From Emticicia sp. 21SJ11W-3 (GTDB lineage: Bacteria > Bacteroidota > Bacteroidia > Cytophagales > Spirosomataceae), in contig NZ_CP092074.1 in assembly GCF_024138715.1 (NCBI RefSeq), positions 3,100,001-3,164,000 of the forward strand: DNA of 64,000 nt. The letters run 5' to 3'. The position numbers were made by a program, and so were the translations under genes. How positions within the stretch are numbered: the stretch's first letter is position 1; every line of letters starts with the position of its first letter. This document shows, piece by piece, positions 1-64,000 of the stretch. The notes beneath the pieces are model-generated. The model worked only from the letters and a program-made list of their open reading frames with translations, had not been told where the DNA came from and made no database searches.

Positions 1-71
1 TGCGCCCAGATGGTGCCTCCGATGGTTGCCAGAACGCATACCCCCAATATGATTTGTCTGATACGGTTCAT
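1..71 (-). CDS. Partial hypothetical protein, N-terminus only
   Basis: The first 23 codons of a gene that runs off the left edge. The peptide begins MNRIRQ and continues into a hydrophobic stretch (IILGVCVLATIGGTIWA), so it looks like a signal anchor or N-terminal membrane segment. Its ATG overlaps the holin stop codon as ATGA, which indicates translational coupling in the lysis operon. A spanin-like (Rz) lysis protein often sits after a holin and would fit, but only the anchor is visible, so this is a guess. Confidence 0.6.
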   Translation of the reverse strand, partial: MNRIRQIILGVCVLATIGGTIWA

Positions 72-595
72 TGTCTGGCTTGGTTGGATGGGTTAGGAAT
101 CTGGTCTGCATCTCCGCCCGAGCTGATGAAAGTCTCAACTTTGTCTATCACGGCGGTTGGCATTCTGATGCCGAAAATCCGGCTCAGATTATCTTTAATC
201 GACAGAAATTCGATACCTGCAAAAAACAGCATGGAGGTCATCATCGGGATATTGAGGTAATAGCTGTCAACAAAAGGCGCACCGTCTTTGATGTTCATGA
301 GGAAGAGCATCATCGTGAAGGTCCAGAGGGCCATCAGGAAAATAACATAACCCAGCACCTTTTTAACACCTTTTTCTTTCAACAATTTATAGTCGTAAGT
401 ACCGGTTTTTTTAGCCAAACGTACACCAATATACGTATCAATTGAAATCATAAAAAAAAGGAAAATAAACAGCACTCCGTCTACCTGCCACGACTGCACC
501 ACAAATTTGAGCAGCGTAGATAGTAAAGCAAAAAATGACACCATGTAAGGATGGTCTATGATTTGCTGTTTGAAATTAAGCATCATTGTTTTCAT
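68..595 (-). CDS. Phage holin-like membrane protein
   Basis: A 175-aa protein with about three or four hydrophobic segments: around residues 17-35, 40-55 (FIFLFFMISIDTYIGVRLA), 82-100 (YVIFLMALWTFTMMLFLM) and 115-130. The size, the polytopic layout and a short charged loop with lysines resemble the phage_holin_4/toxin-secretion holin families. It follows the amidase by 25 bp and overlaps the next gene by ATGA. The expected role is a timed hole in the inner membrane that lets the amidase reach peptidoglycan. Family assignment is from topology and context rather than a diagnostic motif. Confidence 0.7.
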   Translation of the reverse strand: MKTMMLNFKQQIIDHPYMVSFFALLSTLLKFVVQSWQVDGVLFIFLFFMISIDTYIGVRLAKKTGTYDYKLLKEKGVKKVLGYVIFLMALWTFTMMLFLMNIKDGAPFVDSYYLNIPMMTSMLFFAGIEFLSIKDNLSRIFGIRMPTAVIDKVETFISSGGDADQIPNPSNQARQ

Positions 596-620
596 TGTTG
601 TGTGGAAATTAATTGGTAAT

Positions 621-1151
621 CTAAAACTTGCTGGCCAGTACGTTTGTTATCTCCTCAACCAATAAGTCGAAAAAAGTATCATACTGCTGCATATCATATT
701 TGTTTGATATAAAGCAGACCTCAACCAGTACATTTAAACCCAGAGGCCTCATCATGCCGAGCTTTTTATGCTGGCTGTCGCGCTCGCGTTTTACGCCCCT
801 GTTTCTGATAATGAGCGTTGAGGCGATTGTATCAACCAATGATTTAGCCAGCGCAAGCTCGGTGGCATTGGCGTCATCGGCCACGAAGACCTCACATCCG
901 GTGGCCGTGGGGCCACCGGCATTAAAGTGGAAATCGCAGATGATATCGCCAGGTTGAGAGATTTTCCTGATTTCATTAATGGTCTGACTTAAATTCCAGG
1001 CGTCGTTATCATTCCAGACCTGCGCGCCCTTTTCCCTCAACGATTGAGTAACAGCATTGCGGAGCCTGATTGTTTCCTCCGCCTCATTTCTCCCGGCATA
1101 CACAGCACCCGGGTCTTTCCGGTTATGCCCGGCGGTTATTATTAGTTGCAT
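621..1151 (-). CDS. N-acetylmuramoyl-L-alanine amidase (Amidase_3 type endolysin)
   Basis: A 176-aa single-domain zinc amidase. The N-terminus has the metal-binding motif ITAGHN (His8), a likely metal Glu near residue 22-26, DFHFNAGG (His75) and the terminal catalytic Glu in LVEVCFISN (about 143). These are the classic Amidase_3 positions. There is no signal peptide, so export would depend on the downstream holin. It lies 14 bp after the SGNH gene in the tail/lysis operon, in the usual place for an endolysin. It would cleave the bond between MurNAc and L-Ala of the stem peptide. Confidence 0.88.
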   Translation of the reverse strand: MQLIITAGHNRKDPGAVYAGRNEAEETIRLRNAVTQSLREKGAQVWNDNDAWNLSQTINEIRKISQPGDIICDFHFNAGGPTATGCEVFVADDANATELALAKSLVDTIASTLIIRNRGVKRERDSQHKKLGMMRPLGLNVLVEVCFISNKYDMQQYDTFFDLLVEEITNVLASKF

Positions 1152-1165
1152 GGGGGGAGTTAGGG

Positions 1166-2251
1166 CTAAAGCATGTTCATTGTTAAGAATGAGTCAAGAA
1201 CATTAAACATTGCTTGGTGGCCAGAATTATTTGGATGAACTCCATCGTTGAGGTAATAATTGGAAAGGACAGTCCTATCAAAGGAATTAGCAAGGTCGCA
1301 ATAAAATACATTTTGATTTGCTGCTTCATAAACTGCTAATTGCATTTTTCTTCTTAAATTTTCAAGGATTGTTTCTTCATTACTGTTATTTCGCGGTGAA
1401 GCCCCCAAATAAATTTGCTTTGCATTTGGATATTTAATACTATTGTAGGCAATCTCAGATTTTATATTAACGTAATATTCTGCTTCACTGGTGCCTTGAA
1501 CGGCATCGTTTACTCCCAACTGATAAAAAATATAATCAACTTGTTCATAATCAAAATAAGAATTTCTCCTTAAGTAGTCAAACCATTTTGAAGTTGTTCC
1601 TCCCCAAGTTTTTGCGATTAACCTTACCCCATTAGGAGTTCTATCAAATAACCTATTCCTTATTTTCCAATTTAACATGTTTAACTTATTTGTAACGCCA
1701 TAGCCATCTGAAATTGAATCGCCCTTCCATAAAATTATCTTGCTAGCACCTATATTAAAATCATCTGTCAAGTATTTGCCAATGTAGGTTACACCAAAGT
1801 CGCAATTTGTTTTGTCGGAATCATAAACTTTTCTAACAAAGCAAGACATCGCGGCACCTAAAGTTTGACCTTGATAGCCTCCATTAGCAATTAAATGGAC
1901 AGGAATTACAACAGAACCCCCTCCATCAGGCGTAGTCGCGAAAACATTTGCATTTGCTGTCCAAGTTCCAACGCCGGAAAGCCCTAGTCCAGACCCTAAA
2001 TTGCCCCCGGTCTGCACAAAAAATAATGCTTTTTTATTAGAATGGACTATAATGCTTTCAATGTATAAAGCCTTTAAGTGAGAAACTGAAATACCCCCAA
2101 TTACTTCCCCAGCTCCAATTGTTGATGATGGAAATATTCCGTTATTGGCGGAATACGACATTAATATGCTTCCATTATTACCAACACCATCCCCCTCTTG
2201 CATTAGTCTACTTATATATTCTTTGTTATACTGTTGAGAAACCGGAAACAT
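1166..2251 (-). CDS. SGNH/GDSL-type hydrolase, phage tail-associated
   Basis: A 361-aa protein. The first ~165 residues are beta-rich with Gly/Ser/Thr-rich runs and no recognised domain. The C-terminal half is an SGNH hydrolase: block I WKGDSISDGYG (nucleophile Ser near 178), block III-like GVND near 244, and block V DGVHPNNSGH near 335 with the Asp-x-x-His pair. Such enzymes are esterases or deacetylases, and on phage tails they commonly trim O-acetyl groups from surface polysaccharide. The gene is markedly more AT-rich than the tail genes on either side and follows a 340-bp AT-rich gap, so it looks like an exchanged receptor-interaction cassette. Substrate unknown. Confidence 0.8.
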   Translation of the reverse strand: MFPVSQQYNKEYISRLMQEGDGVGNNGSILMSYSANNGIFPSSTIGAGEVIGGISVSHLKALYIESIIVHSNKKALFFVQTGGNLGSGLGLSGVGTWTANANVFATTPDGGGSVVIPVHLIANGGYQGQTLGAAMSCFVRKVYDSDKTNCDFGVTYIGKYLTDDFNIGASKIILWKGDSISDGYGVTNKLNMLNWKIRNRLFDRTPNGVRLIAKTWGGTTSKWFDYLRRNSYFDYEQVDYIFYQLGVNDAVQGTSEAEYYVNIKSEIAYNSIKYPNAKQIYLGASPRNNSNEETILENLRRKMQLAVYEAANQNVFYCDLANSFDRTVLSNYYLNDGVHPNNSGHQAMFNVLDSFLTMNML

Positions 2252-2592
2252 AGATAAATTGTTTAAAATGTAAAAAAACTAATTCTGATCCTAATGAATT
2301 TCCTTCCTGTCTTTTAGGTAAATCCAATGTTGATACTTTTTTTAATTAAATTGGAAAAAAAACACTTTTCTTTCTGTTTAACTACCCATGAAATTTATAA
2401 AATTGATAATGATATAATCGATTATTACATTTAAAAAAAATGTAAGTTCTTCAAATCAAATTACCGTTTCAAATTCATAAATCTTATAGTACATTTAGAC
2501 TATTAATTTTAAATATTTAGCACTTGAATAAATAACATTGATAGACTCAAAAATTGAATAAAAAAATACTTTCAAAATTTTTAAAAAGTTGG
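2252..2592 (-). other. AT-rich intergenic gap in tail operon
   Basis: About 340 bp, strongly AT-rich with many A/T homopolymers, separating the fibre-like gene from the SGNH gene. I see no ORF of note and no convincing terminator. It probably holds the SGNH gene's own promoter, but no exact TAnnTTTG box was found on the minus strand. Confidence 0.5.
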
Positions 2593-3075
2593 CTACATTT
2601 CTTCAGTCGCAGCAATCCATAACAATGTTTCATTAGGATAGATAATATAAATTGCACTCTTTATTCCTTTCCTCTCATCGTTTTCCACCCGCACCAAAGT
2701 ATCAACATCAACTGTAAGGGCAAGCATTTCTGCGTAGGTGCTCACGGTTACAGAACTTAATTTACCACTCAATGCCGCCTGTTGAGCTACGCTTATGGGC
2801 TTTGCGGCGTCTGAGGTGTTGTCTACGTTACTTAACCCTACCTGGCTTTTGTTTAGCCCTGATACCGTGTTTCCGGTTATGGTTAATCCACTAAAGGTGG
2901 GTGCTGCCGCGGGCCCTAATTCCTGGGGAAGTATCTTCAGAGTAATGTCGTCTTCCTCCTGGCTCGCTAACAATTTCAATCCCTCTTCAACCACTATAAC
3001 TCTATACAGCCCGCCTACGTCCGGACGGGTGTCGTCGGTACTTACATACCCTAATGCCAATTTTGTGCTACTCAT
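2593..3075 (-). CDS. Tail fibre-like protein
   Basis: A 160-aa protein containing a signature common in phage tail fibres: VGLSNVDNTSDAAKPIS followed by a short VAQQAALSGK helix at about residues 78-105. Upstream, PAAAPTFSGLTITGNTVSGL resembles fibre shaft repeats. The C-terminal 45 residues (TYAEMLALTVDVDTLVRV..) end in a short beta-like domain that may be the tip. It lies between the 648-aa protein and the SGNH gene. The role is probably fibre or adhesin structure. The motif is clear; the exact family is not assigned. Confidence 0.72.
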   Translation of the reverse strand: MSSTKLALGYVSTDDTRPDVGGLYRVIVVEEGLKLLASQEEDDITLKILPQELGPAAAPTFSGLTITGNTVSGLNKSQVGLSNVDNTSDAAKPISVAQQAALSGKLSSVTVSTYAEMLALTVDVDTLVRVENDERKGIKSAIYIIYPNETLLWIAATEEM

Positions 3076-3124
3076 AAAAACCGTCTTTAAATTTTCTGGA
3101 CACTAATTAATCTTATGCACCGAT

Positions 3125-5071
3125 TCAGACATCCCCGTGCAACCCGTTCTTCTTTACTGCTACACCCTTAATTGAAGTGTACTGTATCCATACCTGAGCT
3201 GGTGTCAGATTTCCTGCCCCCGGAAACGTGAAAGTCTCCCACAATGGGTCCTTTATGCCTCCTTCGTTCAGCACGCGGGTAAAAGTTACGCCATTCACCG
3301 TGTTACCAATCGTTACGGTCAGGGTTTCGCCAGCTTCCAGCCGCGGCTCTGCCAGCAGTATATCCAGATGATTGGCTCTCAGGCGACCCAGCCCGATTAG
3401 CTCTGCACGGGGCTGAATGTGCATCGGGTCTGTAAAAACACAAAGTTGGTCGTTACTGCCGTAAAGGCCGAAGTCACGGTTTTTCATCCGGATGGCATAA
3501 CTAATCGCCAGCGACTGCCGCTCGGCGCCCAGATGCACGTTTTTGGTGTAGGCATCCAAGCCCTCAATACCCGCTTGCGTAAAAGCGTTTCCTTCGTTTG
3601 TCAAAGGGTACAAACCACTTCCGTCGTCAGTAAAGCCCAGCGTGCCTGTCCACCCTGCCCACCAAAGCACCTTATCGGTAAACATAAAGCCCATTACCAC
3701 ATACAGCTTGGTTGTGTATCGGTCCAGCGGCCTGTAAGCGTTTGTCCAACTGTTGCTTTCGTTGGTTGTGCGCAGCATCCAGCAGGTTTTATAAGGCCCG
3801 TTAATTACATTGCTGATGTCATTGCTTCCGGCAAAGGCTCTCAGGTTAAACACCGCGTTGGCATAATGGGCATAGCCGCCGTAAACTGCCAGAAATGCCT
3901 CATGTATCCAGTGCTTGTAAGGGCCCTGATCATCATTGACAGGGTCGTTTTCGTGGCCTTCATTGGGCGACCAGTGCATGTTCAGGCCTCGCTGAACTTC
4001 ATCAAAACCGTGATCTACAAAATCGCGCTCTCCACTTCCGTCGTTCACTATCGCTCCGCCCGACTTCTTATACATGGCTGTACTGAGCGGTAATGGCGCC
4101 GACGGATAAGAATACAGAATATTAAAATAAATATTCTTATGCTGAAAGTACGCATCAATGGCGCCGGACGGCTCCTGATAGTTGACTCCGGCCTTCATAA
4201 AAGGATACAGCTTCTGCCTGTCTGGCACAGCATCGCCATCATAATAAAAGCTACTCTGCCGCCAGAATGCCCTGTACTGCCTGATTGCCGGTTTACCATA
4301 TACGATACTCACAAAGTCGGGATTATCGACTAAAGCAGCATTATGAAACCCCTTGTAAAAAGCGGCTGCTTTGGCCTCAGACCAGCTGCCCAGCTCAATA
4401 TCCCAGTGCACACGCGGAATCCTGATTACCTGGTTGTTTTTGTCTCGGCGCGTACCACCAGCACCAAACATGTTGATGTTGTACTCTCCGGCTCCGTTGA
4501 TTTCATTTTGCTCAACAGAATCAAAAGCGTAACGCTCAGGCGGAATGTTCCAGGTGTAGCGTTCTGAAACCGGCATGGCCGTTGTGTCAAACGCCCGGTT
4601 ATGGTCAAAGGCGGTAGCCAGCCCCAATGCTCTGATGCCCTCGGCATTTCCTCTGAAAAGCGGCGCATCGCCCCACCATAATTCGGCCCTGATACTGCCT
4701 GATGGCGACACCGGAACTGATGGAAAAACTGACAAACCCAGCGAGTTCATGTTTGGAATATCCGTTAAGCCGGAAATCAGGCCGGGCAATACCGATTGTT
4801 CCCAGTTAAGGTTGGGGTTCTCCAGCACAGGCACTTCTCTGTACACTACCGGCATATTCAATTTTGCTTCCGTGAGCGACTCCTCCAGAGACGTACCCTT
4901 TACCTGCCCGCCTCTGTTCAGCGGCTTTCCGGTGGCGTCGGTCGTAAACCAGAGGTATTGCATCTGGTTGCCCACTTTTCGCTTAAATACCTTCGCAAAG
5001 TGGTCTGCTCCCTCTTTTTTTACTAATACTTCGCCCTCTGCATCTACCAACGGACTAACACCTATTGCCAT
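3125..5071 (-). CDS. Tail-associated structural protein, function unknown
   Basis: A 648-aa protein without a signal peptide. It starts MAIGVSPLVDAEGEVLVKKEG and is rich in aromatic residues and Asn/Gly (many Tyr, Trp), as in large beta-rich virion proteins. I recognise no enzymatic motif. It sits between the 144-aa coiled-coil gene and the fibre gene, in the same orientation with short gaps (23 and about 50 bp), so it is probably a baseplate or fibre component of the same particle. A receptor-binding role is possible but unsupported by a motif. Confidence 0.6.
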   Translation of the reverse strand: MAIGVSPLVDAEGEVLVKKEGADHFAKVFKRKVGNQMQYLWFTTDATGKPLNRGGQVKGTSLEESLTEAKLNMPVVYREVPVLENPNLNWEQSVLPGLISGLTDIPNMNSLGLSVFPSVPVSPSGSIRAELWWGDAPLFRGNAEGIRALGLATAFDHNRAFDTTAMPVSERYTWNIPPERYAFDSVEQNEINGAGEYNINMFGAGGTRRDKNNQVIRIPRVHWDIELGSWSEAKAAAFYKGFHNAALVDNPDFVSIVYGKPAIRQYRAFWRQSSFYYDGDAVPDRQKLYPFMKAGVNYQEPSGAIDAYFQHKNIYFNILYSYPSAPLPLSTAMYKKSGGAIVNDGSGERDFVDHGFDEVQRGLNMHWSPNEGHENDPVNDDQGPYKHWIHEAFLAVYGGYAHYANAVFNLRAFAGSNDISNVINGPYKTCWMLRTTNESNSWTNAYRPLDRYTTKLYVVMGFMFTDKVLWWAGWTGTLGFTDDGSGLYPLTNEGNAFTQAGIEGLDAYTKNVHLGAERQSLAISYAIRMKNRDFGLYGSNDQLCVFTDPMHIQPRAELIGLGRLRANHLDILLAEPRLEAGETLTVTIGNTVNGVTFTRVLNEGGIKDPLWETFTFPGAGNLTPAQVWIQYTSIKGVAVKKNGLHGDV

Positions 5072-5094
5072 ATCCTTTTTGTTTAAACTTGTGC

Positions 5095-5529
5095 TTAATT
5101 TTTTACCAACCCTCTTCTTGACAGCAGCAGCAGCGCTGCCCTTACCATGCTTATACCGTCCTTGTTCAGGCGTTTATCCAGCCTTTCGGTGTCGGTCGGT
5201 ATTTTGCTTAATTCAACCGGCCTGAAACTCCCTGCAAATGCTGCCTCGGTTATTCTGTTCCATTCGGCATGGGCTTTTTCGGTTTCTGCTTTTATTTCGG
5301 CATCCAGCGCCGCCTGTTCTTCAGCATTTGTATCTGTGTTTTTTTTCTTTTCGTGCAGGGGCTTCAGCTTTTTTGTTAGCACGCTCTGAACGTTTTCGAG
5401 CGAATCCTGCACCGGCTTTACTTTTTTGCTTTCTTCCAGCAATTCAAGTGAGTATCCAAAATCAATTCCGGTCATTTCCAGAATCACGTCATAGTTTGCT
5501 GCTATGGTCAGCGCTTCGTTGTTGGTCAT
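5095..5529 (-). CDS. Small coiled-coil protein in tail operon
   Basis: A 144-aa protein with a highly charged central helix (about residues 40-90, rich in Lys, Glu, Ala), probably coiled coil. The N-terminus MTNNEALTIAANYDVILE and a C-terminal segment ending in ALLLLSRRGLVKN flank it. No known domain is recognised. It lies 21 bp after the giant tail-tip gene and 23 bp before the 648-aa gene, so it is part of the tail operon. It could be a small structural or chaperone-like tail protein. Confidence 0.65.
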   Translation of the reverse strand: MTNNEALTIAANYDVILEMTGIDFGYSLELLEESKKVKPVQDSLENVQSVLTKKLKPLHEKKKNTDTNAEEQAALDAEIKAETEKAHAEWNRITEAAFAGSFRPVELSKIPTDTERLDKRLNKDGISMVRAALLLLSRRGLVKN

Positions 5530-5550
5530 ATTTGTAGCTTAATTTTTTAC

Positions 5551-8500
5551 TTATGAAGGGGTTACCCAGCTTGCCTTGCCGGCGGCTGTGGCCATCAGCA
5601 CTTTTCCTACGGCAAAGCCGGTCATGTCTAACTCAATGCCCTGAATGATGACTTTGCCTCCGGCCGATAATTCCATGTCGCCATGCTCGGTTACAATAGC
5701 TATCATAGCGTTGTTATAACCCGTCATGCACAAGGTTCCGTTGCCGTCGGTGTCCAGATAAACGCCGCCCAGTTGCGTGGCTGTGCCGCCCGACAGCCTG
5801 TTAAATTGTAAGCCAACGGGGTAGCCTCCTACCTCTTCTTTGTCCAGTTTCAGCTGATTCCTGAACGTACTTATCTCGGTAGTGGTGAATCCGGGCGATA
5901 ATTTGTTATTGAACGTCGTCCAGTCAGATGCGCTCAGGGCACCTGCATTGGCGGCGCTGGCGTATTGAATCTGAATATTGTTGCCGCTTATTGACAAGGG
6001 GCCTGATGCCGTGTAGCTGTTGTCTTGCCACACCACCGAGCTGCCGCTTTTGGTTAGTACCTGCCCGTTACTGCCACCTGACGGCAGGCTGAATTTATTG
6101 TTGAAGGTTGTCCAGTCTTCGGCCGACAAAACACCTTTCTGACTACCCCCGGCTGTAGCCACTGATATTACCGAGCCTGTAACGGATATGGGCGATGTAC
6201 CTGTGTACAAAGGCGCATCGGCCCACTGCACACCGCTGCCCAGTTTGTACAGTATCTGCCCGGTTGTACCCGTTTCGGGCATAGGCATTTTATTGTTGAA
6301 GGTATTCCAGTCGTCGGCACTCAATGCGCCCGGCGACGTACTACCCGCCATGCCTATTGAAATATGATTACCCGATACAAAAATGGGCGAATTACCCACA
6401 TAACCGGTGCCGCCAGCGGGCGCATCTGCCCAAACGGGCAAGCCGCCACTCAGCATCAGCATTTGTCCGTCAGAACCGCTCATGACCGGACTGGCGAGCT
6501 TGCTATGAAAGCTATTCCAGTCTGAGGCGCTCAGATAACCCGGCTGTGAACCCGATGCCTGCTGAATGGATATACTGCCGCCACTAACTGATATGGGCGA
6601 TGTACCCGTGTAACCACCCTCCGAACTCACCGACCCCCATACCACCGAGCCACCGCTTTTCATTAATACCTGCCCGCTGCTGCCACCTGTCGGCAGGCTG
6701 AACTTGCTGTTGAAGGTATTCCAGTCGCCAAAAGTCAGGTAGCCAGATTGCGCCGCCGTGGCCTGCTGAATAGAGATATAATTGCCCGAAACCGTTATAG
6801 GCAGGTTGCCTGTGTAAGCTGCTCCGGCGTTTTCCCATCTGGTGCTGCTGCCATATTTGGTAAGCACCTGCCCGCTCACACCTTCGTTATCTGGCATGGG
6901 CATTTTGTTGTTGAAGGTATTCCAGTCGTCGGCGCTCAAAGCACCTGTAACCGTGCTGCTGGCGGTGGAGATAGAAATAAATCCGGCACTGATAAATATA
7001 GGCGCATTACCTGCATAGGTGCCTCCACCGGCTACATCGCCCCAAACTACATTGCTGCCGTCTTTCATCAGCACCTGCCCGTTGCTGCCGCCTGCGGGTT
7101 TGTTTAGTTTGTTGTTAAAAGCCGCCCAGTCTGCTGCGCTCAGTGCGCCTGCCTGCGAGGCCGAAGCCATAGCAATAGAGATTTCAGCGCCACTTACATC
7201 AATAGGCCCGGCCCCGGTGTAAACCCCTCCTTCGCTTACGGTTGCCCAGGCTGTGCCGCTGCCTGTTCTGGTAAGTACCTGGCCTTCAGAGCCTCCGGCG
7301 GGCAGGGTAAATTTATTGTTAAAGCTAAGCCAGTCTGCTGCGCTTAATGCACCTGCCTGGCTTGCCCCGGCCGTAGCGATTGATATAACCGACCCACTGA
7401 TACTAATGGGCCCTGCGCCTGAATAACTACCGCCTGAACCCACCGTACCCCATACGGCCGTGCTGCCGCTTTTCATCAGCACCTGCCCGTTGGTACCACC
7501 TGCCGGCAGGCTGAACTTACTGTTGAAGTTGTTCCAGTCGTAGGCTGATAAAGCCCCCGACGTGCCACTGCCTGCCATGGAGATGGATATCACGTTACCA
7601 GACACCGAAATGGGCAATGCGCCTGTATATAGCCCGCCTTCGGCGTCTTCGCCTTCCAGCACATATTTGTAGCGTGTGTTGGGGTAAACAGGGTCTATAT
7701 AATACAGCCTGCCGTCTGCGGGGTTTATCCAGTTCTGGTAAGTGGTAACAGCGGGAGAATCTATCGACACCACGTTCATTTCCAGCACAATTCCCCCGTT
7801 TACCACATCTTTGCCAATAAAAACGCCTTCGTCACCGTCTATCTCCTCTATCAGCAGGCCTTTATACCGGGCTTCATATTCGCCTCTGTCAAACACATAT
7901 TCTTTTACGTCGCCGCCAATGCCTATCCAGCCCGAATCGGTGCCGCCATACAAACCGCGCACATACAGTTTGCCGTCAAAGTGGTCGGCAAATGGCCTGC
8001 CAAAGGCCAGGTAGGTTGCCTGGTCGGGGTATTCTTTACCGATTCCGAGCTTCAATACATGCCATTGGGTAGCCTCGTAGGGCATATCTGTATCCGTGCC
8101 GTTCAGAAATGCAGCACCCCAGTTATCAATATCTTCCAGCAAGGCATACTGCTCATGCCCCTGCCATTGGCCCCAGTCGGCGCCAAAGCTCAACCAGCCG
8201 GAATCGGCCTCGCCATACCTGCCGCGCAGATACAGGCGGCCATCAAACTGACCATCAAAAGGGCGGCCAAAGGCCAGATATGTGGCCTGTTCGGGATACT
8301 CCTCGCCTATACCCAACTTAAACACGTGCCACTGGGCAGCTGCGCCGGGCATATCGTCAGCCATGCCGCTGGTAAAAGTTACACCCCAGTTGTCAATATC
8401 GGCCAAAGAGGCATACTGCGTATGTTCCTGAAACTGCCCCCATTCGCCTACGCGCACCCCGTTAATGCTATAATAGGTAGTTGTGTTAATATCACCGGCC

Positions 8501-10866
8501 ACATCAAGGGTATATTCGGGAGCTTCTACACCAATACCCAGCCCGTCGGCATTCAGTATTACACTTCTGGTGTCGCCCAGATAAAAGCTGATGTCTTTTT
8601 CTTCATCAGTCGACCGCACGTCAACCCCCTCGCCTTTCAGCGACAGCCGGTTGCCGGCTGCCAGATTCGTGCGGCTGTTGTCGGGTTCTATATCAATCCT
8701 GAATTTATCCCACACATTTATGGCTTTGGCAATCAGCGGGCCGTCGGGCATCAGCAATGACTTTGTTTTCAGCACCAGCCCGTCAATATCGCTTTCGCCG
8801 GGCAGGTAATTTCTGAAAAAACTTCCACCGCCAAAATCAAGCAGGCCATTGACTCTGATCTCAGACGCATTGCCGCCCAGCTCAATGCGGGCATTATTTT
8901 TGCCCAGCACCAGCACTTCATCTTCTGTTATGAGGGCATTCAGGGCAGTGGGTACATTAATGAGGTCTTGCCAGTCGTTAATGGTAATGTTTTTGTCAGG
9001 TACTTTTACGGTTCTGTTAGCCTTTAGGTACGAAACATCAAGATGCGCCGACAATTGGTTCTGATTAAAAAAGAAAATTGAACCATGATTTTTTAGCAGA
9101 GTGGTATAGTTACCCAGATCAATTGTATCAGAGTATTGTCCCAGACTTACAGTCGGTGAATAATTTAATGTATCGACTATCTTTGGAGTTGGGTCCCTTT
9201 GAATCTTGTCATTTTTAGGTCGACTCGGAAAGTTCTTACCCGCGTCTTTCTCTAACTCCTTTGTAGTTCTTCCATTAATTATAATTCGCTTGATAATGCT
9301 GGTATTCTGCACGTCCTGAATCACCAGCTGATACTTGTACGGGCGCAGGAGGTCGCGGGTATATTCTCCGATTTTGATGCGATTATTGACCGACAGCACC
9401 TCATCTTCAATATTCACGGTGTCGCCCACTTCAAAAATATTGGGCGTTGGGCTCAGGCTTTTCAGATAAACCTCGTCCAGCTCCAGCGAGTACTTCAACG
9501 TAGGGTAAGAGTACATATCCAGGTATTCTCTTACTTTGTCGGCCAGTTTGTTTTCAGCAACCAAAATGTAAGACTCCGGCATGGTAATGTCAACCAGAAT
9601 ATACTTATCGCCCGATTTTATCCTGAACGCCGGTGTGCCGCTCTCGTCCGCTGCTGCGGTAGCACTTACCCGCCAGGTTGTGCTGCCACCACCACCACCA
9701 GACCCGTCACCGGGGTCGTTGCCCTCACCGTCGCCCGGGCTGCCACCGGGGCCGCCATCGGGGTTTTCAGGTTCAGGCAACGGTGTCGGAAACTCCATTC
9801 CGCGTTCGTCGGTATATTTGCTTATCGTAAACAGCTTACTGTTATACTTGATTACATCAAACTGATACCCGGCCAGATCGCCGGTCTGAAAAATCACTTT
9901 AGGCTTCACACTACCGGTTACATACAACCAGTTACCTTTGTCGTCTTTGGCGTTCAGGTCAAAATCCATCGTATCATCGCTGAACATATACACGTTGGTT
10001 TCATTAATACCTGTAACCGAGCCGGTGCGATGCGGATAAATCTCTTCAAAAATTACGCTGCCTTCAAACTTCCCGAAAGCCGCAATTGAATTGGCCTCCA
10101 TTGCGGGTTCGTCTTCCTCATCGCCCAGGCGCAGGCGCGGCGAATACCCCTTATAATTGCTGGGGATATTCTTAGAGCTGCCATACGCCCACAAGGTATT
10201 TATCATGTTTTTAGCATCTACGTTTTCGCGGGTCAGCTTATAAAGGCCTTTGCCCTGCCCGTATTTAAAATTGTAGTTGAGCGCCGTGCCCAGGGTGCGC
10301 ACGTGCAGTACGGTATGGGTGTCTGTTTCTGCAAACACAAACTGCTGCTTGTACTCGTCGCACAGCCTTTGCAGCACCGTCAGGCAGTTTTCGCCGGCAA
10401 AAGACAGATTCCGGGTTTCGGTATCTGCCGGAAAATCGCCCAGGGCCCATTTGCCTGCGTCAAAAACCCGGTTCAGGTTCTTGATAATCACGTTCAGAAA
10501 AGCCTCCAGATTACCCATCAGAAAAAAATCGGCGGCGCTGTTCACCATGGCTTCGTCGGTGTTCCGGTACATCACCCGCATCAGGTCATACTGGGGGCCT
10601 TCAAAGTTGATATCGTACTGATATTTCCGGTTGGCGTTTCTGGCCACCGTTGGCAACTGATTGATGCGGTATTTCGACATCCCCGCTGGTTTAATGTAAT
10701 CGCCGATGCCGAAATTACGTACCGTGGCGCTTTCTACCGTCATGGTAATGATGTCTTCCCCCAGCAGTACTTTCTTGTGTTCGGCCTTTTTTATCACACT
10801 CACCGAGCCGTGGTCGTTGATGGGCTCTGATGTTCCGTTGGGGTGATATATCAGTATTTGTTCCAT
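5551..10866 (-). CDS. Giant tail-tip / fibre protein (Tal-like) with repeats
   Basis: A 1771-aa protein. The first ~350 residues resemble siphophage tail-tip (Tal/gp27-like) proteins that follow Dit. A Gly/Pro/Asp-rich linker spans about residues 362-395. More tail-tip sequence follows to about 520, then a beta-rich region. Two copies of an ~88-residue module (WGQ..Q..YA.L.DIDNWG..F to LYxRGxYG..DSGW) lie at about 809-990. Nine copies of an ~65-residue module occupy about 1080-1660. The C-terminal ~100 residues resemble a fibre tip with GVYLDTDGNGTL. Its start overlaps the Dit stop by 16 bp. It probably joins the baseplate to a long repeat-built fibre. Function is inferred from position and architecture. 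Confidence 0.78.
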   Translation of the reverse strand: MEQILIYHPNGTSEPINDHGSVSVIKKAEHKKVLLGEDIITMTVESATVRNFGIGDYIKPAGMSKYRINQLPTVARNANRKYQYDINFEGPQYDLMRVMYRNTDEAMVNSAADFFLMGNLEAFLNVIIKNLNRVFDAGKWALGDFPADTETRNLSFAGENCLTVLQRLCDEYKQQFVFAETDTHTVLHVRTLGTALNYNFKYGQGKGLYKLTRENVDAKNMINTLWAYGSSKNIPSNYKGYSPRLRLGDEEDEPAMEANSIAAFGKFEGSVIFEEIYPHRTGSVTGINETNVYMFSDDTMDFDLNAKDDKGNWLYVTGSVKPKVIFQTGDLAGYQFDVIKYNSKLFTISKYTDERGMEFPTPLPEPENPDGGPGGSPGDGEGNDPGDGSGGGGGSTTWRVSATAAADESGTPAFRIKSGDKYILVDITMPESYILVAENKLADKVREYLDMYSYPTLKYSLELDEVYLKSLSPTPNIFEVGDTVNIEDEVLSVNNRIKIGEYTRDLLRPYKYQLVIQDVQNTSIIKRIIINGRTTKELEKDAGKNFPSRPKNDKIQRDPTPKIVDTLNYSPTVSLGQYSDTIDLGNYTTLLKNHGSIFFFNQNQLSAHLDVSYLKANRTVKVPDKNITINDWQDLINVPTALNALITEDEVLVLGKNNARIELGGNASEIRVNGLLDFGGGSFFRNYLPGESDIDGLVLKTKSLLMPDGPLIAKAINVWDKFRIDIEPDNSRTNLAAGNRLSLKGEGVDVRSTDEEKDISFYLGDTRSVILNADGLGIGVEAPEYTLDVAGDINTTTYYSINGVRVGEWGQFQEHTQYASLADIDNWGVTFTSGMADDMPGAAAQWHVFKLGIGEEYPEQATYLAFGRPFDGQFDGRLYLRGRYGEADSGWLSFGADWGQWQGHEQYALLEDIDNWGAAFLNGTDTDMPYEATQWHVLKLGIGKEYPDQATYLAFGRPFADHFDGKLYVRGLYGGTDSGWIGIGGDVKEYVFDRGEYEARYKGLLIEEIDGDEGVFIGKDVVNGGIVLEMNVVSIDSPAVTTYQNWINPADGRLYYIDPVYPNTRYKYVLEGEDAEGGLYTGALPISVSGNVISISMAGSGTSGALSAYDWNNFNSKFSLPAGGTNGQVLMKSGSTAVWGTVGSGGSYSGAGPISISGSVISIATAGASQAGALSAADWLSFNNKFTLPAGGSEGQVLTRTGSGTAWATVSEGGVYTGAGPIDVSGAEISIAMASASQAGALSAADWAAFNNKLNKPAGGSNGQVLMKDGSNVVWGDVAGGGTYAGNAPIFISAGFISISTASSTVTGALSADDWNTFNNKMPMPDNEGVSGQVLTKYGSSTRWENAGAAYTGNLPITVSGNYISIQQATAAQSGYLTFGDWNTFNSKFSLPTGGSSGQVLMKSGGSVVWGSVSSEGGYTGTSPISVSGGSISIQQASGSQPGYLSASDWNSFHSKLASPVMSGSDGQMLMLSGGLPVWADAPAGGTGYVGNSPIFVSGNHISIGMAGSTSPGALSADDWNTFNNKMPMPETGTTGQILYKLGSGVQWADAPLYTGTSPISVTGSVISVATAGGSQKGVLSAEDWTTFNNKFSLPSGGSNGQVLTKSGSSVVWQDNSYTASGPLSISGNNIQIQYASAANAGALSASDWTTFNNKLSPGFTTTEISTFRNQLKLDKEEVGGYPVGLQFNRLSGGTATQLGGVYLDTDGNGTLCMTGYNNAMIAIVTEHGDMELSAGGKVIIQGIELDMTGFAVGKVLMATAAGKASWVTPS
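5890..7629 (-). repeat. Nine tandem ~65-aa coding repeats in tail-tip protein
   Basis: Each unit follows the pattern Y-T/S-G-x-x-P-I-x-V/I-S-G, then I-S-I, then G-A-L-S-A-x-D-W-x-x-F-N-N/S-K, then a Pro/Gly turn, GQVL-x-K-x-G-S and a final Trp. Nine copies can be counted; the ninth lacks the end. Copies differ at many positions, so this is an old, diverging expansion rather than a recent one. It presumably sets fibre length. Confidence 0.85.
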
Positions 10867-11525
10867 ACTTCTTCGGCATTGGTTATAATGGGCTTAATTT
10901 CTTCAATCACACCGCATAGCAGTATAAAATGCGGGCCGGGGTCTCCTGCATAATCATGCGTTACATTTACCTCGTTGCCAAAAACATTCAGTGTTTTTTT
11001 GTCGTCTCCCCAATAGATGTCAATGGGGTTTTGGGTAGTAATTGTCATACTAACGGTAATACCTGTACGTACATACAATCGCTTTACCGGCGACGGCTCA
11101 ACGAGTTTCAGCGTAAAAGTGCCAAACATTTCGTGCTGGTACCAGCGCTTGTCTATATTCACGCCGTCGGCAATATAAACCATGTAAATCAGCGGCTTGT
11201 CGGTAATGCGGATGTCTAACCTGCGCAAACCGGGCTTCTGAAAGGCATTGAGAAAAGTGTTGATTTTTCTGAAAAAATCAAGTTTGCCGGATGCTTTCAC
11301 AAAGCACTCCAGTTCAATTATGCGATTGGTGTATCGGGGGGCAGCTAAATCAACAACAGTTCCGTGCGAGTCGGGCCAATCAACTATCTGTGGTTCTTTC
11401 AGGGGCGGCATATCCTGCATACCTTTAGAGGCAGTTACATACACGCCGTAGTCTGAGAGAAACTCCAGCCCGTCAATTGTATAAGTTATTCCTGTGGATT
11501 CAGTGCCCGGCTCATGTATTGGCAT
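10851..11525 (-). CDS. Distal tail (Dit)-like protein
   Basis: A 224-aa protein starting MPIHEPGTESTGITYTIDGL. Size, position directly before the large tail-tip protein, and features such as GTVVDLAAPRYTNRIIELECFV fit siphophage Dit proteins, which form the ring between tail tube and tip. It is the first gene of the operon: the shared promoter block lies 30-90 bp upstream and the stop overlaps the next start by 16 bp. No tape measure gene precedes it, which is unusual, since tape measure, Dit and Tal are normally adjacent; here a chromosomal DUF416 gene is upstream. Confidence 0.72.
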   Translation of the reverse strand: MPIHEPGTESTGITYTIDGLEFLSDYGVYVTASKGMQDMPPLKEPQIVDWPDSHGTVVDLAAPRYTNRIIELECFVKASGKLDFFRKINTFLNAFQKPGLRRLDIRITDKPLIYMVYIADGVNIDKRWYQHEMFGTFTLKLVEPSPVKRLYVRTGITVSMTITTQNPIDIYWGDDKKTLNVFGNEVNVTHDYAGDPGPHFILLCGVIEEIKPIITNAEEVWNKY

Positions 11526-11554
11526 GTCCGGTTGTGTGTTATAATTATCTATTA

Positions 11555-11615
11555 CAAATATAACATTTATACTTATAATATAAGCATAATTACCGAAAAA
11601 ATATTTTGCACAAAA
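11555..11615 (-). promoter_or_regulatory. Promoter block shared with the tape measure gene
   Basis: On the minus strand this holds the -7 box TATATTTG (11555-11562) and, 9 bp further upstream, a perfect 13-bp palindrome CTTATAATATAAG (11572-11584), then an AATATTTTTTCGG-like run and TTTTGTGC (11608-11615). The same elements in the same order lie at 51197-51259 before the tape measure gene. There is no TTTG -33 box at the expected distance; the palindrome occupies that place, which suggests an activator or special sigma factor. Confidence 0.72.
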
Positions 11616-11677
11616 GTAAGCCCTGCCAGCGGCCTGAAACGCTGCTCAGCAGCTACATAAGCCAGGTAAAAAAAGCC

Positions 11678-12271
11678 TTACATACCCAACAATCCCCAGT
11701 CAATAATCGGCCCGTCTGCCTTGTTGATTTCGCGCATAAAAGCAATAAACGGCAGGGTAATTTCGGCCTCCTTCAGGTGGGTCAGTAATATGGTCTGGCG
11801 TTCAATTTCCCTGCGGGTAAAACCAACGGCGCTTTCTTGTTCATCATCCGCATTTTTCTGTATCAAAAAGCTGGTAAACCTGGTAACCGTTTGCAGTGCG
11901 CGGTAAGAAGACCCTGCCACATAGCCTATATCTTCGCTCAGCAGATACTCAATGGCATCGGCAAAGGCGGTGGCGGTGTCTACCGCAAACGGCGTTAGGG
12001 CTGTTTTAAAATGAGCAGGCTCGGGTATGGCTTCCACTATCCGGTTATAGGTATTTTCCAGCTCGTTTTCACCAAGCGGCATATCCTGCAGATACTGGTA
12101 AAGAATAACCATAGCCTCTTCAAACACCTCCAGGTCTCCGCGGTTGGTTCGCCTGTAAAACTCAATGTAGTTGGGCAATAGTTTTTCACAATTAAGAGCC
12201 ATGTATAAAACCTGTTGCTTAAAAGAAAGCGCGGCTATTCTGTCTTCAACAACACTTAAGAAGTAGTCCAT
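11678..12271 (-). CDS. DUF416 family protein (YjaG-like)
   Basis: About 197 aa from the chosen start (MDYFLSVVEDRIAALSF). The motifs fit DUF416: a hydrophobic first helix, CEKLLPNYIEFYRRT near 30-45, and VEAIPEPAHF followed by an AVDTATAFADAIEYL helix. E. coli YjaG is the best-known member; the molecular function is unknown. An upstream ATG would add 13 residues, but family members begin near the chosen Met. It is a chromosomal gene, not phage, so it marks the right edge of the tail operon. Confidence 0.8.
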   Translation of the reverse strand: MDYFLSVVEDRIAALSFKQQVLYMALNCEKLLPNYIEFYRRTNRGDLEVFEEAMVILYQYLQDMPLGENELENTYNRIVEAIPEPAHFKTALTPFAVDTATAFADAIEYLLSEDIGYVAGSSYRALQTVTRFTSFLIQKNADDEQESAVGFTRREIERQTILLTHLKEAEITLPFIAFMREINKADGPIIDWGLLGM

Positions 12272-12382
12272 GGGCAGGTAATATGTGCGGCCGTTTTGTT
12301 TAGGCCGCACATAGCAGTTAGGTTAAAGTATTTTTGTCAATCGGGGCGGCATACGCCTGCCTCTACCCGGGTAATACATAAC

Positions 12383-12625
12383 TCAGGGCATATTTACAAG
12401 CACCTTTATGCGTTTTGCTCTGGTGCAGAAATAGCTGCTGTAATTGATGTTTTCTTCGTTCAGGTATCTGAAAAAATGTTGAAGCAGACGCGTATTAAAC
12501 TTACGGATAAACGTAATGGCAACCTCTTCCCTGCCGGCATTAACAGTAATGTCTTCATATAGCAGGTCGTATTTCTCAAGCACCACCACCAGTTCGGCCC
12601 TGAGGTTATCAATCGTTTTATTCAT
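12383..12625 (-). CDS. Small protein of a four-member ~80-aa family
   Basis: An 80-aa protein, MNKTIDNLRAEL at the start and FFRYLNEENINYSSYF near the end. It aligns loosely with three other genes in this window (12957, 40629 and 52330): an N-terminal helix, a central acidic segment ending in two beta-like strands, then a helix of the form F-x-x-Y/F-L-x-x-E/K-x-I/L and a final strand. No known domain is recognised and there is no signal peptide. It is divergently placed 331 bp from its relative at 12957. Confidence 0.6.
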   Translation of the reverse strand: MNKTIDNLRAELVVVLEKYDLLYEDITVNAGREEVAITFIRKFNTRLLQHFFRYLNEENINYSSYFCTRAKRIKVLVNMP

Positions 12626-12956
12626 AGGTTAAATCTGGCGTCAATCCGGCTTATTACTCCGGTAGCCAACGTTTTTCGGCAACAAAAATACGGCATTCAA
12701 TTGCATAATGCCAAAAAGCTGAAAATAATTCCGTAAAAATAAATTCAACGGTACCATCCGGCAAGCCCATTCTGAGCCAGCGGTTACAAATCCCCAATAA
12801 AAAAAAGTTAGTTTCTATTTTTTCCCATAATAAACTATTAATTTTGTTTAAGTTTACGGCACATTTAAAGCCACATAATTAAACAGTTGTCTGTATACGC
12901 AAGTATGTCAGTTGGCAAGATAAGCTTAAAACCGGGTTTAATCCCTTTTGTACCGT

Positions 12957-13199
12957 ATGAAAAACTTTGAAGAATTCAGGAAAAAAGTTTTGAAAGCCAT
13001 TGAGAGCAGCGACATCGTTCCTGCCAGAATCATTGAGCAGGAAACCACCATAACTATTTCTATTGAAAACCCAGGCCACAACGCCGAGCGCCTGAAAAAA
13101 CTGAGCGCCTACCTTGAGGCTGAAAAAATAAGGTTCAGGTCGTCGGTATTATTACCGGCACAAAACAACACCGTGCAAATTTCGGTGTATCATACCTGA
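12957..13199 (+). CDS. Small protein of a four-member ~80-aa family
   Basis: An 80-aa protein starting MKNFEEFRKKVLKAIESSD; an ATG three codons upstream is also possible. The C-terminal part has LKKLSAYLEAEKIRFRSS and the terminal strand VQISVYHT, closely matching the LKKFKNFLEKERLRYVSS / MNISVYSY pattern of the gene at 40629. It is alone on its strand, with 670 bp of non-coding DNA downstream. Function unknown; the compact alpha/beta pattern with conserved basic residues would fit a small regulatory or binding protein. Confidence 0.62.
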   Translation: MKNFEEFRKKVLKAIESSDIVPARIIEQETTITISIENPGHNAERLKKLSAYLEAEKIRFRSSVLLPAQNNTVQISVYHT

Positions 13200-13872
13200 A
13201 AATCATAAATGGGGTTGCCACGTATCGGCGGGGTTGTAGTATGTACCCGCCTGATAAGATTAACCCCTAAAATTTGATAACTAATTGGTATAGCTCTAAT
13301 TTTAAACGCTTATTTGTGTTTCTGTTCAAAGAAAACAAGTAATAAAGCCTTTTTTACAAAACTTTTGCCAGCGTAAAAAGCATAAAAGACTAAAAATTAA
13401 GACCATAATAAAAGACGAAAACTAAACAAATTTACCGGCATCAGTCGGAGGCCTATGATGCAAATAATACAAACGGCTGCCTTGGCCGGTTTTTGCGATT
13501 GATACAAAAGATGCTTCATTATCAAAGAAATCAATAATTCAACACCCGTTTGTTTTATTGAATAGCCAATAGACTGATACAATTATTCATTAAGCCATAA
13601 AACTTTTTATGAAATGCTGTGCCCATACGCGGGCGTAGCCATACATTAGCTGATATTCAGGCGGGAATAGCCTGAAATACGTCAGCTTGTAAACTTTTAT
13701 ACGTGGTTTGTAAAAAAAAGGCACAATCTTTGCTTTTGTTTATACTTTTGCAGCCTTTCTTTGACAGAGACCATGCAACAAAAGCTATTGATTGAAAATT
13801 TATAAGGGTAAAAGCCTGCCTCAGGCTGGCGCCCAGGTTGTTAGTAAATTTGCCAAACCTAATAATTAAAGA
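13200..13872. other. 670-bp intergenic region
   Basis: No credible gene. An exact -7 type box TACTTTTG occurs at 13743-13750 on the plus strand, about 120 bp before the response regulator, and could drive it with a long leader. No tRNA, riboswitch or repeat was recognised. Confidence 0.4.
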
Positions 13873-14268
13873 ATGAAGATCAAAAGGCTGCTATGTGTAG
13901 ATGATGATAAAATAACATTGACACTGATAAAGCTGGTAGTAGAGAAGACGTTTTTTGCACAGGAAATATCCACCCGCATGAACGGCAAAGAGGCGTTAGA
14001 GTTCTATCATGATTTGCTGCACCATAACACAGCAGATCAGGCACCCGAGCTGATTTTTCTGGACCTGAATATGCCCATTATGAATGGCTGGGATTTTCTG
14101 GACGAGTTTTCGAACCGCTATTACCACATTTTTCCGAATACAAGGGTTGTTATTCTGTCTTCATCAACCGATCAGGCAGAAAGAGACAGAGCACGTAAAT
14201 ACCCCATGATAATTGATTACGTAACCAAGCCACTAACTATGGCTTCATTATCTAATCTTAACCTCTGA
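13873..14268 (+). CDS. Stand-alone response regulator (receiver domain only)
   Basis: A 131-aa CheY-like receiver. It shows the acidic pocket CVDDD (Asp10/Asp11), the phosphoacceptor Asp64 in IFLDLNMPIMNGWDF, the signalling Ser/Thr in VVILSSSTD and the Lys in DYVTKPL. There is no output domain. This is the short Bacteroidota type that usually relays signals with a PAS histidine kinase, and the next gene (155 bp downstream, same strand) is one. Phosphotransfer between the two is likely but inferred from adjacency. Confidence 0.9.
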   Translation: MKIKRLLCVDDDKITLTLIKLVVEKTFFAQEISTRMNGKEALEFYHDLLHHNTADQAPELIFLDLNMPIMNGWDFLDEFSNRYYHIFPNTRVVILSSSTDQAERDRARKYPMIIDYVTKPLTMASLSNLNL

Positions 14269-14422
14269 CCAGCCTTGCTGCCGGTTAGTTTATCCACCTC
14301 TTTAACCAGACCATTAGCTGTGCTAAAATCATCAAGACGGTACCAACTGTACCAATCTGTGACCTTTTTGCGGATACGATGAAGCATGCGGGTGCAATTC
14401 GTAGATTCAACAACTGATTTAC

Positions 14423-17400
14423 ATGAACAACAAAACTTCTACATCTGAAAGCAGCTTTCCGGGGAAAAACAACCCCTCTTCCGGAGAAATCCCGGTTAAT
14501 ACCATAGATAATCTGGATTATAGAAATCTGCTTGAAAATTATATCGATGAAAACTACCTCATTGTTGACAGACAGCTGAAAATAGTTAAATATAACAAGG
14601 GTTTCAAAGATTTGTGTTTTGATTTTATGGGTCTTGAAGTCAAAACCGGCGAAAATATCCTGAACTACGTATTAGAAGGCCGCACCGAAACCATCAGAAA
14701 ATATTACAACCGCGTATTTAATGGCGAACAATTAGATGTAGAATTGAACCTGCCCTCGTTCAAAAACAAATTTATCAGCTTTAATACCCGTTACAAACCT
14801 ATCTATAATGACCAGCATCAGATAATTGGTGCATACGTTACCTCTCTCAACCTCAGCCGTTTAAAAAAAGCCGAACTAGACAAACACCAGAACGAAGTAA
14901 TCTATCAGCACATGATAGACAACTCGCCCGATGCCTTCTTTCTCTGTACCCTCGAAGGTAAAATTATGGATGCTAATCCGGCTGCTTCAGACATCTTCGG
15001 CTATACCTATGACGAACTTAAAAGTATGCACCGCAACGACCTGCTACTTGAGTTTGAAGAACATGCCTCTCAATTTAAAGACGCCGACATGCACGGTGGC
15101 AAACTGAAAGGCGTAACAATTGGTATAAGAAAAAACGGCGAGGAGTTTCCGCTTGAGTTCTCTTCTGTGGTTTATACAGACCTGTTCGGCCTCACCAAAA
15201 CCAGTACTTTTGTAAGCGATATTTCGGCCCGTAAAAATGCCGAAAAACTATTGGAACAAAGTGAACGCCGTTTCAGAGCCCTGGTTGAAAACGCCGGAGA
15301 GATTGTGATGCTTACCACCGAAAACGGCAAGGTAATTTACGCAAGCCCAGCTTTAGAACGGGTAACCGGCTACACCCCCGATGACATCAATAATGACCCC
15401 GGGCTGGCAGCTGCCACCATTTACCCGGATGACGTACCCCAGGTAACAGATACCTTTAGATTTATTATACAAAACCCTGGTATTGCTAAACCGGTTCAGT
15501 ATAGGCTTCTACATAAAAATGGGCATTATATTTGGCTGAAAGGCATGATGGCCAATATGCTGCACGATGCCAACGTGGGTGCCATTGTTGCCAATTACAG
15601 AGACATCAGCATCAGGAAACAAACAGAAGAAAAACTGGCACGAACCGAAGGCAGGTTTAAAGCGCTGGTTGAAACCGGCGAAGACATCATCATACTGGTG
15701 CAACCAGACGGCCTGATTACCTACGTAAGCCCGGCCTTTGAGAAACACACCGGTTTTGTGTCAGAAGAAGTAATAGGTCATTTCAATCAGGAGTTTATGC
15801 ACCCTGAGCAGGCCGCCGAAAGCCCCGGCCTGATTGCCGGGCTGATAGCCAAACCGGGCAGCACCGCAAGCCGTACCAACCGCCTGAAATGTAAAGACGG
15901 CAGCTATATTTGGGTTGAAGGCTACGTTACCAACCTGCTGCACGACCAGAACGTGCAGGCGCTGGTAGCCAATTTTCAGGATATTACCACACGCCTGGAA
16001 GCCGAAGAACGCCTGAGCAATTCGGAAAGAGACCTGAAAACCATCTTTGAAAACACAACAGAGGCCTTTTTGCTGATGGATACCCAACGCATAGTAAAGG
16101 CCTTTAACCATAACGCCATCAGGGTGGCACAATTAAACGGCGACAAAGAATTAGTAATTGGGGTAGACCTGCTTGACCTGGCCATAAATACCCGCTGCGA
16201 TCTGGCCAAAGCCGCCATTAGCCGCTCTCTGGAAGGCGAAACCATTAAATATGATCGATGCTTTGAACGCCCCAACGGCGATAACCTCTGGTTTGAATAC
16301 TCGCTGAGCCCCGTTTATGCAAACGGTGTAATTGTAGGCAGTTGCATGACCGCCCGCGAAATTACCGACCGCAAAAAAGCTGAGGAAGAAATATCTAAAC
16401 GCGAAGCGCTGTTCAGGTCGGTTTTTGAAAACAGCCATGACCTGCTGCTGCTCTTTGACGCCGAAGGCAAAATTGAATTTATGAGCCCGTCTTTTCAGAA
16501 AGCCTTTGGGTTTCTGAAAAAACATGACAACATTGAACTTATACGAGAATACCTGCACCCGGACGACCGCCAGACAGCCCAGGATACCCTGGACAAAGCC
16601 CTTGCCAACCCCGAGCAACCCATTGATGTAATCCTGCGCAAACAAGCGGCAGTCGGCGGCTATAGTATTATTGAAGGCACTTTTACCAATATGCTGCATA
16701 AACCCGAGGTAAATGTAGTAGTGGCCAATTTTAAAGACATTACCGAGCAGTACCGGTTTAAAGAACAACAGGCGCTTTTTGTGTCAATCGTTAATTCGTC
16801 AGAAGACTCTATCCTCAGTATGGACCTCAACAAAACCATACTGACCTGGAACCCCAGCGCCGAAAAAATGTTTGGTTTTACCGCCGAAGAGGCCATCGGG
16901 CAGGTTACCACCATTATTATACCAGACGACCGCCTGCATGAAGAAACCGAAATTCTCGACCGCATCAGAAACGGTTTCCCGGTAAAACACTACGAAACCC
17001 TCAGAAAAAATAAATCCGGCGAGCTGCTCGAAATTTCACTTACCGTTTCGCCCATTAAAGACATCAACGGCAATATTACCGGCGCCTCAAAAATAGCCCG
17101 CGACATCTCAGACAGAAAGAAGTCTGAAATTCTGATACGGAACAGCGAAAAACGGTTCAGAAGCCTGCTGCAAAACAGTAGCGACGGATTGAGCCTGCTT
17201 TCAGCCGATGGCATTATGTTAGAAATCAGCCCGGCCGGCAAGCGCATCACCGAGTTTGAAGAACACGAAATACTGGGCATCAACCTGGCCACCCTGATAC
17301 ACCCCGAAGATATCGAGGTGGTGTCGCAGGCTTTTTTGGGTATTCTTGAAGACCCCTCGCTTACCAAAAGGGCTGAATACCGCAGCCTCACCAAAAGAGG

Positions 17401-18214
17401 TGCTTTCAGATGGCTGGAGGCCAGCTTCCAGAATCTGCTCAACGAACCGGCCGTGGGTGCCGTTGTGGTTAACTACCGCGACATAACCGACCGCAAGAAT
17501 CAGGAAATAGAGCGAGAGCAGCTCATTAAAACCCTGAACCAGAACAACAATGACCTCCGGAATTTCTCTTACATTACCTCGCATAACCTGAAAGCGCCCT
17601 TGTCTAATCTGATGGGTTTCCTTGACCTGCTTACAGATATACCCATCGAAGACCCCACCCTCAGCACTATTCTGGATGGTTTCAAGACCTCAACCATACA
17701 GCTGAACAATACCGTCAACGACCTGGTGAAAATACTGGTAATCCGCGACACCTCAGATATTGAGCAGAAGGAAATCAGCTTTGAGCGTATTTTCAGGCAG
17801 GTGGCCAGCCAACTGGCCCCACAGGTGGAAGAGGCCAACGCCCAAATAGAACTGAAGTTTCAAAATGCTCCGACGGTTATATTTAACGAGACTTACCTGG
17901 AGAGCATCTTCATGAACCTGCTCACCAATGCCATCAAGTACAGGTCTTATGACCGCACCCTGAAAATTGAGGTAGCCACCTGCAAAACCGACGACGGCAT
18001 TGTGCTAACCTTTGCCGACAACGGCATTGGCTTTGACGTAGAACGGCACAAAGCCAAAATATTTGGTTTGTACCAGCGTTTTCATGACCGCCCCAATAGC
18101 AAAGGCCTGGGGCTGTACCTGATCAAGTCGCAGATGGAAAGCCTGCAGGGTACCATCAGCGTAGAAAGCGCCGAAGGCATTGGCACCACCTTCACACTCC
18201 GGTTTCATGCCTGA
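14423..18214 (+). CDS. Multi-PAS sensor histidine kinase
   Basis: A 1263-aa soluble kinase with no signal peptide or membrane span. About eight PAS domains lie in tandem up to residue ~1025; each starts with a phrase like FRALVEN/FRSVFEN and includes G.I...SPA...GY, and most end in a PAC segment (VVANYRDIT). The dimerisation/phosphoacceptor helix contains SYITSHNLKAPLSNL. The ATPase domain has NLLTNAIKYRS (N box), FADNGIGFD (G1) and GLGLYLIK (G2). Several PAS copies resemble each other closely, which points to internal duplication. It is probably the partner of the upstream response regulator. A hairpin terminator follows at 18262. Confidence 0.92.
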   Translation: MNNKTSTSESSFPGKNNPSSGEIPVNTIDNLDYRNLLENYIDENYLIVDRQLKIVKYNKGFKDLCFDFMGLEVKTGENILNYVLEGRTETIRKYYNRVFNGEQLDVELNLPSFKNKFISFNTRYKPIYNDQHQIIGAYVTSLNLSRLKKAELDKHQNEVIYQHMIDNSPDAFFLCTLEGKIMDANPAASDIFGYTYDELKSMHRNDLLLEFEEHASQFKDADMHGGKLKGVTIGIRKNGEEFPLEFSSVVYTDLFGLTKTSTFVSDISARKNAEKLLEQSERRFRALVENAGEIVMLTTENGKVIYASPALERVTGYTPDDINNDPGLAAATIYPDDVPQVTDTFRFIIQNPGIAKPVQYRLLHKNGHYIWLKGMMANMLHDANVGAIVANYRDISIRKQTEEKLARTEGRFKALVETGEDIIILVQPDGLITYVSPAFEKHTGFVSEEVIGHFNQEFMHPEQAAESPGLIAGLIAKPGSTASRTNRLKCKDGSYIWVEGYVTNLLHDQNVQALVANFQDITTRLEAEERLSNSERDLKTIFENTTEAFLLMDTQRIVKAFNHNAIRVAQLNGDKELVIGVDLLDLAINTRCDLAKAAISRSLEGETIKYDRCFERPNGDNLWFEYSLSPVYANGVIVGSCMTAREITDRKKAEEEISKREALFRSVFENSHDLLLLFDAEGKIEFMSPSFQKAFGFLKKHDNIELIREYLHPDDRQTAQDTLDKALANPEQPIDVILRKQAAVGGYSIIEGTFTNMLHKPEVNVVVANFKDITEQYRFKEQQALFVSIVNSSEDSILSMDLNKTILTWNPSAEKMFGFTAEEAIGQVTTIIIPDDRLHEETEILDRIRNGFPVKHYETLRKNKSGELLEISLTVSPIKDINGNITGASKIARDISDRKKSEILIRNSEKRFRSLLQNSSDGLSLLSADGIMLEISPAGKRITEFEEHEILGINLATLIHPEDIEVVSQAFLGILEDPSLTKRAEYRSLTKRGAFRWLEASFQNLLNEPAVGAVVVNYRDITDRKNQEIEREQLIKTLNQNNNDLRNFSYITSHNLKAPLSNLMGFLDLLTDIPIEDPTLSTILDGFKTSTIQLNNTVNDLVKILVIRDTSDIEQKEISFERIFRQVASQLAPQVEEANAQIELKFQNAPTVIFNETYLESIFMNLLTNAIKYRSYDRTLKIEVATCKTDDGIVLTFADNGIGFDVERHKAKIFGLYQRFHDRPNSKGLGLYLIKSQMESLQGTISVESAEGIGTTFTLRFHA

Positions 18215-18261
18215 TAAAATTCTGTGTGGCGCCAACTTCCAGTTCGCCGCATTATACAAAG

Positions 18262-18307
18262 AAAATGGTTTAATACCCCATCGTTAGATGAGGAATTAAA
18301 CCATTTT
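18262..18307 (+). terminator. Rho-independent terminator after the PAS kinase
   Basis: Stem AAAATGGTTTAA (18262-18273) pairs with TTAAACCATTTT (18296-18307), with a smaller inner stem in the loop, and ends in a T run. It is about 50 bp after the kinase stop. Confidence 0.8.
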
Positions 18308-18405
18308 TGGTGTGTGGTATATTAAGCCTTGCCACTAAGTACACGATGGCCACACTATGTTTCACAATTTTCGTTAAAGGTTCACCATCATCACACCATG
18401 CCTGA

Positions 18406-19569
18406 TTACTTACTGAACTCCACTCCTTCCATGTTTTCCAGCCGGGCTATAATTCCCCAGCCGTAAAAATCGTTGGCCACCGCTATCAGCAGTTCGTTTT
18501 CTCCGGCTTTCAGGTTCAGGCTCGCACGTGCATTTTGTACCGATATCCTGCCTGCCGGGTATTTCCGCATTGATGGCTGCAAAAACAGGTTTTTATCTAC
18601 ATAAGCCAGCGACCCGTTCAGAAACACCCACACCTCATCGCTGAAACCCAGTTGCAGCATATTCTTTTGCGCCTCTGCCGTTTTAATGATAGCTTTCAAC
18701 CATACCACCCTTCGGTTCTCACTATTGCCGTACTTCCGCGTAATATTAACCAAACCCTGTCTTTCGGCCAGAATCGCCTCTTTAAAAACCTCCGGCCCGG
18801 GTATATCCATATTCGTAACCTCTTGTTTGGCTGGCAGTTCAAGCGGGGTGGTCATAGCCCAGTTTCTGATGTACTGCGCGTCGTGGTCGGTCAGGTCGTG
18901 GCCTTCCATTGGTGGCAGGTTCTCGGTTATATCGGGCTTTACCTGCATGTTCCATACCGTCATGCCGCCATCAAGCGCGAGCATACCGGTGGTTGCATTG
19001 CCTTCCAGTTTGGGTATATAAAGCGTCGGGCGGTTCATGTCATTCACATACACCTTCATCTGCTTACCAGAAACCACCATTTTCAGGTGATTGGCCTTGC
19101 CTGCCTCAAACATGGCCGGTGCCTGATAATCAGGGTACATATCCCACATATTTACGCCCTTCAGTATGGGGCAATACTGCACGCCATCGTTGGCCGTGGG
19201 TGTTTTCGGCCTTGCCCTGATGTACAGAATCTCTACATCGTTGCTCTGCGCATCGCCATGAAAATAAACCGTCGGCGACGACCCCAGCGACATAGGTGCT
19301 TCGGGTTCGAAATCAAATTCAATGGTGCCGTTTGTAAAAACCGCCTCTTTCAGCAACACCGCCCCCTGGTTACCCTGCACGATGCGCATGGCCGGGGTAC
19401 CGTTCTTTTCAATAAACGTTACTTTCCCTTCTTTAAACTGCCATTTATCGGCACTCATGCGGATGTGATAGTCTGGCACCGCAGGAGCCGCAGGCTGACT
19501 AACATTTTTTTTCTTTTGGGCAACTGCCATTGTACACAGGCCCAACAGCAACAAAACTAGTTTTTTCAT
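18406..19569 (-). CDS. Secreted lectin-like (LamG/DUF1080-type) protein
   Basis: A 387-aa protein with a clear signal peptide (MKKLVLLLLGLCTMAVAQ). Residues ~35-215 look like a concanavalin-type beta-sandwich: KEAVFTNGTIEFDF, VYFHGDAQSNDVEILYIRAR and LKMVVSGKQMKVYVND are typical of DUF1080/3-keto-disaccharide hydrolase-like domains. The C-terminal half (WLKAIIKTAEAQKN.., LNLKAGENELLIAVAND) resembles a jelly-roll or galactose-binding-like module. It is probably periplasmic or surface-exposed and binds or cleaves a saccharide. Monocistronic. Confidence 0.7.
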   Translation of the reverse strand: MKKLVLLLLGLCTMAVAQKKKNVSQPAAPAVPDYHIRMSADKWQFKEGKVTFIEKNGTPAMRIVQGNQGAVLLKEAVFTNGTIEFDFEPEAPMSLGSSPTVYFHGDAQSNDVEILYIRARPKTPTANDGVQYCPILKGVNMWDMYPDYQAPAMFEAGKANHLKMVVSGKQMKVYVNDMNRPTLYIPKLEGNATTGMLALDGGMTVWNMQVKPDITENLPPMEGHDLTDHDAQYIRNWAMTTPLELPAKQEVTNMDIPGPEVFKEAILAERQGLVNITRKYGNSENRRVVWLKAIIKTAEAQKNMLQLGFSDEVWVFLNGSLAYVDKNLFLQPSMRKYPAGRISVQNARASLNLKAGENELLIAVANDFYGWGIIARLENMEGVEFSK

Positions 19570-19775
19570 AATTGATTTGTTCGGGTTTTAATTTCCACAA
19601 ATAAAGAAAAACCCATTGTTTTGGCCTTGTTCAAGTACGTATCAAGTTGGTTCAAGTTCTGATTGCGGCCGGTATGCCGGTGCGACGCATCCTGTCTGAT
19701 AGCGTTGTAAGCCACAATGTACACTAGCTGTTCACAATGTTTCACAATAACGGCACCACACCCCCAAAGCCAATA

Positions 19776-19808
19776 AATTGCGAGATTCTCGCAAAATCTC
19801 GCAATTTT
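19776..19808 (-). terminator. Hairpin terminator after the 682-aa gene
   Basis: AAATTGCGAGAT pairs with ATCTCGCAATTT around a short loop, 18-50 bp beyond the stop of the minus-strand gene at 19826, with A/T runs on both sides. It can act in either direction. Confidence 0.7.
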
Positions 19809-19825
19809 TACTTATCTGTCTGCGC

Positions 19826-21874
19826 TTAATATAACCGGCCCTGCCTGATTAACTTTACACTGAAATAGCTGGTTTTTTCTGGTGTTACCGTACCCGGAAA
19901 ATTCACCTGCCCGCCAATGAAATAATCCGGCGAGTAACTGATGTCAATAATAAAAGCGCTATAAATATTCATAAACAGGTTGAAACTCATTACCGGTTTT
20001 TTGTCTGCTGCAAAGAACGACGGCCGCTCAAAATACACCGCAGGCCTGATGATGGTCTCGGCATCGTCAAGCAATGAGTAAAAGGCTATGCCCCCGCCAT
20101 ATTTCAGCACATCGTACTTCAGGGTGCCTTTGCGAACATCGTCGGTGGCAGTAGTACCCCCGTTGGCGGCGTCGGCATCATACGTAAACGAGCCGTCTTT
20201 GTGCAGCCAGCCACCTTCGGCAAACAGCTTCCATTTGCTATCATGTTTCAGGCCCATCATTAGCGAACTCGTGCCGCCGTAGTCGCTGTAAGCGCCACTC
20301 TTCCCGGGCGACAAAGCCGGAAAAGCCAGATTAAACAGCGGATTAATATGCCATGATACGCCCTTGTTGTTAAACAGCGTGGCCTTCAGCCCTACATGAA
20401 AAGTAGGCATGGCAAACTTCTGTATATAAGTTTTGTTCATTACATACGCGCTGGTATTGTTGGTGTACATGGGCAGGTCTTCAATGCCCAGCCCCAGTTG
20501 CACTTTGGCCGCAAAAAACCGCTCAATATAGCGGTCTTTCATCGTAGCCATCAGGCCTGCCGTTCCGGCTGCCATACCTGCAAACTGCGCGTTTTCTTCT
20601 TTATCTACTTTCTGCTGCTTTTCTACCCGCACTTTGCGTTCGGCAGTTTTTTTGGCTTCAAAAGCCTGTGTATAGCGTTCGTTGGCTATGCGGGCCTGGT
20701 CGGGGTCTTGTGCCAGGCTTTTGGCCTGGTTATAATAAGTCATGGCGCTTTCATAGTTACCGCTTTTCAGGGCATTATCACCATTCTGAATAGCCGCACT
20801 GTAACGGGCATACCGTGCTTCTTTTTCTTTTCTGATGCGCTCCTGCTCGGCCTCATAGCGTTTTTTTTCTTCCTCCTGCTGCTTCCGTAATGCCTCCTGC
20901 TGTTGTAGCTGCCGCTTTTCTTCTGCTTCAGTTTCACGCATCTTGGCATTAATGTAGTTATTATGGGCATCGGCGGCTTTCATCTGCTCCTGCTGCTGTT
21001 TGGTTATAGCCGGGCTACTTTGGCTTGTGGCAGCCTGTTGGGTGTTTGCATTGGCATCACAAACCGACCGCCCGTTATTAATATACACCGCATTTTTTAC
21101 CTGTATCGATTTAATCTTGTCGGCATCCATCTTATGGTTAAACTCTACCGTACCACCTGCCGCTATGTCGTGCGTGTTACCAAAATGCACTTTCCCGTTT
21201 TTATCAAGCAGGTTAAAGTCAAACCGAACAGGGCTGTTATAAGACGACCTCACCTGAAAATACAAATGCACCTGATAGTTCAGTGCATAGCCCTGGTCTT
21301 TCAGGGTGCGGTACTCCAGCCCGGTGGCACAACTGCTGAACCCCTTCCATTCCGACCACTGCGGCGATACCCTTGTGGTAGTAGTTGTGGAAGGAGCTTC
21401 AGGGGCATCATCATCGACAAAGTCAAACCCTTGAAATACTACTTGCGCCAGCTCAGGTTTCTGGCCGCGCTTCACCGTAATTATGTATCCGTTAGACGTA
21501 CTTTCATCATTTGCCGGTACATCATAAGTCCTGGCCGCCGTTAAAGATTTAGCTGCTCCACCGTTACTCCACACAACACCAATCCAAGCATTTTTTGGGC
21601 TTCTGATGAGACTAAAACCATTTTTGGTTTCATTGCATGAGTGATCATAAAAACTGACATCTGTAATGCGGAAACGTATATGCCTGTTATTTGTGTTTAC
21701 AGCTTTAAAAATGATCTGATAGCTGTCTAAATCCGAACAAGGAGTATTTGATCCACTAATAAGTGCGCATGTCCACGTTACAGTAACTCCTTTATTACTA
21801 TAAACAGTACCCTGAGCCAATAGCTCAAAACAAAAGCCTAGCACGAAAAGGAATAAAAAGCCACTTTTTTTCAT
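19826..21874 (-). CDS. Secreted mosaic protein: beta domain, coiled coil, TPR-like, beta-barrel
   Basis: A 682-aa protein with a signal peptide (MKKSGFLFLFVLGFCFELLAQ). Residues ~22-280 hold two beta-rich modules with paired cysteines. Residues ~285-360 form a long Gln/Glu/Lys/Arg-rich coiled coil (EEEKKRYEAEQERIRKEKEA). A TPR-like hairpin follows (NGDNALKSGNYESAMTYYNQAK, ~365-390), then a second charged helix. The C-terminal ~230 residues have alternating beta strands of outer-membrane-barrel style and end in YFSVKLIRQGRLY. It probably spans the periplasm and sits in the outer membrane. I do not recognise the whole family. Confidence 0.65.
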   Translation of the reverse strand: MKKSGFLFLFVLGFCFELLAQGTVYSNKGVTVTWTCALISGSNTPCSDLDSYQIIFKAVNTNNRHIRFRITDVSFYDHSCNETKNGFSLIRSPKNAWIGVVWSNGGAAKSLTAARTYDVPANDESTSNGYIITVKRGQKPELAQVVFQGFDFVDDDAPEAPSTTTTTRVSPQWSEWKGFSSCATGLEYRTLKDQGYALNYQVHLYFQVRSSYNSPVRFDFNLLDKNGKVHFGNTHDIAAGGTVEFNHKMDADKIKSIQVKNAVYINNGRSVCDANANTQQAATSQSSPAITKQQQEQMKAADAHNNYINAKMRETEAEEKRQLQQQEALRKQQEEEKKRYEAEQERIRKEKEARYARYSAAIQNGDNALKSGNYESAMTYYNQAKSLAQDPDQARIANERYTQAFEAKKTAERKVRVEKQQKVDKEENAQFAGMAAGTAGLMATMKDRYIERFFAAKVQLGLGIEDLPMYTNNTSAYVMNKTYIQKFAMPTFHVGLKATLFNNKGVSWHINPLFNLAFPALSPGKSGAYSDYGGTSSLMMGLKHDSKWKLFAEGGWLHKDGSFTYDADAANGGTTATDDVRKGTLKYDVLKYGGGIAFYSLLDDAETIIRPAVYFERPSFFAADKKPVMSFNLFMNIYSAFIIDISYSPDYFIGGQVNFPGTVTPEKTSYFSVKLIRQGRLY

Positions 21875-22108
21875 GTTTTTTGAAAAGGGATATAAGGTAA
21901 AGGTTCAGTTTATAATCGTTCATTGTCAATTTTCAGCAGATGTAACGGTAGGTGGCAAAAGTGGTTGCTCAGGTAGATTTCGCCGGGCTTTCTGCACAGC
22001 ATAGCCGGGAACCTCATTTTAGAAACAGGCAAAAACAAAATAAAGCCTGTGTTGGGTGTGGAAAGAGCCTGTAAAAGGGGGTCATAGCAATGGGCCTGCC
22101 AATGGTTC

Positions 22109-22148
22109 AACCATATAAAACGGCCATAGGTAACCGTTTTATATGGTT
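22109..22148 (-). terminator. Long perfect inverted repeat after lipoprotein gene
   Basis: AACCATATAAAACGG (22109-22123) pairs perfectly with CCGTTTTATATGGTT (22134-22148), a 15-bp stem with a 10-nt loop. It lies about 58 bp beyond the lipoprotein stop. The T run is weak, so it may be a terminator or an mRNA 3' end protector. Confidence 0.5.
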
Positions 22149-22205
22149 GCATAACAAGTGGTTGGCCCGTTTATTGTTTCTGAAAACAGCGCTTCACGAA
22201 AGGTG

Positions 22206-22661
22206 TTATTTCAGAATAGTGTACGTACCGCTGCCAGATATAGTAGCAGCCGATGAAGCGGTTGCAAACTCGGTTACGTTAACCAGTAAAATAAATGAGT
22301 TGTCTCCGGTTTTGGTCAGCGTACCGTTAATGCTGGCAATCTGGTTTCCGTTTTCTTTCAGCACCAGCACATAGGTATTGCAACCCGGGTTAGTGGCCCA
22401 TCCGTTGGCTATGTTAAATGTACCGGTTGCGGCAGTAGGCATATTGTAAATAACAATATTGGCTGTTGACATAATGGCCACATCATAACCACCCTTACAG
22501 GTTTTTGAGGCTATGCCCTGGCACGCGCCCGAATACTTGATGTTGTTAAAAACAAATTCGCCTTTGGTTTCGGGTTCCACCTCTTTTTTGGTGGTGCATC
22601 CGGCAAAAGCCAGGCACACAACCATTACTGTAAGAACCGACCTGAGTAAAGATGGTATCAT
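22206..22661 (-). CDS. Small lipoprotein
   Basis: A 151-aa lipoprotein precursor: the hydrophobic N-terminus ends in a lipobox CLAFAGC, followed by a charged linker. The mature part (about 115 aa) is Thr/Gly/Asn-rich and beta-like (ATGTFNIANGWATNPGCNTYVLVLK) and contains a few cysteines. No known domain is recognised. It starts 7 bp after the stop of the 285-aa gene, so the two are co-transcribed and may work together at the outer membrane. Confidence 0.75.
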   Translation of the reverse strand: MIPSLLRSVLTVMVVCLAFAGCTTKKEVEPETKGEFVFNNIKYSGACQGIASKTCKGGYDVAIMSTANIVIYNMPTAATGTFNIANGWATNPGCNTYVLVLKENGNQIASINGTLTKTGDNSFILLVNVTEFATASSAATISGSGTYTILK

Positions 22662-22668
22662 AGCTATT

Positions 22669-23526
22669 TTATTTGTTGATACTGATTGATAAACCAGCTA
22701 TAATGGCGGGGTCGCCTTTGCTGACTTGTATTTCGGCAAAACCACCCAAACGCTTGGCAAAGTTGTATTTACCACCGGCGCGTGCAAGCACCCCTAAATT
22801 ACCACCCGAAACCTCAAACTCTTTGTAGTTAGACGTAGTTGAAGCATAAGCGTAATATAACGCCACGCCTACATAGGCCGCCGCCTTCCGTTTATCAATT
22901 TTCAGGGCCTCGTTCAGGTAATACGCTCCACCCAGAATACCCGTAAAAGCAGAAGTTTTCAATTCAATACCCGACTCCTTGATGCTGTTATAACCAATAG
23001 CCACCCCATAAGACAAGGCTATATTATTGGCCATAAACCAGTCGTTCAAAGCCTGAATGGTAGGAATAGTTGCCTTGCCGATTGAGTTCAGCGCAACACC
23101 TGTGTAAGATACCCTGTCGGCATAGTTGGTAGGGCTTTTGGGTTGGGTCTTGTCTCGTGGAGTGTACTCAAACGGTGAGCCCTCTGCCGGGGTGCCGCCT
23201 GTTAAATCAATTTCCTGCACATCTGCCGGGGCTTCTTTCCTTGTTTGGGTGGTTGCCCTGGCTTTGGTAGGTGTAGTAGCGGCTTCAGCAGTAATAAACT
23301 CTCTTTTGCCGTTCTGGTAGGTTATCATAAACACATCTTTTTTAGCAATATTGTAAATGGGGCCGGTCAGGTTGTCCCAGTCATTATATTTAATAAAATC
23401 AACGGTTATTTCAACCACTTTGGCTTTAATTTCAGACTTGTCGTTTTTAATGATAATGTCTTGTGCAAATAATAGCGAGGGCAAAAAGGCAAGCGCAAAA
23501 GCAAGTGTTAGTAGATTTCTTTTCAT
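22669..23526 (-). CDS. Secreted protein, paralogue of 23747-24742
   Basis: A 285-aa protein with a signal peptide ending LLFAQ. The N-terminal ~70 residues (IIKNDKSEIKAKVVEI, KYNDWDNLTGPIY, VFMITYQNGKREF) form a small beta domain common in Bacteroidota secreted proteins. After a low-complexity linker, the C-terminal ~150 residues look like an outer-membrane beta-barrel-type domain (AAAYVGVALYYAY, FAEIQVSKGDPAIIAGLSISINK). The upstream gene is a clear paralogue. In an operon with the downstream lipoprotein. Exact role unknown. Confidence 0.72.
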   Translation of the reverse strand: MKRNLLTLAFALAFLPSLLFAQDIIIKNDKSEIKAKVVEITVDFIKYNDWDNLTGPIYNIAKKDVFMITYQNGKREFITAEAATTPTKARATTQTRKEAPADVQEIDLTGGTPAEGSPFEYTPRDKTQPKSPTNYADRVSYTGVALNSIGKATIPTIQALNDWFMANNIALSYGVAIGYNSIKESGIELKTSAFTGILGGAYYLNEALKIDKRKAAAYVGVALYYAYASTTSNYKEFEVSGGNLGVLARAGGKYNFAKRLGGFAEIQVSKGDPAIIAGLSISINK

Positions 23527-23665
23527 AAGGGATACGTTATCTGTTTTAAAGGGATTGGTTTTATGTTATAAAAAGTTTGTGGGCATTAGGTAAGGTGGCA
23601 TGGCACAGGTGTGCAGCAAGCCACTTCGGGCAATATAATTATACTGGCAAACTTAATTATTTACT

Positions 23666-23708
23666 AACTGGCAATAAATACCTAGCATTAGGTATTTTAT
23701 TGCCAGTT
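23666..23708 (-). terminator. Hairpin terminator after the 331-aa gene
   Basis: AACTGGCAATAAATACCT (23666-23683) pairs with AGGTATTTTATTGCCAGTT (23690-23708) with a single bulge. It is 39-81 bp beyond the stop of the 331-aa gene and separates it from its paralogue. Confidence 0.75.
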
Positions 23709-23746
23709 TTAAAGCCTTGGCAGCTGAGAAACAGGCCGCAGGCCGC

Positions 23747-24742
23747 TTATTTAACAAAGCTGAACGACAACCCGCCTAATACGTCGGGGTCGCCGTTGGT
23801 TATGTGGGCTTCGGCAAACAAACCCAGCCGCCGGGTAATATTGATTTTTACGCCACCCCGGCCAAAAACACTCATGCTTGATGCCGACGTGGGGCGGTCT
23901 GAGAGGTCAGACGTGGTGTAGTCGTAACTATATTTTACAGCCGCGCCTACGTAAACAGCCGCCCGCTTTTTGTTAATTCTAAACGCTTTGTTCAGGTAAT
24001 AAGCCGCCCCAAGAATACCCTGAAAACCCCAGGTTTTAATCTGATAGCCCATGTCGTCAGCCGTATTGTAGTTAGCCCCTGCACCATAGGTAATGGCAAT
24101 AGACGGCGACAAAAACCAGTCGTTGATAATCATTACCGTCGGGAAGGTCATCTGGTTGATGGCATTGGCTGATACCCCCAGATACAGGCTGTTGTCGGCA
24201 AATTTGGTAAACCCTCTTTGTTTGGTTACTTCAACAGGTGCAAAGGCATACTTTGAGGCCTCAGGGTTTGATGCCCCCGCCCGGCTGGTGTCTGGCTCGG
24301 CCATCACGTCATGCGGGGCGTTGTCGGCTTCCTGTACTTTGTCTGCAGTCTCTGCATCGGCCGATTTGATAATCATCACCTCGGTTTTTCCGCGCAGCCA
24401 GGGGCTTTCTGCCGCTTCGGTTTTTTCCTGCATTTCGGTTTTTTCGGGCCATCGGGCGGGGGTTTCGTCTTTTATGCTGCCCTTGGCCTTTACTTCATTT
24501 CTGGCATTAATAAACTCTCTTTTACCGTTCTGATACACAATCATAAAAACCTTGCTGCGGGCCAGGTTATAAATAGGGCCTGAGAGGTTGTCCCAGTCGC
24601 GATACTTCACGTAATCGTCGGTTATCTCAATCACTTTTGCTTTGGTTTCGGTTTTGTTTTTCTTAATGATGAGGTCCTGGGCGGTTAGCAGCAACGGCGC
24701 GCCTGCCATTGCTAACAGCAAAATAATAGTACTTTTCTTCAT
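23747..24742 (-). CDS. Secreted protein, paralogue of 22669-23526
   Basis: A 331-aa protein with a signal peptide (MKKSTIILLLAMAGAPLLLTAQ). The N-terminal motif (IIKKNKTETKAKVIEI, KYRDWDNLSGPIYNLA, VFMIVYQNGKREFIN) matches the next gene downstream almost residue for residue. A variable acidic linker (~85-165) follows, then a beta-rich C-terminal domain (AAVYVGAAVKYSY, LFAEAHITNGDPDVLGGLSFSFVK). This is a gene duplication with a rapidly changed linker. It is probably periplasm-facing with an outer-membrane barrel-like end. Confidence 0.72.
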   Translation of the reverse strand: MKKSTIILLLAMAGAPLLLTAQDLIIKKNKTETKAKVIEITDDYVKYRDWDNLSGPIYNLARSKVFMIVYQNGKREFINARNEVKAKGSIKDETPARWPEKTEMQEKTEAAESPWLRGKTEVMIIKSADAETADKVQEADNAPHDVMAEPDTSRAGASNPEASKYAFAPVEVTKQRGFTKFADNSLYLGVSANAINQMTFPTVMIINDWFLSPSIAITYGAGANYNTADDMGYQIKTWGFQGILGAAYYLNKAFRINKKRAAVYVGAAVKYSYDYTTSDLSDRPTSASSMSVFGRGGVKINITRRLGLFAEAHITNGDPDVLGGLSFSFVK

Positions 24743-24890
24743 GGGGAACTTCGGAGTAGTTTTTCCTGATTGCGGGCGTCAGCAAACACCCGGCTTTTGA
24801 TTTAATTAACTCAATGCAACAGTTTAAATTCAGCAAACATAAATAATTGCCCGAAGGCAAAAAACACCTGTACACAGGTATTCTGAAACG

Positions 24891-25667
24891 CTATATCCAA
24901 CCCTGGTTAATTACCTTGGTAACCAGTTCAACAGGTGTTTTTACTCGGGCTTTGTTCAGTATATTCTTGCGGTGGGTGTTTACGGTATGTAAACTCAAAA
25001 ACAACACCCCGGCTATTTCTTTACTGCTTTTACCCTCCACTATCATTTTCAGAATCTCCTGTTCGCGCTCTGAAAACGGATTATTGCCCCCCGGTATCAG
25101 GGCATCGCTCTGGATATTATAATAAGACGGCTCTCCGTCCATCCCAATGAGCGAAAAACACGGCACACCCTCGTTTTTGATATGCGTAATGTCCGACTGC
25201 ACATCCAATGTCCGGTAGAAATTACTCGTGTCATAATCTATCTGTATGGCCTGATGCAGCACCCGTACGTAGCGGTTATCTTTGGCACGCAGCCTGATGT
25301 CATACTGCACTTTATAATTCTTGATTTTGTCGTAAGGCAGTGTCAGAAAAAACTCGGTTATACGCTTTTCAAACTTCAGGAAATACGGCATATCGTCCGG
25401 GTGAATGATACTCATATAAAACTCCAGGCTCATTTCGTCGGGCGTATAGCCCAGCACATCAATAATGCCCTCGCTCCACAATTCTACCTCAACCTTAAAA
25501 ATATTGAACACAAAATAGTGGTAATTGCCCGGCTGAAAGATATTCAGCAATTGCTTATGAAAGGCCACCTGTACCCTTAAATCGTTGAAATCAGTTGAAT
25601 CCTGGTCTACAACGGTGCTCCATATTTTTCTGGCCTCCAGATAGTAATTCTCGCGAGGTTTCTCCAT
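24891..25667 (-). CDS. PAS-domain LuxR-type transcriptional regulator
   Basis: A 258-aa protein. Residues ~50-165 form a PAS fold with PAC (VLGYTPDEMSLEFYMSIIHPDD, VQYDIRLRAKDNRYVRVLHQ). Residues ~193-255 are a LuxR/GerE helix-turn-helix (FSEREQEILKMIVEGKSSKEIA, LSLHTVNTHRKNILNKA). There is no autoinducer-binding or receiver domain, so the signal is presumably sensed by PAS. Monocistronic; the target is unknown. Confidence 0.9.
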   Translation of the reverse strand: MEKPRENYYLEARKIWSTVVDQDSTDFNDLRVQVAFHKQLLNIFQPGNYHYFVFNIFKVEVELWSEGIIDVLGYTPDEMSLEFYMSIIHPDDMPYFLKFEKRITEFFLTLPYDKIKNYKVQYDIRLRAKDNRYVRVLHQAIQIDYDTSNFYRTLDVQSDITHIKNEGVPCFSLIGMDGEPSYYNIQSDALIPGGNNPFSEREQEILKMIVEGKSSKEIAGVLFLSLHTVNTHRKNILNKARVKTPVELVTKVINQGWI

Positions 25668-26080
25668 TATTATTAAGAATGAAAAATTTTAATCTTCTAA
25701 TGCCCCGCATACAGCAAACATCAAACAAGATATTATGCCGGGCATACAAAGTTTTTTCTGAAAGATCATCACATCTGAGCACACCAAAAGGGGCCATTTC
25801 AAATGCAAATCTCAGGTTGGCTATCATTAAATACTGTTGTTTGAAACAGCAGATGAGAGAATGGCAATTTCTTCTCTCAGTAGGTCAGACTCAAAGTTTT
25901 GATTTAATCTAAAGCAGTTATCCTTTACTTTTTGTAATTAGCCGTAATTATAAGCAGAAATAGCCACATTGAAAAGCAGCCGATGCGTTTTTTCTTCAAA
26001 CTCATCATTTTTGGTGATAAAACCTGCAAAAAACAGCCCGGCAGACCCGCCCGGCAGCATTGGGCGGCAAGAGGTATAGC
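25668..26080. other. Intergenic region before the PAS-LuxR gene
   Basis: About 400 bp with no gene I can support. The AT-rich part nearest the LuxR gene probably carries its promoter; the rest is featureless apart from the terminator described next. Confidence 0.4.
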
Positions 26081-26125
26081 AAAAAACCAGAAACCCCGCG
26101 CAGGTGCATGGCAGCGGTTTCTGGT
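26081..26125 (-). terminator. Rho-independent terminator after SRPBCC gene
   Basis: On the minus strand ACCAGAAACC (26125-26116) pairs with GGTTTCTGGT (26095-26086), followed by a run of T. It lies about 50 bp beyond the SRPBCC gene stop. Confidence 0.85.
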
Positions 26126-26173
26126 AGGTAGAAAATGAAACATAACCGGCAGGATGTGTAACACCCGGCAGGC

Positions 26174-26659
26174 TCAGGGTCTGGCAGTTTTTTCTTTAAT
26201 GGCGCTCTCAAGCACATTCGGGTTGCCTTTGCCGGTGTTGATGTAAGGCACAAGGCTATGCAGCAGGTATTGCCGCCAGCCGCCGTAGCAATCGGTGTAG
26301 CACTCGCTTTGCGGTGTTAGCCCCTCATGCGTAAAGCTGATAACGGTATGGTCGCCCTCAGCCGAAAGGCTAAACACCACCTTTGTGCCTGTCCATTCAT
26401 TTTTTTGTTCCAGAAAACTCAGGTGGCTGTCGGTAATCAGCCATACTATTTTTTGGCCCGGCAGCAGCTCTGCCAGTTTTTGTTTTGAATAATGCACGTC
26501 TGCAAACCGAACCTCGAACTCATCACCCAACTGAGACGAGCTTCCGCTGAAATCGTCAGACCACCACTGGCGCACCTCATTGATAGCCTGAAAGGTTTCC
26601 TGCGGTGGCTTGTTTACCACCAGCCTGAACGCCATGTTATTGTTTTCCATCATAGCCAA
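26174..26659 (-). CDS. SRPBCC / AHSA1-like domain protein
   Basis: A 161-aa protein of the START/SRPBCC superfamily, AHSA1-like branch: [23 protein letters not shown] at the start, then [32 protein letters not shown], and the last helix [22 protein letters not shown]. Such small proteins bind hydrophobic ligands or regulate partners; no specific function can be given. Either of two nearby ATGs could be the start. Monocistronic. Confidence 0.82.
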
Positions 26660-26931
26660 TTTTGTTAGTATGCTACAAAGTTAATACCCTTTTAAGCCAA
26701 AACAGGGGTGCAAAACAGACATAAATAAGGGCTGAACAAGACAAATCTCGTCTGTTTCCCGGCGCATTACCTTAGCCTGCCGGCTTATACCCGGCAGGTC
26801 TTCATATCATTTTAATACAGCATCTGCCGCTGTATTTCCGTTATGGTCATATAATGGCACGCTTATTTTTGCTTTGCTTTTACAAAAAACAGGCAGATAC
26901 CCCGTGCCGCTATGGCTGAAAAATCGCACAC

Positions 26932-27720
26932 ATGAACGTAAAATCTTATCTGAAACGCATCAACTTCCAGGCGGCCCCTGCGGCCAGCCTATCCGTGCTC
27001 AGGCAACTACACCGGGCGCACGTGTTTCATGTTCCTTTCGAGAACCTCGACGTGCAACTGGGCGTACCCATCCGCCTGCACCTTCCTGCTATCTACAACA
27101 AAGTAGTAACAGGCCTCCGCGGCGGCTACTGCTACGAGCTGAACGCCCTCTTTAACGAGTTGCTGCAAAAACTGGGCTTTGATACACAGCTTATATCGGC
27201 GCGCATCGTGAATAACAAGCAGCCCGGCCCGCCATTTGACCACATGGCCCTTGTAGCCAATCTGGGTACCCGGTGGCTGCTGGACGTAGGCTATGGCGAT
27301 TTGTTTCTGGAACCGCTGGAGTTAAAACCAGACGTGGTGCAGACCGACGGCACCAGTTACTTTATGATTCGCCGGGCTGAGGAGGCAGACTTCAGCCTCT
27401 GGATGTCGGCCACGGGTGTTAGTTATGAAGAAAAATTCAGGTTCAGCCTGCAAGCGGCACGGCTGGAAGAATTTGAAGCGCAGAACTTCTGGAAACAGAC
27501 CTCGCCCGACTCTCATTTTGTAAAAAACCTGATTTGCACCCTGCCCCTGCCCAAAGGCCGCAAAACGCTCTTCAACCATCGGTTTTTGCAGCGTGCCGGA
27601 AACGAACGCAAAATGGAAGCATTTGACAACACCGCAGACCTGCTTCAATGCCTGAAAACCGAGTTTGGTATTGAAACTTGTGGCGCGAACTTGCAGTTCG
27701 CAGCTTTGCAGGCGTTGTAA
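26932..27720 (+). CDS. nat: Arylamine N-acetyltransferase
   Basis: A 262-aa enzyme with the NAT catalytic triad in place: Cys67 in RGGYCYELN, His104 in FDHMALV and Asp118 in LLDVGYGD. HVPFENLDVQLG near residues 33-44 is the family's N-terminal signature. It transfers acetyl from acetyl-CoA to arylamines or hydrazines; in bacteria the natural substrate varies. Length is typical. It ends 26 bp from the convergent ATP-grasp gene and is not obviously part of that cluster. Confidence 0.92.
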   Translation: MNVKSYLKRINFQAAPAASLSVLRQLHRAHVFHVPFENLDVQLGVPIRLHLPAIYNKVVTGLRGGYCYELNALFNELLQKLGFDTQLISARIVNNKQPGPPFDHMALVANLGTRWLLDVGYGDLFLEPLELKPDVVQTDGTSYFMIRRAEEADFSLWMSATGVSYEEKFRFSLQAARLEEFEAQNFWKQTSPDSHFVKNLICTLPLPKGRKTLFNHRFLQRAGNERKMEAFDNTADLLQCLKTEFGIETCGANLQFAALQAL

Positions 27721-27746
27721 AACCTCTCTGCCATTGACCCGCGGGT

Positions 27747-28721
27747 TTAAGACATGGTTCTTCTTTCTGGCGGAATAAAGGTTTTGGTGGCGGCTGGTTC
27801 GCGGCGGAAAGGTGCGAGCTGGTCGGGAGTCTGGCTCAGGAAATCAAACAAAGCCATTGAAATGGCGTAATTCATCTTGGTATCAAAAAAATTGTAGCCG
27901 GGGGTGTTGTTAATTTCAAGCATCACCCATTCGCCGGTGGGTGTTACCTTAAAATCAATGCCTGCAAAGAGCAGTTCTTCTTCGCGGCAGTAATCAATAC
28001 ATTTTTTCAGTAAGTCTGGTGGAATGTCTACCCTTTGGTATTGATTGCCCGACGTACTGTAACGGTAGTCTACATTGGGCGACTCTATCTTAAGCCCCAG
28101 CGGCTGGCTGCCCAGCAGATGCAGGCGTACATCATACCCCCTGATGTGCCGCTGAAACAGCGACGGCACGTGGTTAAGCTGATACAATTCTGCATAGAGT
28201 TTTTCGTCCAGTTCTACAGCTCTGGTTCTGATAGATGACGTACCCTTCGAAATCCAGTCGCCGTTGGGTTGCATTACCTGCTTTGCCCGGGTGCCAGACC
28301 CGAAAATGTACGTTTCGGGCGTTGCGAAACCGTAGGCCTGTAGCTTGGTTACGTGGTGCAGCTTGGTGTAGTTTGAATTACCCGCGCAAGGCCGGTTAAC
28401 CACCACCTTGTCGCAGAATTCAAGATAATTATGCATCAGAAAAATAAAATTAACCATCCTCAGCACATGAGCTTTGTCGGCAGGCGTCTGATACAAACAC
28501 CGCGCATAAATAGCGTGGTAGTTGGCAAAATCAAATTGGCGGTCGTCTATTTTCACCAGCAGGTCATCGGCGTCATAAGACACCTGCACATCTGCGGCGG
28601 TTTCAACGTCTGACAGGTTCAGAAAATGATACTTATCAGCATCTGCCTGTTTTTGTTCGGCCAGCACTTTTACAAAATGCTCAATGGCTTTTTCGTTATG
28701 ATACCCTATTATTAAAAACAT
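27747..28721 (-). CDS. RimK/MvdD-like ATP-grasp ligase (graspetide-type)
   Basis: A 324-aa ATP-grasp enzyme. The N-terminal ~105 residues are a pre-ATP-grasp domain. NRPCAGNSNYTKL and a GFATPETYIF strand match the entry of MvdD-like ligases. Lys159 (WISKGTSS) is the nucleotide-binding lysine. Asp197/Arg199 (GYDVRLHLLG), KIES..DYR, Asp256 (AGIDF) and Glu269/Asn271 (MLEINNTPGYNFF) complete the ATP/Mg site. RimK, MvdC/MvdD and other graspetide synthetases activate carboxylates to form amide or ester links. Start is 2 bp after the stop of the degenerate partner, so the two are coupled. Four repeat-rich proteins lie upstream on the same strand, the likely substrates. No transporter or peptidase is seen nearby. 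Confidence 0.82.
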   Translation of the reverse strand: MFLIIGYHNEKAIEHFVKVLAEQKQADADKYHFLNLSDVETAADVQVSYDADDLLVKIDDRQFDFANYHAIYARCLYQTPADKAHVLRMVNFIFLMHNYLEFCDKVVVNRPCAGNSNYTKLHHVTKLQAYGFATPETYIFGSGTRAKQVMQPNGDWISKGTSSIRTRAVELDEKLYAELYQLNHVPSLFQRHIRGYDVRLHLLGSQPLGLKIESPNVDYRYSTSGNQYQRVDIPPDLLKKCIDYCREEELLFAGIDFKVTPTGEWVMLEINNTPGYNFFDTKMNYAISMALFDFLSQTPDQLAPFRREPAATKTFIPPERRTMS

Positions 28722-28723
28722 AA

Positions 28724-29425
28724 TCAGATTATTTCCTTTAATGCCCCGGCCAATATTCCGGAACTGACGTGCGCAAAACTTTCACTGATATTCAATACAC
28801 ACAGGTTGCTGTCTGTTACCACGCAGCTTACGGTCAGTATGTCCAGCCCGCGTTGCCACATGGCTTTCCGGGTTTTTAAAATAAGCTCTTCGGCATGGCT
28901 GATAACCGGGCTGAAAACATCATTGTCAGGATAAACCCTATACCCCGTACGTGTAAGCAGCAGGTGAATCTGATACAGCGTTTTATCTGGCAGGGCCTGC
29001 GGCAGATTAAAAAGCGACGGGTGCAACTGCCAGCCCAGGCTTCTGAACAGAAACACCAGAAAATACCTGTTAGTAATGCTCAGGCTCATGTTCAGCACCC
29101 CGGCATTAATCAGTTTATCGGGGTAGTTTTGCAGGGCAGATATCACCGAGGCATCCATCTCGCAATACTCAAACGTATGGGTTTTGTTGCTGGCTACGGC
29201 ATTGCCGATTTCGGGTACCGAGGGTGTGTTGATAAAAAAAATCCTGTCGAACCGGCTGATGTTCCAGTTAAAAAAACGGATGTCTGTGGTACCCAGGCTG
29301 TTGAGTTCTACCAGGCTGATATGCTCATGCCGGTGCACATCACAATAGTTAAGCCCCAGTTGCTCAAAGGCCTGCTTCACCTCTATGCCATCGGTGGCAT
29401 TGCGCCGTATTAACAATACATTCAT
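28724..29425 (-). CDS. Degenerate ATP-grasp-like partner protein
   Basis: A 233-aa protein from the chosen ATG (MNVLLIRRNATDGIEVKQ). The N-terminal half matches the pre-ATP-grasp fold of the downstream ligase: FDRIFFINTPSVPEIGN, then LINAGVLNMSLSITNRYFL. The end, LDILTVSCVVTDSNLCVLNISE, looks like the GIDF..TP.GEWVMLEINN strand pair with both metal residues lost. No lysine-bearing ATP-binding motif is seen. It is probably a catalytically dead relative that acts as substrate-recognition or regulatory subunit. An in-frame upstream ATG at 29527 would add 34 residues and overlap the previous stop; the internal start fits the fold better. Confidence 0.62.
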   Translation of the reverse strand: MNVLLIRRNATDGIEVKQAFEQLGLNYCDVHRHEHISLVELNSLGTTDIRFFNWNISRFDRIFFINTPSVPEIGNAVASNKTHTFEYCEMDASVISALQNYPDKLINAGVLNMSLSITNRYFLVFLFRSLGWQLHPSLFNLPQALPDKTLYQIHLLLTRTGYRVYPDNDVFSPVISHAEELILKTRKAMWQRGLDILTVSCVVTDSNLCVLNISESFAHVSSGILAGALKEII

Positions 29426-29488
29426 CTTTATTACCTCGGTTTTAGGTGTCAATAGCCCTTGTGTTGGTATGGGTTGACGTTTAAATAA

Positions 29489-29519
29489 CCGGCCGGTACC
29501 CAAGCTGAGTACCGACCGG
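29489..29519 (-). terminator. Hairpin between repeat-protein gene and ATP-grasp genes
   Basis: CCGGCCGGTAC (29489-29499) pairs with GTACCGACCGG (29509-29519) with one mismatch. It sits just past the 353-aa gene. It may terminate most transcripts so that substrates outnumber enzymes; the T run is short, so partial termination is likely. Confidence 0.55.
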
Positions 29520-29526
29520 AAATACA

Positions 29527-30588
29527 TTAAATTTTAAAAATACCGTCTATGGCATTTTTTGTGGCATCGGCCGCATCTTTAGCCGCGTTATCTGCCGAGT
29601 TCTTGGCCGAATCAGTGGCGTCTTTGGCTGCATCAGCCGCATCTTTGGCAGCTTTTTCTGCTTCGTCAGCCGCATCTTTGGCGCCATCGGCAGCATCTTT
29701 GGCCGCATCTTCTGTGGCTTTTATTCCTTCGTCGGCGGCATCTTTACCCGTATCGGTTGTTGCCTTAAGGGCATCGTCTGCCGCATCTTTGGTGGCGTCG
29801 GCGGCATCTTTGGCTGCCTGTACGGCATCGTTATAAATATCAACGGTGGTGTCTGCCACATCTTTGGCTGCCTCTTCGGTGGCAATAATGGCGTCTGTCA
29901 TCCAGTTGGTTGGGGGCTGGTCTGCCGTGGTACCCATAAAATTATAATCAATGGGCTGTGTGCTGCCATTCCATTTCTGCCCTATAAATATTAAATAGGG
30001 GTCTGCCACGCTGAAACTGATAATGGCGTTCTGGTCATTACCGCCGGTCTCAAACCACGAAACCTGAGAGGTTTGGGTAGTGGTGCCGTCTGAAAGCGTG
30101 CTGGTAAGTACCAGATACACATAATTGTTGATGTTTTTCGACTTATAGGTAATCGTTGGGCTGCTCACGGTAAGGGTGTCGTCTTGCTGATCCAGGCTTG
30201 TACCTACATAAGTATTGTATTTGGCGTTCCAGGCCGACACATCATTGCTTTGTGTGGCATACATACCCGTAAAATTATTGGCCGACGGCAGCGCGGCAGT
30301 ACCTGCAGCATATTTGCCGGTGGCTATCAGGCTGGCGGGCTGAAAATAAAACTTAAGCGCAGCAGACGATGCGTTGCCATCAGCAGCCTGCCAGCTGGCA
30401 TCAATTACCACTATTTCATCAGCTGATGTTTCGGTTAAAAACACCGGATTTTTGATGGTTTCGCCGTTCACCACAATGCTGAAACTAACAAAGTCAACCA
30501 TCAGGTAAGGGCCGCTGTAGTAGACTTTGGTTTCTAAATTTTGTAAATAAGTAATAAAATTGGCTTTGATTGAGGTATTAATTGCCAT
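29527..30588 (-). CDS. Repeat protein A: beta domain plus Lys/Asp/Ala-rich tail (putative ATP-grasp substrate)
   Basis: A 353-aa protein without a signal peptide. Residues 1-235 form a beta-rich domain also found in the next upstream gene (shared phrases SWQAADGNASSAAL, KSKNINNYVYL, QPIDYNF, NWMTDAI). The C-terminal ~115 residues are an Ala-rich helix of alternating 7- and 8-residue units such as KDAADAT, KDAADDAL. Each of the 14 repeat-region lysines has Asp four residues later (KDAAD, KATTD, KNSAD, KNAID). The downstream neighbours are the degenerate and active ATP-grasp proteins. Alternative reading: a LEA-like stress-protective helix or a coiled coil with salt bridges. Confidence 0.8.
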   Translation of the reverse strand: MAINTSIKANFITYLQNLETKVYYSGPYLMVDFVSFSIVVNGETIKNPVFLTETSADEIVVIDASWQAADGNASSAALKFYFQPASLIATGKYAAGTAALPSANNFTGMYATQSNDVSAWNAKYNTYVGTSLDQQDDTLTVSSPTITYKSKNINNYVYLVLTSTLSDGTTTQTSQVSWFETGGNDQNAIISFSVADPYLIFIGQKWNGSTQPIDYNFMGTTADQPPTNWMTDAIIATEEAAKDVADTTVDIYNDAVQAAKDAADATKDAADDALKATTDTGKDAADEGIKATEDAAKDAADGAKDAADEAEKAAKDAADAAKDATDSAKNSADNAAKDAADATKNAIDGIFKI

Positions 30589-30844
30589 GGCTTTAAATGT
30601 TTAATTGTTTATAATAATTGAATTGAATGTTGCGCTACCAAATAAAAATTACCACCAAAAGCATAGGGCTTAACGGGTAAATGAGCAGAAATACGCAAGC
30701 AGTTGACATAAGCAAAAGCGCTTTCCTGTGTATTAGCCCGGCAATGCGGCGGCCTTTAGCTGCCCTTATTACCATGGCTCAATAAAAAACGGGTTTAAAG
30801 AGGTTTCAGGCCGATGCGCTTAACGAGCATCGGCCTTTATCTAA
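30589..30844 (-). promoter_or_regulatory. Intergenic element and hairpin between repeat genes
   Basis: Contains a hairpin AGGCCGATGC / GCATCGGCCT (30808-30836) just past the 362-aa gene and, further on, a GCAGTTGACATAAGCAAAAG element (30699-30718) that recurs in altered form at 32041-32068 ahead of the 362-aa gene. The pair may be promoter elements of the two paralogues. Confidence 0.45.
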
Positions 30845-31933
30845 TTAAATCTTTGGTATTTTGGGTACTTTAGGTATGGGTGGCGGCGGCGGTATTGGAA
30901 TACTGTCAGCCGCATTTTTAGCTGCATCGGCGGCATCTTTGGCGGCTTTTTCAGCTGCGTCAGCCGCATCCTTGGCAGCATCAGTAGATGCTTTTATGGC
31001 TGCATCGGCGGCATCTTTAGCCGCATCTGTCGATGCCTTTATGGCCGCATCGGTAGCATCCTTGGCAGCATCTGTGGCATCTTTGGCAGCATCTGTGGTG
31101 GCTTTAACGGCATCATCAGCCGCATTTTTGGCGGTATCGGTGGCCACTTTGGCTGCATTCCGGGCATCGTTGTAGGCGTCAACGGCAGTGTCTGTTACCT
31201 CTTTAGCGGCGTATTCAGCCTCAAGAATAAGATCACTCATCCAGTTTGAAGGGAGTTCCTGCGCAATAGAACCCGAAAAGTTGTATTCCAGCGGTTGTAC
31301 ATGGCCCGTCCAGGTCTGCCCGACAAATGAATTTCCGTATTCAGTGCTGACGTAATAAAGATACGCGTTCTGCTTGTTATCGCCCGACTGAAACCACCAG
31401 GTCTGGTAGGTAGTGGTAGTAACGCCTTCGTCGTCGGTAAAGACCTGCGACAAATAAACGTGATTAAGGATGGTCTTAGACTTGTATCCCATGCCCGGGC
31501 CTTCTATCACCAGCACATCATCTGCCTTGTAGTCGGCGCCAATAAAAGTACTATAGGTGCCGTCCCACAGGCCAGACGGCGTTTCAGGATTGGCAATTAA
31601 GCCCGAAATATTATCAACCTCCGGCAATGGCGCGGCTCCTACGGCGTATTTACCACCCACAACCGACAAGCCTTCCATAAAATAAAACTCCAGCGCAGCC
31701 GACGAACCATTGCCATCGGAAGCCTGCCAGCTTACAGAAATCCAGACTAAGTCGGCAGTATCATAAACACTGGTAAAAGTGGGTTTAATAATGGCCTCAC
31801 CGTTGACATAAACCTGAGCATGGCCAAAGGAAACCATCACCAATGGCCCCGGATAATAGACCTCAGTATCGGTTACTGCAAGGTCCTGAATACTGGTTGG
31901 GAAAAATGAAGCAGCTTGAATAACAATTGCCAT
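30845..31933 (-). CDS. Repeat protein B, paralogue of A (putative ATP-grasp substrate)
   Basis: A 362-aa protein, same architecture as the 353-aa gene. The beta domain runs to about residue 240 (SWQASDGNGSSAALEFYF, KSKTILNHVYL, QPLEYNFSG, NWMSDLI). The tail has 13 repeat-region lysines, all with Asp at i+4, and the unit KDAADAAIKASTDAA (15 residues) recurs. It ends in a Pro-rich stretch (IPIPPPPPIPKVPKIPKI) missing from its paralogue. No signal peptide. Probably cytoplasmic or exported by an unseen route. Confidence 0.8.
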   Translation of the reverse strand: MAIVIQAASFFPTSIQDLAVTDTEVYYPGPLVMVSFGHAQVYVNGEAIIKPTFTSVYDTADLVWISVSWQASDGNGSSAALEFYFMEGLSVVGGKYAVGAAPLPEVDNISGLIANPETPSGLWDGTYSTFIGADYKADDVLVIEGPGMGYKSKTILNHVYLSQVFTDDEGVTTTTYQTWWFQSGDNKQNAYLYYVSTEYGNSFVGQTWTGHVQPLEYNFSGSIAQELPSNWMSDLILEAEYAAKEVTDTAVDAYNDARNAAKVATDTAKNAADDAVKATTDAAKDATDAAKDATDAAIKASTDAAKDAADAAIKASTDAAKDAADAAEKAAKDAADAAKNAADSIPIPPPPPIPKVPKIPKI

Positions 31934-32247
31934 AACGGGTAATGTTTAGATTTTAATAATTGAACAGAAATAAGTTTTACAGCAGTGTTTGAACCACACC
32001 TCAGGAACTGTTCGGTTCCCGGTGTACATGTAAAAGCACAGCAAAGCAGTTGACAAGAGCAAAAATTGTTTTCATATTAGTTTTTTGGGTATTGTTGCAC
32101 AGCTAATGGTTAACCTGCCCGCATAAGGCCACACAGGCCGGGTTATTACAGAATAAGGGCATCTGTCACCGTTTGTTTCTTTGCCGGGTATGCTACAATT
32201 GGGGCAACGTTTACCACCGGGGTGGCTGCCCCGATAGCTTTTCCGGC
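31934..32247 (-). other. Intergenic region upstream of repeat protein B
   Basis: About 310 bp without a gene. It carries the GCAAAGCAGTTGACAAGAGC element (32041-32060), related to the one upstream of repeat protein A, and presumably the promoter of the 362-aa gene. Confidence 0.45.
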
Positions 32248-32695
32248 TTAGTAGCCGCCTGCATTTCTGAGTGAATCTTGCGCCTCTTTCATGGCCTTCT
32301 CTAAATATTCGTTTGCATCACTCATCGCTTTTTGGGCTTCATCCAAAGCGTTTTTACGGGGCTTTGCTGGTATTGGCAGTGGTATGCCTGCATCCTGATC
32401 GGCTGTTCTCATGGCATTTTCGGCTTCATCCATCGTATTTTTGCCAGGATCTCCTGCTTCATTCAGGGGGGTTGCCTGTAACATTGAGTGATGCCCTGAT
32501 CGCATTTTCGGCTTCAGCCATTGCTTGTTTTATGGCATTATCTGCTTCACTTAAGGCATTTTTACTGGCGTTTATGGATGCCAGGTTCGCATTATTAGCT
32601 TCATCCATGGCGTTTTTGACTGCATTTTTGGCTTCTTTGGCAGCGTTGTTTATCGCCTCTCTGGCTGCATTGGCAGCATTGTCGGTTTCTTTCAT
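32248..32695 (-). pseudogene. Repeat protein C, split by a C6 homopolymer frameshift
   Basis: Two ORFs, 32459-32695 and 32248-32505, together read as one ~149-aa repeat protein if a single C is removed from the C6 run (G6 at 32466-32471 on the plus strand): the 5' part ends AIRASLNVTGNPPE, while the joined frame continues PLNEAGDPGK. The protein is almost all helical (KNAMDEA, KNTMDEA, KNALDEA), with looser spacing than its neighbours and Asn/Met in the units. It may be a true pseudogene, a phase-variable gene or a sequencing error. It lies between the 987-aa and 362-aa genes in the same orientation. Confidence 0.65.
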
Positions 32696-32731
32696 ATAAG
32701 TAAATATAGTTTTGTATTGAAAATCAGGTAA

Positions 32732-35695
32732 CTACGGAATAATAGCATCCGCCGCCGACTTCAATGCCGAGTCGGTGGCATTTTTGGCGCTGTCGGTAGC
32801 GTTTTTGGCCGCATCTGCTGCATCTTTAGCTGCCTTCGCGGCTTCGTCGGCGGCATCTTTGGCCGCATCTGCTGCATCTTTGGCCGCATCTTCTGATGCC
32901 TTCAATGCACTGTCTGCCGCATCTTTGGCCGCATCAGCTGCGTCTTTGGCTGCCTTTTCTGCCTCGTCGGCCGCATCTTTGGCGGCATCTTCAGTCTCTT
33001 TTATTGCACTGTCTGCCGCATCTTTGGTGCTGTCGGTGGCTTGTTTCAGGGCATCATCGGCCGCATTTTTGGTGGCGTCGGCTGCATCTTTGGCAGTTTT
33101 TTCTACCCAGTTGCCTGCGGTGTCAATGGCGTAGCCCAGCTCTGCCATTATGGCGGCCACTTCTGCTTCGGTGGCATTAAATGCCTCAGTAAGCGCCTGC
33201 GCCACTACATCGGCACTGTAGCCAAGGGCCAGCAGTATTTCACCCACTACCTCCATGGTACTGCCATATACATTGACAAGGGCGTCGGCTATTTCGTCGG
33301 CCGTGTAGCCTGCGTATTGCAGGGCGGCGGCGGCGCTGTCTTCTGCGGCATTGTAGGCTGTTACCAGGGTCTGGGTTGTGAGGGTCGACGTAGCGTTGTA
33401 AACGTCTTTCATGCCTTTGGCTACGTCGTTCAGGGCATAGGTGGTGCCTTTCAGCAGGTCGCCAACGGCTTCCGCACTTACCCCATACACTACCTTAAAG
33501 CCTTCTATTACATATTCGGCAGTGTTGGTGGCCAGCACAATTACCCCCTGCGTTACGGCGTTTATCCAGGCGGCGGCATCGGCATACAGATTTTTGAAAA
33601 GCGTAGAAACATTATCGATAATCCATTGATTGGCCATATTGATGATGTCTTGCAGGCTTTGGGTGTTGATATCCAGCGACAGTTCAGGGATATGGTAATG
33701 GTACCCGGCGAAATCGAAACTGCCTGCATAAGTAAAACGTATGACATTGGCGCTGGTATCAATCGTGAGTTCGCTGCTAATGGTTGATACAAAATGAATG
33801 CTGCCCAGATTAAACACATCAACCGAATCGGGAATCTGAATCATAAAATCGGCGCCATAAGTAAACGAGCCTGAAAAATACTGGTAGCTTTTTAGCACAC
33901 AAGCCATTCTTGTGGTGAGCACAGATTCAAAATCAAGCTCGAAACTGAATCCATTACTGGTAACCGACGCCTCAACCGATTGCCGGCTGTCCAGAAACGC
34001 AATGGCAATACTGGCTACAAAGTATGGCGATGCAAACGTGCTTACCTCCATAACCGGCCCGCCTGCTTTAATAATTACCTCGGTGCCGGCGTTTTCAATA
34101 GCTATTTCTTCGGCTGATGTTTCTGGCACCACATTGTTGCTGATGGGGTCTCCGGCCTCATTTACTTTTATGCTGATGGCCTGCCCGTTGCCTTTCAGGC
34201 TTAGTGGCCCAAGTTCATACGGCGACATGGTGATGATGCCGTTGATACCCGAAACAGGGTTGATGTCGAGGTCGCCATAGAAACCGAGCCCGAAGAAATC
34301 AAGATACCCGCTGAAACCAAACTCATATTTAGAAGTAGAGCCGTCTGGCAGTACCACCGGCTGGGTGGGGTTCTCCTGCCATACGAAAGACAGGTTTTTT
34401 ACCGATACCGGAAAATCAATATTGAAATCGACGTCGGTAAAAATGGTTACCAGTTCGTTGAGGCTTATTTGTGATACATAAAAAGATATATAGAGCGGGT
34501 TCGGGATATCGCCGATTAACGCACAAACCACCGCAAAGCTGTTGTCTTCTACCAGTACGTTGTCTTCCGGCTTACCAATGGTAAACGACCCCTGCACGCC
34601 CAGCGAATACCCGATAATCGGCTGGAAAAACACACCCATGCCCACGCCGAATGAGGTAAAATGAACCCCCTGAATAATAGGCGGCGTAAGTAGCACAGAA
34701 TTATCGCCTCTGATAACCACACCGATATTGGCCTGGTCTGCACCGATTACCATCGATAAATCGGCATAGAAAGTTGGGTTGCTCCAGAGCTTGAATGGAA
34801 TGGTGGCCTGCGCCATAAAGCCAACCTCGCCACTTTGCGGCGACAACGAAAAAGTAATGGCCGGATTACTGAGTGTTATATCTGTATTGGCCGCAACGGG
34901 TATCCTGATGGCATCAAGGCTGAAAGTGAGGGCAACCGTTACCAGATCCGGCGTTAAGGTATAACTGAAACTGATATTGACATGCACCACCTTTACGCTG
35001 TTAAAAGGCGTAATGGTAAATATATTGGCGGCTATCTGGCTGCCGAAATATATATCTTCCATGTTTACATCACAGCTCAGGCTAACCAGGTTGCCGTTGC
35101 CATTCAGGGTGGTGCAGGTAAAACTACTGACGGGGAAATCGGGCAAGAGCGAGGGCCATTTAACACCCATATAGCCAATCAGGCTTTTCAGGCTGTAAGC
35201 GGTATCGGCCGGAGACGTACCTGAATCGGCCGATAAAGCCGCCAGCACCAGTATATACGACACATACGTGCAGGCCTGATAATTGGCGGTACCTTCATAA
35301 AAGGCATCTATCTGGTCGGGGGTGGCGTTGCCTCCTTCCGTAAGTTTTGCAAAGCTGACCGACAGCGCGTCGTTGGGGTTAGCGGCAATAAAGGCAAAGA
35401 AACTATAATTACTGGCTATTATATCTGCATCGGCCGTGGTAATGGTAAAACCCTGCTGGCTGCTGCCGCCTTCATATACCATTCGTTTTACGGGTTTGTT
35501 CTGGTTGTCGTAGCAGATATAAACCGAGGTGAGGTCTGCCTGTTGACTGATAGCCAGCGTGGCTGAAGGTTCAATATGCCCCACAAAGCTGAGCCTGGCA
35601 ATGTAATTGGGCTGGCCTGCGCTGGTGTCGTCAGTCGACAAATAGATACTAACCCCGGAAGAGAGGTCGTTTTTAAAACTGATAGAGTTTATCAT
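32732..35695 (-). CDS. Repeat protein D: large beta protein with Lys/Asp/Ala-rich tail
   Basis: A 987-aa protein, no signal peptide. Residues ~1-680 are beta-rich and not recognised (Ser/Thr/Val-rich, SFKNDLSSGVSIYLSTDD at the start). Residues ~690-860 are helical, with several Tyr/Ala hairpins (AALQYAGYTADEIADALV, LALGYSADVVAQALTEAF). The last ~125 residues are the same Lys/Asp/Ala repeat as in the downstream genes; all 18 lysines here carry Asp at i+4. The N-terminal part is unrelated to repeat proteins A and B, so the tail looks like a portable module. It heads the cluster; a hairpin with a T run lies just upstream. Confidence 0.75.
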   Translation of the reverse strand: MINSISFKNDLSSGVSIYLSTDDTSAGQPNYIARLSFVGHIEPSATLAISQQADLTSVYICYDNQNKPVKRMVYEGGSSQQGFTITTADADIIASNYSFFAFIAANPNDALSVSFAKLTEGGNATPDQIDAFYEGTANYQACTYVSYILVLAALSADSGTSPADTAYSLKSLIGYMGVKWPSLLPDFPVSSFTCTTLNGNGNLVSLSCDVNMEDIYFGSQIAANIFTITPFNSVKVVHVNISFSYTLTPDLVTVALTFSLDAIRIPVAANTDITLSNPAITFSLSPQSGEVGFMAQATIPFKLWSNPTFYADLSMVIGADQANIGVVIRGDNSVLLTPPIIQGVHFTSFGVGMGVFFQPIIGYSLGVQGSFTIGKPEDNVLVEDNSFAVVCALIGDIPNPLYISFYVSQISLNELVTIFTDVDFNIDFPVSVKNLSFVWQENPTQPVVLPDGSTSKYEFGFSGYLDFFGLGFYGDLDINPVSGINGIITMSPYELGPLSLKGNGQAISIKVNEAGDPISNNVVPETSAEEIAIENAGTEVIIKAGGPVMEVSTFASPYFVASIAIAFLDSRQSVEASVTSNGFSFELDFESVLTTRMACVLKSYQYFSGSFTYGADFMIQIPDSVDVFNLGSIHFVSTISSELTIDTSANVIRFTYAGSFDFAGYHYHIPELSLDINTQSLQDIINMANQWIIDNVSTLFKNLYADAAAWINAVTQGVIVLATNTAEYVIEGFKVVYGVSAEAVGDLLKGTTYALNDVAKGMKDVYNATSTLTTQTLVTAYNAAEDSAAAALQYAGYTADEIADALVNVYGSTMEVVGEILLALGYSADVVAQALTEAFNATEAEVAAIMAELGYAIDTAGNWVEKTAKDAADATKNAADDALKQATDSTKDAADSAIKETEDAAKDAADEAEKAAKDAADAAKDAADSALKASEDAAKDAADAAKDAADEAAKAAKDAADAAKNATDSAKNATDSALKSAADAIIP

Positions 35696-35722
35696 AGCAA
35701 AAGTTTAGCAAAAGGCTTTATA

Positions 35723-35743
35723 AAAAACCCATACAGGGTTTTT
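35723..35743 (-). terminator. Hairpin in the leader of the 987-aa gene
   Basis: On the minus strand AAAAACCC pairs with GGGTTTTT around a 5-nt loop and ends in T, 28-48 bp before the start codon. It looks like a small intrinsic terminator, so the leader could attenuate expression of the repeat-protein cluster. Confidence 0.5.
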
Positions 35744-36068
35744 CAGCCAAAATCAATTTTTTAGTAAGGAAAGGCAAAACGCATCTCGCACCTAACAATA
35801 AATTGATTTTGTACAGATAAATGTAGAAATATTTCTATTTTGTTGGATAAGAAATTTATTAAACGGAAAATATAATTTCCGGGCGGATATATTTTTTTTC
35901 TATAAAAACAGTATTTATCGCCCCGTGGCAAGCAGAAATCGGCCCTGGCGCACCCTGTAAGCAGGTTTTAGGCAGTAAGGGAGTACCGGCTATGGCAGCC
36001 GGGAAGACACCATAAAAAAAACGAATTGAGCGAAGATAAATGTGTAGGATGCCCAAAGCAGGCGGGCA
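35744..36068. other. Intergenic region upstream of the repeat-protein cluster
   Basis: About 320 AT-rich bp with no supported gene. It must contain the promoter of the 987-aa gene, though no exact TAnnTTTG box is obvious on the minus strand. Confidence 0.4.
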
Positions 36069-36260
36069 TCAGGCCTTTTTCTTTTTCCAGTAAATAACCC
36101 CGGCCAGCAAAGCCAGCAGCACCACAATATTGCGGATGTCGGGCCATAATCTCTTGGTAGCAATCTCATACCCACTGCCAAACAAAGAAATAGTAAGCGT
36201 AAACTGCACCACCAAAGCCAGCACCAATACCCATTTAAGCAGGTTAAGAAAGATTTTCAT
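36069..36260 (-). CDS. Small two-span membrane protein
   Basis: A 63-aa protein with two hydrophobic segments (LLKWVLVLALVVQFTLTISLF and NIVVLLALLAGVIYW) and a basic end (KKKKA). Start context is ordinary. No family recognised. It is monocistronic and divergent from the next gene. Confidence 0.6.
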   Translation of the reverse strand: MKIFLNLLKWVLVLALVVQFTLTISLFGSGYEIATKRLWPDIRNIVVLLALLAGVIYWKKKKA

Positions 36261-36439
36261 TTTGAGGATAAAACTGAATGAAAGAACATACCATGTATCT
36301 GCAAAATTAAGCCTTTACATTGAGTAATTTGTTAGTTCTAAAATTCTTTATTGGAAACAAAAAAATAATAATCAATTTCCAGGATTTTACTTATTTTGGC
36401 AACGAAACAACTATCATTAAAAAAATTAACAATCAGACT

Positions 36440-37300
36440 GTGAAAAAAATACTACTCATCCTGTCTTTTGCGCTGGCAACCGTTACTACTTATGGACAAT
36501 TTTATCTTCCCAATGGTAAAAAATTAAATACGAAGGGCAAAACAATTGCTGCGGTTCTCGATTCTCTGGGGGTTAGTGAAACAAATACTCACAGTCGTAG
36601 CAATGGCGAGGTCTACTTCAAAAGGCTTTCTAATAAGCCGGTTTTATTGCTTTTAGAGCCTACCACCAATCCTTTAAAAATAAAAGAAATCATCAATTCT
36701 TATGATTATACTGCTTACCTCAATTCTTACAGCTATTATTTTGATTTAACAGATATGATAAAGGAGCAAAAGCTCACCAAAAAGTATCTGATTGATGTGT
36801 TCGGTAATCCGGTAGAAGTCGGGACAAATAGTGATGGCAACATAGAATGGTTTTATAAGAACCAAAACTTAATTGTAGTTTTTGAAGAAGAATATGCAAA
36901 ATCAGTGAAGGTAATGAACTACAATGCCATAGGAAAACATAATTTGATGATAATTAAGCATGATGTAACCGGAAGTGATTATGGCATTGGTTTTAATTTT
37001 GCTTTCATGAATCTGAGCGAAAAGGCTATTAAATACATTTATATTACGGCAACAGTATCAAATGCAGTCCATGATAAAATAGCTACAAAAACGGTTAGAG
37101 GTATAGGCCCCGTAGAAAAAGACGATACTGGATTTTATGAATTTGAAAACATTGTTTATTCGCGGGTTGCGAAATATCTGACCTTGGAAAGTGTGAAGGT
37201 GCAATACATGGATGGAACGATAAAAATTATACCTAAAAAAGAAGTTCAGTACATCAGAATGTGGGATTGGGAAGCTGAAGGAAACAGAACAGCAGATTGA
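36440..37300 (+). CDS. Secreted protein of unknown function
   Basis: About 286 aa starting from GTG (VKKILLILSFALATVTTYGQ), which gives a clean signal peptide; an in-frame ATG 120 bp upstream (36320) would bury it. The mature part begins FYLPNGKKLNTKGKTIAAVLDSLGV and has no recognised motif; the second half is beta-rich. AT-rich compared with the flanks. Probably periplasmic. Confidence 0.68.
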   Translation: MKKILLILSFALATVTTYGQFYLPNGKKLNTKGKTIAAVLDSLGVSETNTHSRSNGEVYFKRLSNKPVLLLLEPTTNPLKIKEIINSYDYTAYLNSYSYYFDLTDMIKEQKLTKKYLIDVFGNPVEVGTNSDGNIEWFYKNQNLIVVFEEEYAKSVKVMNYNAIGKHNLMIIKHDVTGSDYGIGFNFAFMNLSEKAIKYIYITATVSNAVHDKIATKTVRGIGPVEKDDTGFYEFENIVYSRVAKYLTLESVKVQYMDGTIKIIPKKEVQYIRMWDWEAEGNRTAD

Positions 37301-37306
37301 GTATCA

Positions 37307-37744
37307 CTATTCTTTTGACGGCGCTCCCTTAGCGCCCACTATGGTATCAGCATCCAAACCAGCAGTGTACCCAACCTCATCCTCGGCAACCCAAGCCACA
37401 GGCGCATCAATTGCGGCAACAGCAGGTGTGGCAACCGTTATCAAATGCACAGACAAGGCGTTTTCAAGCCTGCTGATGGTCTCTAGCGTCAGGTTTTCAT
37501 TGCCTTTCACAATTTTGTTTACCTGCTGCGGGCTGATACCCAGCAACTCAGCCAGCTCTTTTTGCGTGGCCGGAGATTGACTTTCTTTACGATTCTTCCG
37601 CAGAACACTTAAAACCTGAATAGCTATTTTAGCCGAACGGTCAAGCCATGATTTATTCTCCTGATAGTAAAGGTGTTCATCCTGCCATGAGGTATCCACA
37701 TTGGCAATTTTATCCAGTTTTTCAATCAGTATTTCATTTTCCAT
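37307..37744 (-). CDS. XRE-family antitoxin / regulator (HigA-like)
   Basis: A 145-aa protein. Residues ~60-105 form a Cro/C1 helix-turn-helix (TQKELAELLGISPQQVNKIVKG.. with the helix ISRLENAL after it). The N-terminal part is helical; the C-terminal 40 residues are Ala/Val/Asp-rich. Its start is 5 bp after the stop of a RelE/HigB-like protein, so toxin comes first and antitoxin second, the HigBA order. It probably represses its own operon and neutralises the toxin. Confidence 0.75.
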   Translation of the reverse strand: MENEILIEKLDKIANVDTSWQDEHLYYQENKSWLDRSAKIAIQVLSVLRKNRKESQSPATQKELAELLGISPQQVNKIVKGNENLTLETISRLENALSVHLITVATPAVAAIDAPVAWVAEDEVGYTAGLDADTIVGAKGAPSKE

Positions 37745-37749
37745 ATTGC

Positions 37750-38304
37750 TTAAATTTCAAACTCAACAAAATCAAAATTAGATTCATCAATTAATCCGTT
37801 TTCCTTTAAAAACTGTCTGGTTGCCTCCAGCTTTTGAAGTTCAAGCAAAAGATGAGGCCGGGTATTCATGGTGGCTGTTAACTTAATGGCTCCCCCGGAA
37901 ACCACATATACATCGGCACTAATGCGAATAGCGTAAATTCTGAGCCACCCTCTTTTTGATTTCTCCTTAGCCAGTGGTTTCAGTTGGTAGTCGGTGTTGC
38001 TTAAGGGCTTAAAAATTTGTTGAAGGTTCTCTGCACCGGCATCGCTACTGTTTAGAATTCTGTAAAACTGATCTCTCAATTTTATGGCTTCTCTTCGAGT
38101 CAATTCTATGGCTTGTTCCATGCTCATGTTCCCAAAAAAACCGCTCAATAAATCACTTTCATGCGTTTCAAAAAACTGCGCTAGAAATTCAATATCCTGA
38201 ATCCACAAATTTAACAGCCGTTGAAACTCATTTGATTGGCCGTCATAAGCAACCGAATAGAGTTTTTTTGATTTATCAACAGCAAATATACTACCAATTT
38301 TCAT
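37750..38304 (-). CDS. Toxin-like partner (RelE/HigB-type, unconfirmed)
   Basis: A 184-aa protein. The C-terminal part has a strand/helix pattern (RGWLRIYAIRISADVYVVSGG, IKLTATMNTRPHLLLELQKLE) that recalls RelE/HigB-like mRNA interferases in genes placed directly before an XRE gene. The N-terminal half is a helical extension and longer than usual for HigB. The active-site residues cannot be assigned by eye, so the toxin call rests mainly on gene order. Confidence 0.58.
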   Translation of the reverse strand: MKIGSIFAVDKSKKLYSVAYDGQSNEFQRLLNLWIQDIEFLAQFFETHESDLLSGFFGNMSMEQAIELTRREAIKLRDQFYRILNSSDAGAENLQQIFKPLSNTDYQLKPLAKEKSKRGWLRIYAIRISADVYVVSGGAIKLTATMNTRPHLLLELQKLEATRQFLKENGLIDESNFDFVEFEI

Positions 38305-38424
38305 AAAATCAACTTATAAGTTTATTTTTTAGTTCACAACCCCGGCAAGATATTCCGGCAAAATTAACACAAAGCACCCCCACCCACAGGCAGAAGTGCT
38401 TGGCAAAATCTTTAAACAGAAGTA

Positions 38425-40182
38425 TTAATAACCTATACTGGTGTTATCGCCGCGGGGGTCTGAGCCGCCCTCCAGCCTGCCATCCGGGCGCAGCATGATG
38501 CAGTCCATACGCCCGAGAGAACCCACCATTGGCACCATTTTGTAGCCTTTGGCTTTCAGGTTGTTGAGGGTGGCCTCGCTAAAAGCGTTTTTCTCGTAAG
38601 TGGTGTTATCCGGCAACCATTGGTGATGGTATTTCAGGGCGTTTACGGCCTGTTGCATGGTCATGCCGTGTTCAATTACGTTGATGATGGTCTGAAAAAC
38701 CGACGTGATAATCGTAGACCCGCCCGGCGTACCCACTACCATAAACAGCTTATTGTCTTTCTCAACAATGGTGGGTGTCATAGAAGACAGCATCCGTTTG
38801 CCCGGGGCTATTTCGTTGGCTTTGTTGCCAATCAGGCCAAACATATTGGGTACACCGGCTTTAATGCTGAAGTCGTCCATTTCGTTATTCATCAGAAAAC
38901 CACCGCCCTGCACAACCACTTTACTGCCAAAACCGCCGTTGAGCGTAGTGGTGATAGACACCGCATTACCGTCTTTATCAACCACCGAGTAGTGCGTGGT
39001 TTCGCTGCTTTCGTAGCCCGGCACTGTGCCGCCGCTTACGGCCTTGCTGTCGGTGGCTTTGTCGAAAGAGAAATCAGCCATGCGGTTTTTCAGATAGGCT
39101 TTGTCGGTCAGTTGTTTCACCGGCACCTTTACAAAGTCGGGGTCGCCCAGCCATTTGGCGCGGTCGGCATATACCCGGCGTTCGGCTTCAATAATTACCT
39201 GCACGGTCGAGTCGCTGTTCCAGCCCCAGCGTTTAATGGGGTATGGCTCTACAAATTTCATCAGCTGCATCAGGGCCACGCCACCGCTTGACGTAGGCGG
39301 CATGGTAATTATCTTAAAGTCTTTGTATTTGTCAACAATGGCATCGCGCCATACCGAGTGGTAGTTTTTCAGGTCGTCGTGCGTAATAATGCCCTTGCCG
39401 CGTTCCATTTCTTTCACCAGCAGGTCGGCACATTCGCCTTCATAAAACCCGGCGCGTTTACGTGTCTGTATCAGACCCAGCATCCGGCCCAGGTCAGCCT
39501 GCACCAGGGTGTCACCCTTTTTCCAGTCTTGTTTGTCTGGTCTTATATAATACGGCGACCCTGCCGCGTTTACTTTCAGTACATCGCCCCGCACTCGGTT
39601 CAGCCCTACGGCTTCGCGTTCGGTTAGCACAATACCGCTTTTTGCCAGCGCAATAGCCGGAGCCACCACTTTATCCCAGGGTAGTTTGCCAAACCGCTCG
39701 TGCATGGTTACCATGCCATCAACCGAGCCCGGTACCCCACTGGCCAGATGCCCCAGAATACTCAGCCCGGCAATCGGATTCCCGTTCGCATCCAGATACA
39801 TATCGCGGTGTGCTTTGGCAGGGGCTTTCTCGCGGAAATCGAGCGTAAAAGTGCCACCTTTTTTATCGCGGTACACCAGAAAACCGCCGCCGCCCAAATT
39901 GCCCGCCCACGGATACACCACCGCCAGCGCAAAGTGCGTAGCCACGGCCGCATCAATGGCATTGCCACCGGCTTTCAGGATATCTACCCCAACCTGCGAG
40001 GCAACCGGATGCGCCGAAGCTACCATGCCGTTGTCGGCCAGTACGCCTTTTTTGTCGTAGAAGGTCTTTACACCCGGCACATCAACCGCGTATTCGCTAA
40101 AACCCTTTATTTCTTGCGTTTGTTTGGGTTGATTTTTACAGGCAGCCAGCGCCAGCAGAAGAAAGAGCAGATTTTTTTTCAT
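38425..40182 (-). CDS. ggt: Gamma-glutamyltransferase, lipoprotein
   Basis: A 585-aa enzyme that self-cleaves into two subunits. The autocatalytic Thr is Thr395 (SSETTHYSVVDKDG), matching the E. coli QTTHYSVVD site. LGGGGFLVYRD, FREKAPAKAH and MNNEMDDFS are further family blocks. The N-terminus is a lipoprotein signal (LLLALAAC), so it is anchored in the periplasm or outer membrane rather than free. It hydrolyses or transfers the gamma-glutamyl group of glutathione and similar peptides. Monocistronic; no visible link to the ATP-grasp cluster 10 kb away. Confidence 0.94.
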   Translation of the reverse strand: MKKNLLFLLLALAACKNQPKQTQEIKGFSEYAVDVPGVKTFYDKKGVLADNGMVASAHPVASQVGVDILKAGGNAIDAAVATHFALAVVYPWAGNLGGGGFLVYRDKKGGTFTLDFREKAPAKAHRDMYLDANGNPIAGLSILGHLASGVPGSVDGMVTMHERFGKLPWDKVVAPAIALAKSGIVLTEREAVGLNRVRGDVLKVNAAGSPYYIRPDKQDWKKGDTLVQADLGRMLGLIQTRKRAGFYEGECADLLVKEMERGKGIITHDDLKNYHSVWRDAIVDKYKDFKIITMPPTSSGGVALMQLMKFVEPYPIKRWGWNSDSTVQVIIEAERRVYADRAKWLGDPDFVKVPVKQLTDKAYLKNRMADFSFDKATDSKAVSGGTVPGYESSETTHYSVVDKDGNAVSITTTLNGGFGSKVVVQGGGFLMNNEMDDFSIKAGVPNMFGLIGNKANEIAPGKRMLSSMTPTIVEKDNKLFMVVGTPGGSTIITSVFQTIINVIEHGMTMQQAVNALKYHHQWLPDNTTYEKNAFSEATLNNLKAKGYKMVPMVGSLGRMDCIMLRPDGRLEGGSDPRGDNTSIGY

Positions 40183-40628
40183 TCAGTTAGTATTTGGGTA
40201 ATAGTTTGTTTGCAGAAAACAAATATAAGTTTTTGGGCGAAAAATAATCTTGCCCGGCCTGTTTTTTCTGCTTTTTGCCTGCCTGCTAAAAAGAAAACAG
40301 GCTTGCTGAAAAAAAAACCAGATACCCACGCAACCATTTAATCAGTTGTGGCGTAAGGTTATTGAAAACTATACCGACAATTGCTTCTAAAAAAAATCAT
40401 ATTATTAATAAAATTTCTACAAAATAATTTTGAATTGTTATTGAGAAGTTTTAATTTTAATTAGATATACCTATAGCCATGAAAAGCCTTCTGTCTTACT
40501 GACCGACTGCTTTAGTTTTGGCGGGATTCTTCCCGCCATTTCAATTTTATGAAACTGTGCTTCCGCGCAGCAGTTTCTGCCTGTACTATGCGAAGTTAAC
40601 CTCATTAAACAAGTCCGTCTACACACTT
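40183..40628. other. Intergenic region between ggt and a small-family gene
   Basis: About 445 bp, AT-rich in the middle. It carries promoters for ggt (minus) and for the small protein (plus). No gene or hairpin of note. Confidence 0.4.
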
Positions 40629-40868
40629 ATGGCAGCAGCATTTAACCTCCGTAACAAGGTGTCAGAGGCCCTTCAGCTCAGCAGGCTGATTGCGCAAAAC
40701 ACATTGGGGAACGATTTTTTTGTAATGATACGCATCAGGGTTGATGGAGAATCGACAATGGTATCGTTAAAGAAGTTCAAGAATTTTCTTGAAAAAGAAC
40801 GCCTGCGGTATGTGTCGTCATTTTCAGCCAGAAAAGGCGTCATGAACATTTCGGTTTACAGCTATTAA
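40629..40868 (+). CDS. Small protein of a four-member ~80-aa family
   Basis: A 79-aa protein starting MAAAFNLRNKVSEALQLSR; an upstream ATG at 40518 would add 37 residues unlike the relatives. The pattern LKKFKNFLEKERLRYVSS followed by MNISVYSY matches the gene at 12957 closely. Isolated between ggt and a hairpin terminator. Function unknown. Confidence 0.62.
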   Translation: MAAAFNLRNKVSEALQLSRLIAQNTLGNDFFVMIRIRVDGESTMVSLKKFKNFLEKERLRYVSSFSARKGVMNISVYSY

Positions 40869-40931
40869 TTTTGTAGGATGCCGTTTGCAACCCATGCACT
40901 GCACAATTGCAGAGCCAGGGTTTATTTGATG

Positions 40932-40996
40932 GTGAAACATAGCGTTGCCCGGGCGTACCTGATGATAAATCAAACGCGGGGTACCCTATGTTTCAC
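40932..40996. terminator. Convergent hairpin
   Basis: GTGAAACATAG (40932-40942) pairs perfectly with CTATGTTTCAC (40986-40996), with GC-rich inner pairing. It sits between the convergent small-family gene and the TPR kinase gene. Confidence 0.6.
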
Positions 40997-41050
40997 TATT
41001 CAGAACAACAATGTTTATTGCGGTTTGTCTTGTAGGTCATTCTACAAAAA

Positions 41051-42994
41051 CTAGGCTTTTTTAAGCGTAAAATAGAAAGTGCTGCCTTTGCCTTCTTCGC
41101 TTTCCAGCCAGATTTTCCCGCCATTAGCCTGCACAAACTCTTTAATAAGCAATAGCCCCAGCCCGGTGCCTTTTTCGCCATCGGTGCCATAAGCTACATT
41201 GATATTGCTGCGCAAAAACTGCTGCTGCTGCTCGGCGCTTATACCCACACCATTATCATTTACCGAAAAAACTACGAAGTCTTCGTCGACGTCAGAGGCG
41301 GCGTTAACTTCAATACTACCCTCTTTGTGGCTGAACTTAATGGCATTCGATAACAGATTGCGGATGATGAAGTCGAACTGAGAGGCATCGGCATACACCT
41401 GCAGGCCGGCAGGCACATGGTTGCTCAGGTTTAAAGCCTTGGCCCTTGCCTGGTTCATAAGCACATTGATGTTTTTGCTTACAATGGCTTCAGGCTCAAA
41501 CTTTATCATGCTTACGGCAGCCCCCTGCAACTGTATTTTACCCCAGTTCAGTAAAGACGTAAGCACCTCATAAGACGCATCGCATTGTTGTTTCATAATA
41601 CCTACAATCTCTTTGCGTTCGGCGGGGTCCAGTTCATCCAGTTCCATAATGGTCAGCAGTTGAGTCATATTGCCGATTGGCCCGCGGAGGTCGTGCCCGA
41701 TGATAGAAAACAAACGGTCTTTTACCAGATTAGACTCTGCCAGGCGCGCATTCATTGCCTTGGTTGCGCGTGCATTACGCCATACCATAAATGTTACACC
41801 CAGCAGGGCCAGCAATATCAGGCCACTGGCACCAAACCACAGCATCAGTTCATGCTCTTCTCTTTCAAGCCTTGCCGTGCTGGTTATCAGTAAATTTCTG
41901 GCATGCATACCAGACAACTCCTGCTCTTTATTTATGATAAACAGGCTGTCAAGCAAGGCGTGTTGTTGCTCAAGGGCATGCAGGGCTTCGTTATAACGTT
42001 TCTCCTGCCTGTATATCGCGGCCATTGCTTTATAAACCTCGGCCTGCAACCGCTGGTGCGACATCGTCCTGGCTATTCCAAGTGCATAGCTCAGGTGCCC
42101 AAGGCTCTTGTCTGCATCAGATTTCTTTACTATGTCGGCAATTTTTAGCAGTGCCATCACCTGTTCTTCTGGCATCGAAAACTCCTCAGCTTTATCAAGA
42201 GCGGTTTTATGATAGGCCAGGGCGCTGTCGTCGTTGCCTTGCTGGCTAAAGGCGTCACCGGTGCGGGTCAGGTACGTAATATGGTTGCTTACACCCTCCG
42301 GATGACTGCTCTGCTCTATTCCCTTTTTAAAATGTTCAATGGCATTGGCGTGGTCTCCTTCGTTCAGATGCACCCTGCCTATATGTTCCAGAATAGCCGG
42401 ATTCACCTTGCCAACAGGCAGCTCTTTGTTCAGCGCCTCGGCCTGCTTGTAATAACCCAGGGCTTTGGCCGGGTTATTGTTCATTTCTTCAACAGAACCC
42501 AGCTTCAGGTAGCTATGAATCATATCTACGGTGTCTTTTGCACTGATGCTCAGGTCTAAGGCCTTGCGCAGATACGCCGCCGCTTTGGCCACATTGCCGC
42601 CTCTGCTTTCTGCAATGCCCAGTTCGGCGTAGGTGAGCGTCATGTTTTTGCGGTCTTTCAGCTTTGTAAAAATATCGAGCGCAAGCACCAGGTCCTGATG
42701 CGCCGTCGACAATTTGCTGTAAAGGATATTGATAACCCCCAATTGATAAAGGAACATACCCTGAGCCGGCTTGTTATGCAGGTGGGTGGCCAGTTTCAGA
42801 CCCTTGATGGCATAATGCATGGCGGAGTCTGACCGCTTGTTTTCAAAATATCTGCTGATTGATAAATACAGCCGGATTCTGCCGGTGTCGGAACTGCTAT
42901 TTTTAAGCTGACTTTGCAGGCTTGATAAATCGTTCTGGCCAATAACAACGGTAGTAACTAGGAAAAACAAAATAAAATAAAAAAATCTCAACAT
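41051..42994 (-). CDS. TPR-domain sensor histidine kinase
   Basis: A 647-aa protein with a signal peptide (ILFFLVTTVVIGQ). Residues ~30-340 are TPR repeats (AKAAAYLRKALDLS, AIEHFKKGIEQS, ALAYHKTALDKA). A membrane span lies near 385-405 (LMLWFGASGLILLALLGVTFMVW). The kinase core has SIIGHDLRGPIGNMTQ, NLLSNAIKFS, VNDNGVGIS and GTGLGLLLIKEF. This periplasmic TPR kinase layout is common in Bacteroidota. Monocistronic; no response regulator is adjacent. Confidence 0.92.
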   Translation of the reverse strand: MLRFFYFILFFLVTTVVIGQNDLSSLQSQLKNSSSDTGRIRLYLSISRYFENKRSDSAMHYAIKGLKLATHLHNKPAQGMFLYQLGVINILYSKLSTAHQDLVLALDIFTKLKDRKNMTLTYAELGIAESRGGNVAKAAAYLRKALDLSISAKDTVDMIHSYLKLGSVEEMNNNPAKALGYYKQAEALNKELPVGKVNPAILEHIGRVHLNEGDHANAIEHFKKGIEQSSHPEGVSNHITYLTRTGDAFSQQGNDDSALAYHKTALDKAEEFSMPEEQVMALLKIADIVKKSDADKSLGHLSYALGIARTMSHQRLQAEVYKAMAAIYRQEKRYNEALHALEQQHALLDSLFIINKEQELSGMHARNLLITSTARLEREEHELMLWFGASGLILLALLGVTFMVWRNARATKAMNARLAESNLVKDRLFSIIGHDLRGPIGNMTQLLTIMELDELDPAERKEIVGIMKQQCDASYEVLTSLLNWGKIQLQGAAVSMIKFEPEAIVSKNINVLMNQARAKALNLSNHVPAGLQVYADASQFDFIIRNLLSNAIKFSHKEGSIEVNAASDVDEDFVVFSVNDNGVGISAEQQQQFLRSNINVAYGTDGEKGTGLGLLLIKEFVQANGGKIWLESEEGKGSTFYFTLKKA

Positions 42995-43855
42995 CAGGCG
43001 CGTTTTTCTGGTTAGGGTAGGTTCAAAATTAATAAAAATATGCTTGCGCTAACGGCCGGAGCAATTTTTTTGGGATTCACATGGCTATTTAGCGCTTAAA
43101 AAACAATTAAGCGGTGCTGTTTGACAATCAGGTTACTTGTCAATAAAACTCACTCAAATAACCTGCCAAATTATAGTTTTGAAGCAACAATCAATAAAAA
43201 AAAGCTGGAAGTGATACAGAAATTCCTTTCAACGCAAGGTAGCCTGGCCAGCGTTTTACAAGCACCTGCAAGGCAGAAATCACCCCGGCCTGATTACGGA
43301 TTGAGTTTTGGCGGGCAAGGTAGACGCCTCAAATTCAAGCGCACCCATGCCCCATGCGCCAATAAAACACAGTGGCTCAACCGATTGAGCGAGTTCTCCT
43401 GCCTGCAGTTGCACGCCAGCCAGATGTTAATCAGTTCATTACCGTATTGATCAGGCAGCGAATCTGCCAGTAAACATGGCAAGCCTCTAAAGGTATTGGC
43501 TTGGTGTAAATCAGGAATGATATTTCATTCATTGAAGGCAAATAACGCACTTAATGCAGGAAATTTTGAATATAACATTTAACATGAAAAAAACTTGATT
43601 CTATTTGTAAACAGCAGAAACTAACCAATTTGTACAATTCTTGTTAAATGAAGACAGAGTTTTATAAGAAAAAAACTAAAAGAAAAGCGGTAATTAGGCT
43701 CAAAAAGGTACTAGATTAAAAAACTATTTTTTATTAAAACTATTAATTACTGAAATACAAAGTAGTTTTTTAAAATCTAATTAAAAGGAGGAAACTTAAT
43801 TAAAAAACCAATCAATTAGATAAAATTTAACTTTAGCTTTACTCACATTTGGTCC
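42995..43855. other. AT-rich intergenic region
   Basis: About 860 bp. The first half has a low-quality ORF (43121-43450) with no convincing support; the second half is very AT-rich. The boundary with the XRE/ImmA/PIN trio suggests a foreign insertion. Confidence 0.45.
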
Positions 43856-44392
43856 TTACTCCAGATTAATCTTCCTACATACATAATCTTCAATAGTTTT
43901 TACAGGCAGTTTTTGACCAGCAGCATGCGTTCTGGACAGAAAAGTATTACACTCTACATTTGTCATTTTTCCTGTCTTAAATGCTTCGCATAAAAAATCC
44001 ATTGTAGTTAGATACTTAAGTTTGTGCATATCACAATACCTTTTAATATCTTTAAGATTACTACTTGCCAAAATATTGTCCGAATATCTAACAACAGCCA
44101 TGCAAGCACTCTCACCATCGCCCCTAAACTCAAGTTTCTTTAGTCGAAAATACTCTTTTTTTATTATTTCATTATCTTCAGGAAAAGGAAAGAGTTCAAA
44201 CAATTTAAAATTAATAAGATTATCAATCTCAGTTTTTCTTTTGGGCATTATAGACAATTCATTATAAACTTTATCCAATATCTTTATTGGATACGGAAAT
44301 ATATGAGGTAATATAGTTACATATCCCCCAACAATGAAATGCGATACTACGTCAGCATCAATTAAAATAATTTTAATGGTTGATTTCATCAT
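43856..44392 (-). CDS. PIN-like nuclease toxin candidate
   Basis: About 178 aa from ATG at 44392 (MMKSTIKIILIDADVV); an ATG 21 bp upstream overlaps more of the previous gene. PIN-fold acids are visible: IDAD at the start, Glu in RGDGESACMAVV, and an Asp in the SSNLKDI region. PIN toxins cleave RNA with Mg or Mn. It overlaps the end of the ImmA/IrrE gene by about 20 bp, so the two are coupled. Strongly AT-rich, like the two upstream genes. Confidence 0.75.
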   Translation of the reverse strand: MMKSTIKIILIDADVVSHFIVGGYVTILPHIFPYPIKILDKVYNELSIMPKRKTEIDNLINFKLFELFPFPEDNEIIKKEYFRLKKLEFRGDGESACMAVVRYSDNILASSNLKDIKRYCDMHKLKYLTTMDFLCEAFKTGKMTNVECNTFLSRTHAAGQKLPVKTIEDYVCRKINLE

Positions 44393-45134
44393 CTTGAAAT
44401 TCAACACTTTCAATTGGAAGTCCTAACGCTGTCATTATACTATAATAATGATTTTCAGATATCTTTCCTTGCTCATATAGATTATGGGCAAGTTCACCAT
44501 AATTACCTACAACAGATTCTGCTGCACTTTTTTCATAGAGATATGGAGAATATCCATATGCAACTGCAGTAGATTTAATAGATTTTTCAAATTTTTCAGC
44601 TTGAATCCCAACCAAAAAGCCTAATTCTTTTAGTCTAACAAGCAAAGCACTTCTGGAACAATTAAACATCTGTTCAATCCTTAAAATCGTACCTATTGAT
44701 ATGCTTTCACGTATTATTTCTTCATCAGGAATATTAGCGCGGATTGCATCTTCCGGTAACAAAAAATAAGAAGCAAAAACATCAGCATTATACTCTTCCC
44801 TATCTTTTTTATTAAAAGAGCCTACTTCACATATCCTACTTTGAAAATTGGTTTGAATATATAGATGGTATAATTCATGACAAATAGTGAAATTCTGGTG
44901 ACCTAACGACTTATCCGAATTAATCATAATAAACCGATGGGTTTCGCCTTCCTGCTCAATTTTTATTGCCATTCCAGAAAAATTCTCACTCATCGGCCTA
45001 AACAATGTAAGCACTTGAAGTTTCAACAATAGTGCTTTTAGCTGAATAGGTTCAGTCTGTCCATAACCCAATTTAGTCCTGAAACTTACGGCTTCTTTTT
45101 CTAGAATAATTTTATTCGATACCAATCGTTTCAT
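44373..45134 (-). CDS. ImmA/IrrE-family metallopeptidase (COG2856)
   Basis: A 253-aa protein with the zinc-peptidase motif HELYHLYIQ (HExxH) and a downstream DVFASYFLLPEDAI block, both characteristic. ImmA cleaves a phage repressor and IrrE acts in stress response; here the likely target is the XRE protein encoded just upstream (23-bp overlap). A winged-helix-like region follows (~155-190). It is sandwiched between an XRE and a PIN gene. Confidence 0.88.
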   Translation of the reverse strand: MKRLVSNKIILEKEAVSFRTKLGYGQTEPIQLKALLLKLQVLTLFRPMSENFSGMAIKIEQEGETHRFIMINSDKSLGHQNFTICHELYHLYIQTNFQSRICEVGSFNKKDREEYNADVFASYFLLPEDAIRANIPDEEIIRESISIGTILRIEQMFNCSRSALLVRLKELGFLVGIQAEKFEKSIKSTAVAYGYSPYLYEKSAAESVVGNYGELAHNLYEQGKISENHYYSIMTALGLPIESVEFQDDEINH

Positions 45135-45474
45135 CTTTCATTGCAGTTTTCATGTGAAGATAATTACGAACGATTTCACGGAAATTAGCAATTTGCTTAA
45201 CATCTTCATCCGTTAAATAGGAAGCTCTAAATGCAAAAGCGATATTGGCCTGCTGATTAGCACTATCTTCCTCATATAAATCATACCCATCTATGCCAAA
45301 CAATGCTGAAACTTTTGAAATAACTTCAGTCGGAATGCTTCTTTTGCCTGTTTCGTAGTAGCTAATAACTGCATGAGAAACACTTAGATACTCCGCAAGC
45401 TTTTCTTGACTTAGACCAAATTGCTCTCTAAATCGACGGATATTATCGCCAATAATGCTATTTAGTGTTGTCAT
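45112..45474 (-). CDS. XRE-family regulator of the ImmA/PIN trio
   Basis: About 120 aa from the fourth ORF Met (MTTLNSIIGDNIRRFREQ). Helix-turn-helix at ~15-60 (LSQEKLAEYLSVSHAVISYYETGKR). The start fits a -7 box TAATTTTG at 45494-45501. It probably autorepresses the three-gene operon and is the substrate of the ImmA-like peptidase. The C-terminal ~55 residues are helical. Confidence 0.82.
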   Translation of the reverse strand: MTTLNSIIGDNIRRFREQFGLSQEKLAEYLSVSHAVISYYETGKRSIPTEVISKVSALFGIDGYDLYEEDSANQQANIAFAFRASYLTDEDVKQIANFREIVRNYLHMKTAMKDETIGIE

Positions 45475-45493
45475 ATGTTTCAATGTTTTGTTA

Positions 45494-45501
45494 CAAAATT
45501 A
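45494..45501 (-). promoter_or_regulatory. -7 promoter box of the XRE/ImmA/PIN operon
   Basis: TAATTTTG on the minus strand matches TAnnTTTG exactly, about 20 bp before the chosen XRE start. Confidence 0.55.
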
Positions 45502-45561
45502 CAAAAAACATCTATTTTCTACAAGTTTTTTAACAGTTGAATTATAATTATAGATAAAACA

Positions 45562-45930
45562 TCAATCCTCCCTCACCTCCTCACCAAACTGCAAAAGGTA
45601 GCCGTTGTTGTCATAAACGGCAAATTCACGCATGCCGTAGCTGAAAGTCTCAGGCGCATAGCAGACCTGGGCTTTGGCCTTCAGTTTTTCCCAAAGTGCA
45701 TCTACCTGCGTTGTATGAAAATAAAAACTACCCGTAAACACAGGCTTACTGAATGCCCTATGCGCAAAGGGCAAAGATAACATCAAAGATACCTCATCTT
45801 TACTGACTGACGCCCACCCTGATGCAGCCTCGTAGTTGTCAATGCCGAAACCCAGCACCTCTGTATAAAACTGTAGGGTTTCTTCCATTTCTTCGGTGTA
45901 TAGCACCGGCCTCAGCAATTGTAGTGTCAT
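45562..45930 (-). CDS. VOC-family (glyoxalase-like) protein
   Basis: A 122-aa vicinal-oxygen-chelate fold protein: LRPVLYTEEMEETLQFYTEVLGF at the start and REFAVYDNNGYLLQFGEE at the end, the classic paired beta-alpha-beta-beta-beta modules with the terminal metal Glu in LQFGEE. These are often lyases, dioxygenases or antibiotic-binding proteins; no specific role is visible. It follows the membrane-protein gene by 3 bp. Confidence 0.85.
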   Translation of the reverse strand: MTLQLLRPVLYTEEMEETLQFYTEVLGFGIDNYEAASGWASVSKDEVSLMLSLPFAHRAFSKPVFTGSFYFHTTQVDALWEKLKAKAQVCYAPETFSYGMREFAVYDNNGYLLQFGEEVRED

Positions 45931-45933
45931 CTG

Positions 45934-46557
45934 TCAGTTCCTGGCTTTCTTAGGTGGTTCAAAATCTTCCGGTGTGGCCACGTATTCAAGCCCCAGCACC
46001 CAGATTATCAAAAAAACATAGCTTATCTTTTGTGCTATGGGCAACGCTACCAGCCATATACTGGCATAATAAAGAAAAGCATTCAGATAAAGGAAAAACA
46101 GGCAGATAAAAGCATTGAGCTTTAGCAGCCGCAGGCGCGACCTGAGCACAAAAACAAACAAATAAAACATGGCCAGCATACCAAACACACAGGCAATGCT
46201 AACGGCGATGTCATGATAACGCGTAATGGCCCCGAAAGCAAAAACAAAAGAAGCCACACCACCATAACGGATAATGAATGAGGCCCCCCGGTGAGGTATT
46301 TTGGCTGCTACCCTGTAAAAAAACGCCCCAAACCCCACACACATACAAAACATACCGGCAAAGGCCCACCGCTGACCCGGATTGGCCACGCCATTGATAC
46401 CGGTATCGCCAAAAAGGCTGCACAGGTAATTGTCAGCAAAACTATAACCAACAGAGGTTGCACTAGCCTGCGAGCCGCCCGGATAAAGCGATACGGCTAT
46501 GCCCAGAAAGACCAGAGCCAACGCCAGAAAAATAGTAACCAAGTGTTTCTGAACCAT
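45934..46557 (-). CDS. Multi-span membrane protein (DUF998-like)
   Basis: A 207-aa protein with about six hydrophobic segments, including ITIFLALALVFLGIAVSLYPGG-like N-terminal span and FSFADNYLCSLFGDTG-type loop. The end is basic. Similar to DUF998-like membrane proteins by topology only. Cotranscribed with the VOC gene (3 bp apart). Confidence 0.6.
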   Translation of the reverse strand: MVQKHLVTIFLALALVFLGIAVSLYPGGSQASATSVGYSFADNYLCSLFGDTGINGVANPGQRWAFAGMFCMCVGFGAFFYRVAAKIPHRGASFIIRYGGVASFVFAFGAITRYHDIAVSIACVFGMLAMFYLFVFVLRSRLRLLKLNAFICLFFLYLNAFLYYASIWLVALPIAQKISYVFLIIWVLGLEYVATPEDFEPPKKARN

Positions 46558-46759
46558 GTATGAGGTTTTTTGGGATGAATATCGACATTTTTAAGACAAA
46601 CTTATTGATAATGCCACACATTTTATAAAAACAGATATAAACCAAACCAAAAACCGTGAACCAAAGTGTATTTTGTGTACCCGGCGGCCAAAACCTTGCC
46701 GCCGGATATAAGAAAACACCAGGCCACACGGTTAAAAATGAACGCTGCAACTGATGCGG

Positions 46760-49700
46760 TTAATACCCCCCACCCGCGCGGATATCGCCGTTATTATTGC
46801 TGATTTTCTTTTCGATGGTCTCCAGGCGTTCCAGGTGTTTCAGGAATCGGCTATTGGTGGCAATCTCGGTCAGTGCCAGCAGTTGGTTACGGTTTACGTC
46901 CAGATTAGTGGCCTGTGTCATCCGGATGGCGTTCATCTGCCCCGCCAACACTCCGGCGGTCTCTTCCGAAACAGATTTGATAGATCCTGACAAAGAGTTG
47001 GGGTTGGTACCTTTGCCGAAGGCATCGGTAAAGCCCATTTCTTCAAACATCTGGTTAGCCGCTTCAAGGCCCTTCACATATTCTTCTGGTTTACCTTCAA
47101 TGTTCTTGTTAAACCTGGTCAGGTCGTCAATGATAGACTGGTCGCCCAAAGCTCCGTATGAATCCATCATTTCTTTTTCAAGTTGATTGAAATTCTCTTT
47201 AAATAAGGCACTGAAAAGCAATTTGGCTGTCATATCGGCAATAACATTACCAACTGTTTTGCTGAAAGCATTGGCCGCATCTTCGCCCGATTTAAATGCG
47301 TTTACCAGGCTATCACGGATAGAATCTCCCAGTTTACCGGTCAGTTCCAGAATACCCTCTCTCATTTGCTGTGCCGACTGCTCCATGGCATCGCCATAAT
47401 CCAGCGCCGTTTGTACCAGCTGTTTGGTGTTGTCGTCCAACTGCCCATTGGCAATCAGCGCCTTGGCCATATCTGCATTAATGGTCTTCCAACCGTCGGC
47501 ACCGGTTTTCACCAGTTCAGGATACTGTTCAAGCAGCCCGCCGTAAATGTCCTTTTTCTTTTTTGAGAATAAACTGGCCACACCGCCGACAATTGCCCCA
47601 ACACCAGCACCGATTGCCGTACCAAGCGGACCAAAGATTGAACCCACAATGGCACCTGCCGAAGCCCCCTGCCCGATTAGCTTACCCGCCGACTGACCGT
47701 CTATTACGTCTTTCTGGCCTTTTTTGGCTTTACCCTCATTTAGTTTTCCAATAGCCGCCTGAAACTTCATCTGTGCATCCTGATACTGCTTTGCCCCGGC
47801 TTTTATCTTTGACTCTATGTCGTCCATGAACATATTGCCCTCTTTCTTGTAGCCTTGGCCAATGTTTTTGTTCAGGGCAAGTGCATACTGGTTCTCATAG
47901 GCTACGCGCTCCTGAGCAAACTTTCTTTCCTGCTCGGCGCGTTTCCTGTTCGACTCCATGATGGTACTTATCATGCTGATTACATTCTGCACAGCCGAGG
48001 CAAAATCCTGCAAGCCGGGCTTAAAACCTTCCGGTGAAAATGCTTTCTGGATAGTCTTCTGAACATTCGTGATTTCGCCCGACAAACCCGTCAGTAGCCC
48101 TCCTATCTCGCCAGTAGCTCCTCCGGCATCCTTCAAGGCATTCCCCAGCGCACCCACACTATCAGCAATAGCCTTCCAGTTTTTCTGGCTTTCTTCCACA
48201 TGCTTCTTTTCAGCCTCTTTTACGGCTTTTAGCTGGGCATCATACTCGGCCGATTTCTCTGCACCTTTATCTTTCAGAATCTTAAGTTTTTCACGCTCGG
48301 CATTCAGCACAATTTGGGTCTCTTCGTTGCTTGTGTCTTTAATCTTCTTGGTTAAAGCCTCAAACTCCTTCGATTTCACCACAGTTTTGGCCTTATTATC
48401 AGCCAGTTCTTTCTCTTCATTGGTTTTTAACAATTCAGATTGTTGCAGATATGCCTCACTCTGCTTGTCGGTATACTGGCTTTCCAGCTCCACGCGGCGG
48501 TCAAAATATTTCTTTTTTATCTTCAGTTGCTCTTCTTCCGAGCCAATCAGAGAAGACATGAAACCAACCAGCTCTTCATGTCTGCGTTTTTGGGCCTCGT
48601 TAATCTGCTCATCAAGCTCTTTCAGCTTGGCTGCCTTCTCCTTATCATCAGTTACTGTACTACCGACAACATCTTTTTCATTATTCAACCTTGAAATCTT
48701 CTCGGTCTCACTTTGCGCATCCTGAAGCATTTTAGTAACCTGCGCCTTAAAAGCATCCAGAGCAGCGGGGTCTAACTCAATTTTTGCTTTTAGAATAATA
48801 AGTTTATCTTTTTCATCAGCAGTGGCAGTTTTACTTTTTATTTTGGCTTCAAGCACGGCAATTTCTTGTTTCAGGTAGTTCTTAAACCCCTCACCTGCAT
48901 CTTTCAGGTCTTTAAACTGCTCGTCAGCAGCCTCCTTGCCATACTCTTTCTGCCATTTGGCATAGAGTTCATATTGGATTTTTTTGTTATCCAACTCACT
49001 CTGATAAGCCTTTACAGACTCGCTCTGAAGTTTTTTCAGATGCTGCTTATCCTCATCAGTACCCTTATTGTTTTTTATCTTTGCCTCTAAGTCGGCAATC
49101 TGTTTGTCGAGAAAATCCTTATAACTATTACCCGTCTTCAGTAATTCTTCAAACTCCAGGTCAGCTGACGCTTTGCCCAACTCGTTTATCTGTTTGTAAT
49201 AATCCTGATACTGCTTTTTCTTTTCTTCAAGCGTTTGTTCGAAGGTTTTTGGAGTAACTAACTTGCTTACTTCTTCAGCTTTTTTATCAGCACTAATTTT
49301 TTTCTCTTTAAGAGCAGCAATTTTAGGCTCATCATTTTTATTAAATGGATTCAGTTTTTTGAGAAGGTCGTCTGCTTTTTTACTGACATCTTTCCAATAT
49401 TCTAAGGAGCCAAAAGGAGCGGCCGCACGTCCTGAACCTTCACCGGTTATAGCAGCACGCTTTTTTTGAAGCGCAGCAATCTGTTTCTCAAAATTTATTG
49501 CTTCCCTTCGGGTTGTACTATTTTGTTGTCTTTTATTTCGTAATCGTTGAATTTCCTCGTCATAATATTGAATACTGTCTCTAGCGACTTTTTTAACAGT
49601 CTCTCCCTCTTGTTGTTTTAAAGCAATTTTCTTTTTTAATTGCTCTTGAAGTTCTATTTCATCTTTAACTATTTGTTCATTTAATTGCTTTTGGTCTTGA

Positions 49701-51160
49701 CGATTTAGTTCCGATCCATCGGGCCCTGGTAAAATAAGATAATTAAAAAGCTTTTCTCCCCACCCAATATCATTCTTATTATTTTCAGCATCCGATTTTC
49801 GCTGTACACTATCATCATATTGTTTAATAAGTGCATTAATCTCAATCTGTCTTCTTCTTGCTGCTATATAGTTCTCAATTATTTTTGTTCCTTCAGCAGT
49901 GGCGATATTTTCTTGATTGAGCGCGCTTAATTGGTCAGGAGATATATCAATCAGTTCCTGCAATTTTCTGTTGCGCTCGTCTCTACTTATATTTTCATTA
50001 TTTATTTGAGAGGTAAGCAATTCAATTTGCCCAATTTCAGACGCAATTTCCTTCCTGCCGTTTTCCATTGCTTCTGTATATCTTTCTTGCGCTTTTTCAG
50101 TTTCACTCAATTCATCTCCATAACCAATAAAAAGAGCAATCAAGGTTGCTAAAGTAGTAGCTGCCAGAACGTAAGGATTGGCCTTTGTAGTTAAATTATA
50201 AAAGGCCTGAGCATCTCCTGCACTTCGTATAGACGCAGCAAGGCTTAACCACGCCATAGCATTTATTCGAAGTGAGTTTAAGGCTGTTCCAGCTTGAAAT
50301 GCACTAGTTATAATCAAAGCAGCCTTATATTGTCCATAAATAGCAATAAGGAAGCCTAGTATCTTCGAAACAGACTGGTAATTTTCTACAAGTGCAGTAA
50401 CTCCCTTTACTGCAACATTTAATATACCGCTTTGCTGCTGTGCTAAACCATTAAACATGCCATCTAAAGCAGCCTTTAAACCAGTTATTAAACCAGCAAG
50501 AGACTCCGATTCTGTTTGCAAAACTCCATAAAATACACCTCCTGTATTTGTCATTCTTTCAAATGCATGCTGTACATCTGCAAACCCAATTTTACCTGCA
50601 TCAGCAAATGCATTTATTTCGCCGACATCTACTTGTAATATTCTGGCCAGTTCCTCATAAACTGGAATATTTTTACTAGCCAAATAAGATAATTCACCAG
50701 CCGTTACTGTACTATTTTCTCTTAATTTTCCATACATTTCAGATAGCTCATTAATTGGCGTGGCCGTGCCCAACGCCACATTACCCAGCATCTGTAAATC
50801 AGCCATTGCAGTTTTGGCATTTGCGCCAAAGGAGATTAACTTTTGTGCCCCATCAGCAATATCTTTTAAATCAAATGGTGATTGAGCAGCCATAGATAAA
50901 ACATCTGCCATAAGTAAATTTGCCTCTGCGTTACTCTTTAAAGTATTTGCAAATTCACCTTCCATCTGCCTCATTTCTCCTCTAACTTTCACAATAGCTG
51001 AAGCAACAGAGTCTATTGCTTCTATGGCATCATTAGCCTCAGTTATCTTAGAAAAAATAGAGCTCCCACTATTCAAACCTTTGATATTATCCTCAATATC
51101 TTTCAACGTTCTATTAAACTGGGCGGCATCAATTGACGCCGTAAATTGTAGATTTGCCAT
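46760..51160 (-). CDS. Orphan phage tape measure protein
   Basis: A 1466-aa protein. Residues ~60-200 are the tape-measure N-terminal domain (LMADVLSMAAQSPFDLKDI, AQKLISFGANAKTA, LGTATPINELSEMYGKL). Hydrophobic segments follow near 270-345 (VLAATTLATLIALFIGYG), then a long coiled-coil region (~370-1080) of Lys/Glu-rich helices, and a Gly-rich hydrophobic stretch at ~1195-1230 (GSIFGPLGTAIGAGVGAIVGG). It is alone: the upstream neighbour is a + strand gene and the downstream one a membrane protein. In phages this gene is normally next to Dit and Tal, which here are 35 kb away. The N-terminal third is visibly more AT-rich than the rest. Confidence 0.88.
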   Translation of the reverse strand: MANLQFTASIDAAQFNRTLKDIEDNIKGLNSGSSIFSKITEANDAIEAIDSVASAIVKVRGEMRQMEGEFANTLKSNAEANLLMADVLSMAAQSPFDLKDIADGAQKLISFGANAKTAMADLQMLGNVALGTATPINELSEMYGKLRENSTVTAGELSYLASKNIPVYEELARILQVDVGEINAFADAGKIGFADVQHAFERMTNTGGVFYGVLQTESESLAGLITGLKAALDGMFNGLAQQQSGILNVAVKGVTALVENYQSVSKILGFLIAIYGQYKAALIITSAFQAGTALNSLRINAMAWLSLAASIRSAGDAQAFYNLTTKANPYVLAATTLATLIALFIGYGDELSETEKAQERYTEAMENGRKEIASEIGQIELLTSQINNENISRDERNRKLQELIDISPDQLSALNQENIATAEGTKIIENYIAARRRQIEINALIKQYDDSVQRKSDAENNKNDIGWGEKLFNYLILPGPDGSELNRQDQKQLNEQIVKDEIELQEQLKKKIALKQQEGETVKKVARDSIQYYDEEIQRLRNKRQQNSTTRREAINFEKQIAALQKKRAAITGEGSGRAAAPFGSLEYWKDVSKKADDLLKKLNPFNKNDEPKIAALKEKKISADKKAEEVSKLVTPKTFEQTLEEKKKQYQDYYKQINELGKASADLEFEELLKTGNSYKDFLDKQIADLEAKIKNNKGTDEDKQHLKKLQSESVKAYQSELDNKKIQYELYAKWQKEYGKEAADEQFKDLKDAGEGFKNYLKQEIAVLEAKIKSKTATADEKDKLIILKAKIELDPAALDAFKAQVTKMLQDAQSETEKISRLNNEKDVVGSTVTDDKEKAAKLKELDEQINEAQKRRHEELVGFMSSLIGSEEEQLKIKKKYFDRRVELESQYTDKQSEAYLQQSELLKTNEEKELADNKAKTVVKSKEFEALTKKIKDTSNEETQIVLNAEREKLKILKDKGAEKSAEYDAQLKAVKEAEKKHVEESQKNWKAIADSVGALGNALKDAGGATGEIGGLLTGLSGEITNVQKTIQKAFSPEGFKPGLQDFASAVQNVISMISTIMESNRKRAEQERKFAQERVAYENQYALALNKNIGQGYKKEGNMFMDDIESKIKAGAKQYQDAQMKFQAAIGKLNEGKAKKGQKDVIDGQSAGKLIGQGASAGAIVGSIFGPLGTAIGAGVGAIVGGVASLFSKKKKDIYGGLLEQYPELVKTGADGWKTINADMAKALIANGQLDDNTKQLVQTALDYGDAMEQSAQQMREGILELTGKLGDSIRDSLVNAFKSGEDAANAFSKTVGNVIADMTAKLLFSALFKENFNQLEKEMMDSYGALGDQSIIDDLTRFNKNIEGKPEEYVKGLEAANQMFEEMGFTDAFGKGTNPNSLSGSIKSVSEETAGVLAGQMNAIRMTQATNLDVNRNQLLALTEIATNSRFLKHLERLETIEKKISNNNGDIRAGGGY

Positions 51161-51196
51161 CTTGCAGAAATTGTTGTGTTGGATTTTTTATATCAA

Positions 51197-51259
51197 CAAA
51201 TATAACCATTTCATACTTATAATGTAAGCACATCGGCGAAAAATATTTCCGGCACAAAA
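51197..51259 (-). promoter_or_regulatory. Promoter block shared with the Dit operon
   Basis: On the minus strand: TATATTTG (51197-51204), then 11 bp upstream CTTACATTATAAG (rc of 51216-51228; one mismatch from the perfect palindrome at 11572), then AAATATTT with CG-rich spacing and TTTTGTGC (51252-51259). The order and spacing match 11555-11615. Confidence 0.72.
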
Positions 51260-51415
51260 CCTTGTTTTTTTAAATACCTGTTGCACGTCTTTCATGCCGT
51301 TCGGCTTCATTTTTTTTTAAATCAAAAACCAGAAAATCTAAAGCCCTGCCACCCATTATTATATAACTATATTAAAAAGTTTAGTTTCGTTTTGTTTAGT
51401 TTATTTAATGGTAGC

Positions 51416-51562
51416 AGCTTAGGTGATAGCTTAGGGTGCGGCTTAGGGTATGGCTTAGGTGTCAATGGCCGACACCAACACACGTGCTGCCTGGCACTTG
51501 GTGTCAGCTTAGGTATCAAACGCTGACACCTATACGTAAACAAGGTATCAGATTCTGACACC
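51416..51562 (+). repeat. 12-bp tandem repeats and GGTGTC/GACACC inverted repeats
   Basis: Four 12-bp units of the form R-GCTTAGG-G/T-x-x-x (51416-51463), then GGTGTC...GACACC pairs (51458-51463 / 51471-51476) and GGTGTCAG (51500-51507) with CTGACACC (51523-51530 and 51555-51562). No coding explanation; it lies in the 5' region of the small acidic gene. It could be a multi-site operator or structured leader. Confidence 0.6.
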
Positions 51563-51612
51563 CTGCTGGCACAGAGTTTTCATGTTAAAGACTGAACTAA
51601 AATATACACACA

Positions 51613-51960
51613 ATGGAAAACCAGAACAGACAACCTCTTGCGGCAACAGACCAGGGAAACGGCCAGCCGAACAATGCCAGCCAGGGCCTAAGCAGCAACC
51701 AGCAGGCAGGCAGCACCGGCACTACGCCTCAGCCCGACCAGGCCAATACCTACCGCGGGCAAGGCGGGCAGGAGTACGACGTAGATGCAGACGATGCCTT
51801 AAACCATAAGCCGGCCGATGCGCCGGAAATTGAAACGGTAACGCCCGAAACGGAGTCGGCCGAAGAAGAAGCCAAAGACAAGGATATGGAATCAAACCGC
51901 GATACCGACCAGCACGTCAGTCCGGGCGACAAAGCGCCCAACAAAGAATTTAACCGTTAA
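51613..51960 (+). CDS. Small acidic disordered protein
   Basis: A 115-aa protein, MENQNRQPLAATDQGNG at the start, Gln/Asn-rich first half, then Asp/Glu/Thr-rich (ETVTPETESAEEEAKDKD). No fold is predicted and there is no signal peptide, so it looks intrinsically disordered. A strong terminator follows. Function unknown. Confidence 0.62.
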   Translation: MENQNRQPLAATDQGNGQPNNASQGLSSNQQAGSTGTTPQPDQANTYRGQGGQEYDVDADDALNHKPADAPEIETVTPETESAEEEAKDKDMESNRDTDQHVSPGDKAPNKEFNR

Positions 51961-51983
51961 CAGTGGCATATATTACCAATAAT

Positions 51984-52025
51984 GGGGAGTGTCTAAAAAG
52001 TATTTTTAGGCACTCCCCTTTTTTT
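51984..52025 (+). terminator. Rho-independent terminator of the acidic-protein gene
   Basis: GGGGAGTG (51984-51991) pairs with CACTCCCC (52011-52018), extended by AT pairs in the loop, followed by a long T run. Confidence 0.9.
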
Positions 52026-52290
52026 GTGCAGATAAAAAAAACATACGCAATAGCCGGCCGGGTTTGTAACTTTTTGCAGGCAACAAAGTAAGCCTTAACG
52101 AAACCGATGCCACACAAGGTATTAGTTTGTTTAAATTTAAAGACACACTTAATACTATTTTCACACAACTTTTTTTACGTATATAGACACCGTTACGTCA
52201 GAAAAAAATTTTGCAGCCGTTAAACTTTATTGGCGGGCGGTTGTCTAACAAAATATTAAATTTTAATGCAGAAAAAATCTAAACAATTTC

Positions 52291-52298
52291 TATATTTG
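52291..52298 (+). promoter_or_regulatory. -7 promoter box upstream of small-family gene
   Basis: TATATTTG, an exact TAnnTTTG match, 32 bp before the ATG at 52330. No clear -33 TTTG is visible. Confidence 0.5.
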
Positions 52299-52329
52299 TC
52301 GCACTAACCTATTATTTGGTAGATAAATT

Positions 52330-52569
52330 ATGAAAATAGCTATACAAAGAGATGCACTGCGGCAGACTGTCGAAGAAGCATTACTTAAAAGCAACATCCA
52401 CTCAGAAGAAATCATTGATAACCAAGACCTCAGCAGTATTGCGGTCTTAATCAATACTGAAGTTCAACCGTCACAGTTGAGCAACTTCGTAAAGCTAATC
52501 CAGGAGCAGGAGCTCAAATGCAACACCAACACCTTCCCCGATGTTACTTATATTTCGGTGTTTATTTGA
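52330..52569 (+). CDS. Small protein of a four-member ~80-aa family
   Basis: A 79-aa protein starting MKIAIQRDALRQTVEEALLKSN. The second half, LSNFVKLIQEQELKCNTN followed by VTYISVFI, follows the helix-then-strand ending of the relatives at 12957 and 40629, though the identity is lower. It stands alone between a terminator and a 310-bp gap. Function unknown. Confidence 0.6.
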   Translation: MKIAIQRDALRQTVEEALLKSNIHSEEIIDNQDLSSIAVLINTEVQPSQLSNFVKLIQEQELKCNTNTFPDVTYISVFI

Positions 52570-52878
52570 TTTGGCAGATTCTTTTATAATCAGGTTATCC
52601 ATTAATTATTCTTAGTTTCGCGGTTCAAGCGGCAGCCAACATTGCTGATGCCTCAACGCATCCCTCCTTACACTCCTGCCAAAGCCTCCCCCTCGCGCAG
52701 CCCAAAAGCAAAAGCCAGCAAACGCCGGGGCGTTAATTTGCTTCACCAACAGGCATGTTTACTTCGGCACCTGCCCCTATTGCACCTTATAATAAATAAT
52801 CGTCCAAATAGTTGATTTTCTGGCCGCTAATGCGTAATATTATACTTTGATGTGATTAAACCGCTCGCCCGTAAAGCC
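52570..52878. other. Intergenic region with a short repeat copy
   Basis: About 310 bp. It contains CTCCTGCCAAAGCCTCCCCC and CGCGCAGCCCAAAAG around 52673-52711, a fragment of a repeat found again near 53990, 55190 and 56410. Confidence 0.5.
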
Positions 52879-53931
52879 ATGAAAAACGCCATAATTATAC
52901 TCTTGCTTGCCTTGGCAACTAGTTGCAAACCTGCAAAAGAGGCAGTGCCAGAACCCGAATTGGCAATGTCTCTTGAAATCACCCGTCTGGGAGCAGAGGT
53001 TTATGTAAAGAATACACTCAAAAACGCTGCCAGCTATGACCTTGATTATGGAGACGGTACAAAAATAATTAACGAAACCGTTCCAGGCCTTGAGGCCCTA
53101 GGCCCGAAGAACCGGGTCTCTTACCAATACAAAAAAGACGGTGCCTATACCATAACCCTTACGGCCTATAACCAAAAGGGGCAATCTAAAACACAAAGCC
53201 AGGTAATAACCGTTGATTACTACCAGAAAAACACATCTGTAACCGATTTCGCGTTGGTGGCGGCTCAAAACGGCACTATAAAAATGACGAGCCTGTCAAG
53301 CAATTATACATCGCTTGAGGCACAGGTGTCGGCAGGAGGCATGGGCTTTAGTACCAAAACTCCGAACCCTATCTTTGAACTCGACCTCAACGGCCAGTAT
53401 CAATTCAGTATGATGGCCTATAATCAAATCTCCTCCGCCAAAGACACCCTCATTAGCATTCAGAACATTCAGGAAAGAGAAAAAGGGTATTTTAAAGGAA
53501 ACTGGCTTGGCACTGAAATAGAAACTTACGAAACTTTTGATAATCAGGCCAGAACCGAATATATGGACATTGGCGGCGGATACAAATTTATGAACAATCA
53601 TTTTGCGATTATCAGAGGCAAACAGGGAATAACTATCAGCAACAGGAAAATAAATACCGACAGCCTGAAAACCAATCAGATGAAATACGAGCAAATCAGG
53701 TCCAGATTTAAGGCAGGAATACAAAACAGCGAAAACTGGATACTCAGCACGATTGGTAATCCGGTTTCAAAGTCCATTGAAATTCTCGAAATCCGCGAGG
53801 TACAACAAAAAAAGATTATCCCTGAAATGGACTCCCGCGCGTTCTGGATTACCTACCGTATCAAAGCAGATTTTGGTGAGTACCTCGGTAAAATTGATGG
53901 TACGCTAAAAATGAGGTATCTGATTTATTGA
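52879..53931 (+). CDS. Lipoprotein with PKD-like domains
   Basis: About 350 aa from ATG at 52879 (an upstream in-frame GTG at 52852 would extend it). The lipoprotein signal ends in a lipobox ALATSC. Residues ~30-110 look like a PKD domain (YDLDYGDGTKI, YQYKKDGAYTITLTAYNQKG) and a second, weaker one follows to ~190. The C-terminal ~150 residues are beta-rich and unrecognised. It is probably surface-exposed and adhesive or scaffold-like. Confidence 0.75.
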   Translation: MKNAIIILLLALATSCKPAKEAVPEPELAMSLEITRLGAEVYVKNTLKNAASYDLDYGDGTKIINETVPGLEALGPKNRVSYQYKKDGAYTITLTAYNQKGQSKTQSQVITVDYYQKNTSVTDFALVAAQNGTIKMTSLSSNYTSLEAQVSAGGMGFSTKTPNPIFELDLNGQYQFSMMAYNQISSAKDTLISIQNIQEREKGYFKGNWLGTEIETYETFDNQARTEYMDIGGGYKFMNNHFAIIRGKQGITISNRKINTDSLKTNQMKYEQIRSRFKAGIQNSENWILSTIGNPVSKSIEILEIREVQQKKIIPEMDSRAFWITYRIKADFGEYLGKIDGTLKMRYLIY

Positions 53932-54046
53932 TTTTTCATCTACCCGTTTCAAAAACCCTTTATTTTTTACACATCCAAGGGCATACCTTACACCCGGCAA
54001 AGCCTCCCATACGCGCAGCCCAAAAGACTGTGGTTGCCGACCCTTT

Positions 54047-54784
54047 CTATAAATTGTAACTAAAATTCAACACAAAATATCCAAAAGTGGCAATTTGTGG
54101 TTCTTTGAGAACTTCCTTCGAAATCTGGCTTCCATTAAAAGTAATGGTTTCAACTTTCTTTGAATAAAGCAACCTTAGCTGACTTTCGAGCGATATGGAA
54201 AAACGATGATTCAGATAATACTTGGCACCCATGAAAGGAGACAACGTCACTGCATTCTTAACGGTTTTAGTACGAAGTGTACCTGTTACATCAATGCCGT
54301 TTTCATCCTTCTTTTTTGCCTTGTTGTCATGAAAATTGTTTATTTCTGCCCTCCAGCTCATGTCAGCCCCATAGAAAAACACAAATCGCCCTTTGATTTT
54401 CTGCCATTCATAACCAAGAACGACAGTGGGGCGAAAATAGCTTCTTACCGGATTTAAATATAAGTTGGCGTTACCACCATAAAAAGATTCGTTTTCTCTA
54501 AGATAGTAAGGGGTGGCCATGAAGCGTACTGCTCCGGGCTTATTACCCTTATTGATGGTATTCAGCTTGATAAGATAAGGGTAAGCCCAATTGTCGGGAG
54601 ATTGAAGTTTAAACAAAGGAATCAGATTGATATTTATTTCCCATTTATGCCTTTTTACAGGCTGGTCAATCGCATTACTTAGCCTGCCGGGCTGTGTGTC
54701 TGTTACTTGTGCCATAGCATTTACACCCAATAAACAGCAGGCAAATAAACTGACAAAAAATTTAAAATTGTTTTTCATGGACAT
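54047..54784 (-). CDS. Outer-membrane beta-barrel-like protein, copy 1
   Basis: A 245-aa protein with a signal peptide ending GVNAMAQ. The mature chain is rich in alternating aromatic/hydrophobic strands (WEININLIPLFKLQ, VLGYEWQKIKGRFVFFYG, RFSISLESQLRLLYS) and ends in YFVLNFSYNL with the terminal aromatic typical of barrels. Copy 2 (55252-56001) is about 90% similar by eye. Role unknown. Confidence 0.75.
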   Translation of the reverse strand: MSMKNNFKFFVSLFACCLLGVNAMAQVTDTQPGRLSNAIDQPVKRHKWEININLIPLFKLQSPDNWAYPYLIKLNTINKGNKPGAVRFMATPYYLRENESFYGGNANLYLNPVRSYFRPTVVLGYEWQKIKGRFVFFYGADMSWRAEINNFHDNKAKKKDENGIDVTGTLRTKTVKNAVTLSPFMGAKYYLNHRFSISLESQLRLLYSKKVETITFNGSQISKEVLKEPQIATFGYFVLNFSYNL

Positions 54785-55251
54785 TAAAAGGTGATTTAGT
54801 TAAATTTTCAAAAGAGATATTCATGCCATCTGTTGCCAAAACATAAAGAGAAGGTTAAGTTTTTTGCTATACTCTGTACCAACAAACAAAAACAAAATTT
54901 GCACATACACAACCAATAGTTATTTATCGGCACTTTCAATTAAAAACATACCCCTCAAAACATATAACGCGCACCGTTCCACCAGTAATCATGGTAGAAA
55001 TCCCGGTAAAATGTATAACATTTAATCAGTTTAAACCTCAGAACTTTGTATCACCGGGCATTCTTAGTTGTATGCCCCGCTGCAAAGCCAATTACTAAGT
55101 ATGCATAAAAAACTAACTAACTATATTTTACCACGGAGTGGCTCGGAGTTTAGCACAGCGTTTCACGAAGTTGAGAGAAGAATCCCCCCTTACACCCCCT
55201 GCCAAAGCCTACCCCACGCCTAGCCCAAAAGACTGTGGATGCCGACCCTTT

Positions 55252-56001
55252 CTATAAATTGTAACTAAAATTCAACACAAAATATCCAAAAGTGGCAATT
55301 TCTGGTGCTTTGAGAACTTCCTTCGAAATCTGGCTTCCATTAAAAGTAATGGTTTCAACTTTCTTTGAATAAAGAAACCTTAGCTGACTTTCGAGCGATA
55401 TGGAAAAACGATGATTCAGATAATATTTGGCACCCATGAAAGGAGACAACGTCACTGCATTCTTAATGGTTTTATCACGAAGTGTACCTGTTACATCAAT
55501 GCCGTTTTCATCCTTCCTTTTTGCCTTGTTGTCATGAAAATTGCTTATTTCTGCCCTCCAGCTCATGTCAGCCCCATAGAAAAACACAAATCGCCCTTTG
55601 ATTTTCTGCCATTCATAACCAAGGACAACAGCGGGGCGAAAATAGCTTCCTACCGGATTTACAAATAAGTTGGCGCTATCACCATAAAAAGATTGGTTTT
55701 TTCCAAGATAGTAAGGGGTGGCCATGAAGCGTACTGCACCGGGCTTATTAGCCTTATTGGTGGTATTCAGCTTGATAAGATAAAAGTAAGCCCAATCGTC
55801 AGCCCATTGTAGTTTAAACAAAGGAATCAGATTGATATTTATTTCCCACTTATGCCTTTGTACGGGCTGTTCAATTAATTTACTGATTGTAGAAAGAGGT
55901 TTTTTCGGCTGATTATCAGCTACTTGCGCCCTGGCATTTACACCCAATAAACAGCAGGCAAATAAACTGACAAATAATTTAAAGTTGTTTTTCATGGCCA
56001 T
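55252..56001 (-). CDS. Outer-membrane beta-barrel-like protein, copy 2
   Basis: A 249-aa protein, the tandem paralogue of the gene at 54047. It has four extra residues near the signal peptide exit (around KKPLSTISKLIEQPVQ) and scattered substitutions; strand residues are mostly kept. Upstream DNA is duplicated as well, so both probably share regulation. Substrate or function unknown. Confidence 0.75.
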   Translation of the reverse strand: MAMKNNFKLFVSLFACCLLGVNARAQVADNQPKKPLSTISKLIEQPVQRHKWEININLIPLFKLQWADDWAYFYLIKLNTTNKANKPGAVRFMATPYYLGKNQSFYGDSANLFVNPVGSYFRPAVVLGYEWQKIKGRFVFFYGADMSWRAEISNFHDNKAKRKDENGIDVTGTLRDKTIKNAVTLSPFMGAKYYLNHRFSISLESQLRFLYSKKVETITFNGSQISKEVLKAPEIATFGYFVLNFSYNL

Positions 56002-56661
56002 TAAAAGGTGATTTAGTTAAATTTTCAAAAGAGATATTCATGCCATCTGTTGCCAAAACATAAAGAGAAGGTTAAGTTTTTTGCTATACTCTGTACCAAC
56101 AATCAAAAACAAAATTTGCACATACACAACAAATAGTTATTTAACGGCACTTTCAATTAAAAACATACTCCTCAAAACATATAACGCGCACCGTTCCACC
56201 AGTAATCATGGTAGAAATCCCGGTAAAATGTATAACATTTAATCAGTTTAAACCTCAGAACTTTGTATCACCTGGCATTCTTAGTTGTATGCCCCGCTGC
56301 AAAGCCAATTACTAAGTATGCATAAAAAACTAACTAACCATATTTTACCACGGAGTGGCTCGGAGTTTAGCACAGCGTTTCACGGAGTTGAGAGAAGAAT
56401 CCCCCCTTACACACCCTGCCAAAGCCTACACCTCGCGCAGCCCAAAAGACTGTGGATGCTGGCGTGTTAATCGGTTTCAAGGCCAGGCACCGCATACAGT
56501 ATTTACGTACCCGGAGATGGTTTGCGGCGAATGCACCCCCTATTCACCGCATAAAATGCGGCGAATAATTTTTAATCCCAAAAAGCAAAAAAACTTTCGG
56601 GTAGCTCTTGCTTTATTTCTCTTTTAATAGGCATATTGCACAGCAAATCTCAATCCCCACC

Positions 56662-57465
56662 ATGAAACCCCTTCTTGCTTATTTTACTTTGGCTTACCTT
56701 ATCAGCTGGTTGATATGGTTTCCGCTTTACAGCCACGTTTGGGGCATTACAGGCTTGCCCGTTCTGCCGTATCATCATGCCTTGGGTGGCCTGGGGCCTT
56801 TGACAGCCTCTTTCATTACCACTGCCATTTTCGGCAAGCCCAACGGCACAAAACTACTGCTGGCGCAGATGCTTCAAACCAAACCTGTGGTGTATATGCT
56901 TATTGCGCTGTTCAGCCCTTTTGTGCTGGCGGTGGCAGCGGCAGTTATTAATTATTGGGCAGCGGGTACGCCGCTTCAACTTGCCGGATTATTGGTAGCC
57001 AAAGAGTACCCCGAATTGGGTTTTGCCGGATTCTTCTTCTACAACCTGCTGTTTTTTGGCTTTGGCGAAGAGGTAGGCTGGCGAGGCTTTGCCCTGCCGC
57101 GCCTGCAGAGCCGCTTCAATGCCCTTTCGGCAAGCCTGATACTCACCGTTCTGTGGGCGGCCTGGCACCTGCCGCTGTTTTTTTACAGGCCGGGTTATAC
57201 CGGCATGGATGCCGCCGGTATCTTCGGCTGGGTGTTCAGCCTCCTTACGGGCAGTATCCTGCTCAGCTGGTTATACAACAGCTCAAAGGGCAGCCTGCTG
57301 GCCTGCGCTATTTTTCATGCCACGGTCGACATCGCTTTTCTGGCCGACTTTGCCGATAAAAACATCATCAATTATATGGGTATGCTCATTACCGTCTGGG
57401 GTGTAGCTACTATCGTTATTTTTAAACCCGCCCACCTTTCGCGCACCGAACGCCTGCGGGACTAA
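56662..57465 (+). CDS. CPBP-family intramembrane metalloprotease
   Basis: About 267 aa from ATG at 56662 (MKPLLAYFTLAYLISWLIW); an upstream ATG adds 18 residues. It has six or so membrane spans. The CPBP/CAAX-protease motifs are present: FGFGEEVGWRGFALPRL (EExxxR), AAWHLPLFF (second His) and CAIFHATVDIAF (third His). These proteins cleave membrane substrates or act in bacteriocin self-immunity; role here unknown. A hairpin terminator follows directly. Confidence 0.88.
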   Translation: MKPLLAYFTLAYLISWLIWFPLYSHVWGITGLPVLPYHHALGGLGPLTASFITTAIFGKPNGTKLLLAQMLQTKPVVYMLIALFSPFVLAVAAAVINYWAAGTPLQLAGLLVAKEYPELGFAGFFFYNLLFFGFGEEVGWRGFALPRLQSRFNALSASLILTVLWAAWHLPLFFYRPGYTGMDAAGIFGWVFSLLTGSILLSWLYNSSKGSLLACAIFHATVDIAFLADFADKNIINYMGMLITVWGVATIVIFKPAHLSRTERLRD

Positions 57466-57475
57466 CAAAAAAAGA

Positions 57476-57506
57476 GACGCCCGTTTCCAAACCGAAAACG
57501 GGCGTC
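57476..57506. terminator. Bidirectional terminator
   Basis: GACGCCCGTTT (57476-57486) pairs with AAACGGGCGTC (57496-57506), with A/T runs on both sides; serves the CPBP gene and the convergent small gene. Confidence 0.9.
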
Positions 57507-57528
57507 TGTTTTTACTATTATTTTTTAG

Positions 57529-57708
57529 CTATGGCCGGTCTGCCTTCCAATCGCTGTTGTCTTCAGTTTTAACCTCAATCAGGTTGTTTTTTTTAAGGCT
57601 AACCTCTTTCCCGGTGAGCCATTTGCGAATCGCCGCCAGGTCTGAGCCATCAAAAAAACCGACTATCAGCATGGCTACAATCAAAAGTATTTCTAATTCG
57701 TAATACAT
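57529..57708 (-). CDS. Small single-span membrane protein (59 aa)
   Basis: A 59-aa ORF: MYYELEILLIVAMLIVGFFD is hydrophobic, followed by a charged tail (LTGKEVSLKKNNLIEVK) ending TEDNSDWKADRP. It lies between a terminator and the OMP gene and is probably translated. Function unknown. Confidence 0.5.
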   Translation of the reverse strand: MYYELEILLIVAMLIVGFFDGSDLAAIRKWLTGKEVSLKKNNLIEVKTEDNSDWKADRP

Positions 57709-57795
57709 AACTCTGGTGTTTGCTGTTTGTACTAATAATCCCTGTTAAGACGTAATTTCCGGCTATCAGGATGCAACTGCACCCCAACATTTTAT

Positions 57796-58437
57796 TTACC
57801 AGAATCTGAAACCAATGGTAGCCTGCACCCAGGCATTTTTATAGCGTGGATTGGTTGACGTACCGTCGCCGTTGTTATTCTGCACATCCCAGCCCGCACG
57901 GGTGCCAATCACAAACTTATCGAAGTTGAAATCAATGCCACCTACGGCGCTCAGGGTGTTTTTGCGGATGTTGTCGTTCGTAAACTCCTGCTCCTGTGCC
58001 GATGTACCCAGGAAATTCTTGAAAACATCGTTCTGGCGCATCAGGTACGAATACTGCGGCCCCAACTGAACAGTAATAAAACTGCTGGGTTTAATAGACA
58101 CCAGCAACGGGATATCAACCGAATGCGTAGTGCGTGTCAGCTCATAATTGCTTCCCACAAACCGACCGCTCTGACGGAACCCCTTCTGCGAATACAACAC
58201 TTCGGGTTGCAGACCCAGGTACTTACCCAACGGAATAGCCAGAAAAGCCCCACCTGCGAAACCAAACTTGCCGTCGGCCGTGTAATCATCGTTATTTGAA
58301 TCATAGATGTTCGAGAAGTTGGTACCTGCTTTTAAACCGAAAACAAGGTTCTCACGGGCATCGGTACTGCCACTCTGGCCAAAGCTTTTAATGGTAAAAA
58401 GGCTCACTACTGCTGCAATTGCTACTAATTTCTTCAT
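57796..58437 (-). CDS. Outer-membrane beta-barrel protein (PorT-like)
   Basis: A 213-aa protein with signal peptide (MKKLVAIAAVVSLFTIKSFGQ). The mature chain fits the Bacteroidota outer-membrane beta-barrel family (FGLKAGTNFSNIYDS, LGLQPEVLYSQKGFRQSG, VQLGPQYSYLM, and the end VQATIGFRFW). Monocistronic; likely a small pore or structural barrel. Confidence 0.85.
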   Translation of the reverse strand: MKKLVAIAAVVSLFTIKSFGQSGSTDARENLVFGLKAGTNFSNIYDSNNDDYTADGKFGFAGGAFLAIPLGKYLGLQPEVLYSQKGFRQSGRFVGSNYELTRTTHSVDIPLLVSIKPSSFITVQLGPQYSYLMRQNDVFKNFLGTSAQEQEFTNDNIRKNTLSAVGGIDFNFDKFVIGTRAGWDVQNNNGDGTSTNPRYKNAWVQATIGFRFW

Positions 58438-58699
58438 GACTGTAAATTTGGATTTTTGTTGTAAAAGTTGTACTGAGTGATTTGTTAATTGTCGTCAATT
58501 GACAGATATCATAAAATTTCCGTGCCTGATTTATAACGCACCAGACAAAGCAATATTGGGGAATTATTTCTACAAAATTGTGTAGAGAGGGGGAGAGGAT
58601 TTTTATTAACACACACCAATATTTATTTATAGATTGATTTTATTAATGAGATTCTCTCCTTAATAAAACAAATATTCAACCCTAAACCAAAATAAATAT

Positions 58700-58707
58700 T
58701 ATCTTTG
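58700..58707 (+). promoter_or_regulatory. -7 promoter box of the zeta-toxin-like gene
   Basis: TATCTTTG on the plus strand fits TAnnTTTG, 47 bp before the ATG at 58755. Confidence 0.5.
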
Positions 58708-58754
58708 CCAAATAACTCGACCTCAACAATTGCTGTTTACCAAAGAAAAAAGCG

Positions 58755-59678
58755 ATGAAATATGCACGACCTCTTCGAGATGTCCCTTCTGTTAAAAATT
58801 TCCTAGAAAGCCTTAATTTCCCAATTCAGAAATATCCAAAAATCGTAAGTAGCATCATCAATACTGAGAAAATGCTTCATACATACGATAATAATGATTC
58901 TACCTTAATTAGTAAATCGTTCAGGCTTTCTCATGTTACAGAAAAAGAACGATGGGAGCTTCGAACACGGATTGTAGAAGAATTGACAACGCAACGGCGC
59001 CTTCATGATGACGATGACATTTGTCTTGGGAAAGGTGGGAGTCTTCCAACATCAGAAATTAAGAATGAAAGACAGGCTTTTTTGGTCATTGGGCTTCCTG
59101 CTTCTGGAAAATCTTCTGTTTCAACTATAATAGCAGAAAAATATGGAGCGGTTATTCTGGATTCTGATTACGCGAAGCGAAAACTACCTGAGTATGAAGA
59201 ATTCGGTGCATCTATTGTTCATGAGGAATCAAATGCACTAATTCTTGGAAGTTCGATTATGATAGGTAAACCCAAAGATTTTAGGACGTTGTTAGAATTG
59301 GCATCCTATGAGGGTTCAAATATTGTTATTCCAAAAATTGGGCATTCAAGAGATTCAATAAAACAATTAGTAGAAGTCTTAATAAATACTTATAAATATA
59401 ATGTGCATCTTACACTAATAAGTTTAGACAGGAGCATTGCCGTTACGAGAGCAATCCATAGGTTTTACTATACCAAAAGATACGTTCCTTTAAGCATGAT
59501 TTTTGATGATTATAGTAATGAGCCTACAAACACGTACCATAAACTTAAAAGTGAGAACAATCAACTATTTAAAAGTTTTGGAATCATAAATACCAATGTT
59601 GCACCTGGCAAAAACGGAATATGCATGGAATGCATTGGTGAAAATCCGGCAGATTTGTTTGAAAAAAACCAATTGTAA
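58755..59678 (+). CDS. Zeta-toxin-like P-loop kinase
   Basis: A 307-aa protein. Residues 1-105 are a helical N-terminal region. The P-loop GLPASGKSS (113-121), followed by ILDSDYAKRKLPEYEEFGASIVHEESNA split over ~134-161, matches zeta toxins (Walker A, DSD, the E/H pair). Zeta toxins phosphorylate UDP-sugar precursors of peptidoglycan. No epsilon-like antitoxin precedes it; a small gene follows by 32 bp. AT-rich, so probably acquired. Confidence 0.8.
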   Translation: MKYARPLRDVPSVKNFLESLNFPIQKYPKIVSSIINTEKMLHTYDNNDSTLISKSFRLSHVTEKERWELRTRIVEELTTQRRLHDDDDICLGKGGSLPTSEIKNERQAFLVIGLPASGKSSVSTIIAEKYGAVILDSDYAKRKLPEYEEFGASIVHEESNALILGSSIMIGKPKDFRTLLELASYEGSNIVIPKIGHSRDSIKQLVEVLINTYKYNVHLTLISLDRSIAVTRAIHRFYYTKRYVPLSMIFDDYSNEPTNTYHKLKSENNQLFKSFGIINTNVAPGKNGICMECIGENPADLFEKNQL

Positions 59679-59710
59679 TATTAACTTTGCTATATAAAAT
59701 TCTAGAAATT

Positions 59711-59908
59711 ATGACAAAAGTCAAAAAATCAGCTAGTACTGGTGGTTTATCAAATTCAGCACCTCCTGTCACTCAATCATCGGCCGAATCCGGAAAAAAG
59801 TATGGTGCATTTGCAGAGGAAATTAGAGATATCAGTAGTTTTGTAAATTATGCCCCTTCCCCTACTCCGGTTAAAGGCAAAGGGATTGGCATAAAAGTGA
59901 AAGGGTAA
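59711..59908 (+). CDS. Small downstream partner, possible antitoxin
   Basis: A 65-aa protein from the second ORF Met (MTKVKKSASTGGLSNSAPPV). The first half is Ser/Thr/Pro-rich, the middle has FAEEIRDISSFVNY, and the end is Lys/Gly-rich. No known antitoxin fold. The case for antitoxin rests only on position after the zeta-like gene. Confidence 0.45.
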   Translation: MTKVKKSASTGGLSNSAPPVTQSSAESGKKYGAFAEEIRDISSFVNYAPSPTPVKGKGIGIKVKG

Positions 59909-60107
59909 AATATACTTTTAATTTCCCTCCAGAGTCTCCCAACTGTGCGTCCCTATGCGCACAAGCCTAAAGCAAAGAAAGGGGTTTCTAACATATAAAC
60001 CATTAATACAAATCTTTATTATAAAAACCCTCAGCACCAGCTCCCCCTCGCATGGCTAAAGGCTCAGGCTATCGGGAGATGCTGGTGGAACAGGAAAACG
60101 TTACGCG

Positions 60108-60473
60108 CTAATTCAGCGGAACGCCGCCCGCTAATTCCCCTCCCATCATCTTCCTTCTATGCAGCATCCCCCAGAGGTGCAGTTGTTCAACCAGGTTGTT
60201 AAGTGACAGGCCATGTTCGGTTATAGAATACTGCACCGTCGGCGGAAAGGTGTCAAACACCTCGCGCTTGATCAAAGCGTTGGTCTCCAAGCTTTTTAGC
60301 TCTTTTGATAACGTTTTGTCGGTAATGCCGCCCACCTCTTTGGCTATTTGCTTAAAGCGTTTCGGGCCATCGTACAACGAAAACAGAATCAGTAATTTCC
60401 ATTTACCTTCCAGCGCTTCCAGGGCATCTTTAATAGAAAGCATATTAATGGGGCAGTGTTCTCCGTTCAGCAT
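60108..60473 (-). CDS. HxlR-family transcriptional regulator
   Basis: About 121 aa from the Met before NGEHCPINM; the longer ORF start adds residues unlike the family. The domain has LEALEGKWKLLILFSLYDGPKRFKQI-type winged helix split over ~15-45, then TDKTLSKELKSLETNALI and VQYSITEHGLSL. The upstream region carries three palindromes likely to be its operator. Confidence 0.88.
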   Translation of the reverse strand: MLNGEHCPINMLSIKDALEALEGKWKLLILFSLYDGPKRFKQIAKEVGGITDKTLSKELKSLETNALIKREVFDTFPPTVQYSITEHGLSLNNLVEQLHLWGMLHRRKMMGGELAGGVPLN

Positions 60474-60492
60474 CGGTTTATATTTTACGTTA

Positions 60493-60543
60493 CTATCCAA
60501 CCGGATAGCGCTATCTAACAGGATAGTACTATCAATCAGATAG
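60493..60543. promoter_or_regulatory. Three tandem inverted repeats, likely HxlR operator
   Basis: CTATCCAACCGGATAG (60493-60508), CTATCTAACAGGATAG (60511-60526) and CTATCAATCAGATAG (60529-60543), at 18-bp intervals, in the divergent intergenic region of the HxlR and DoxX genes. Their arms are CTATC/GATAG. They probably control both directions. Confidence 0.75.
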
Positions 60544-60586
60544 TAAAAGTACATAAACTTGCACCATAAACGAAAATAATGATTGC

Positions 60587-60967
60587 ATGAACAACCAAAA
60601 CACATCAAAAATACGCAACATTACCGCCTGGCTGTGCCAGATTCTTCTGTCGGCGGGCTTTCTTTGGGCAGCATATATGAAGCTTTTCCAACCCATCGAC
60701 CAACTGGCCCGAATGTGGCCATGGACAGGCGACAACCCCACGCTAACCAGGGTGGCAGGCTTGGTAGATTTACTGGGCGGCCTCGGCATTATTCTGCCAA
60801 CGGCGCTCCGCATTAAACCCGTGTTAACCCTTTATGCCGCTTATGGCACCATCCTGCTAATGCTGGCGGCCAGTGCGTTTCACATCAGCCGTGGTGAGGC
60901 ATCGCAGATAGGCTTCAACATTTTCTTTGCTGCATTGGCTGTTTTTGTAGCGTGGGCAAGGCGATAA
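60587..60967 (+). CDS. DoxX-family membrane protein
   Basis: A 126-aa protein with about four hydrophobic spans (WLCQILLSAGFLWAAYMKLF, VAGLVDLLGGLGIILPTAL, TLYAAYGTILLMLAASAF, FFAALAVFVAWARR). The GLG..LP and MKL-type layout fits DoxX/DoxX-like proteins, linked to redox or thiol stress. It is divergent from the HxlR regulator, its likely controller. Confidence 0.8.
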   Translation: MNNQNTSKIRNITAWLCQILLSAGFLWAAYMKLFQPIDQLARMWPWTGDNPTLTRVAGLVDLLGGLGIILPTALRIKPVLTLYAAYGTILLMLAASAFHISRGEASQIGFNIFFAALAVFVAWARR

Positions 60968-61032
60968 ACAACCTTTAGCAATGCGCGGCGTTGCAGTAGC
61001 TGTTTTAATGATGAAGTGGTATTTTGACAAAA

Positions 61033-61070
61033 AACCCGGGCAAACTGCCTGCTGACAGCCTGCCCGGGTT
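61033..61070. terminator. Convergent hairpin terminator
   Basis: AACCCGGGCA (61033-61042) pairs with TGCCCGGGTT (61061-61070), between the convergent DoxX and sulfatase genes; A/T runs flank it. Confidence 0.75.
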
Positions 61071-61111
61071 TAGGTGGCCTTTGCGCCATACTATAAACTT
61101 AACGGCAGATG

Positions 61112-62746
61112 CTACCTAAATATCACCTTCCTGGCCTCCAGTTCTTTATATTTTTCAATATACATTTTATCCAACTGTTCAGAGTCTTTGTATTTTATGC
61201 GCAGGGCAGCCAGTTTTTTATGAAGCTGTGCCCTGATTTCCGCGTAAGCCGGGTCGTTGTACACATTCCTTAGTTCGTTTTTGTCTTTTCGGCGGTCGTA
61301 CAGCTCCCATTCGTCAATGTCATGGTAAAAATGCACCAGTTTAAATGCTTCGGTTACAATGGCGTAATGGCGTTTTACCATGTGGATGCTCGGGTACTCG
61401 TAGTAATGATAATAGGCTGCATCGCGGAATTGCTTGCCCTGCCCTTTGAAGATGGGCAGCATGCTTTCGCCCTGCATATCGGCCGGAGGCCTGATACCTG
61501 CAGCCTCCAGAAATGTCTGCGCGAAGTCGAGATTCTGCACCATCTGCGCGTTTCTACTGCCTGCTTTAATAACAGCAGGCCATTTGATGAGCAACGGAGT
61601 CTTGAACGATTCGTCATAAACAAAGCGTTTGTCGAACCAACCGTGTTCGCCCAGATAAAAGCCCTGGTCTGACGTATAAACCACAATGGTGTTTTCGTCC
61701 AGGCCGTTGGCTTTCAGAAAGTCCAGCACCTTACCCACGCCTTCGTCTACCGCCGCAATACAACCCAGGTAGTCTTGCATATAGCGTTGGTATCGCCATT
61801 TCAGCTGGTCTTTTTCGGTCATGTTTGGGTAACGGCTTACAAAATCATCATTTACTTTATCATAAGTCTCGTTCCACGACTGTACCTGCGAGGCATCCAT
61901 CCGCGCCAGATTAGATTTATACAGCATTTTATCTGTGCCGTGGTTTTCTTTTAGCCCCAGTTTATCCATGTTTTCGGGCTTTATCTTCGAGTCGCCGCCC
62001 CAGGTCATGTGGTGCATCAGGGTCATTTCCTGCTCTTTGGCAGCGCGGCCGCGACCCTCATAATTATCAAAAAGCGTGGCAGGCTCCGGGAAAGTCTTCT
62101 TCGTAAACTGGCGGTAATGCCGCTCGGCAGGCAGCCACTCGCGGTGGGGGGCTTTGTGCAGATACGCCAGAAAAAACGGCTTGTCTTCGTCGCGCTCGTT
62201 TTTCAGCCAGTTCAGGGTCATGTCGGTAATAATGTCGGTTACATAGCCTTTCACCTTTGTTTTGCCCTCTTTTTTGGTAATAAAATCAGGATTATAATAA
62301 TGCCCCTGGTCTGGCAGAATCTTAAATTCATCAAAGCCTTTCGGGTTATTGCCAAAGTGCAGCTTGCCAAACATGGCTGTCTGATACCCATTGGCCTGCA
62401 AAATCTGCGGGAAAGTCACATTGGTGGTATCAAACGGAAAATAGTTGTCTATTTTACCATTTATATGGCTGTGCTTACCCGTAAGAATAACCGCCCGCGA
62501 TGGCGCACAGATAGAATTAGTAACACAGGCATTGCTGAAAAGCATACCTTCTCTGGCAATGCGGTCGATGTTGGGCGTGCTGGTGAGGCGCGTATCATAA
62601 GCCGAAATGGCCTGATAGGCGTGGTCGTCAGACATAATAAAAACAATATTGGGCCGCTTGTTTTTTCTGGGCGGGTGCGTTTTGAAAGCTACCAGCAGGG
62701 CTGCCCCTACAGTAAACAATAAGATAGGAAAGAGAAGTTTTTTCAT
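61112..62746 (-). CDS. Sulfatase (formylglycine-type)
   Basis: A 544-aa type I sulfatase with an N-terminal signal-like segment (LLFPILLFTVGAALLVA). The modification motif is ICAPSR (Cys80, Pro82, Arg84), the substrate of formylglycine-generating enzyme. FIMSDDHA supplies the Asp40/Asp41 metal residues, and YTSDQGFYLGEHG and KTPLLIKWP are family blocks. It removes sulfate from an ester, often a polysaccharide. Its start is 10 bp after the ThuA gene stop, so the two are an operon. Confidence 0.93.
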   Translation of the reverse strand: MKKLLFPILLFTVGAALLVAFKTHPPRKNKRPNIVFIMSDDHAYQAISAYDTRLTSTPNIDRIAREGMLFSNACVTNSICAPSRAVILTGKHSHINGKIDNYFPFDTTNVTFPQILQANGYQTAMFGKLHFGNNPKGFDEFKILPDQGHYYNPDFITKKEGKTKVKGYVTDIITDMTLNWLKNERDEDKPFFLAYLHKAPHREWLPAERHYRQFTKKTFPEPATLFDNYEGRGRAAKEQEMTLMHHMTWGGDSKIKPENMDKLGLKENHGTDKMLYKSNLARMDASQVQSWNETYDKVNDDFVSRYPNMTEKDQLKWRYQRYMQDYLGCIAAVDEGVGKVLDFLKANGLDENTIVVYTSDQGFYLGEHGWFDKRFVYDESFKTPLLIKWPAVIKAGSRNAQMVQNLDFAQTFLEAAGIRPPADMQGESMLPIFKGQGKQFRDAAYYHYYEYPSIHMVKRHYAIVTEAFKLVHFYHDIDEWELYDRRKDKNELRNVYNDPAYAEIRAQLHKKLAALRIKYKDSEQLDKMYIEKYKELEARKVIFR

Positions 62747-62756
62747 GGGGTTATTT

Positions 62757-63617
62757 TTATGGCTTCACCTGCGCCCAACGAATGGCGTTTTCGATGAGTT
62801 TCAGGAAGTGCTCGTTTTTCCAGGCGGCATCGCTGTGGCCCATAGAGGTATAAAAGGTTTTACCCTGGCCGGTTTGTTTGCTCCAGGCCACGGGGTGGTC
62901 TTTGCCCATGCCAAAGTTTTTATTGGTTACAAACAGAATATTGCCGCTGGGGTTAATGCTTTGGCCATTGATGCTCAGCTCAACCTGAAAGCCTTTGCTG
63001 CGCGGATTACCGAAGAACACATACCATTCGTCAGAGTGGAGCCAGCTTGGGGGGATACCCGCCGTCAGCAGGCTATCTGCCTGCGCATCAAGCAGCACTG
63101 ACGTTTCCTGAAACTGCGGATTGATAGGATGATGAGAAAATTTAAAACCCAGCAGGTTCTGCTCGTACCAGTCCCAGCGATGCGAGTCGTCGCCCGCGCC
63201 ATGAATCCCAATCAGTGTGCCGCCGTTTTCAACGTATTTTTCAAGGGCGCGTTTCTGGTCGTCGTTGATAACCTCACCAGTTGAGTTATTAAAAATGACC
63301 GCACTAAATTTGGCCAGTTGTGCTTCATTGAACACGCCGCCCTCTTCGGTTTCATACAAAAACCAGTTGTTTTTAGCCGCCAGACCTGCCATAACGGGTT
63401 TTGATGCCTCGATGGACTCGCCGTGACGGAAGCCGGTCGTTTTAGAGAACAAAAGAATGGCAGGTTTGCCGGTCGGGAAGTTGATGGCAGGGGCTTCGGT
63501 CTCATACGAAACCGGAAAGCCATATTTTACCTTGTAGATAAAAACGCCCAGCAATCCGCCAAGCACCACCACAATACCCAGCACCGACCATAGAACGATT
63601 TTAAAAATCTTTTTCAT
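62757..63617 (-). CDS. ThuA-domain protein, membrane-anchored
   Basis: About 286 aa from ATG at 63617 (MKKIFKIVLWSVLGIVVVLGG), giving an N-terminal anchor; a longer ORF start lacks one. The ThuA fold (GATase1-like) has ILLFSKTTGFRHGESIEAS, VIFNNSTGEVI, GGTLIGIHGAGD and WYEQNLLGFKFSHHP. ThuA proteins occur with sugar catabolism; with the sulfatase downstream (10 bp) this suggests a glycan use locus. Confidence 0.86.
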   Translation of the reverse strand: MKKIFKIVLWSVLGIVVVLGGLLGVFIYKVKYGFPVSYETEAPAINFPTGKPAILLFSKTTGFRHGESIEASKPVMAGLAAKNNWFLYETEEGGVFNEAQLAKFSAVIFNNSTGEVINDDQKRALEKYVENGGTLIGIHGAGDDSHRWDWYEQNLLGFKFSHHPINPQFQETSVLLDAQADSLLTAGIPPSWLHSDEWYVFFGNPRSKGFQVELSINGQSINPSGNILFVTNKNFGMGKDHPVAWSKQTGQGKTFYTSMGHSDAAWKNEHFLKLIENAIRWAQVKP

Positions 63618-63801
63618 GTTAAGGGTTGAATGAGTGTGTGAAGATAACACTTTGTGGCAAATTTTGAAAAGGAATAACTTTAGTTTGCCCAGGAGTTTTG
63701 ATTTCTGAGTAATTAAGATTTTTACAATAGCATTTGTATTGAGTATCGATGACACCCGGAGTTCTATTTTAAAAATCAATCATTTAGTTAATAATCCCAC
63801 A

Positions 63802-63836
63802 TTTGATTAATGTTTTATCAAAACTTTATAGATTTG
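63802..63836 (+). promoter_or_regulatory. Candidate promoter of the right-edge gene
   Basis: TTTG (63802-63805) and TAGATTTG (63829-63836) are spaced 23 bp apart, matching the -33/-7 pair in an AT-rich gap, 80 bp before the ATG at 63917. Confidence 0.45.
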
Positions 63837-63916
63837 TATAATCAAAATTTCATATTATTCGGTAATAATGATTTTTTCAGCTTAAACTTTAAATAGTTTA
63901 CTTTAATCAAGGAGCT

Positions 63917-64000
63917 ATGTTCATAAAAGATATTGAAATAAAAAATTTCAGAGGGCTAACTAACCTGAAAATTTCTGACCTGGGGCAGATAAATGTGTTT
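63917..64000 (+). CDS. Partial AAA/SMC-like ATPase, N-terminus only
   Basis: The first 28 codons: MFIKDIEIKNFRGLTNLKIS then DLGQINVF. A GGAG ribosome-binding site lies 3 bp upstream of the start codon. This is the typical opening of RecF/OLD-type AAA ATPases before the Walker A motif. The gene runs off the right edge, so the family (OLD nuclease, Gabija-like, or simple AAA) cannot be decided. Confidence 0.7.
   Translation, partial: MFIKDIEIKNFRGLTNLKISDLGQINVF

Follow-up and report, generated by a model that had tools for sequence, protein, structure and literature searches.

The precursors of the microviridin and plesiocin synthetases are short peptides with leaders. Published graspetides already include large repeat precursors and partner proteins (PMC13097080). 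A close described case is Corallotide (CorA/CorB/CorC/CorD, graspetide group 15), in which CorB, a characterised TIGR04187-type enzyme, makes intramolecular Lys-Asp isopeptides at KxxxD. Its precursor, CorA, has an N-terminal domain, a mass of about 22 kDa and five sites, and a helper protein matters in this system: a 2OG oxygenase, which hydroxylates Lys as well. Modification of CorA brought no change in circular dichroism, nor did the full-length protein give a plain helical spectrum (PMC13097080). Lactams from Lys to Asp at i,i+4 stabilise helices (PMC10778704). In the survey of Makarova et al. (2022; PMC8939145), branch 8 loci carry an active and a truncated inactive ATP-grasp with no small precursor; they mostly come with peptidases and were judged to lack a predictable precursor.

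We analysed a window of 64,000 nucleotides from Emticicia sp. 21SJ11W-3 (contig NZ_CP092074.1), for which an earlier note had proposed a new graspetide-like system with large repeat-protein substrates. Like Corallotide (PMC13097080), this locus has a TIGR04187-type ligase, large proteins with an N-terminal domain, a putative helper and repeated KxxxD, although Lys and Asp are joined in Corallotide and are candidate sites in the window (45 on three proteins). The window's helper would be a dead ATP-grasp rather than an oxygenase, and a scan of ten proteins, the five of the locus plus five on its flanks, gave no above-cut-off match to a 2OG oxygenase or a beta-lactamase, both of which Corallotide clusters have. 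As in branch 8, an active ATP-grasp is paired with a truncated, apparently inactive one and there is no small precursor, but none of the same ten proteins has a peptidase domain. The ligase resembles the microviridin and plesiocin synthetases (MdnB/MdnC, PsnB) in sequence and catalytic residues, as does the partner in its model fold, whereas the candidate substrates are 353-987 aa long, unlike short leader peptides. The graspetide-like reading is supported, and cross-linking by CorB at the window's own KxxxD pattern counts for it; 'new' is only partly right, given the published large repeat precursors and partner proteins.

Locus organization

All genes of the locus lie on the minus strand in the order listed in Table 1. 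Same-strand open reading frames (ORFs) confirm that the ATP-grasp ligase and its degenerate partner follow directly downstream of the repeat proteins, as had been claimed. Three of the four repeat proteins originally counted are intact (987, 362 and 353 aa). The fourth, of 149 aa, is interrupted by a frame change: 32695-32248 holds two overlapping frames, one running 78 codons to a TGA and the other of 85 aa, which could be joined only by a frame change near the six-C run. This small gene is either broken or frameshifted, or there is a sequencing error here. The stop codon of the 353-aa gene overlaps the next ATG (TAATG). The longest ORF for the partner has 267 aa (28724-29527), a later start at 29425 gives the shorter protein, and 2 bp separate partner and ligase.

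Table 1. Features of the repeat-protein locus, in order of transcription (positions within the window).
Feature	Position	Strand	Basis
987-aa protein with repeat tail	32732..35695	-	ORF and homologues of body parts
Tail of 987-aa protein	32744..33112	-	18/18 Lys with Asp at +4
Broken small repeat gene (149-aa protein of the earlier note)	32248..32695	-	ORFs; six-C run at 32466-32471
362-aa protein: N-terminal domain and tail	30845..31933	-	ORF and domain comparison
Tail of 362-aa protein	30848..31210	-	13/16 Lys with Asp at +4, then Pro/Lys end
353-aa protein: N-terminal domain and tail	29527..30588	-	ORF and domain comparison
Tail of 353-aa protein	29530..29871	-	14/15 Lys with Asp at +4; last Lys has no +4 residue
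Terminator-like hairpin, 14 pairs, 9 GC	29489..29519	-	Consensus match only
Predicted degenerate ATP-grasp partner, 233 aa	28724..29425	-	Position, fold model, residues by eye
ATP-grasp ligase, graspetide-synthetase type, 324 aa	27747..28721	-	Family and PDB matches, alignment, trees

ATP-grasp ligase and partner

The ligase is of graspetide type, in agreement with the earlier note. A family scan returned TIGR04187 first (E 9e-22), followed by the MvdC and MvdD models, and the five PDB sequences with E below 0.01 are all graspetide-type ATP-grasp ligases. The metal/ATP residues D256, E269 and N271 are invariant in 10 aligned sequences, as is D218-Y-R220, the D-x-R pair that is a hallmark of graspetide synthetases. 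Counting against the assignment, the TIGR04187 score of 77.6 bits is far below the curated cut-off of 350.

Identity to members of a clade of partner-bearing ligases is 24-28%. We built trees of 35 rows and of 28 rows, the latter without Megaera and some other rows, and both place the ligase on the partner-bearing side, set off from rows of tgmB and astacin type by a 100/100 split. The ligase branch is long (3.1-3.8 changes per column), which also counts against our reading, and the trees do not support any particular position for it within the clade. The ligase may join Megaera_L034 as a long branch in the 35-row tree; in the 28-row tree it still stands apart from the tgmB and astacin rows.

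The neighbouring protein is predicted from its position and fold to be a degenerate ATP-grasp. Ligase-type metal/ATP residues could not be recognised in it by eye, and its predicted model, for which the alignment included relatives from the clade, is closest to MdnB, MdnC and PsnB. The sequence match alone is weak: the protein barely matches the profile of the clade's partners (hhalign probability 1.6), another point against.

Relatives of the ligase

A first scan of genome contigs with a single protein as query found nothing. Subsequent results refer to the 80 best of 169 ligase relatives (L035-L114), four of which (from Rudanella, Fibrisoma, twice, and Fibrella) had also been part of the query alignment; L045 and L046 are probably a single contig that was binned twice. 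We equated this clade with branch 8 by its description in PMC8939145 and not by accessions. A homologue of the degenerate partner adjoins the ligase in 80/80, and the order of tail protein, partner and ligase is that of the window; in Fibrella, a single ORF encodes both tail protein and partner.

A stretch of 25 aa or more that is rich in Lys, Asp and Glu lies before the end of the upstream protein in 72 of these 80 loci (the exceptions are L045, L046, L068, L083, L084, L108, L091 and L107), compared with 2/630 other ORFs of the same loci. The motif FIxxxxRP ends the upstream candidate substrate in 77/80 and a downstream one in one further locus; the pattern had first matched 78, but a spurious match in L083 was dropped, leaving L083, L091 and L107 as exceptions. 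A stricter 40-residue test is passed by 49/80, two of them through downstream proteins (L094, without the motif and perhaps unrelated, and L107, with it), and yields one control match in 2.18 Mb of strand sequence. For the best 80 of 169, both counts argue for the tails as substrates. The single control match, in L078, is perhaps a real tail, since that locus has a copy of the motif on the opposite strand.

The relatives' tails are long, repetitive and carried on unrelated bodies. The earlier note had suggested looking for K-x-x-x-D proteins beside homologues of the ligase; Lys/acid-rich tails are indeed there, but mostly as K-[D/E]-x, with D or E at +1 (65%) more often than at +4 (43%), so the clade as a whole does not follow KxxxD. 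The window's tails have K-x-x-x-D and lack FIxxxxRP, which is absent from all six frames of the window (best score 8.2 bits, against a training minimum of 19.1). The missing motif and the relatives' preference for +1 both count against our reading. Judged by sequence, the window locus is set apart from its relatives by the absence of FIxxxxRP, the absence of a peptidase domain and its long tree branch.

The C-terminus of the window ligase, FIPPERR, resembles the clade's FIxPEERP and was considered as a recognition motif. It was rejected because it scores 2.0 bits with a clade-only matrix, below at least 422 of 2,007,534 background positions. The window's 122,063 six-frame residues contain a single match to the pattern F[IVL].PE.R.

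Repeat tails and their proposed modification

The three intact Ala/Lys/Asp tails are 114-123 residues long. Asp stands exactly at +4 for 45 of the 47 Lys that have a +4 residue, whereas 5000 composition-preserving shuffles gave a mean of 9.2 such pairs and a maximum of 18. There is no Asp at +2 or +3 (0/47 each), and 22/49 Lys have one at +1. Repeated nucleophile/carboxylate pairs at fixed spacing, as seen here, are a trait of graspetide precursors. The residues and codons between paired Lys and Asp vary; the 18 KDAAD units have 12 DNA spellings, so this pattern is kept at the protein level. Within its own genome, the tail matches this locus only. Three of 296 phylum genomes have matches, its own among them; in the other two, 1/12 and 3/17 Lys within the last 110 aa of the best-matching ORF are followed by Asp at +4. 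BLAST with the low-complexity filter on found no match in plasmids, and a literature search for KARAD gave nothing usable.

We think it rather probable that these full-size proteins carry helical tails in which the ligase and its dead partner install many Lys(i)-Asp(i+4) lactams. The 353-, 362- and 987-aa proteins would be folded bodies sharing an interchangeable tail. Aided by the catalytically dead partner, the ligase would activate an Asp carboxylate with ATP, and the activated Asp would be joined to the Lys amine four residues before it, for a maximum of 14, 13 and 18 lactams in the respective tails. The behaviour of CorA in circular dichroism (PMC13097080) counts against this proposal. 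On a helix with a period near 98 degrees per residue, the paired Lys would all point to the same side. Since Lys(i)-Asp(i+4) lactams are known as helix staples, modification would turn the tail into a rigid stapled rod attached to a folded head.

Salt bridges between positions i and i+4 also form in charged, Ala-rich helices that no enzyme acts on, which counts against lactams. The tails could be plain helices of this kind, in stress, ice or surface proteins, with the ATP-grasp pair acting elsewhere; their Lys spacing of 7 and 8 residues resembles helical repeat proteins, and apolipoprotein-like and Ag473-like models match weakly, below threshold. We consider this unlikely. No LEA model matched at E up to 1 among the ten proteins scanned, and the pairing uses Asp, not Glu, and is absent from a small control of 10 ORFs with Ala/Lys/Asp-rich stretches (best +4 fraction 1/9). 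Moreover, from the last repeat-protein gene through the partner to the ligase, neighbouring genes overlap or lie almost end to end, and tails stand beside relatives of the enzyme far above control.

It is less probable still that the enzyme pair links different molecules, joining Lys of one helix to Asp of its neighbour in a covalent bundle or mesh, even though three proteins of one locus have tails of the same pattern and facing and the relatives' tails are repetitive and borne on unrelated bodies. The characterised KxxxD case is intramolecular (PMC13097080). Strict +4 spacing within a chain would be needed for an intramolecular bond only. RimK-type ATP-grasps add glutamates, and the ligase weakly matches TIGR00768 and MptN, but addition of amino acids to the tails or C-terminus without internal cross-links is very improbable, as the ligase has retained the D-x-R pair and scores higher with graspetide models and structures.

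Protein bodies

The N-terminal domains of the 353- and 362-aa proteins are 43% identical. Homologues occur in 1/150 family genomes and 1/395 phylum genomes, in both cases the genome itself, and none was found in viral contigs. A search of PDB sequences gave a single match (E 0.42), and an AlphaFold2 model from two sequences (pLDDT 37) was not used. The domain was found outside its own genome on one plasmid, from Burkholderia arboris, where it carries a tail of TEVT repeats and directly follows an OphMA-like methyltransferase. This borosin-like pairing, one case, hints that the domain is a carrier for modified tails; no OphMA-like methyltransferase is among the ten window proteins scanned.

Three other genomes encode tail-less homologues of parts of the 987-aa body, a finding that counts for the tail as substrate. 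Genome G130, which has a tail-less homologue, gave no ligase match at E 0.01, in a search whose empty answers carry a warning. A Herpetosiphon plasmid carries a tail-less homologue, with a tgmB-side ATP-grasp about 22 kb away; such a body and such an ATP-grasp can therefore share a replicon without this tail, which counts against our reading. The 987-aa protein itself has a sub-threshold 2OG match (E 0.085).

Discussion

The Lys/acid-rich tails are candidates for substrates of a branch without known ones in the 2022 survey (PMC8939145). We give about an even chance to a broader view: a protein-modification system, and no peptide-antibiotic pathway, in which an active ATP-grasp and its dead twin put chains of Lys-acid lactams in tag-like tails of unrelated full-size proteins (subtilases, an M6 peptidase, Ig-like, DUF6519 and carrier-domain proteins) in at least 10 phyla. 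The tails would then be the substrates that survey could not find, and the window the purest form, with lactam-stapled alpha-helices of 13-18 staples each. If so, bacteria staple helices in full-size proteins as peptide chemists do by hand, and a graspetide-type clade without known substrates gains an obvious candidate. It would also mean a genetically encoded means to rigidify protein tails, and part of the graspetide family would move from small-molecule biosynthesis to protein modification.

The terminator-like hairpin separates the last substrate gene from the partner, where it might keep enzyme level below that of substrate; by consensus matching, the region has 19 terminator-like sites, compared with 12.2 in shuffles.

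Paired lysines and aspartates in the repeat tails

The 987-, 362- and 353-aa proteins of the window are encoded upstream of a 324-aa ATP-grasp ligase and its putative degenerate partner, and their repeat tails are 123, 121 and 114 aa long. Asp lies at +4 from 45 of the 47 tail lysines that have a residue there, and both exceptions belong to the 362-aa protein, in its Pro/Lys end. At +1, 22 of 49 lysines have Asp, and at +2 or +3 none do (0/47 each). Shuffled tails gave a mean of 9.2 and a maximum of 18 pairs at +4 (5000 shuffles), and the best of ten control ORFs with Ala/Lys/Asp-rich stretches had a fraction of 1/9. Because the intervening residues vary (KDAAD 18, KAAKD 4, KNAAD 3, KDATD 3, and others) and the eighteen KDAAD units use twelve different DNA spellings, the pattern appears to be maintained in the protein sequence and not to stem from recent duplication. 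Modelled as helices, the tails place their paired lysines on one face at 97.75–98.75 degrees per residue (resultant 0.79–0.85, with 99% of random sets below 0.60–0.71). Used as a query, the tail matched only the window locus in its own genome and 3 of 296 genomes of the phylum, Emticicia's own among them; in the other two, Asp stood at +4 for 1/12 and 3/17 lysines.

Features of the window locus and of loci in other genomes
Feature	Position	Strand	Content or basis
Window locus	35695-27747	-	987-aa ORF, broken small gene, 362-aa, 353-aa, 267-aa and 324-aa ORFs; ORF reading
987-aa candidate substrate	32732-35695	-	
Small repeat gene	32248-32695	-	frame change near six-C run
362-aa candidate substrate	30845-31933	-	
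353-aa candidate substrate	29527-30588	-	
Partner	28724-29425	-	267 aa longest (from 29527); 233 aa with later start at 29425; ORF reading
Ligase	27747-28721	-	
Burkholderia arboris plasmid	L018:8588-11576		OphMA-like methyltransferase, N-terminal-domain/TEVT-tail protein, weakly PhyH-like oxygenase
Fibrella	L024:10748-13477		M6-type tail protein and degenerate ATP-grasp partner in a single ORF
Candidatus Megaera (Rickettsiales) plasmid	L034:7405-10905		tiny Lys/Asp ORF, 41-aa ORF with FISFDLRPDL, ligase, partner-like protein (by eye), two annotated dioxygenases

Locus layout

The sequence TAATG marks the end of the 353-aa gene, and 2 bp separate partner and ligase. A terminator-like hairpin of 14 pairs stands between the substrate and enzyme genes; as a consensus match, one of 19 such sites in the region (12.2 in shuffles), it is only suggestive of a terminator. 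The earlier note had counted a fourth, 149-aa repeat protein, which is actually two reading frames meeting near the six-C run, and the gene is a pseudogene, a phase-variable switch or an assembly error.

The ligase and its partner

The ligase is an ATP-grasp enzyme. All of its Pfam matches are to ATP-grasp families and sub-threshold, and its best NCBIfam match is TIGR04187 (9e-22, under the model's cut-off), followed by the MvdC and MvdD models. Five PDB sequences matched at E < 0.01, all ATP-grasp ligases (PsnB, PruB, AMdnB, MdnB, MdnC). Residues D256, E269, N271 and D218-x-R220 are invariant across ten aligned sequences. The search found one match in its own genome (E 0.001), matches in 13 of 150 family genomes (1e-5) and in 3 of 395 phylum genomes (1e-15), own included in both. 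An internal TAG was seen in the ligase gene of L007/L026, loci of genome G139.

A profile search of genome contigs returned 169 relatives, of which we kept the 80 best (L035–L114). A partner is present in all 80 (E < 0.001). In the clade, the partner profile aligns with the ligase profile over nearly its full length (probability 98, E 1.8e-13), which identifies this partner as a degenerate ATP-grasp. The window partner matches the clade partner profile only weakly, though in register, and a profile built from seven sequences, the window partner among them, matches that of the ligase (probability 92). The structure predicted for the window partner (pLDDT 75, pTM 0.72) most resembles MdnB, MdnC and PsnB (best E 2.8e-6), though the alignment behind the model contained clade relatives that may have shaped it.

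The earlier note's inference that the ATP-grasp enzyme modifies the repeat tails is supported, with corrections, and the system probably works like a graspetide system. Carter et al. (2026; PMC13097080) show that the corallotide ligase CorB joins Lys to Asp by isopeptide bonds at KxxxD, and that partner proteins are sometimes required. We consider it most likely that ligase and partner staple Lys(i) to Asp(i+4) within the tails. The dead partner and the ligase would bind the tail, the ligase would phosphorylate Asp, and the Lys four residues earlier would attack, once per unit. Such i,i+4 Lys-to-Asp lactams stabilise helices (PMC10778704, PMC12729524). The enzyme's family and the Lys/Asp pairing are observed directly; we infer the substrate, the bond and the product, which would be a folded head bearing a stapled rod. 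Less likely, the links could be intermolecular, or the tails could be unmodified, salt-bridged helices to which the ATP-grasp enzyme is unrelated. As a third, unlikely alternative, the ligase might add residues instead.

Bodies of the candidate substrates

The 353- and 362-aa proteins have a common N-terminal domain (43% identity), which a search of 150 family genomes and 395 phylum genomes found in no other genome. A Burkholderia arboris plasmid encodes the same domain (33%, E 7e-22) with a TEVT-repeat tail, 45 bp downstream of an OphMA-like peptide N-methyltransferase (E 2e-87). From this single case, the domain may serve as a carrier of tails for RiPP-type enzymes. Homologues of the 987-aa body occur in genome G130 (most of its length, 33%) and in Hymenobacter and Herpetosiphon (about a third of its length), all without the window-type tail. 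G130 also gave no ligase match, but the Herpetosiphon plasmid has a tgmB-side ATP-grasp about 22 kb from the body homologue. From these few cases, the tail looks like a module going with this ligase.

The FIxxxxRP clade

Titles among the best 80 of the 169 relatives, many of them metagenome bins, include Bacteroidetes families, Acidobacteria, Cyanobacteria, Actinomycetes, Proteobacteria, Nitrospira, Gemmatimonadetes, Dehalococcoidia, myxobacteria, Opitutaceae, WOR-3 and an archaeal bin. Under a strict criterion, which asks that 24 of 40 residues be K, D or E, a tail lies near 49 of these 80, versus one match in 2.18 Mb of other strand sequence. Upstream proteins end in FIxxxxRP, often then DL, in 77 of the 80; in L107 the motif is downstream. 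A K/D/E-rich zone of at least 25 aa precedes it at 72 of the 80 loci (control: 2 of 630 other ORFs of the same loci). In these zones 65% of lysines have D or E at +1 and 43% have it at +4, so that the strict +4 rule is peculiar to the window. The ten clade tail proteins scanned comprised three subtilases, one M6 peptidase, one DUF6519, one Ig-like protein and four without a match.

In two trees the window ligase falls on the FIxxxxRP-clade side of a 100/100 split from tgmB-/astacin-type rows, on a very long branch; its place inside the clade is unsure. The window lacks the motif and therefore should not be filed in this clade, for which we offer a broader, bolder reading.

By its description, the clade fits branch 8 of Makarova et al. 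(2022), in which a truncated inactive ATP-grasp is present (PMC8939145). No precursor could be predicted there for branches 7 and 8, initial candidates being proteins of at most 150 aa; the authors suggested that the peptidases, of unrelated families, cut other proteins. We propose that the tails of such peptidases are the substrates. The upstream proteins that end in a Lys/acid-rich zone and FIxxxxRP are probably the overlooked substrates of a branch published as lacking a precursor. Carter et al. list diverse proteases (group 32) and long repeat precursors (groups 34 and 35). Among the papers listed by literature searches, no title or abstract opening described these tails or FIxxxxRP; the supplements of PMC13097080 may already note the tails.

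A 91–98-aa protein with a similar, IEN-W-like start lies 3′ of the ligase in L022, L039, L074, L084 and L089. In L028 and L029 a more distant ATP-grasp, with no partner seen, adjoins a protein that looks astacin-like by eye and carries KEVxKDPIxDP repeats.
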